A stretch of 25,087 nt of DNA from a virus, in IMG/VR virus record IMGVR_UViG_3300028134_000234, positions 1-25,087 of that record, one strand, 5' to 3'. The notes below the pieces were generated by a model. The model saw nothing but the letters and a program-made list of their open reading frames with translations, did not search any database and had not been told where the DNA came from. The position numbers and the translations under genes were made by a program. Of this stretch, positions 1-25,087 are shown one piece after another (position 1 is the stretch's first letter; each line of letters starts with the position of its first letter).

Positions 1-1
1 A

Positions 2-937
2 AGATATTCGAAAGGAATTAAAACCAACGACCACACATTAACAGATGTATTTTCAGCCTATGAATGTAATAGAGAAACTCAATTCGTAGAAGCCTTTTTT
101 GGCAAAGAAGAAATGAACACTGTAATCGAAGCATGTGGTTTATCCAGCATTGAAGATATAGACAGAAAATTAGAAACACCTATCACAATTGGAATGGCAA
201 CCAAAAGAGCTGATCTTACGTTTGAAGACGAAGGACAGATGTATTATTTTGAAGTGATGAGTCAATCTCAAAAGGGTAAATGGGACAATGATCACCATGA
301 ACAGTTCTATCTTAAATCCAATAGACTTAAACAGGATTACGAACAAGTATATTCATTTGCAATTGCGTTTAAAGAATTCGATGCACCCTATCTTAATGAA
401 TTTTCTAAGATGGAAGATTCTTATGCTATACATCTAAGGTTCAATGATCAAGGTTATTTTGCAGATGTATATGGAATAGAAGAAAAGAAGGAAAAGGTTT
501 CAGTTAAACTCGCTTCGCTTGAAGAGCTTGGTTTAAAATGGATGAAAGTCGCTTCATCTGAAATGGGATTCAAAAATAGAAAAGAATTACCACACCGCAG
601 TAGATACCTTTATATTGGAAAGGCTTATACTGGTTCTAGATTGGGTATAGAATGGGTTATTAATCAAAAGAACCATGACCTTGGAATTAAAATATCAGGA
701 TATTTAGTTAAAGATCATGGACTTACTAGAATCATAGATGAAACAGGAAAGATAATTGATAGTATAAAATCTAAAGTTCCAGGTTTTGAATTCGTAAAAG
801 AAAGCACAGGTGCAAATGATAAAACAATTTCATTTAAATTTGATAACACTGATTTCTCAGAAGAAAATGTAAAGCTGCTAAAGGATATCACAGTTGCTTT
901 CGCCGAAGAATTAGGAATAGAAAACTTACTAAAATAA
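2..937 (+). CDS. Partial protein, possible PD-(D/E)XK-type nuclease domain
   Basis: The reading frame is open from base 2, with no stop before the ATG at 113, so the gene very probably starts upstream of the window and the ATG at 113 is internal. The visible part is about 311 residues. An N-terminal stretch has an Asp in RADLTF followed by a beta strand ending YYFEVM. This resembles the D...ExK core of PD-(D/E)XK nucleases, but Met stands where the Lys is expected, with lysines a few residues later. The C-terminal half, from about YLYIGKAY, is a separate alpha/beta region that I cannot name. Its place before small accessory genes fits an accessory phage gene. The nuclease idea is weak; it could be a non-enzymatic or restriction-related protein. 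Confidence 0.5.
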   Translation, partial: RYSKGIKTNDHTLTDVFSAYECNRETQFVEAFFGKEEMNTVIEACGLSSIEDIDRKLETPITIGMATKRADLTFEDEGQMYYFEVMSQSQKGKWDNDHHEQFYLKSNRLKQDYEQVYSFAIAFKEFDAPYLNEFSKMEDSYAIHLRFNDQGYFADVYGIEEKKEKVSVKLASLEELGLKWMKVASSEMGFKNRKELPHRSRYLYIGKAYTGSRLGIEWVINQKNHDLGIKISGYLVKDHGLTRIIDETGKIIDSIKSKVPGFEFVKESTGANDKTISFKFDNTDFSEENVKLLKDITVAFAEELGIENLLK

Positions 938-944
938 AACAAAG

Positions 945-1121
945 ATGAGCAAAGAAGACGTAAAGGTATTGGTTAATCTACTAACCAATGCAGCAGATGA
1001 AATTAAGTATGCAAACATGGACCACGAAACACAATTCGCGTATAACGAAGGAATTGAAGATCTAATAATTCTAGTAGAATCAAAATTAGAAAAATTAGCC
1101 GTAAACAAAACGCATATATAG
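945..1121 (+). CDS. Small hypothetical protein (58 aa)
   Basis: The ATG lies 7 bases after the preceding stop and the frame runs to a TAG at 1119-1121. The product is acidic and probably mostly helical: it begins MSKEDVKVLVNLL and has a second helix around EDLIILVESKLEKLAV. It shows no signal peptide, membrane segment or recognisable motif. It fills the only gap between its neighbours, on the same strand and with their codon use, which is the main argument that it is real. Function unknown. Confidence 0.6.
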   Translation: MSKEDVKVLVNLLTNAADEIKYANMDHETQFAYNEGIEDLIILVESKLEKLAVNKTHI

Positions 1122-1145
1122 AGTATAATAATTAAACACATTCTT

Positions 1146-1412
1146 ATGAAAAGTATCTTAGAAGAAGCAAACGAAATTGTAAACAACAGGAGTGAAGAAG
1201 CGGATCGTAATTACGGTCCTTTTTCAGAAGGCATGGACAGAGCTGCCCTAATATTTAAAGGTATGACAGGCCATGATGTAAGTGGCGCTGATATGTTTAA
1301 AGCATTAGTTGCTCTTAAGTTTTCAAGAGAAAGTTACAATCATAAAAGAGATAATCTCTTAGATGCAGTAGCATACATTCAAGGTTTAGATAATTACGAA
1401 AACGGAAAATAA
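1146..1412 (+). CDS. Small phage protein resembling the DUF6378 family
   Basis: This is an 88-residue protein. Its pattern is an N-terminal ILEEANEIVNNR helix, a YGPF segment, a central DMFKALVALKFSRE helix and a C-terminal RDNLLDAVAYIQGL helix. It resembles the phage-encoded DUF6378 proteins, which share the order 'ILxEAxxIV...YGxP...K.aR....DnlvD.agY'. The conserved Lys, Arg and Asp residues of that helical pair are present. The molecular function of the family is not known to me. The ATG directly abuts the next gene, whose start follows this stop codon. The family assignment is from memory of the pattern, not from a search. Confidence 0.7.
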   Translation: MKSILEEANEIVNNRSEEADRNYGPFSEGMDRAALIFKGMTGHDVSGADMFKALVALKFSRESYNHKRDNLLDAVAYIQGLDNYENGK

Positions 1413-1766
1413 ATGAAAGTACAGGTAAGAAGAACCGAGTATCGATATATTGCCGAAGCAACTCCTATCGTAACATTAGACACTGAAAAATTCCCTAATT
1501 ATAAAGGAGCAACCGAAGAAGAATTCGTTCAATACTTAGCAGAAAACTATTGGGAGCTGGAAGGAATGGACGAATTAGTAGGAACTGATATCGGGGTAAA
1601 TGACGAAGAAACACATAACGCATTAGGAGATTTAGTCTATTCCGAAATGGACGTATATTCTGATTCATCTGAAAAAGGATATGAAGGAGAAATACAAATA
1701 GGAGAAGAAGACCAATCATACAGAAAACATGGAGGATTTAACATAAAACACGGATCACAAATATGA
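1413..1766 (+). CDS. Hypothetical acidic protein (117 aa)
   Basis: The start codon immediately follows the stop of the upstream gene (TAA ATG), and the last 4 bases overlap the start of the glucosyltransferase gene (ATGA). It therefore sits in a tightly coupled transcription unit. The protein is acidic and rich in Glu and Tyr. It begins with a short basic strand (MKVQVRRTEYRY), continues with helical segments around EEEFVQYLAENYWELEG, and ends in a glycine- and histidine-containing tail. I recognise no motif, signal peptide or transmembrane segment. Coupling to the DNA-modification gene gives a positional hint only. Function unknown. Confidence 0.6.
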   Translation: MKVQVRRTEYRYIAEATPIVTLDTEKFPNYKGATEEEFVQYLAENYWELEGMDELVGTDIGVNDEETHNALGDLVYSEMDVYSDSSEKGYEGEIQIGEEDQSYRKHGGFNIKHGSQI

Positions 1767-2986
1767 AAATAGCATTAGTATTAGCAAAAGGAGTTGAAGG
1801 TTGTGGACTCACAAGACACACAATCGAATTTTATAATTGGCTTATAAAAGAAGGCCATGATGCCACGATTTATGCAGCGGTAGAAAAGAAATGGCCTCGC
1901 CATAAAACTACAGATATTGTTTGCACTGAATTTAAAAGAAAGGATATTCCTAATATCGCTAAAGAACTTGAAAAAAGTGATGTAGTATATTACACATCGT
2001 ATCCGCATAAATCAGTAGGAGATGAATTCAACGAAGATTTTATTGAGCACTGTATTTATGGTTTAGAAAATCCTATTAAAATAGGAAACTGCTTAGATCA
2101 TAACACTGCAAACTTAGCAAAGAATTATAAGTATTGGGAAATCATGAAATCAATGGACGCTATGTTCAACTATTCTGCAAGATCTAATTTTGCAAATAAA
2201 TTAAGAGAACATGCACCTGATACTCCATTAATCGAAATGAATCTTAATCCTTATGACTATGATGCATGGTCTAATATTGTGGTTCCAGTTGAAGAACAAG
2301 AAAGAAGAACTACATACTTTGGAAGATTTGCTGGATTTAAAGATCCTTTTAGAATGTTCGATATTATGGAACTATTGAAAGGTAATAATTTCGTAACAGA
2401 ATGTAGAGGAGTTGAAAGATCTATTGGAGCTCTTCCTATGTTTTTACAAGAAGATAGAAAAACTCTAAGAGAAGATATCTTTGAAGTTCATGAAATCAAA
2501 AACCCTGTTACATATCCACAAGTCGAAGACAGAATGTATATGTATGGGCCTTATAATTTAGCAGAAGGAATGGCAGAACTTGGAAAATCAATGTTCGGTG
2601 CAGAATTCTTTAACTTACCAGAAAGACTCTATGGTTCAATGATTGAATATGCAATGTGTGAGGTTATTGCAGCGGGAACTATACCACTATTTGACAAACA
2701 CTGGGGAACTCACGTTATTCACAGAACAGAAGGAGTTCCTTTCATAGAACTTGAAGATTTTGCAATCTTCGTAGACAAAGAAGATATTGCAGCTTCTATT
2801 CCACAGATTTTAGAATTAGCAAACAATAACGAAAGAAGAGAAGAGTTTAGAAAAAACTCTTTAAGATTAGCTAAATTACACAACGCGCCAGAAGTTGTTA
2901 ACAATGATCTCTTTGAAGCTATTAACAATGTTAATAAAAGATCAGTAGAAAAACCAGTAGAATTAAAAACAGATTCATTATTTTAA
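1763..2986 (+). CDS. agt: DNA alpha-glucosyltransferase (T4 AGT-like)
   Basis: This 407-residue protein is close in length to T4 alpha-glucosyltransferase (about 400). It opens with MKIALVLAKGVEGCGLTRHT, which matches the T4 AGT N-terminus (MRICIFMARGLEGCGVTK) including the EGCG turn, and the following NWLIKEGHDATIYAA also parallels it. AGT is a GT-B enzyme that moves glucose from UDP-glucose onto 5-hydroxymethylcytosine in phage DNA. The C-terminal half keeps the features of the nucleotide-sugar domain, such as YAMCEVIAAGTIPLFDKHWG, which parallels T4 LELGACGTIPVFWKSTG. The product ends in KTDSLF, a possible clamp-binding tail; an AGT-gp45 interaction has been reported for T4. The next gene is a gp56-like dCTPase, which supports a role in cytosine modification. 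The acceptor base and the linkage are inferred. Confidence 0.82.
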   Translation: MKIALVLAKGVEGCGLTRHTIEFYNWLIKEGHDATIYAAVEKKWPRHKTTDIVCTEFKRKDIPNIAKELEKSDVVYYTSYPHKSVGDEFNEDFIEHCIYGLENPIKIGNCLDHNTANLAKNYKYWEIMKSMDAMFNYSARSNFANKLREHAPDTPLIEMNLNPYDYDAWSNIVVPVEEQERRTTYFGRFAGFKDPFRMFDIMELLKGNNFVTECRGVERSIGALPMFLQEDRKTLREDIFEVHEIKNPVTYPQVEDRMYMYGPYNLAEGMAELGKSMFGAEFFNLPERLYGSMIEYAMCEVIAAGTIPLFDKHWGTHVIHRTEGVPFIELEDFAIFVDKEDIAASIPQILELANNNERREEFRKNSLRLAKLHNAPEVVNNDLFEAINNVNKRSVEKPVELKTDSLF

Positions 2987-2998
2987 GTAGAATAATAA
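2987..2998 (+). promoter_or_regulatory. Candidate promoter element before the gp56 gene
   Basis: The 12-mer GTAGAATAATAA lies just after the glucosyltransferase stop and 24 bases before the ATG at 3023. The identical 12-mer occurs at 8015-8026, 21 bases before the clamp gene, and a close relative (GTATAATAATTA) is at 1123-1134 before the gene at 1146. The TAGAAT core looks like a -10 box. I see no convincing -35 box. The promoter role is inferred from recurrence and position. Confidence 0.35.
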
Positions 2999-3022
2999 GT
3001 AACATTAAAAAGTAGCGAAAAA

Positions 3023-3490
3023 ATGGCAAACATTGACAACGAATGTAAAGATCTAGAAGTAAAAGATTTTTACGACCAATCAACAACACACTTAGCAGAT
3101 ATCATGGAAAACCAAAAGAAGATGCAAGAGCAGACTTATGGTTTTAACTTTGATAATATGACAATCCGAGAAATTATGGATTTCTGGCACTGTAACACAC
3201 ATGCAGTAGTTGACGAAATTCATGAAATGACAGATGCTCTAGGCGGTATTAAAGACGGAAGTGGTAATGCAGTATGGAAATACTGGAAAAAAGACTTCAC
3301 TAAGTATGATAAGTTAAAAATTTCTGACATGTCCGAAGGCGACAAAAAAGAATTGTATATGGAATGGGTAGACATTCTACACTTCTTTATTAATTACGCC
3401 GCTTCAATTGGGCTAGATGCTAAAACAGCATACAACTACTACTTCGCAAAAGCAGAAGAGAATGTTAACCGTCAGAAAAATAACTATTAA
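3023..3490 (+). CDS. 56: dCTP/dUTP pyrophosphatase (T4 gp56-like)
   Basis: This 155-residue all-alpha NTP pyrophosphatase is similar along most of its length to T4 gp56. Shared landmarks are ALGG, NAVWKYWKK (T4 SAVWKPWKK), KISDMS (T4 KIQDLS), WVDILHFFIN (T4 LIDQLHFFMN) and the NVNRQKNNY end (T4 NFARQDRGY). The metal-binding residues of the dimeric dUTPase/MazG-type family appear as E65 and E68 in DEIHE, and E114 and D117 in EWVD. In T4 the enzyme destroys dCTP and dUTP so that only modified cytosine enters phage DNA and dUMP is made for thymidylate. It lies between the glucosyltransferase and the polymerase, and its stop overlaps the polymerase start by 1 base. No cytidylate hydroxymethylase is visible in this window. 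Confidence 0.87.
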   Translation: MANIDNECKDLEVKDFYDQSTTHLADIMENQKKMQEQTYGFNFDNMTIREIMDFWHCNTHAVVDEIHEMTDALGGIKDGSGNAVWKYWKKDFTKYDKLKISDMSEGDKKELYMEWVDILHFFINYAASIGLDAKTAYNYYFAKAEENVNRQKNNY

Positions 3491-4887
3491 TGATATTAGA
3501 TATTGAACAGAGAGACAGGGATGTTATCATCTCTTACTACGACACCGAAGGTAAAGTAGCATTTAAACAATATCCAATTTCACAGTATCAGAACTGGTAT
3601 GTATGTAATGATAATGATAAAGGCAGAAGTCTAGATCATAAAAACTGGGATGGCAGATCAGTCAAACTAGGAAGTGCAAGAAGATATAATAAGTTTTCTT
3701 TAACTTATTTCTTAGATTCATTACCCGCAAAGGATAAAGAAGAAATCTTTGCATACAATATGCCTAAAACATACTTCGTCGATATTGAAACTGAAATCGT
3801 AGATGGCTTTCCAAAAGCTGAAGAAGCTAAAAGTAGAATCCTATCATTTTCCATAATTACACCAGAACATAAAGCTATTGTATTAGGATTGGAAGATATG
3901 GATTCTAAAAGCATCCAAAAAATTGAAGACGATACTAATAAGTATTTCAAAGACTTTGATCAGGATTGGGAATTCAAATATCAGAAATTCGAGTCAGAAT
4001 ATGACATGGTCTATACGTTCTTAATGAAGTTCCTACCTAAGTTTCCAATGATGACAGGCTGGAACTTTATTAATTATGATTGGCAATATATTGTAAACAG
4101 ATGTAAAAGATTACAAATTGATATTGCTGAAGTTTCTATGACACAATCTTTGGATAGAAATGACAGCAGACCCTTACATATTGGAATCTTAGATTACATG
4201 CAATTATATGATAAGTATGATAGAAGTGTAAAGGTAAAAGAATCTAATGCACTTGATTATGTCTCAGGTCAAGTTCTTAATGTTAACAAGATTAAATTTA
4301 CAGGATCTCTACAGGATTTATATAGGGATGATTTTGTAAAATACATTTACTACAATGTAGTCGATTCCGTATTGGTTTATTATATAGATCAAAAGTTGAA
4401 ATCGATGGAAGTTCTTTTAACCTTGGCAAACATCACAAAGATGCCTCTATATAAAGCAGCATCGCCAGTGGCAGTTACAGAATCTCTGATTGCACGAAAA
4501 TTATCAGAAGAAGGTAAACGAATTGGATCTGAAAAGAAGGAAGACAGTGAAAAGAATGCACAATATGCCGGTGCTTATGTAAAAGAACCCATTACTGGAT
4601 ATTATGCAGGTGTAAGTGCATTTGACTTTGCATCACTATATCCTTCTATAATGAGACAATTTAATATTTCACCTGACGCCTTTGTTGAAAAGGTAGCAAA
4701 GCATGAAGTCGCTGAGCGAAGAAAGGATAAAGAAGTAATCGTTTGTGAAAACGGAGTAGTCTATAAACAAGAGACTTCAATGTTAAAGAAAATTCTAGGA
4801 GATTTATATGATCAGCGTAAAGATTATAAACAAACCTCATACGAATATTTCACTAAAGCCGACAGACTTAAAAAAAGATTAAGATAA
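3490..4887 (+). CDS. 43A: DNA polymerase gp43, N-terminal half (split gene)
   Basis: This is a B-family (T4 gp43-like) replicative polymerase that stops after 465 residues. It contains the N-terminal domain, a complete 3'-5' exonuclease and palm motif A. Exo I is D98/E100 in YFVDIETE, Exo II is NFINYD (N192-D197), Exo III is YYNVVD (Y288, D292), and motif A is D379 in DFASLYPSIM. All catalytic residues of proofreading are present. The frame ends inside the first fingers helix (…EYFTKADRLKKRLR), so motifs B and C are missing; they are encoded at 8807-10006. The two halves sum to 864 residues, close to T4 gp43 (898), so little has been lost. Activity must need assembly of both proteins. Split gp43 genes are known in some Aeromonas T4-like phages. 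Confidence 0.93.
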   Translation: MILDIEQRDRDVIISYYDTEGKVAFKQYPISQYQNWYVCNDNDKGRSLDHKNWDGRSVKLGSARRYNKFSLTYFLDSLPAKDKEEIFAYNMPKTYFVDIETEIVDGFPKAEEAKSRILSFSIITPEHKAIVLGLEDMDSKSIQKIEDDTNKYFKDFDQDWEFKYQKFESEYDMVYTFLMKFLPKFPMMTGWNFINYDWQYIVNRCKRLQIDIAEVSMTQSLDRNDSRPLHIGILDYMQLYDKYDRSVKVKESNALDYVSGQVLNVNKIKFTGSLQDLYRDDFVKYIYYNVVDSVLVYYIDQKLKSMEVLLTLANITKMPLYKAASPVAVTESLIARKLSEEGKRIGSEKKEDSEKNAQYAGAYVKEPITGYYAGVSAFDFASLYPSIMRQFNISPDAFVEKVAKHEVAERRKDKEVIVCENGVVYKQETSMLKKILGDLYDQRKDYKQTSYEYFTKADRLKKRLR

Positions 4888-4894
4888 TCTTTTT
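4872..4894 (+). terminator. AT-rich perfect inverted repeat at the polymerase-half stop
   Basis: AAAAAGATTA (4872-4881) is followed by a 3-base spacer and its exact reverse complement TAATCTTTTT (4885-4894). The repeat straddles the stop codon of the first polymerase half and the right arm ends in five T. It could act as a weak terminator, an mRNA 3'-end stabiliser or a scar of the gene break. There is only one G-C pair per arm, so strong termination is doubtful. Confidence 0.4.
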
Positions 4895-4947
4895 GTCTCG
4901 AGAGGCAGTCCATTATTCTACATGAATATATAGACTACTAACGAGAC
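4895..4947 (+). other. Folded RNA element with nested stems
   Basis: Three nested pairings can be drawn: GTCTCG (4895-4900) with CGAGAC (4942-4947), AGTC (4907-4910) with GACT (4933-4936), and TATTC (4914-4918) with GAATA (4924-4928). The right arm of the outer stem overlaps the left arm of the following terminator (4944-4950), so the two structures exclude each other. That is the layout of an antiterminator/terminator switch in front of nrdB. This is inferred from base pairing only; no known riboswitch class is recognised. Confidence 0.35.
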
Positions 4948-4971
4948 CAATCTGTTACCAGTTGGTCTTTT
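4944..4971 (+). terminator. Rho-independent terminator between polymerase half and nrdB
   Basis: AGACCAA (4944-4950) pairs with TTGGTCT (4962-4968). An inner CTG/CAG stem extends it around a TTAC loop with one bulged T, and four T follow (4968-4971). It would separate the 56-43A unit from nrdB-nrdA. Confidence 0.65.
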
Positions 4972-5015
4972 GTAGACTTTAGGAACTAGTTAAAAAATTT
5001 AAGAAAACATAATTT

Positions 5016-6023
5016 ATGAAACCATCAATATTTAAAGAAAGAATAGAATACAAACCGTTTGAATATCCAGTATATTATACTGAAGGATGGTTAAAACAAG
5101 CACAGGCGTTTTGGTTACATACCGAAATTTCAATGCAAGGCGATGTCAAGGATTGGAATGAAACACTTACAGATTCTGAAAAGAATTTAGTTGGAAATAT
5201 TCTTTTGGGGTTTGCACAAACTGAATGTGCAGTTTCAGATTATTGGACAGGGATGGTTACTGATTGGTTTCCTAAATGGGAAATCAAACACATGGCAATG
5301 TTGTTTGGTTCTCAAGAAACTATTCATGCAACCGCTTACTCTTATTTAAATGAAACATTAGGCCTTGAAGATTTTGAAGCATTCTTACATGAACCAACAA
5401 CAGCAGAAAGATTCGATTATTTAATGAATACAGAAGCAGAATATACTCATGAAGACCTTTTGAAAAATCCAACAGCTAGGAAGGATGTTGCTAGATCTTT
5501 AGCAATATTCAGTGCATTTGGAGAAGGAGTTGCATTATACTCTTCATTCGCCGTTCTTTATTCTTTTCAAATGAGAAATAAACTTAAGGGAATCGGACAA
5601 CAAATGAAGTGGTCAGTTAGGGATGAATCTCTTCATTCAAAAATGGGTTGTCAATTATTTAACCACATGTGCGAAGAATATACTGATCTTAGAGATTCAG
5701 TTCAATCTCAAGTAGAAGAAGCAGCTAAGTTAATGGTTGAAATGGAAATGAAGTTTATTGATAAGATGTTTGAAATGGGAGATTTAGAAAATCTTAAGAA
5801 AGAAGATCTTAAAGAATTTATTAAGAAAAGAGCTAATGAAAAATTAGCAGAAATAGGATATCAATCTATCTTTGAATACAATGAAGAAAGTGCTTCAGAA
5901 TTAGATTGGTTCTATCACTTAACAGGTGGACATACACATACGGATTTCTTTGCAGTAAGACCTACTGATTATTCTAAAGCAGGCGAAGATGAAAACTGGG
6001 ATGAAGACGATTTGTTTTCATAA
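5016..6023 (+). CDS. nrdB: Class I ribonucleotide reductase small subunit
   Basis: This 335-residue R2 protein carries the di-metal site and radical tyrosine that drive reduction of ribonucleotides by NrdA. The ligands read E101 and H104 in ETIHATAY with the radical Tyr at Y108, E170 in FGEG, and E204 and H207 in VRDESLH. The first ligand, Asp84 in the E. coli enzyme, is replaced by Glu: E70 in QTEC lies exactly 31 residues before E101, as D84 does before E115 in E. coli. The acidic C-terminal tail (EDDLFS) is the usual type that docks into NrdA. It is shorter than T4 NrdB (388). Gene order is nrdB then nrdA, the reverse of T4, and the block sits inside the split polymerase gene. Confidence 0.94.
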   Translation: MKPSIFKERIEYKPFEYPVYYTEGWLKQAQAFWLHTEISMQGDVKDWNETLTDSEKNLVGNILLGFAQTECAVSDYWTGMVTDWFPKWEIKHMAMLFGSQETIHATAYSYLNETLGLEDFEAFLHEPTTAERFDYLMNTEAEYTHEDLLKNPTARKDVARSLAIFSAFGEGVALYSSFAVLYSFQMRNKLKGIGQQMKWSVRDESLHSKMGCQLFNHMCEEYTDLRDSVQSQVEEAAKLMVEMEMKFIDKMFEMGDLENLKKEDLKEFIKKRANEKLAEIGYQSIFEYNEESASELDWFYHLTGGHTHTDFFAVRPTDYSKAGEDENWDEDDLFS

Positions 6024-6050
6024 CAAATCAATAATTCTAATATAAAATAT

Positions 6051-7901
6051 ATGATGATAAGAAATTACAACGACGCACCAAACCCCGAATACAATGAAAA
6101 GGGAAAAGAAAGAAACTTCGGAGAATCTGAAGGATGGAAATTAGGAGTAGACTTCCCAGTATGGGCTAATACTGAAGTTTATGTAAAAACTGTTTCTAAG
6201 GGATATTTACTAGAAGGAGAAACTCCAAAGGATGCATACTGGAGAGTATCGACAACAGTTGCACAAAGATTAAGAAAGCCAGAATTAGCAAGTAAATTCT
6301 TTGATTATATGTGGAAAGGATGGTTAAATCTTGCAACTCCAGTTTTTTCAAACACGGGTTCAGAAAGAGGTCTTCCAATTTCATGTTTCGGTATAGATGT
6401 AGCAGATTCAATTCACGATATAGGTTCAAAGAATTTAGAATTAATGTTACTTGCTAAACATGGAGGCGGTGTTGGTATCGGAGTAAATCAGATAAGACCG
6501 GCAGGAGCAACCATTACAGGAAACGGAACTTCAGACGGAGTAGTTCCATTTATAAAAATTTATGATTCTACTATTTTAGCAACTAATCAAGGTTCAGTAA
6601 GAAGAGGTGCAGCGTCAGTCAATATAGATATAGAACATGATGATTTTTGGGAATGGTTAGAGGTTAGAGAACCTAAGGGTGATGTAAATAGACAATGTTT
6701 AAACGTACATCAATGTATCGTAGTATCTGACGGGTTTATGCAAAAGATCGAGGCTGGAGATAAAGAAGCTCGTAAAAGATGGGCCGCTGTGATTAGAAAA
6801 AGAAGAGCAACAGGAGAACCTTATATAATGTTTAAGGGTAATATCAATAGAATGAATCCGGATGCGTATAAGCAAAATGGTTTAAAGGTTTATATGACTA
6901 ACATCTGTTCTGAGATTACTTTACACACCGATGAAAATCATTCATTTGTATGTTGTTTATCTTCTGTGAATCTTAAAAGATATGAAGAATGGAAAGATAC
7001 TGATTTAATCTATACTGCAACTTACTTTTTAGATGGAGTTCTTCAGGAGTTTATTCATAGAGCGAAATATATGAGAGGCTTTGAAAATGCAGTAAGATCC
7101 GCTGAAAAGGGTAGAGCATTAGGTTTAGGAGTTCTCGGATGGCATACTTATTTACAAGATAGAAATATTCCATTCGATTCTTTGACAGCTCAATTTGAAA
7201 CTAGAAAGATATTTTCTCAAATCAAAGTAGAAAGTGAAAGAGCAAGTAGAGATTTAGCTACAGAATTTGGAGAACCTCTTTGGTGTGTAGGAACTGGAAT
7301 GAGAAACACACACTTAAGAGCAATTGCTCCTACTGTTTCTAATTCTAAATTAGCAGGAAATGTTTCACCAGGCATTGAACCATGGGCAGCAAATGTATTT
7401 ACTGAACAAACTGCAAAAGGAACTTTTATTAGAAAGAACCCTGCACTTGAAAATATGTTAACTAAGATCAAGCAAAATAAGAAAACAGTATGGGACAAAA
7501 TACTAGAAGACGGTGGTTCAGTTCAAGGCGTTGATGTATTAGGAGAATATTGGGTAAAGGAAGGAAGTAGTGATGCCCCGATTAAGCAAGCCACTTATGA
7601 CAAATTAACAGATCACGAAAAGGATCTTTATATTTCTGTTAAAGATGTATTTAGAACCTTTAAAGAAATTAATCAAATGGAATTAGTTAAACAAGCTGGT
7701 GTAAGACAACAATATATTGATCAAGCAGTTTCATTAAATTTAGCTTTTCCTACACAGGCTGAACCTAAATATATTAATCAAGTTCATTTAGAAGCTTATA
7801 AGCAGGGAATAAAAACTCTTTATTATATGAGAACAGAATCTGTATTAAGAGGAGACATCGCACAGCGAGCAATGGAAGATTGTTTAGCATGTGATGGATA
7901 A
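6051..7901 (+). CDS. nrdA: Class I ribonucleotide reductase large subunit
   Basis: This is the catalytic subunit, which makes deoxynucleotides for phage DNA. Visible catalytic residues are the redox pair C112 (SCFG) and C302 (CCLSSVNL), the active-site N284, C286 and E288 in NICSEI, the radical-relay tyrosines Y591 and Y592 (TLYYMRT), and the C-terminal shuttle cysteines C611 and C614 (DCLACDG). At 616 residues it is short compared with T4 NrdA (754). The frame goes almost directly into the catalytic domain, so an N-terminal ATP-cone is absent and the usual dATP shut-off is probably missing. No frameshift or inserted endonuclease is seen. It follows nrdB by 27 bases, and a T-tract terminator follows it. 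Confidence 0.95.
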   Translation: MMIRNYNDAPNPEYNEKGKERNFGESEGWKLGVDFPVWANTEVYVKTVSKGYLLEGETPKDAYWRVSTTVAQRLRKPELASKFFDYMWKGWLNLATPVFSNTGSERGLPISCFGIDVADSIHDIGSKNLELMLLAKHGGGVGIGVNQIRPAGATITGNGTSDGVVPFIKIYDSTILATNQGSVRRGAASVNIDIEHDDFWEWLEVREPKGDVNRQCLNVHQCIVVSDGFMQKIEAGDKEARKRWAAVIRKRRATGEPYIMFKGNINRMNPDAYKQNGLKVYMTNICSEITLHTDENHSFVCCLSSVNLKRYEEWKDTDLIYTATYFLDGVLQEFIHRAKYMRGFENAVRSAEKGRALGLGVLGWHTYLQDRNIPFDSLTAQFETRKIFSQIKVESERASRDLATEFGEPLWCVGTGMRNTHLRAIAPTVSNSKLAGNVSPGIEPWAANVFTEQTAKGTFIRKNPALENMLTKIKQNKKTVWDKILEDGGSVQGVDVLGEYWVKEGSSDAPIKQATYDKLTDHEKDLYISVKDVFRTFKEINQMELVKQAGVRQQYIDQAVSLNLAFPTQAEPKYINQVHLEAYKQGIKTLYYMRTESVLRGDIAQRAMEDCLACDG

Positions 7902-7909
7902 GATTAGTT

Positions 7910-7948
7910 GTGGTTAAGTCCACTTCTTAGGACCGAGATAGTTCTCGG
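7910..7948 (+). other. Two short tandem hairpins after nrdA
   Basis: GTGG (7910-7913) pairs with CCAC (7920-7923), and CCGAGA (7933-7938) pairs with TCTCGG (7943-7948) around a TAGT loop. They sit immediately before the strong terminator hairpin at 7952. Together the three stems could be the end of a small RNA or a stabilised nrdA mRNA 3' end. No tRNA cloverleaf can be drawn. Confidence 0.35.
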
Positions 7949-7951
7949 ATC

Positions 7952-7990
7952 GAGGCCAGGAGTTCGCTACTTCCTGGCCTCACTTTTTTT
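7952..7990 (+). terminator. Strong rho-independent terminator after nrdA
   Basis: GAGGCCAGGA (7952-7961) pairs perfectly with TCCTGGCCTC (7972-7981), followed by AC and seven T. It is one of the most GC-rich hairpins in the window and insulates the RNR genes from the clamp gene. Confidence 0.85.
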
Positions 7991-8014
7991 ACTGAAACTA
8001 TTTGTGATTTTTGT

Positions 8015-8026
8015 GTAGAATAATAA
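8015..8026 (+). promoter_or_regulatory. Candidate promoter element before the clamp gene
   Basis: GTAGAATAATAA is identical to the 12-mer at 2987-2998 and lies 21 bases before the clamp ATG, directly downstream of a terminator, where a new promoter is expected. No clear -35 box is visible. Confidence 0.4.
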
Positions 8027-8047
8027 ACAAATAAAAATTATACATTC

Positions 8048-8803
8048 ATGAAAATTTCAATCAGTAAGGTCGATTCAAACAACTTCATCGGCTTCGTTAA
8101 TAGACTTAAAGTAATTGATTCTTTTGTCTATTTTAAATTAAAAGATGGTGTCGTACAGGCATCCGCTTATTTACCACAAAGAGATGCTGTTAAGCATCAC
8201 AGAATGCCGATTTCTCAAGTTTTTCAAATCGAAGATGGTGAAATCTCTACAGACAAAGAATTAAAGATTGCATTCTTTGACGCTTCTAAAATAACAGATG
8301 CATTCAAACAATTTGACTATGATGCTATTTCAGCTGAAATCGAATTCGTTGAAAACGAAGAAGATTGTGTTGCAACTACATTCAAAATATTTAATGATGA
8401 ATTAGAAATTACACTTGCATGTTCAGAGCCATCTTTAGGTTATAAAGATCTAACTGATGCACAGATTCAAGGTATCTTTAACACCGAAGCTTCTACTTTT
8501 AAATTCGATTTAGATTACACTTCACTTGCAAAGGTAAGAAACCTATTCTCTTTAGATAAAGAAGAAACGTTCTCAATAAATGCAAACGGAAATGGTGTAA
8601 AGCTTTTAGGAAAAACCTACAACATGTTAGTAACACCAGATTATGACGGTGAATCAGGAACTAACGTTACATTATTCAAAAAATATCTTAACCTTTTAGA
8701 TAAAGAAGATTACACTGCCCATGTATTAGACAATAGAGTAGTTCTTAGATCTAATGATTCAGAAACTTTGCTAACGATTGCAACTTGCCAAACAGCAGAG
8801 TAA
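8048..8803 (+). CDS. 45: DNA polymerase sliding clamp (gp45-like)
   Basis: This 251-residue protein is a little longer than T4 gp45 (228), which forms a trimeric ring that tethers gp43 to DNA and activates late transcription with gp33 and gp55. The fold pattern fits a clamp: two similar beta-rich halves, with a second-half strand pattern around TPDYDGESGTNVTLF that resembles the T4 TLGDYDGENTFNFIINM segment. Position is strong support, since it is followed 3 bases later by the C-terminal polymerase half in the same frame. Its own terminator-promoter boundary lies upstream. Sequence identity to T4 is low, so the call rests on pattern plus context. The clamp-loader genes 44 and 62 are not in the window. 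Confidence 0.8.
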   Translation: MKISISKVDSNNFIGFVNRLKVIDSFVYFKLKDGVVQASAYLPQRDAVKHHRMPISQVFQIEDGEISTDKELKIAFFDASKITDAFKQFDYDAISAEIEFVENEEDCVATTFKIFNDELEITLACSEPSLGYKDLTDAQIQGIFNTEASTFKFDLDYTSLAKVRNLFSLDKEETFSINANGNGVKLLGKTYNMLVTPDYDGESGTNVTLFKKYLNLLDKEDYTAHVLDNRVVLRSNDSETLLTIATCQTAE

Positions 8804-8806
8804 TTT

Positions 8807-10006
8807 ATGGATATAAACACACTAATTAACAAGCCCGAAGACGACCTTACACGGGATGAAATGCAAACCTTGGCGGATCACTATCAAACAATGTCCGCCA
8901 AGTTTACTGCATACGAACAGGCCGTTAAAGTAACTCTTAACTCGATCTATGGTGCATTTGGTAATAAGTGGTTTCACTTTTTTAATATAGACATTGCAGA
9001 ATCTATTACACTACAAGGACAGAATGCAATTCTATATTCTGAAAAGATTCTTAATAAATATTTTCAAGAGTTTTGGCCTAAAGATACTGTGGTCCATGAA
9101 CATTTCAATATTTCTATTAAGAATAAATTAGTAAGACCTTCCGTGGTTTATATTGATACAGATTCATGTTACGTTCAGTTTGAAGAAATGTATGAATCTA
9201 TTGAATGGCTAGGAGATAATAAACTACCAATTGATAAGTTTATTATGGAATTATATACGTTCAGAATCAAAGACTATATCACGAAATGTATGGCAAAGTA
9301 TGCCGAAGTTACGAACACAGACAACTTTTTATATTTCGATTTAGAAACAATTGCATATTCAGGAATATGGTTAGCTAAAAAGAAATATTTACAAGACATT
9401 GCATGGGAAGATAAGCTCGAAGTAGACGATAGATACCCTTCTCTTAAGAAGATTAAGACGATTGGATTTGATACTATTCAATCTTCTACTCCTACATTAG
9501 CAAGAAAGCATTTGACTGAAGCTCTTAAATTGATTTTATCTGAAAAGCCAACTGCAGAGATGTTAAGTAGATTAGTTTCTTTTTTGAAAACGGCAAAGAA
9601 AGAGTTTAAGATGTCTAATGTTGATGAAATAGCTTTCAATAAAAGAACTAATAATATTGAAAAATACATTGTAGATGATACGATAGAATTTCAATATGGT
9701 TTAAAATGTCCTCCGAACGTCAAGGCAGCAGGATTCTATAACTTCTTAATGAATCAGAATCCAAAATATAAAAACAAGTATAAAATGATTGGTAATGGCG
9801 AAAAGCTAAAATTATATCATTGTAAACATAATGTATGTGAAATGTATGCATATCAACCAGGTGCCCATCCTTATGAAATTGCACCACAGGTAGATTATGA
9901 AACACAATTTGAAAAATCTGTAATAGATCCTATCAATAGAGTATTATCTTCAGTAGGTCTTCAGAGACTAAACAGAAATCTAATATATTCATCTTCATTA
10001 TTCTAA
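8807..10006 (+). CDS. 43B: DNA polymerase gp43, C-terminal half (split gene)
   Basis: This 399-residue protein holds the rest of the B-family polymerase: the second fingers helix with motif B (K41…NSIYG, N45-G49), motif C in YIDTDS (D117, D119), a palm segment with AKKKY and the QSSTP element, and the thumb. It starts with about 35 residues (MDINTLINKPEDDLTRDEMQ…) that correspond to the fingers helix leading into motif B, so the break falls at the fingers tip between the two long helices. The ATG lies 3 bases after the clamp stop and in the same frame, so a readthrough would fuse clamp to polymerase. The C-terminus (YSSSLF) is the probable clamp-binding tail, as with the T4 gp43 end. Motif residues are all intact. 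Confidence 0.93.
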   Translation: MDINTLINKPEDDLTRDEMQTLADHYQTMSAKFTAYEQAVKVTLNSIYGAFGNKWFHFFNIDIAESITLQGQNAILYSEKILNKYFQEFWPKDTVVHEHFNISIKNKLVRPSVVYIDTDSCYVQFEEMYESIEWLGDNKLPIDKFIMELYTFRIKDYITKCMAKYAEVTNTDNFLYFDLETIAYSGIWLAKKKYLQDIAWEDKLEVDDRYPSLKKIKTIGFDTIQSSTPTLARKHLTEALKLILSEKPTAEMLSRLVSFLKTAKKEFKMSNVDEIAFNKRTNNIEKYIVDDTIEFQYGLKCPPNVKAAGFYNFLMNQNPKYKNKYKMIGNGEKLKLYHCKHNVCEMYAYQPGAHPYEIAPQVDYETQFEKSVIDPINRVLSSVGLQRLNRNLIYSSSLF

Positions 10007-10017
10007 AAATAAACAAA

Positions 10018-10194
10018 ATGGATTTTAAAAGTAAAATAATAGAATTGGTTGAACAAACCCCTAATAATTATGAATTAGGAGATAAGGTAAGAAAAATGAT
10101 TTGGCCTTTAATTTTTAAAGAAAAAACAATTTCAAATGATCCTAAACAAATTAGTATCTTTGACGAAATAGAAGAAAGAAAAAACAATGCTTGA
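10018..10194 (+). CDS. Small hypothetical protein (58 aa) with a QISIFDE motif
   Basis: The ATG follows the polymerase stop by 11 bases and is preceded by an A-rich leader (AAACAAA). The frame ends in a TGA that overlaps the next ORF start. The product starts MDFKSKIIELVEQTPNNYELG, has a basic middle (KVRKMIWPLIFKEK) and ends with QISIFDEIEERKNNA. The QISIFD stretch resembles the QLxLF type of bacterial clamp-binding peptide. With the clamp and polymerase genes just upstream, it may be a clamp-associated peptide; this is speculation. There is no other known motif. Confidence 0.6.
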   Translation: MDFKSKIIELVEQTPNNYELGDKVRKMIWPLIFKEKTISNDPKQISIFDEIEERKNNA

Positions 10195-10375
10195 TCCAAA
10201 TAATCTTACGGAAGAACAGAATGTATTTGTTGCAAAATACAAAACACTCTATACTAGGTTAGTTTCTCTTCAAGAAAAAATGGATTCTATGAAAAAGGAA
10301 TCCGATGTTCTTATTAAAGAACTCGAAACACTAAGAAAACAAGAAAAAAACATATTTAAAAATGGCAAAAAATAA
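10187..10375 (+). CDS. Small coiled-coil protein (62 aa)
   Basis: This short, highly charged protein has a long amphipathic helix (about residues 16-55, with LVSLQEKMDSMKKESDVLIKEL-type heptads) and a basic tail. It overlaps the small ORF before it by 8 bases and the UvsX gene after it by 14 bases, which argues for a translationally coupled gene and not a chance frame. No enzymatic motif is visible. Position between polymerase and UvsX suggests a replication or recombination accessory protein, without direct evidence. Confidence 0.6.
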   Translation: MLDPNNLTEEQNVFVAKYKTLYTRLVSLQEKMDSMKKESDVLIKELETLRKQEKNIFKNGKK

Positions 10376-11471
10376 AGACTTTACATTCGACGATTTAAAT
10401 AAGCAATTAGCTGATTTAAATCCATTAGGATCTATCATGGAAACTTCAAACTTTTCAAAGGTAACAGATTGGATTCACACAGGAAATTATCATTTGAACG
10501 CATGTGTATCAGGTTCATTATTTAAAGGATGGCCAAACAATAGATCATCATCTATCGCTGGTCCTTCAGGAACAGGTAAAACATTCTTAATGTTAAACAC
10601 AGTTAGAGAAGCTATTGATAAAGGATATAGTGTAATTTATTATGATTCTGAAGCAGCCGTTGATAAGGAACAAATGGAAAAGTTTGGAATTGATACTTCC
10701 AAAGTAAATTACCAACCTACAAATACAGTTCAAGATTTTAGAACTTCTGTAACTACAATTACTAAGAAAATGCAAGATGCTAAAAGAGCAGGTGGTGAAG
10801 TTCCTAAAGTAATGATTATTTTAGATTCAGCCGGTAACTTAGCGACTGCGAAAGAAATAGCAGATGCAGCAAGTGGTTCTGACAAATCAGATATGACTAG
10901 ATCTAAGGTTTTAAAATCTATCTTTAGAATTATAATGACTCCATTAGCAGATCTTAAAATACCTTTCTTATTTACAAACCATACATACCAATCTCAATCC
11001 TTTATTCCAATGCAAATCGCAGGTGGTGGAACAGGACCACAGTATGCAGCATCAATTGTACTGATGTTAAACAAGGCTCAATTAAAGGACGGAGCTGAAA
11101 AAGTAGGTATTATAGTTACGGCTAAACCTGATAAAAATAGATTTGCAAAGCCACATCCTATTAAGTTTCACTTAAACTTTACAGAAGGTATGAATCCTTA
11201 TGTTGGATTAGAACAATATGCTACATGGGATATTTGTGGAATTACTAGAGGAAATATTGTAAAAGGAGAAAAGATTCCAAAGGCAACAGCAAGAACATGG
11301 ATATGTAAACACCTAGATCATACTGTTGCGAATAAAGATTTCTTTTCTGAAATGGTATTTACACAAACCGTACTAGAGCAAATCGAATCGCACATTCAAC
11401 CTTTGTTTAATTACAACACTGAAATTTCTGAAATTGACGTAGAAGAAATGTTAGAAGATAGTGAAGCATAA
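10362..11471 (+). CDS. uvsX: RecA-like recombinase UvsX
   Basis: This 369-residue RecA/UvsX-family protein (T4 UvsX is 391) forms filaments on single-stranded DNA for strand exchange and recombination-dependent replication. The Walker A loop is GPSGTGKT (about 67-74). The sequence YYDSEAAVD follows, as in the RecA catalytic region, and Walker B is MIILDSAGNL (about 151-160). A later segment (IPFLFTNHTYQ, about 200-210) resembles the RecA/UvsX switch strand, with the glycine-rich GGGTGPQYAAS DNA-binding loop after it. The acidic C-terminal end (EMLEDSEA) is typical. It lies between polymerase and helicase genes in a single coupled unit. A UvsY partner is not recognised in this window. Confidence 0.9.
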   Translation: MAKNKDFTFDDLNKQLADLNPLGSIMETSNFSKVTDWIHTGNYHLNACVSGSLFKGWPNNRSSSIAGPSGTGKTFLMLNTVREAIDKGYSVIYYDSEAAVDKEQMEKFGIDTSKVNYQPTNTVQDFRTSVTTITKKMQDAKRAGGEVPKVMIILDSAGNLATAKEIADAASGSDKSDMTRSKVLKSIFRIIMTPLADLKIPFLFTNHTYQSQSFIPMQIAGGGTGPQYAASIVLMLNKAQLKDGAEKVGIIVTAKPDKNRFAKPHPIKFHLNFTEGMNPYVGLEQYATWDICGITRGNIVKGEKIPKATARTWICKHLDHTVANKDFFSEMVFTQTVLEQIESHIQPLFNYNTEISEIDVEEMLEDSEA

Positions 11472-11782
11472 TGAAGTTGAACATAAACAAGATAAACGAA
11501 GATAAGCTTCCAATTAAATATATTCTAGGAATACAAGAAGAATTAGAATCTTTTCCCGATGCATTTGACATTATGCATATATTTATAACTAGAGCAGTGA
11601 GACAGCCTGACAGACAAAAGGCGTCTTTCACCAAACATGCTCTCAATAAATATTTCGCAAAGGGGAAAAATGAAAATGTAGAATCCGGATTAAATGAAGC
11701 AATTGGTATGGGACTAATAGAACAAACCAATTCGAACGAAGGTAAAGAAGCTTATAAAATATTAATTAACCCATTCCTATGA
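11471..11782 (+). CDS. Hypothetical protein, possible winged helix (103 aa)
   Basis: The start overlaps the UvsX stop by 1 base and the stop overlaps the oxygenase start by 4 bases. The protein is small and helical, with residues around KASFTKHALNKYFAKG and a following LNEAIGMGLIEQTN…AYKILINPF. This reads like a helix-turn-helix with a beta wing. No clear homologue is recognised. Its position in the replication block and its compact fold suggest a small DNA-binding or accessory factor; this is inference only. Confidence 0.55.
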   Translation: MKLNINKINEDKLPIKYILGIQEELESFPDAFDIMHIFITRAVRQPDRQKASFTKHALNKYFAKGKNENVESGLNEAIGMGLIEQTNSNEGKEAYKILINPFL

Positions 11783-12372
11783 TAACAATTAGAGACAACT
11801 TTATTAAAGATGAAAAACTCCTCAGAGATATTGCAAATGATAACACATTTTTTGCAGATCCAGGTGTTTATTACTGGTGGAAAGGATGGTTCAACGAAGA
11901 ACCAGGCCATGAACCTACAGTAAAACAAAGGCTTATATCAGCTATTTGGGCAAATGATTGCCCAATATCTGAAGTATGGGATATAGCAGGATTTGAATAT
12001 TGGACAGGTATTCAGTCTGCTAATCCTACATTAGGACATAAGGACAATTTAGGATTTCATTTTGATAAAGATGAATCTTGGTTCAAGAAAACCAACGGAG
12101 AAGAAATAGTAAGACCTGTAATAGGCACTGTATATTATCCGCCACAGCCTGAGTTTGAAGGAGGAGAATTAATAGTTCATACTGCAGGAAAGGATAAAGC
12201 GCCTGATGTAATTCAAACCCGACCTAATAGATTAATTATATTTAGAGCAGGTGATGATGTCCATGCAGTCGATACGGTTACTAAGGGAACTAGAAAGGCA
12301 ATTGCAATTAATTTATGGTCAGATGTACCTTTTGCAAAAACAAATGGTGATTTAGTGGTAGAACAAGTATAA
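11779..12372 (+). CDS. 2-oxoglutarate/Fe(II)-dependent oxygenase
   Basis: This 197-residue double-stranded beta-helix protein of the prolyl-4-hydroxylase-like group is often seen in T4-like phages of marine bacteria. The iron facial triad is H94 and D96 in FHFDKDE, and H162 in DDVHAVD. R172 in GTRKAIA is placed to bind the 2-oxoglutarate carboxylate. Other family features are VIGTVYYPP, EFEGGELIVH and the PNRLIIF strand. The natural substrate is unknown; protein residues, nucleotides or modified bases are all possible. It sits between UvsX and the helicase, overlapping its upstream neighbour by 4 bases, so it is probably expressed with replication genes. The catalytic residues look intact. 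Confidence 0.85.
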   Translation: MITIRDNFIKDEKLLRDIANDNTFFADPGVYYWWKGWFNEEPGHEPTVKQRLISAIWANDCPISEVWDIAGFEYWTGIQSANPTLGHKDNLGFHFDKDESWFKKTNGEEIVRPVIGTVYYPPQPEFEGGELIVHTAGKDKAPDVIQTRPNRLIIFRAGDDVHAVDTVTKGTRKAIAINLWSDVPFAKTNGDLVVEQV

Positions 12373-12382
12373 AAACTATAAT

Positions 12383-13696
12383 ATGAAATTTGGACCTGAT
12401 TTTGAAAAAATATTCTTTAAATTATCTTTACAGAAACCCAAGTATCTAGGAAATATTAAACGAGGATTCTACACCTCAGAAGATATTGACTTAATACACT
12501 TCCTTGCTACTAAGTTCTATGATAAGTTTCATGAAACTCCTTCTAACGAGCAAATGAAACTGCTTATTAAGAATGATAAGATTTCAGGAAAGGTTGAAGA
12601 GTCTATTATAGATATTGTATATAATGTAGACCTTGACCAATATGACGAAGAATGGTTAACTTCTACAGCCGAAGCATGGATTAAATGGCGTAACTTTGAT
12701 AATACTCTTATAGATACTATCGAGTATATTAAAACAACTGAAGTAACACCGGATAATGCAGACTCGATCATCTCTAAGGTTAAAACTTTAATTAATGATA
12801 GAAACTCTATCGTATTTAACTCTGACCTAGGATTAGACTTCTTTAAACCAGAGGATCACTCTTTCGAAGATGCCGTTAAAGTATCTACAGGATATAACTT
12901 TTTAGATCGAGCCTTAAATGGTGGTTATGATAAAGATGGTTCTTTAGTTGTTTATGTAGGTGAACAGAATATCGGTAAATCAATTTACCTTGCTAACGAT
13001 GCCGCTAATTTTGTAAAGATGGGAACAAACACTGCGGTAATCACTGCAGAAATGTCAGCTATTAAATTTATGAAAAGAATCGGTTCTAATTTACTAAGCA
13101 TAAATATTTCAGACTACGAAGAAAAATCTAAAAATTCTGATTTGATCAAAAGAAAATTAGAAACAGTAGGAGACGGCTTTACTCCCCCTGGTCAATTATT
13201 TGTAAAACAATTTCCAACATCACAGGCGACTGTTCCAGATATTGAAGCATACTTAAAGCAAATTGAAGAAGAAAGAAAAATAAAACTAGGTGCAGTAGTT
13301 ATTGACTATATTAATATTCTTTCTAATTTTAGAAATCCTAATTCTGAAAACACATATCTTAAGATCAAGCAGATTGCAGAAGATCTTAGAGCAATGGGTG
13401 TAAGAAACGGATGGCTAATTGTAACAGCAACACAGATTACAAGAAACGGTTATAATTCAAGCGATATCACAATGACAGATGTTGCAGAATCAGCAGGTCT
13501 ATCACATACTGCAGATATTATGCTTGGTATTATACAAGACGATATGATGAGAGCTAGTTATGAATACTGGCTTAAAATATTGAAAATACGAGACGGTGAA
13601 GGTAGAGGATCTAAATGTAAATTAGGAATTAACTATAATTACATGAGACTTACAGAGACCGATGAAGTTACTAATTCTAACATACACAGCTTATAA
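12383..13696 (+). CDS. 41: Replicative DNA helicase (gp41/DnaB-like)
   Basis: This 437-residue hexameric helicase (T4 gp41 is 475) unwinds the replication fork ahead of the polymerase. An N-terminal helical domain (about 1-140) is followed by a RecA-like ATPase domain. Walker A is GEQNIGKS (193-200), the strand TAVITAEMS (about 217-225) follows, Walker B is AVVIDYIN (304-311), and Q351 in TATQITR is the motif that senses the gamma-phosphate in DnaB-type helicases. A later GDGEGRG-like loop (RDGEGRGSKCK) matches the DnaB arginine region. No primase (gp61) gene lies in the window. Placement directly after the oxygenase and before the gp33 candidate fits a replication block. Confidence 0.9.
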   Translation: MKFGPDFEKIFFKLSLQKPKYLGNIKRGFYTSEDIDLIHFLATKFYDKFHETPSNEQMKLLIKNDKISGKVEESIIDIVYNVDLDQYDEEWLTSTAEAWIKWRNFDNTLIDTIEYIKTTEVTPDNADSIISKVKTLINDRNSIVFNSDLGLDFFKPEDHSFEDAVKVSTGYNFLDRALNGGYDKDGSLVVYVGEQNIGKSIYLANDAANFVKMGTNTAVITAEMSAIKFMKRIGSNLLSINISDYEEKSKNSDLIKRKLETVGDGFTPPGQLFVKQFPTSQATVPDIEAYLKQIEEERKIKLGAVVIDYINILSNFRNPNSENTYLKIKQIAEDLRAMGVRNGWLIVTATQITRNGYNSSDITMTDVAESAGLSHTADIMLGIIQDDMMRASYEYWLKILKIRDGEGRGSKCKLGINYNYMRLTETDEVTNSNIHSL

Positions 13697-13698
13697 TT

Positions 13699-14145
13699 AT
13701 GAGAACAAAAAGAGATAAAATATTTGACAACACTTTCGAAGACGGCGGAGACTTTGAACTAAATGGAACTATTTCATTTAACCTTAATCCACAATACACG
13801 GATAACAGAGACGAAGAAGATAAAATAGAAAGTGAACAAATCAGAAATAAGATTCATGAATTAATAGAGGCTTCAAGATTTAAGAAGTTTAATGAGGTAG
13901 ATGAATTTCAGCAGATAACTAAATTAAGAAAATTAGACATAAATGAAGTGTATGGGTTTATGTATGACGAACTAAGCACAAAGTTTTCTATAATAGATTT
14001 ATTTTCAGAACTATGCGATTACTTTAATATCAATCCAACTAAATTTTATTCTTCACTAAGTAACAAATATAAGGAAGCCCTTATTCAAGAACTTGACAAG
14101 AAAACAAACGTCTTAAAAAGAAAGAACATAAATAAACTTTTCTAA
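13699..14145 (+). CDS. Candidate late transcription co-activator (gp33-like)
   Basis: This 148-residue protein has a variable N-terminus and a helical C-terminal half. In T4, gp33 links RNA polymerase to the sliding clamp for late transcription and has a helical core plus a C-terminal hydrophobic clamp-binding tail. The stretch STKFSIIDLFSELCDYF, followed by NINPTKFYSSLSNKYKEALI, can be aligned by eye with the T4 gp33 core (FGMSYLEATTAFLEENSIPE…). The product ends in INKLF, which resembles the tails of polymerase (SSSLF) and glucosyltransferase (TDSLF) in this phage. The overall similarity is weak. It could instead be an unrelated replication accessory protein. The start is 3 bases after the helicase stop. 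Confidence 0.5.
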   Translation: MRTKRDKIFDNTFEDGGDFELNGTISFNLNPQYTDNRDEEDKIESEQIRNKIHELIEASRFKKFNEVDEFQQITKLRKLDINEVYGFMYDELSTKFSIIDLFSELCDYFNINPTKFYSSLSNKYKEALIQELDKKTNVLKRKNINKLF

Positions 14146-14147
14146 AA

Positions 14148-15263
14148 ATGATAGAGCCAAAGGTATTAGAGAAACCAGTAAATAGAATCTGGATTCTCGG
14201 AGATATGCACCTTGGAGTTCGTTCTAATTCTCTGGAATGGTTACAGACACAGAAAGATTTTTACGAAAACCAATTTATTCCAACACTAAAAAGAGATGTC
14301 AAAGAAGGCGACATTTTAGTTCAGGTTGGAGACGCATTCGATAATAGACAAAGTATAAACTTAAGAGTTCTGCACTATGCAGTAGATCTTTTTGAAAGAT
14401 TAGGTGAAATTTTGCCAGTTCATGTTATATGCGGTAACCATGATATATGGGCTAAAAAATCCAATGATGTAAGTTCAATAGATTCTTTAAAGTGGATTCC
14501 TAACGTTGCAGTATATAAGGAACCTAGGGAATTTAAATGGGGAGGAAAGAAAGTTCTCTTAATGCCATGGAGAAGAGATTCCACACATGAAGCAGAAACA
14601 CTTGCACAATTTCCAAATTCAGATATTGTATTTTGCCATTCTGAAGTTTCAGGAGTTTCTTTAAATTCTAAAGTTAAAAACCACCATGGAACAGATACTA
14701 TTTCTTATAAAAACTATGATGCAGTTTATTCAGGACATATTCATTATAGACAAACTAAAGGAAAGTTAAGATTAGTAGGAACTCCTTACGAATTAACAAG
14801 ATCTGATTCGGGTAACACTAAGGGCTTTGATATGGTTGATCTAGGAACCATGGAAGAAACCTTTTACGAAAATACTATATCACCTAAGTTCGTAAAGTTT
14901 TATCTTACAGGTCTTTACAATGTTTCTCTTGGTGAATTTAAAGATAAGATTAGAAATAATTATGTAGATTTATATGTTCCTTCTAATATTGCAACAACAA
15001 GTGCACTGTCAAGATTAATAAACAAAATACAAAAAATAGGTAGAAGAATAGAACCAAACATATATGAATTAGATTCTTTCTTAGATAAGGACTTATATGA
15101 TATGGATGAAATAGAAGATCTCTATAAGAACTATAACATTCTACACCTATGTAATACGTTCGTTGATGGTCTTCCACATGATGACGAAACTAGAGAAAGA
15201 GTTAAGACTAGTTTAAAAAACTTGCATGATAAGTGTGCATATAATTACGATAACGAAGCATGA
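14148..15263 (+). CDS. 47: Recombination endonuclease subunit (gp47/SbcD/Mre11-like)
   Basis: This 371-residue calcineurin-like metallo-phosphoesterase (T4 gp47 is 339) pairs with gp46 to process DNA ends for recombination. The metal-binding motifs are in order: GDMHLG (D19, H21), GDAFDNR (D62), GNHD (N97, H98), CHSEV (H164) and SGHIH (H197, H199). The C-terminal part, from about residue 230, is the cap region that binds the ATPase partner. Its stop overlaps the gp46 start by 4 bases, as expected for a coupled complex. All catalytic residues are present, so it is likely active as a nuclease. Confidence 0.92.
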   Translation: MIEPKVLEKPVNRIWILGDMHLGVRSNSLEWLQTQKDFYENQFIPTLKRDVKEGDILVQVGDAFDNRQSINLRVLHYAVDLFERLGEILPVHVICGNHDIWAKKSNDVSSIDSLKWIPNVAVYKEPREFKWGGKKVLLMPWRRDSTHEAETLAQFPNSDIVFCHSEVSGVSLNSKVKNHHGTDTISYKNYDAVYSGHIHYRQTKGKLRLVGTPYELTRSDSGNTKGFDMVDLGTMEETFYENTISPKFVKFYLTGLYNVSLGEFKDKIRNNYVDLYVPSNIATTSALSRLINKIQKIGRRIEPNIYELDSFLDKDLYDMDEIEDLYKNYNILHLCNTFVDGLPHDDETRERVKTSLKNLHDKCAYNYDNEA

Positions 15264-16933
15264 AAATCAAATCAATAGAATTTAAAAACTTTGCATCATA
15301 CGGAAATTCAATTCAAAGGATAGAATTCGAAGATGATAAAGCGGAGTTGTTATTAACTCTTGGTAAAAATGGTCATGGTAAAACTACCATCGCCAATGCA
15401 ATAGTATATGCGCTATACGGTAAAGTTGAAGGTGTTAAGATGGCGGACCTTCCTAATAGAATTAATAAGGAATTATGGGTAAGAATAGAACTTCAATGTA
15501 AAGGAACTATAGTAGAAATCGAGAGAGGTTTGATGCCTAATAGATTTAAAGTTCTTTTAAATGGAATTGAATTTGATAAAGCAGGTAAGAAATCAGTTCA
15601 GGATTATTTAGAAGAAGAGATATTCGGAATCCCATATCATGTATTTAAAAACATTATAATTTTATCTGTAAATGATTTTAAGTCGTTCTTAACAATGACA
15701 AATCATGATAAAAGACAAATCATCGATAAAATGTTTGGATTCTCCATCCTTAATGATATGCAAAAGCAGATTAAAGATGAAAGAAGAGATCTTAAAATAG
15801 AATTAGATTCTTATGAAAAAGAATTAAGCCAGCTTAGTGAAAATATAGTTTCAGTTAATATGAAATTAAATCAATTACTAGCAGAAGCTGACACTAAAAA
15901 CAAAGAAGAAATAGAATCTTTGAAAACTAGTCTTAAAAAATATGATTCTAATAGAATTAAATTAGAAGAGGCAAGCACCAAAGTATCTAAAATGATTACT
16001 TCTAATTCTTCTGACTTACAGGAAAAACAATCTAAATATACTTCACTTAAATATGAGTTAGTAGAATTAAAGAAAAAGCTAGCGTTATATGAAACTGATA
16101 AATGTCCAACATGTGAAGGCGAACTAACCTCTTCTTTTCACCAAGAAAGAAAAAAAGAAATAGAGTCTAAGGCAGAATCTCTTCCTTCTGATATCTCAAA
16201 GGCAGAAACAAAGGTGAATGATATTAAATCTAATATTTCAGATTTAAGAATTAAGGACAAGGCAATTAACGATAAAGTGTCTACTATTAATACTAACATT
16301 AGAAATTTAAAGAATGAATTAGTAAAGATAAAAGATTCTTTAAATTCTAATAATGATTTTTCACACTTAAAGCAAATCATTGAAGAATTCGAAATACAAG
16401 AATCATCAAAGTCAAATTTAAAGGATGAAACTTCTGGTAACTATAATTTCTTAGAAATAATAGAAGAGGTTCTAGGTGAAGATGGCGTTAAGAACCTTGC
16501 AATTCAAACTATTTTACCAGGTCTTAATGCTAATATTGCCGCAATGGGTCAGACAATGCACTTACCTTTCCATATAAGATTCGATGAAAAGTTTAATTGT
16601 CTTATTAATCATTTAGGAGAAGAGATCAATCCACTTACACTATCTACAGGTGAAAGAAAGAAGGCAGACTTTATTATAATTATTGCTATCATTAAAATAC
16701 TTAAGTTAAGATTTCCACAATTAAATCTTTTATTCTTAGACGAGTTATTATCTTCAGTAGATGCAGATGGAGTCCATAATATTCTTAAAATTCTATCACA
16801 GGTTATTAAAGATAGTAAGATTAATACTTTCGTAATTAATCACACCGTTCTTCCCCATGAATTATTTGATAAAAAGATACAAATATATAGAGAAAATGGA
16901 TTCTCTAAACTCGAGATAGAGGTTATAGAATAA
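15260..16933 (+). CDS. 46: Recombination ATPase subunit (gp46/SbcC/Rad50-like)
   Basis: This 557-residue SMC-like ATPase (T4 gp46 is 560) drives the gp47 nuclease. Walker A is GKNGHGKTT (about 35-43). A long coiled-coil arm holds a zinc hook, CPTC, at C282 and C285, flanked by heptad-rich helices (roughly 165-280 and 290-395). The ABC signature is LSTGERKKAD (461-470), and Walker B is LLFLDE (490-495) with the following D-loop. Length, order and all motifs match the family. It overlaps gp47 by 4 bases. Together they would feed UvsX with processed ends in recombination-dependent replication. Confidence 0.93.
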   Translation: MKIKSIEFKNFASYGNSIQRIEFEDDKAELLLTLGKNGHGKTTIANAIVYALYGKVEGVKMADLPNRINKELWVRIELQCKGTIVEIERGLMPNRFKVLLNGIEFDKAGKKSVQDYLEEEIFGIPYHVFKNIIILSVNDFKSFLTMTNHDKRQIIDKMFGFSILNDMQKQIKDERRDLKIELDSYEKELSQLSENIVSVNMKLNQLLAEADTKNKEEIESLKTSLKKYDSNRIKLEEASTKVSKMITSNSSDLQEKQSKYTSLKYELVELKKKLALYETDKCPTCEGELTSSFHQERKKEIESKAESLPSDISKAETKVNDIKSNISDLRIKDKAINDKVSTINTNIRNLKNELVKIKDSLNSNNDFSHLKQIIEEFEIQESSKSNLKDETSGNYNFLEIIEEVLGEDGVKNLAIQTILPGLNANIAAMGQTMHLPFHIRFDEKFNCLINHLGEEINPLTLSTGERKKADFIIIIAIIKILKLRFPQLNLLFLDELLSSVDADGVHNILKILSQVIKDSKINTFVINHTVLPHELFDKKIQIYRENGFSKLEIEVIE

Positions 16934-16934
16934 A

Positions 16935-16944
16935 GATATATAAA
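16935..16944 (+). promoter_or_regulatory. Candidate late promoter before the AAA+ gene
   Basis: GATATATAAA lies 25 bases before the ATG at 16970. It resembles the T4 late promoter box TATAAATA. Closely similar boxes precede the genes at 19234, 21578, 23196 and 23627. Late use is inferred. Confidence 0.5.
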
Positions 16945-16969
16945 TCAAATAAAAAGATTTCACTTAAAC

Positions 16970-18307
16970 ATGAATAATAAAATCTTAAAATACGATCAGT
17001 ATTTAAATGAAGCTATGAAAACGGGTTCAATAGAACTTGTAAATCCTTCTCTAAATAAAGCAGCTACGATAATCGCAAGATTTGTAAATAAGAAAACAAA
17101 GAAGGACTTTAAAAAGTTTCCATTTGAAATGATAACTGATATGGGTTCTGGAGTAATGTTTTACTCAAGTAAAGGTACAGAGGCATTTATGGTAACTCCC
17201 GCTGCTGCAAAAAACCCTGGTATTGTAGGTTCTATAATCTATTTCTCAGATGCAGCAGACGCTAAATCTGATTTTTCTATTTCATCTGAAACATTCCCAA
17301 TTGTTAAATTAGTTGGAGAATTCGTTAGATTAATGGATAAAAAATACGTTGCATCTATACAAGAGTCAATGTTATTAGAAAGAAGAACTAAAAGAGCATT
17401 CTCTAAAGAAGAAATTAAAATGATCGAGGCTAAATTAGCAGCTGGAATGGCCGTTAATAAAATAGCAGACGAATTAGAAGTTCCTTATTCTTCAATCATG
17501 AATATTAAGAAAGGACAGCAGGTTGTAGTAAAACCTACCGCAGCTGAAACACAAAATGATATGACACTTAATGATAAGGTTAAATATCTTGAAGAAACAA
17601 TGGAAGATATTTACGAAATATCAAGAAGAGTCGCTGCAGGTGCATTTAACTCTTTATTTATTTCAGGTAGAGCAGGTACTGGTAAAACATATAATGTAGA
17701 AAGAGCAATGAAAGATGAAGGTCTTGTTGACGAAGAAGATTACGTTATGGTTTCAGGTGCAGCATCTGTTATTATGATGTATAAGAAATTCTATCAATAT
17801 AGAAATAAGACATTAATCTTTGATGACTGTGATGCAGTATTTAGAGATGAAAACGGTAGAAACTTAATGAAAGCGGCATTAGATACAAAGAAAGTAAGAA
17901 AAATCTCTTATTTAAAAAAGACTAAAGCAGTATATGATCCTAAAGATGTGAGTCCTGAAGAAGCATTCACATTAGAAGAAAATGGAATTGTTCCTAACTC
18001 ATTTGAATTTGCAGGAAGAGTAATTTTTATTTCGAATTTAGCAAAAGAAAAGGCAGATCCAGATGGAGCTATTAGATCTAGATCTATTTTAGTAGATGTA
18101 AATCCTGATGATGCAACCTTAATGGAAAGAATGGAAAGGTTATTACCCCATTTAGAACCTACCGAGATGCCACTTAAAGAAAAGGAAGAAATCTACGAAT
18201 TTATGAAAAACGCAAACGATATTTCTATGAGAACATTCGTTAAAGCAGCTGGTTTAAAAATGTCAGGTTTACCAAACTGGCAAAGAGCAGCGACAAGATA
18301 CCTATAA
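16970..18307 (+). CDS. AAA+ ATPase with a capsid-targeting-like N-terminus
   Basis: This 445-residue protein has three parts. Residues 1-14 (MNNKILKYDQYLNE) followed by Ala look like the T4 capsid-targeting leader MKTYQEFIAE↓A, which the prohead protease cleaves after Glu. Residues about 20-140 form an unknown domain. Residues 141-182 form a helix-turn-helix (FSKEEIKMIEAKLAAGM…). From about 200 an AAA+ domain has Walker A GRAGTGKT (233-240), Walker B LIFDDCD (282-288), sensor-like N356 in IFISN, and Arg residues in IRSRS (369-371). A candidate late promoter lies upstream. The protein may be a DNA-binding ATPase that is packaged in, or assembled with, the capsid. The substrate is unknown. The AAA+ call is sure; the targeting leader is an inference. 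Confidence 0.8.
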   Translation: MNNKILKYDQYLNEAMKTGSIELVNPSLNKAATIIARFVNKKTKKDFKKFPFEMITDMGSGVMFYSSKGTEAFMVTPAAAKNPGIVGSIIYFSDAADAKSDFSISSETFPIVKLVGEFVRLMDKKYVASIQESMLLERRTKRAFSKEEIKMIEAKLAAGMAVNKIADELEVPYSSIMNIKKGQQVVVKPTAAETQNDMTLNDKVKYLEETMEDIYEISRRVAAGAFNSLFISGRAGTGKTYNVERAMKDEGLVDEEDYVMVSGAASVIMMYKKFYQYRNKTLIFDDCDAVFRDENGRNLMKAALDTKKVRKISYLKKTKAVYDPKDVSPEEAFTLEENGIVPNSFEFAGRVIFISNLAKEKADPDGAIRSRSILVDVNPDDATLMERMERLLPHLEPTEMPLKEKEEIYEFMKNANDISMRTFVKAAGLKMSGLPNWQRAATRYL

Positions 18308-18310
18308 TAA

Positions 18311-19204
18311 ATGGCTACATATAATCTTAAATATAACACGGACGATTCTGTAATTAGGCATATAATTATCGGTCTATTGGCAGACTTAAATAATAAAGTT
18401 TGGTTTCAAAGACAAGTAAGCGCTAATGAGAGAAAGGATATAGACGTTCCTTTTTATTATTCGATCACAGGAGACGATCAATTTTTAAGAGATAATTTTC
18501 TATTTACAACAGCAAGTGGCGATGACTGCTACCCTGATCCTGGGTTTGCAGATGGAAATTACGATGTAATTCCAAGAGGAGTCGCTAGAATTTCTTCAAT
18601 ATCTATAGAATCTTCTAAACTAGTCAATAAAAGAATAATGGGAAATTATTCTAGACTTGATGAAGAAGGAGCTCTACAAGCATATTCTTCTGAATTTGAA
18701 ATGATTCCAATTTTAATAAATTTTGACATAGAAGTTTTAGTATCTTCAATGTTAGATTCTTTAAAGATTACTGAAATGATAGTAAAGAAATTATATAAAT
18801 CTAATTACTTTAACATAGAAGTAGGACATCTAGAAGAAGGAACGTACAGATTACCTTCGTATTATTCTTTACCGGATGATTATACAGTGGAGGCTCCAAT
18901 AGATTTTGGATTCGACGATAAAGACAAATATAAAATAACATTTCCAATAGAAGTAAATTCATTTATACCTTCTTTCTCAAACACGCCAGACGGAAATCCA
19001 GGTTCTGGATCATCTGGAGAATCTGGAGAATCTAGAGCATATAGATATGGTTCAGGTGGATCTTCTGAATTTCACGCTGGAAATAGGATGTTTGAAATAA
19101 AACAAAAATCAATTACATCTAATAAAGGAGAGGCAAAGGATGAGCAATCACAGGCACAACCTGACAATCCTAACATAATTGATGAAAACGATACAGATAT
19201 ATAG
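18311..19204 (+). CDS. Tail sheath stabiliser/completion protein candidate (gp15-like)
   Basis: The length is 297 residues; T4 gp15, which caps and stabilises the contracted-tail sheath and joins the tail to the head, is 272. Shared layout features are an N-terminal segment ending in RQ then a DVPFYYS strand (in T4 gp15, IKRQ then RVPITYA), and a middle strand EFEMIPILINFDIEVLVSS followed by a helix and a proline/tyrosine-rich run. The fold pattern then ends in EVNSFIPSF. The last about 75 residues are Gly/Ser/Glu-rich and of low complexity. It may be another structural protein of the neck or tail. The start follows the AAA+ stop by 3 bases. Confidence 0.55.
   Translation: MATYNLKYNTDDSVIRHIIIGLLADLNNKVWFQRQVSANERKDIDVPFYYSITGDDQFLRDNFLFTTASGDDCYPDPGFADGNYDVIPRGVARISSISIESSKLVNKRIMGNYSRLDEEGALQAYSSEFEMIPILINFDIEVLVSSMLDSLKITEMIVKKLYKSNYFNIEVGHLEEGTYRLPSYYSLPDDYTVEAPIDFGFDDKDKYKITFPIEVNSFIPSFSNTPDGNPGSGSSGESGESRAYRYGSGGSSEFHAGNRMFEIKQKSITSNKGEAKDEQSQAQPDNPNIIDENDTDI
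19196..19204 (+). promoter_or_regulatory. Candidate late promoter overlapping the gp15-like stop
   Basis: GATATATAG (19196-19204) matches the TATA-like family and lies 29 bases before the ATG at 19234. It overlaps coding sequence, so it is a weaker candidate than those in intergenic DNA. Confidence 0.3.
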
Positions 19205-19233
19205 TTAAACAATAAAATTAAACGAATAATAAA

Positions 19234-19986
19234 ATGACAAACATGTTAGCACCTTTCGTAAAAATTGAAGAAAACGTTCAATTCTATTTAAATAATAGAG
19301 CTTACGAAATAAAAGAAAACAACATTGAAATTATCGAAAGACCAACTAATAAAGAATTTTTAAACGCAATTTCTGCTTTTGAAAACTTCGATATAGTAGG
19401 AAACGATATCAAATGGTATAACAAAGGTTCAAAATTTATTTACAACATTGAAGAAGGAAAGTTCTACAATGGAACATCTGAAATTACTGAATCATTCTCA
19501 ACATACGTATTAGCCAGCGGACTAGTTAGATATGACAACAAAAATAAAGCTGAATTATTTGAAAGCCTTTCTACTATTGTAGAAAATTTCATGTATTTAG
19601 ACTTCGCTACCACGTATAAGAAGGGAGGTGTCACTGTTGATTTATTTAAATTAGATGAAAATCTATTTATTTCAAGATTCAACAAAGACACCAAATTAAA
19701 TAAATTCTTTTCAGCTACCGCTAACGAAGCAGTATCTTATATTAAAGCAGAAACTTCAGAAGACGCTTCAGCTGTAGTAATTGAAATGCTAGAAGGAGAA
19801 ACTTTAGAACTTGCTAAGAAATCTGAAGAAATTTCAAAGTTTGAAGAAATGATTTCTTTCTTAAAAGATCAAAGAGGTTTATTAGCTGAAGCTGATAAAT
19901 CAATTGAAGAAATTAAAGCTGCTGATGCTTTAATTAATTCAGAGATTAAAGTATGGGAAGATAAGATCGAAGCTTTAAACGCATAA
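19234..19986 (+). CDS. Hypothetical protein with coiled-coil C-terminus (250 aa)
   Basis: The first about 165 residues look like a mixed alpha/beta domain (FYLNNRAYEIKENNIEIIER, with repeated beta strands). The last about 85 residues are a Glu/Lys-rich helical region (KKSEEISKFEEMISFLKDQRG…) that fits a coiled coil. I see no enzymatic motif, signal peptide or membrane segment. It lies between the gp15-like gene and the late sigma gene, is preceded by an A-rich leader, and is followed by a strong terminator. It could be structural or regulatory. I do not recognise its family. Confidence 0.65.
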   Translation: MTNMLAPFVKIEENVQFYLNNRAYEIKENNIEIIERPTNKEFLNAISAFENFDIVGNDIKWYNKGSKFIYNIEEGKFYNGTSEITESFSTYVLASGLVRYDNKNKAELFESLSTIVENFMYLDFATTYKKGGVTVDLFKLDENLFISRFNKDTKLNKFFSATANEAVSYIKAETSEDASAVVIEMLEGETLELAKKSEEISKFEEMISFLKDQRGLLAEADKSIEEIKAADALINSEIKVWEDKIEALNA

Positions 19987-20008
19987 GACGTATCATCGTA
20001 AAATAGAG

Positions 20009-20031
20009 AAGGGACCATTGGTCCCTTTTTT
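20009..20031 (+). terminator. Strong rho-independent terminator
   Basis: GGGACCA and TGGTCCC (20011-20025) form a compact GC-rich hairpin around a central T. Its flanking A and T bases extend the stem and a run of six T follows. It ends the transcription unit before the late sigma gene. Confidence 0.85.
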
Positions 20032-20069
20032 AGGTTAATAAACTTTTTAACATTTTTGAGTATAATCTC

Positions 20070-20077
20070 TATAAATA
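20070..20077 (+). promoter_or_regulatory. TATAAATA box before the late sigma gene
   Basis: TATAAATA is exactly the T4 late promoter consensus and lies 13 bases before the GTG start at 20091, just after a terminator. A TATAAT box (20061-20066) lies just upstream. No -35 box is obvious, as expected for a gp55-type promoter. Autoregulation of the sigma gene is inferred. Confidence 0.5.
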
Positions 20078-20090
20078 AACCAACAACATT

Positions 20091-20474
20091 GTGGCTAAAA
20101 GAAGAAAATCAAAAAACTATTTAAATAACAGAGACCTCTTTGATCAAATGGTCCTTTCAAAAGAACAGGATAAATTAACAAGAGATGCTGAAAAAATGCT
20201 AATTCTCTTGGCAGAAAAGGCGATCAATAGGATGAGGTATGTTAGTGAAGATGATAGGAACGATTGTCTACAATTCGCTATATTAGACCTTTTAAAATAT
20301 TGGAGAAACTTCAATCCTAAATATCCAAATGCATTTGCTTATTTCACAGAGATAGCAAAGAGAGGATACGCCAAAGGATGGAATAAGATTCACCCTCAAA
20401 AATACAAAGGAACTCTATCTATAGACAAAGGATCAGGCAACTCTGAAAATCAAACAGGAATTTATAGCATCTAA
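20091..20474 (+). CDS. 55: Late transcription sigma factor (gp55-like)
   Basis: This 127-residue protein matches the core of T4 gp55. Landmarks are KNYLNNRDLFDQM (T4 YNYVNNKELLQAI), then the sigma-2-like helix DDRNDCLQFAILDLLKYWRNF, followed by NPKYPNAFAYFTEIAKRGYAKGW (T4 [21 protein letters not shown]). gp55 directs RNA polymerase to TATAAATA late promoters. The protein is shorter than T4 gp55 (185) and lacks an obvious acidic-hydrophobic C-terminal clamp-binding tail like T4 LDFL. The GTG start is the only one that keeps the conserved N-terminus; the next in-frame Met is residue 20. It ends directly in front of the gp4 gene with a 1-base overlap. Confidence 0.85.
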   Translation: MAKRRKSKNYLNNRDLFDQMVLSKEQDKLTRDAEKMLILLAEKAINRMRYVSEDDRNDCLQFAILDLLKYWRNFNPKYPNAFAYFTEIAKRGYAKGWNKIHPQKYKGTLSIDKGSGNSENQTGIYSI

Positions 20475-20962
20475 TGTCAATAAAGAATGTCAAACCAACT
20501 AAAAATTCAGGATTTAATCAAGGTTATTATAAACCTAATAATCCTTCTAAATATGCAGGACCTACTCCTATCATATATAGAAGTTCCTGGGAACGTAAGT
20601 TTATGATGTGGTGTGACAAAAATGAAAAGGTAAGTATGTGGTCAAGCGAACCAGTTGAAATACCATATTGGTCTAGACAAGATTCTACCAAAAGGAAATA
20701 TTACCCTGATTTTTATTTTAAGGCAATTCAGCCCGATAAAACTACTAAAGAATATCTAGTAGAAATCAAACCAAAGCAACAGATAATAAAACCAGAGCCT
20801 CCTAGAGTAAATTCTAAGAAGGCTCTTAAGTCATATAAATTTTTAGCAGAGCAATATGTTAAAAATATGGATAAATATAATGCAGCTAAAGAATTCTGCT
20901 CTCAAAGAAATTGGAACTTCATAGTTCTAACAGAAGAAACTATAATAAATGGGCTACATTAA
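20474..20962 (+). CDS. 4: Head completion protein (gp4-like, TnsA-type nuclease fold)
   Basis: This 162-residue protein is similar to T4 gp4 (about 150), which finishes the DNA-filled head. Landmarks are NPSKYAGPTPIIYRSSWERKF, then WCDKNEKVSMWSSEPVEIPY, matching the T4 pattern IIYRSLWEKKF…WCDMNPNVVQWASEPVAIPY. It also contains the residues of a PD-(D/E)XK nuclease core: E40, D79 in YYPDFYF, and E97-I-K99 in VEIKPK. That is the TnsA-like pattern. The stop overlaps the next start by 14 bases. The nuclease residues look intact; activity is inferred from family knowledge. Confidence 0.85.
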   Translation: MSIKNVKPTKNSGFNQGYYKPNNPSKYAGPTPIIYRSSWERKFMMWCDKNEKVSMWSSEPVEIPYWSRQDSTKRKYYPDFYFKAIQPDKTTKEYLVEIKPKQQIIKPEPPRVNSKKALKSYKFLAEQYVKNMDKYNAAKEFCSQRNWNFIVLTEETIINGLH

Positions 20963-21545
20963 AGAGGAAATAAAAAAATTAATAAAGGGCAAGGGTAGGG
21001 CCAAGGCGGCCAACGAGGCTGAACAGTGGTTTCAAAAAAGTTTAAAGGATAAAAAGGAAAAGGCAGTGGGTTCTATTAGATCTAGATTTGTTCCAGGAAA
21101 AATGTATGTATTTGAATATACCCCAATAACAGAGGATATTAAATGGTATGATGATAATCCTGTTGTTCTAGCCTTAGATCCTTATGAAGGAGACGACATA
21201 GGAATTAATATAACAATGCTTCCTCCTAAATTTAGAGAAGAATTCTTAGACGAGATATATGGTAGATACGAATCATCTATAAAATCCGCTTCTAAAAAGG
21301 AAGACGCTAAAAAACAAAAAGGTTTACCCAGATTTTCATATAAAGGTGCAAAAAGATATCTTGAATCATTTGGATATGATTTTGCAATAAGAAGATATAA
21401 GCCTTCTAAAAAAACTAATCAAGCTGTAGTAGCTTATAAAGATTGGTGTAAGATGGCAATATGTGACTTCGATTCTCTTCAGGGAATTGATAAACAGCAG
21501 CTTATTAGATTATTTGAAGATCATCGTAGAAAAAAGAATATATAA
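20949..21545 (+). CDS. Conserved T4-like phage protein of unknown function (198 aa)
   Basis: The basic N-terminus (KEEIKKLIKGKGRAKAANEAE) is followed by RFVPGKMYVFEYTPITEDIKWYDD, then NPVVLALDPYEGDDIGINITMLPP and a helical region. The FxPGKxYxFxYxP…PlvlxL…GxNxxxLP pattern occurs in proteins of many T4-like phages, but I cannot give it a reliable gene name or role. It lies between gp4 and the portal gene, so a head-related or DNA-packaging role is likely by position. The C-terminal part is rich in basic residues (HRRKKNI). The ATG at 20949 overlaps gp4 by 14 bases. Confidence 0.7.
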   Translation: MGYIKEEIKKLIKGKGRAKAANEAEQWFQKSLKDKKEKAVGSIRSRFVPGKMYVFEYTPITEDIKWYDDNPVVLALDPYEGDDIGINITMLPPKFREEFLDEIYGRYESSIKSASKKEDAKKQKGLPRFSYKGAKRYLESFGYDFAIRRYKPSKKTNQAVVAYKDWCKMAICDFDSLQGIDKQQLIRLFEDHRRKKNI

Positions 21546-21546
21546 A
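21536..21546 (+). promoter_or_regulatory. Candidate late promoter before the portal gene
   Basis: GAATATATAAA (21536-21546) lies 31 bases before the portal ATG at 21578 and overlaps the upstream stop. It matches the TATA-like family of this window. A second box, AGTATAATA (21550-21558), is closer to the ATG. Promoter use is inferred. Confidence 0.5.
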
Positions 21547-21577
21547 GAGAAGTATAATACAATTGTAATTTTAACAC

Positions 21578-23173
21578 ATGGCAGGATTTATAGAAAGAAA
21601 CGGACCATTAAGTACTGGTAAAAGATCATTCACACTAAGTGATACATTAAAAAGACTCTCGTCTTTCGGAATGTATTACGATGATTTAGTCTTAAGACAA
21701 TCTCAGGCAATAGGCCCTGTAGAAGATGAATTTGGTTACGGCCAAATGAATCAGATGGGTCTAGATGACGATAACATGTATGGGGCATTTGCTGCATTAT
21801 CGATGGCAGATACCAATATGAGAAAAAATATTCCTTTCTTTGACCAAGGTTATGAAGGTAAAAGAGAAGAATTAAGAAGATTTTCTACACATGATGAAAT
21901 AGAAGATATATTAGATATCTTATGTGATGAATCTATCGTGTATGACAATAAGAACTTTATTGGAAATCCAGAACTTATAGGAATGGATGTTTCAGAAGAA
22001 GTTACAAAGTACTTAAATAAATCATACAGAGATTTATATCAATATTTTGGATTTAATTCAGATCAATCGGCATGGTACTTCTTTAGAAAATTCTTAATTG
22101 ACGGATATCTTTCTTTTGAAATTATTTACAGCCCAGATCAAGATCAGATTATAGGATTTAAGGAAATAGATCCTATTACACTAATGCCAGGTTATAATAA
22201 AGATGATGGTAAAAAAGTATGGGTTCAATTTAAGGACGATCCTGTTAAGGAGAGAGTCCTGTATGATTCACAGATTATCTATCTTTCTTATTCTTCAATA
22301 ACCACTGCCTCGAGAGTAAGTTACTTAGAAAGACTTATAAGATCATTTAACCTGATGAGAATAATGGAACATACTAGAGTTATCTGGGCGGTTACAAACT
22401 CATCATATAGAATGAAGTTTATTATTCCAGTTGGTGGTAAATCTAAAACAAGAGCTAAGCAATCTCTTGCTCAATTAATGGGTAATTATAAAGAAGTTGT
22501 AGATTTTGATTGGGATTCAGCTACATTAGCAACTAATGGAAAACCAATGCTCCAATTTAACAAAGAATATTGGTTACCATCTAAAGAAGGAGAATCTCCA
22601 GAGATTGAAACTTTAGGAGGAGACGGTCCCGAATTATCAGATACAGAAGCACTTAAATATTTTAATGATAAATTAAAAATGGTTTCTAAAATACCATTCA
22701 ATAGATTTATGTATGAAGACGGTGGTGGTGACTTTAACCTTGCAGCTGATGGTATGATTAGAGATGAAATTAAGTTTTCTAAATTTATCAAAAGATTACG
22801 TTCTTCTTTCCAAGAAATTTTAGTAAAACCCCTATGGTTACAAATGTGTCTTAAATTTCCTGAATTTAAAGATGATGCAGGTTTTAGAACTCAAATAGCT
22901 ATTCAATTTAATGAAGAGAATATGTTTGCTGAATTAAAACAAATGGAAATCATGGAGAAACGATTAGACTTTATATCTACAATGCAAGATTCTCTAATGA
23001 AAACAGATCCAGTTACTATGGAAGAAATGCCTTACTTTGATATGGAATTCTTAGTAGACAGATATTTAAAATTATCCCCTGACGATAAAGCTGCAAACGA
23101 AGCTTATAAACAAAGACAAGCTTCTGAAGAAGCAGAAGAACCTGAGGTGGACCCTATGGACATGGGATTCTAG
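21578..23173 (+). CDS. 20: Portal vertex protein (gp20-like)
   Basis: The portal forms the dodecameric ring through which DNA enters and leaves the head, and it starts prohead assembly. The 531 residues compare well with T4 gp20 (524). The N-terminus (about 50-110) has PFFDQGYEGKREELRRFSTHDEIEDILD, followed by DESIVYD and a central region with GFKEIDPITLMPGY and IIYLSYSS, which reads like the gp20 wing-clip layout. A later helical stretch has LKMVSKIPFNRFMYEDG. Gene order (portal, acidic core protein, protease) matches T4 head genes. There is no signal for a frameshift. The start is the only upstream ATG that keeps the N-terminus, with an A-rich leader. Confidence 0.9.
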   Translation: MAGFIERNGPLSTGKRSFTLSDTLKRLSSFGMYYDDLVLRQSQAIGPVEDEFGYGQMNQMGLDDDNMYGAFAALSMADTNMRKNIPFFDQGYEGKREELRRFSTHDEIEDILDILCDESIVYDNKNFIGNPELIGMDVSEEVTKYLNKSYRDLYQYFGFNSDQSAWYFFRKFLIDGYLSFEIIYSPDQDQIIGFKEIDPITLMPGYNKDDGKKVWVQFKDDPVKERVLYDSQIIYLSYSSITTASRVSYLERLIRSFNLMRIMEHTRVIWAVTNSSYRMKFIIPVGGKSKTRAKQSLAQLMGNYKEVVDFDWDSATLATNGKPMLQFNKEYWLPSKEGESPEIETLGGDGPELSDTEALKYFNDKLKMVSKIPFNRFMYEDGGGDFNLAADGMIRDEIKFSKFIKRLRSSFQEILVKPLWLQMCLKFPEFKDDAGFRTQIAIQFNEENMFAELKQMEIMEKRLDFISTMQDSLMKTDPVTMEEMPYFDMEFLVDRYLKLSPDDKAANEAYKQRQASEEAEEPEVDPMDMGF

Positions 23174-23179
23174 AAAAAA

Positions 23180-23190
23180 GAATATATAAT
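23180..23190 (+). promoter_or_regulatory. Candidate late promoter before the small core-protein gene
   Basis: GAATATATAAT lies 5 bases before the ATG at 23196. If it is a promoter, the transcript would be almost leaderless, which would be unusual. It may instead be a processing or translation signal. Confidence 0.3.
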
Positions 23191-23195
23191 TAGCA

Positions 23196-23564
23196 ATGAA
23201 ACACTTAAAAACATTTAAAAACTACTCTAATTTAACAGAAGATGCACTAGAAGTCGGAGACGATTCAGATGTAATAGTAGATGATATTCTTTTAGATTCA
23301 GGTGAAAAGATTAAATCTGCTGAAATTATAGGAGTAATAAATACAAGTAAAACAGAGAAAGAATTCAAAGAATATTTTTATAAAGAATACGGTAATAACG
23401 CATTTACCGAAGAAGATATGCAAACTCTAGTCACTTATTATTTAGAAGTTGAAACAGAAGTAAAGGCTAAGGAAACTGAGGAGGAAGAAGCTGCTAAGAA
23501 GGAAGAAGGTGGCGAAGAAGGTGCTGGAGGCTTAGAAGATGAGCTAGGAGATTTAGAAATATAG
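23196..23564 (+). CDS. Small acidic prohead core protein (gp67/gp68 position)
   Basis: This 122-residue protein lies between portal and prohead protease, the place of the small core proteins gp67 and gp68 in T4. The N-terminus MKHLKTFKNYSNLTE resembles a capsid-targeting leader with a possible cleavage after Glu. The middle is a helical region (KTEKEFKEYFYKEYGNNAF). The C-terminus is very acidic with Gly (EEEEAAKKEEGGEEGAGGLEDELGDLEI), as for T4 gp67. Sequence similarity is not strong, so the call rests on position, size and composition. It is probably an internal scaffold component removed or cut by the protease. Confidence 0.6.
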   Translation: MKHLKTFKNYSNLTEDALEVGDDSDVIVDDILLDSGEKIKSAEIIGVINTSKTEKEFKEYFYKEYGNNAFTEEDMQTLVTYYLEVETEVKAKETEEEEAAKKEEGGEEGAGGLEDELGDLEI

Positions 23565-23593
23565 AAAAAATGAAAAATCATTATTCTTCAAAA

Positions 23594-23603
23594 GATATAT
23601 AAA
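23594..23603 (+). promoter_or_regulatory. Candidate late promoter before the protease-scaffold gene
   Basis: GATATATAAA is identical to the box at 16935-16944 and lies 23 bases before the ATG at 23627. It fits a T4-like late promoter. Confidence 0.5.
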
Positions 23604-23626
23604 CAACAAACATAGTATTAAAATAT

Positions 23627-25087
23627 ATGAATACAAAAAACAATCTATTAATCCTAGAAAGATCTTCTAGTGAATTAGAATTCAAACAAGATGGTGATGG
23701 GGCTTATGTCCTTGAAGGTATATTTGGAGAAATTGACAAAAAGAATAGAAATAATAGAATCTATACTGAGTCAGAATATGTTCCACAAATTGAAGCTCTT
23801 CAATCTAAAATAGGTTCTTCTAAACTTTTAGGAGAATTAGATCACCCACAAACATTTGATGTATCTTTAAAAAACGTATCTCACGTTATTGAAGAATTAT
23901 CCTATGATAGCGAAACAAAACAAGTAAAAGGTAAAATCAGATTACTTGATACTGAAGCTGGTCGTCAGGCTAAAGCTTTGGTTGATGCTGGTGTTCCTTT
24001 ACAAATTTCATCTAGAGCAGCTGGTACAGTTGAATCTAACGGGACTGTTAAAATTAAGCAATTATTCACTTATGATTTAGTTGCAGATCCTGGCTTTGAA
24101 AATGCTGAATTAAAAAGAGTTAACGAATCTTTCGGATTTGATAACGATTCTAGCATTCAAATTTATGAAATTGGAAATACAAAAGAACTTTTAACAACCG
24201 AAAATAAAACTGAAAACAAAATGGCTGAATCAAAATTCGTAAGTACTGATGATTTTAATAAATATTCACAGTATTTATCAAGCGAAATAAAAACTATTAA
24301 AGAGGGAATGGAATCTTTAAATAGTGATGAATCTGTAAAGTCTGAAGTTGAAAGCGTTAAAGAATATTCAAACTATCTTGCTGAGAAATTAGAAAAGACT
24401 ATCGAGTATTCTGCATACCTTGCTGAAAACTTAGATAATACAATAACTACAAATAACGAAATATCTGAGAAATTAGATAATAGCGTTGCATATACTGAGC
24501 ATGTTGCTGAAGGTGTTGAATCAATTAAAGACTATACTAATTATTTAGCAGAATCTTATAATGAAGGTGCAACAACTCATGAAGGCTTATTAAAGTATAT
24601 TGAATACTTAAAAGAAAATTTAGAAAAAGTTACTGAATACGCAGAATACGTTGCAGAAACAGTTAATTCTAACTTATTACTAGAAGATGAAGCTGGTAAA
24701 GAAGTTGAAGAAATTGAAGCAGAAGACGATTCTACGGATGTTACTGAACCTACAGTTGATGCTGAAGATAATGAATTAGATCATGGTGCAGAAGTTGAAG
24801 ACAAATCTGACGAGTTAGAAGACGAATTAGAAGACACAGTTGACGATGCAGGTGACGAAGAAATTTCTGAAGAAGAAGACGTTGAAGCAGTTGAAGAAAC
24901 TGAAGAAGAAGACGTTGAAGAAGGAAATGCATTTGGTGCTGCAAGAGCAAAAGCAATCGCAGACGGAGAAAAAGAATTTACAGTAGACGGAGAAACTTAT
25001 AAAGTTGAAGACGTTGATGCTGAAGATAAAGAAAATGCAGAAGAATTCGTAGAAGAAACTGAAGCAGTAGAAGAAACTGAAGAAGAA
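23627..25087 (+). CDS. 21: Prohead protease fused to scaffold-like region (gp21-gp22 type), 3' end missing
   Basis: The frame is open from the ATG at 23627 to the last base (487 codons seen). Residues 1-165 are a T4 gp21-type prohead protease: GELDHP with H73, the LKNVSH strand, and ISSRAAG with S128/S129 as the candidate catalytic serine; DLVADPGFENAEL follows. After residue 199 (an in-frame Met at 24221 preceded by AAAACAAA) comes a scaffold-like part. It has seven copies of a Y-x-x-Y-L-A-E-type unit (about 210-346), a Glu/Asp-rich stretch, and a small domain (NAFGAARAKAIADGEKEFTV) seen in T4-like core proteins. In T4, protease and scaffold are separate genes. The internal Met could start a separate scaffold protein, as Nu3 does inside lambda C. 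The stop lies outside the window. Confidence 0.85.
   Translation, partial: MNTKNNLLILERSSSELEFKQDGDGAYVLEGIFGEIDKKNRNNRIYTESEYVPQIEALQSKIGSSKLLGELDHPQTFDVSLKNVSHVIEELSYDSETKQVKGKIRLLDTEAGRQAKALVDAGVPLQISSRAAGTVESNGTVKIKQLFTYDLVADPGFENAELKRVNESFGFDNDSSIQIYEIGNTKELLTTENKTENKMAESKFVSTDDFNKYSQYLSSEIKTIKEGMESLNSDESVKSEVESVKEYSNYLAEKLEKTIEYSAYLAENLDNTITTNNEISEKLDNSVAYTEHVAEGVESIKDYTNYLAESYNEGATTHEGLLKYIEYLKENLEKVTEYAEYVAETVNSNLLLEDEAGKEVEEIEAEDDSTDVTEPTVDAEDNELDHGAEVEDKSDELEDELEDTVDDAGDEEISEEEDVEAVEETEEEDVEEGNAFGAARAKAIADGEKEFTVDGETYKVEDVDAEDKENAEEFVEETEAVEETEEE
24356..24664 (+). repeat. 14-residue coding repeats in the scaffold region
   Basis: Six units of about 12 residues follow the pattern hydrophobic-x-x-Y-x-x-Y/H-L/V-A-E-x-L/V. 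The lead tyrosines are at protein positions 247, 261, 289, 303, 324 and 338, with spacings of 14, 28, 14, 21 and 14, all multiples of 7. A further, imperfect unit lies at residues 210-221. The pattern predicts a heptad coiled coil. Each unit bears an L/V-A-E (once L-K-E) triplet like the prohead protease cleavage consensus. Confidence 0.75.

Follow-up and report, generated by a model that had tools for sequence, protein, structure and literature searches.

Replicative family B DNA polymerases are normally single chains. In the 25,087-base virus record analysed here (the window), from a marine phage, the counterpart of a T4-type gene 43 is not one polypeptide: it is spread over two plus-strand frames 3.9 kb apart, polN and polC (Table 1). 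The first-pass annotation had described two separate genes at about this distance with 864 residues in total, and this stands: 3,919 nt separate the frames, and 465 and 399 residues add up to 864. Against the polymerase profile PF00136, polN matches positions 22-137 and polC matches from 149 onward, and polN also carries the exonuclease domain PF03104. PHROGs holds one family per half (phrog_2062, 502 positions, and phrog_1918, 382 positions), and each half matches the full-length family phrog_262 as well. The exonuclease domain, motifs A, B and C and the catalytic residues are all present, distributed over two genes: polN and polC complement each other as parts of a single T4-type family B polymerase.

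Table 1. Features of the split polymerase locus, in window coordinates
Feature	Position	Strand	Remarks
MazG-like pyrophosphohydrolase gene	3023-3490	+	phrog_173, E 1.4e-13; stop codon overlaps polN start
polN, N-terminal half of family B DNA polymerase	3490-4887	+	465 aa; holds exonuclease domain, motif A and the first helix of the fingers
nrdB, ribonucleotide reductase small subunit	5016-6023	+	in exchanged cassette
nrdA, ribonucleotide reductase large subunit	6051-7901	+	in exchanged cassette
Intrinsic-terminator-like hairpin	7952-7981	+	11 pairs, then T-run; between nrdA and the clamp-like gene
Probable sliding clamp gene (gene 45-like, g45)	8048-8803	+	251 aa; wide profile; constant polC neighbour in close relatives
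polC, C-terminal half of same polymerase	8807-10006	+	399 aa; holds the second helix of the fingers, motifs B and C and the thumb

The genes between the halves had been named nrdB, nrdA and gene 45. The two ribonucleotide reductase (RNR) genes can be assigned firmly. For the third, direct Pfam, PHROG and PDB searches gave no support, and an 11-row profile compared with clamps by hhalign was not significant; a 37-row profile compared in the same way with three T4-type clamps gave an E value of 0.00027 (probability 42%, 148 columns), which supports a gene 45 sliding clamp but falls short of proof. No homing endonuclease gene was seen in 4888-8806.

Integrity of the junction and selection on both halves

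As the window is a 25-kb metagenome fragment, the arrangement might be an assembly artefact in which two pieces of an ordinary polymerase gene were wrongly joined on either side of an unrelated block. The junction (4800-8900) lies, however, within one nucleotide alignment in 16 of 80 IMG/VR loci, nine of them at 99.97% identity or above and from nine metagenome ids, and the same split is found in the isolate genomes of phages PAU, MA9V-2 and PTm5. We therefore regard an assembly error as excluded, its residual probability being negligible. Of the 80 loci, 55 extend as far as polC, and every one of them has the genes lined up on a single strand as polN-nrdB-nrdA-g45-polC; in the remaining 25 the sequence stops short of polC.

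Judged by comparison with four relatives, both halves are under purifying selection, with dN/dS of 0.018-0.074 for polN and 0.033-0.067 for polC (one saturated polC value omitted), several dS values exceeding 1. A full-length polymerase gene elsewhere in the genome was also sought: across 19 contigs with lengths of 79-236 kb (none known to be complete), PF00136 matched nothing but the two halves in every case. Seven of these contigs are at least 99.97% identical to the window's region, the longest measuring 177 kb.

Could the halves nevertheless be relics, or have taken on new separate roles such as that of a stand-alone exonuclease, with another polymerase copying the genome? The phage is known from a partial genome, and a split Pol III alpha-like protein exists beside PolB in some jumbo phages, as the available text of PMC7824862 describes. 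But the low dN/dS of both genes, the retention of both in every locus that reaches polC, the invariance of the catalytic residues in either half (see below) and the lack of another PF00136 gene in the 19 contigs make this reading unlikely.

Break position and a predicted composite active site

The structure model of polN (pLDDT 85.2, pTM 0.79) aligns over residues 1-465 with RB69 gp43 4-504 (Z 29.8, rmsd 3.4, 420 residues). That of polC (pLDDT 74.0, pTM 0.53) has a poor core; its best row pairs residues 1-389 with RB69 gp43 516-892 (Z 16.5, rmsd 12.1, 329 residues), and other structural rows cover about 514 to 897, several with odd chain ranges because the domains are poorly placed in this model. 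In these models the RB69 gp43 fold is matched, by polC at the domain level only. We took the junction from these structural alignments because some ends were scattered when fragments were aligned to a T4-like reference. The break falls between the ranges matched by polN and polC, at the tip of the fingers, as had been read from the sequence at first. In the models, a single long helix (431-464) closes polN and another helix spans polC 16-48, so that the missing piece is the loop at the fingers tip.

The first-pass annotation had also held that all catalytic residues are kept, and the alignments bear this out. By phmmer, polN D379, R443 and K447 correspond to RB69 D411, R482 and K486, and polC K41, N45 and Y48 to RB69 K560, N564 and Y567; polC D117 and D119 we take to be the motif C aspartates, RB69 D621 and D623. 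The three polN residues are invariant in 40 rows, the five polC residues in 37.

We propose that polN and polC are translated from separate genes and then assemble without a covalent bond. Their interface would lie in the palm and follow a pair of antiparallel fingers helices to which each chain contributes one. The active site would be a composite, in which polN supplies the aspartate of motif A and the Arg/Lys pair of the fingers, and polC supplies motif B and the motif C aspartates. Model confidence falls below 50 at polN 351-383 and, small gaps apart, at polC 37-68, 117-119 and 172-222. These low-confidence palm faces, which would meet in the assembled enzyme, fit two mutually dependent chains; given the poor core of the polC model, the low confidence there may reflect a limit of the modelling.

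Neighbouring genes and spread of the split across phages

Four scans of IMG/VR with polN profiles gave at least 289 loci, some contigs being present twice, which form 134 clusters at 95% polN identity among the matches listed. Again among the matches listed, polC lies downstream on the same strand in 62 of the 134 clusters (808-9,254 nt, median about 4.4 kb), both halves share a single frame in one (L143), and polC is absent from the fetched flank in 71, 50 of which have more than 6 kb of downstream sequence. The single frame of L143 is 949 aa long and contains both halves; a search with it returned only L143 itself and one relative, which matches over its N half.

All 62 clusters with polC in the flank have the clamp-like gene between the halves; the intervening genes are nrdB-nrdA-g45 in 56 clusters, nrdA-g45 in two and g45 only in four, among the matches listed. 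The gap between the g45 and polC matches has a median of 7 nt in clusters with both, likewise among the matches listed, and PAU, MA9V-2, PTm5 and LR756500 also carry the clamp-like gene between the halves. The RNR genes behave differently. There are three nrdB types (in 40, 12 and 4 clusters), the nrdB distance reaches 0.70 among pairs whose polN distance is below 0.1, and polN and nrdB distances correlate at 0.349 (1,176 pairs). By these measures nrdBA is an exchanged passenger between co-inherited halves, a cassette that has moved between lineages. The view that an RNR-clamp block splits the gene thus holds for the clamp-like gene, present in all 62 clusters and in the genomes of PAU, MA9V-2 and PTm5, and does not hold for nrdBA, which is exchanged and is missing in 4 of 62.

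The strong hairpin between nrdA and g45 recurs in relatives: under a strict test, terminator-like hairpins occur in 21 of 49 nrdA-g45 gaps (40-1,200 nt long) and are absent from 28, against 1 of 54 polN-nrdB, 0 of 51 nrdB-nrdA, 0 of 58 polC-uvsX and 0 of 2 polN-g45 gaps. The number expected from resampled sequence is 0.0, the control being a first-order Markov resample (20 per gap) rather than an exact shuffle. The 21 include stems whose bases differ yet still pair (GAGGCC/GGCCTC, GAAGCC/GGCTTC). A lax scan of the window gave six terminator-like sites against 3.1 expected, a weak excess, and a sigma-70 scan of the window showed no enrichment (35 sites against 39.9 expected). The recurrent hairpin suggests that polN and polC probably belong to separate transcription units, with read-through possible. 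A Shine-Dalgarno-like motif is missing at 25 of 26 chosen start sites, and this near-absence fits a Bacteroidota-type host.

How far does the split extend? A search of related genomes for the junction had been suggested at the outset, and the split recurs across a clade that includes PAU, MA9V-2, PTm5, Lak and phages of 460-735 kb. Twelve named phage records were searched whole; the polymerase is split in 11, none of which contains a frame with both halves, and MaF61 has it in one frame. In PAU, MA9V-2, PTm5 and LR756500, polC follows polN on the same strand after 2 to 10 kb; in Lak-B2 it lies upstream of polN. LR756502, LR745206, LR756504, LR756501, Lak-A1 and Lak-C1 have their halves on opposite strands, about 100-620 kb apart in record coordinates. 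Among large IMG/VR contigs of the distant group, 34 were picked by size, and polC matched in 12: L143 itself, four contigs with polC within about 13 kb downstream, and seven in which it is about 80-150 kb from polN, on the opposite strand in six. In one of these seven (L334), the polC frame starts only at motif B and may be broken. The remaining 22 of the 34 gave no polC match and are perhaps fragments. Altogether, 13 records have distant halves, about 80-620 kb apart and on opposite strands in 12; the distances would shift in circular or permuted genomes, the strands would not. A plasmid search with polC gave no match.

This distribution bears on the idea that a single chain is rebuilt from the halves, by trans-splicing, an intron or a split intein. 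Other members of the gene family do show protein splicing, though elsewhere in the gene: scans found N- and C-terminal intein regions in the polC pieces of LR756500 and Lak-B2 and an N-terminal region in PTm5 polC, whose record itself names an intein-containing split precursor, and polC is broken again at motif C in LR756500, PTm5, Lak-A1, B2 and C1 and one IMG/VR contig. With these intein-bearing relatives as positive controls, however, no intein region was found in the window's polN or polC; the whole window has no Rfam match at gathering, and 4800-8900 has no match to the described intron types at E up to 10. Moreover, of the 13 records with distant halves, 12 carry them on opposite strands, which argues against one spliced mRNA. 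A joined chain is thus quite improbable, and the question raised at first, whether the halves are spliced, joined or simply assemble, leans clearly towards assembly.

The distribution also invites a reading of the evolution of the split. In a quick polN tree (42 rows, IQ-TREE, SH-aLRT only), 34 rows of this clade separate from the T4-like and cyanophage rows with support 99, and the 43A rows of Aeromonas and Acinetobacter phages fall inside the T4 group, which indicates that gene 43 was split more than once, independently. L143 groups with the split LR756504 and L138 (support 94), suggesting that its single frame arose by re-fusion of the halves. The fewest split-state changes on the tree number five, or four without MaF61, a count that gives no direction. 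The unsplit MaF61 forms a long branch, and its placement is unsure. The correlation of distances is 0.963 between polN and polC (1,431 pairs) and 0.960 between polN and uvsX, so that the agreement between the halves, being no higher, speaks for common descent and not for contact. These comparisons are best read as a split of long standing within this clade of large T4-like phages.

A probable two-chain replicase among known split polymerases

Taken together, the retained residues, the purifying selection, the absence of a full-length PolB from the contigs and split records searched and the unlinked halves in relatives support well the two-chain enzyme that the first-pass annotation had thought likely. 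Very probably, polN and polC are subunits of one T4-type family B replicase, assembled non-covalently from the products of separate genes; its assembly, activity and role as the main replicase are what we infer. Such a replicase would be old and obligately two-chained. With clearly less confidence, we would like to speculate further that the clade has long relied on an obligate two-subunit replicase whose halves are movable, independent genes, and that formation of the replisome may work as an AND-gate over two transcription units. The idea comes from the position of polN in a nucleotide-supply unit (MazG-like, RNR) and of polC next to the clamp gene, the two being separated by a recurrent terminator; we hold it possible but rather doubtful.

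In the published gene 43 splits of phages considered here the halves are close together, whereas in this case they behave like subunits and can lie on opposite strands across a large clade. How split polymerases assemble is a long-open question, and nature offers forms in which it can be tested: the heterodimeric form, the form with a nested split intein and the single-frame L143. A practical caution also follows: in huge phages, one half on its own may be labelled 'DNA polymerase', whichever of the two it is.

Finally, we place the locus among other split polymerases. That gene 43 can be split is already known from Aeromonas phage 25, Acinetobacter phage Konradin and Pseudomonas phage MIJ3. 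The available sections of PMC2988022 review the split gene 43 of Aeromonas phages, report that 43A and 43B of phage 25 co-purify with polymerase activity, and describe an untranslated spacer between the halves in 44RR. Elsewhere, in the portions available, the PolB of group 2 jumbo phages is treated as classic and a different, split Pol III alpha is described (PMC7824862), DNA polymerase genes of Jug phages are said to be often split by endonucleases (PMC12363816), split DNA polymerases are mentioned, their family not being given, in OM43 phages (PMC10580990), and two polymerase ORFs are listed without remark for MA9V-1 (PMC10537231). Term searches of the available text of PMC7162821, PMC8346664, PMC9123017 and PMC12607003 returned no mention of a split polymerase, nor did that of PMC12619734, which names two VOGs DNA polymerase beside DNA polymerase I. 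No published account of unlinked PolB halves was found in our searches of the open-licence literature, within which the clade-wide extent of the split and the unlinked halves are apparently new.

A known parallel in the position of the break is Aeromonas phage 25, where a family B gene 43 is likewise divided into two genes between motifs A and B; its 43A stops near residue 512 of a T4-like reference, which lies in the same region of the fingers, so the comparison with Aeromonas phages drawn at the outset was apt. The contents of the gap differ: phage 25 has a homing endonuclease between the halves and an intron in 43B, the window nrdB, nrdA and the clamp-like gene. The halves of phage 25 and 44RR stay adjacent and belong to the T4 group, so the split in the window is an independent event. 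Konradin gp43A and gp43B, annotated as 'split DNA polymerase', are also two genes on one strand, but about 2 kb and six hypothetical genes separate them, and they again fall in the T4 group. The Pseudomonas jumbo phage MIJ3 has a split family B polymerase too, there associated with an intein according to the available part of PMC6892783. The nearest kin remain PAU, MA9V-2, PTm5, Lak and the LR7565xx huge phages, which share the clade and the kind of split with the window and differ from it in having other genes between the halves or distant halves on opposite strands, and, in LR756500, PTm5 and Lak, an intein in polC.

Exchange of the ribonucleotide reductase genes

The ribonucleotide reductase genes nrdB and nrdA (nrdBA), which lie between the polymerase halves polN and polC in the window, have been exchanged and occur as at least three sequence types, whereas the genes flanking them share one common history.

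Polymerase gene forms among relatives

One relative encodes both polymerase halves in a single natural frame of 949 aa; this unsplit relative (L143) groups with LR756504, whose polymerase is split. In L370, a family B polymerase frame stays whole through the fingers; its interruption falls after motif B and before motif C, and so not where polN and polC part. Several relatives carry a second break in polC, at motif C, with a split intein, leaving the polymerase gene in three pieces; the intein regions were confirmed in the polC pieces of LR756500, PTm5 and Lak-B2, and the motif-C breaks of the remaining relatives were judged by eye.

Locations of the features discussed
Feature	Location
nrdBA	window 5016-7901
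Single-frame polymerase	L143:10001-12850
Polymerase interrupted between motifs B and C	L370:3911-8405
polC with second break, motif C	L008:29721-33121
polC with second break, motif C	L007:15549-16313
polC with second break, motif C	L013:7316-11080
polC with second break, motif C	L336/L339
polC with second break, motif C	L022/L032
polC with second break, motif C	L023/L034
ORFs with MKHIKLFEQFVNE-like starts	window 16970 and 23196

Translation starts and N-termini

Because 25 of the 26 start sites chosen in the window lack a Shine-Dalgarno-like motif, the phage would fit a Bacteroidota-type host. Many proteins encoded between nrdA and the clamp-like gene g45 in relatives begin with MKHIKLFEQFVNE-like N-termini, and two window ORFs start similarly. 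In T4, capsid-targeting propeptides are cleaved by the head protease; the MKHIKLFEQFVNE-like N-termini seem reminiscent of these.
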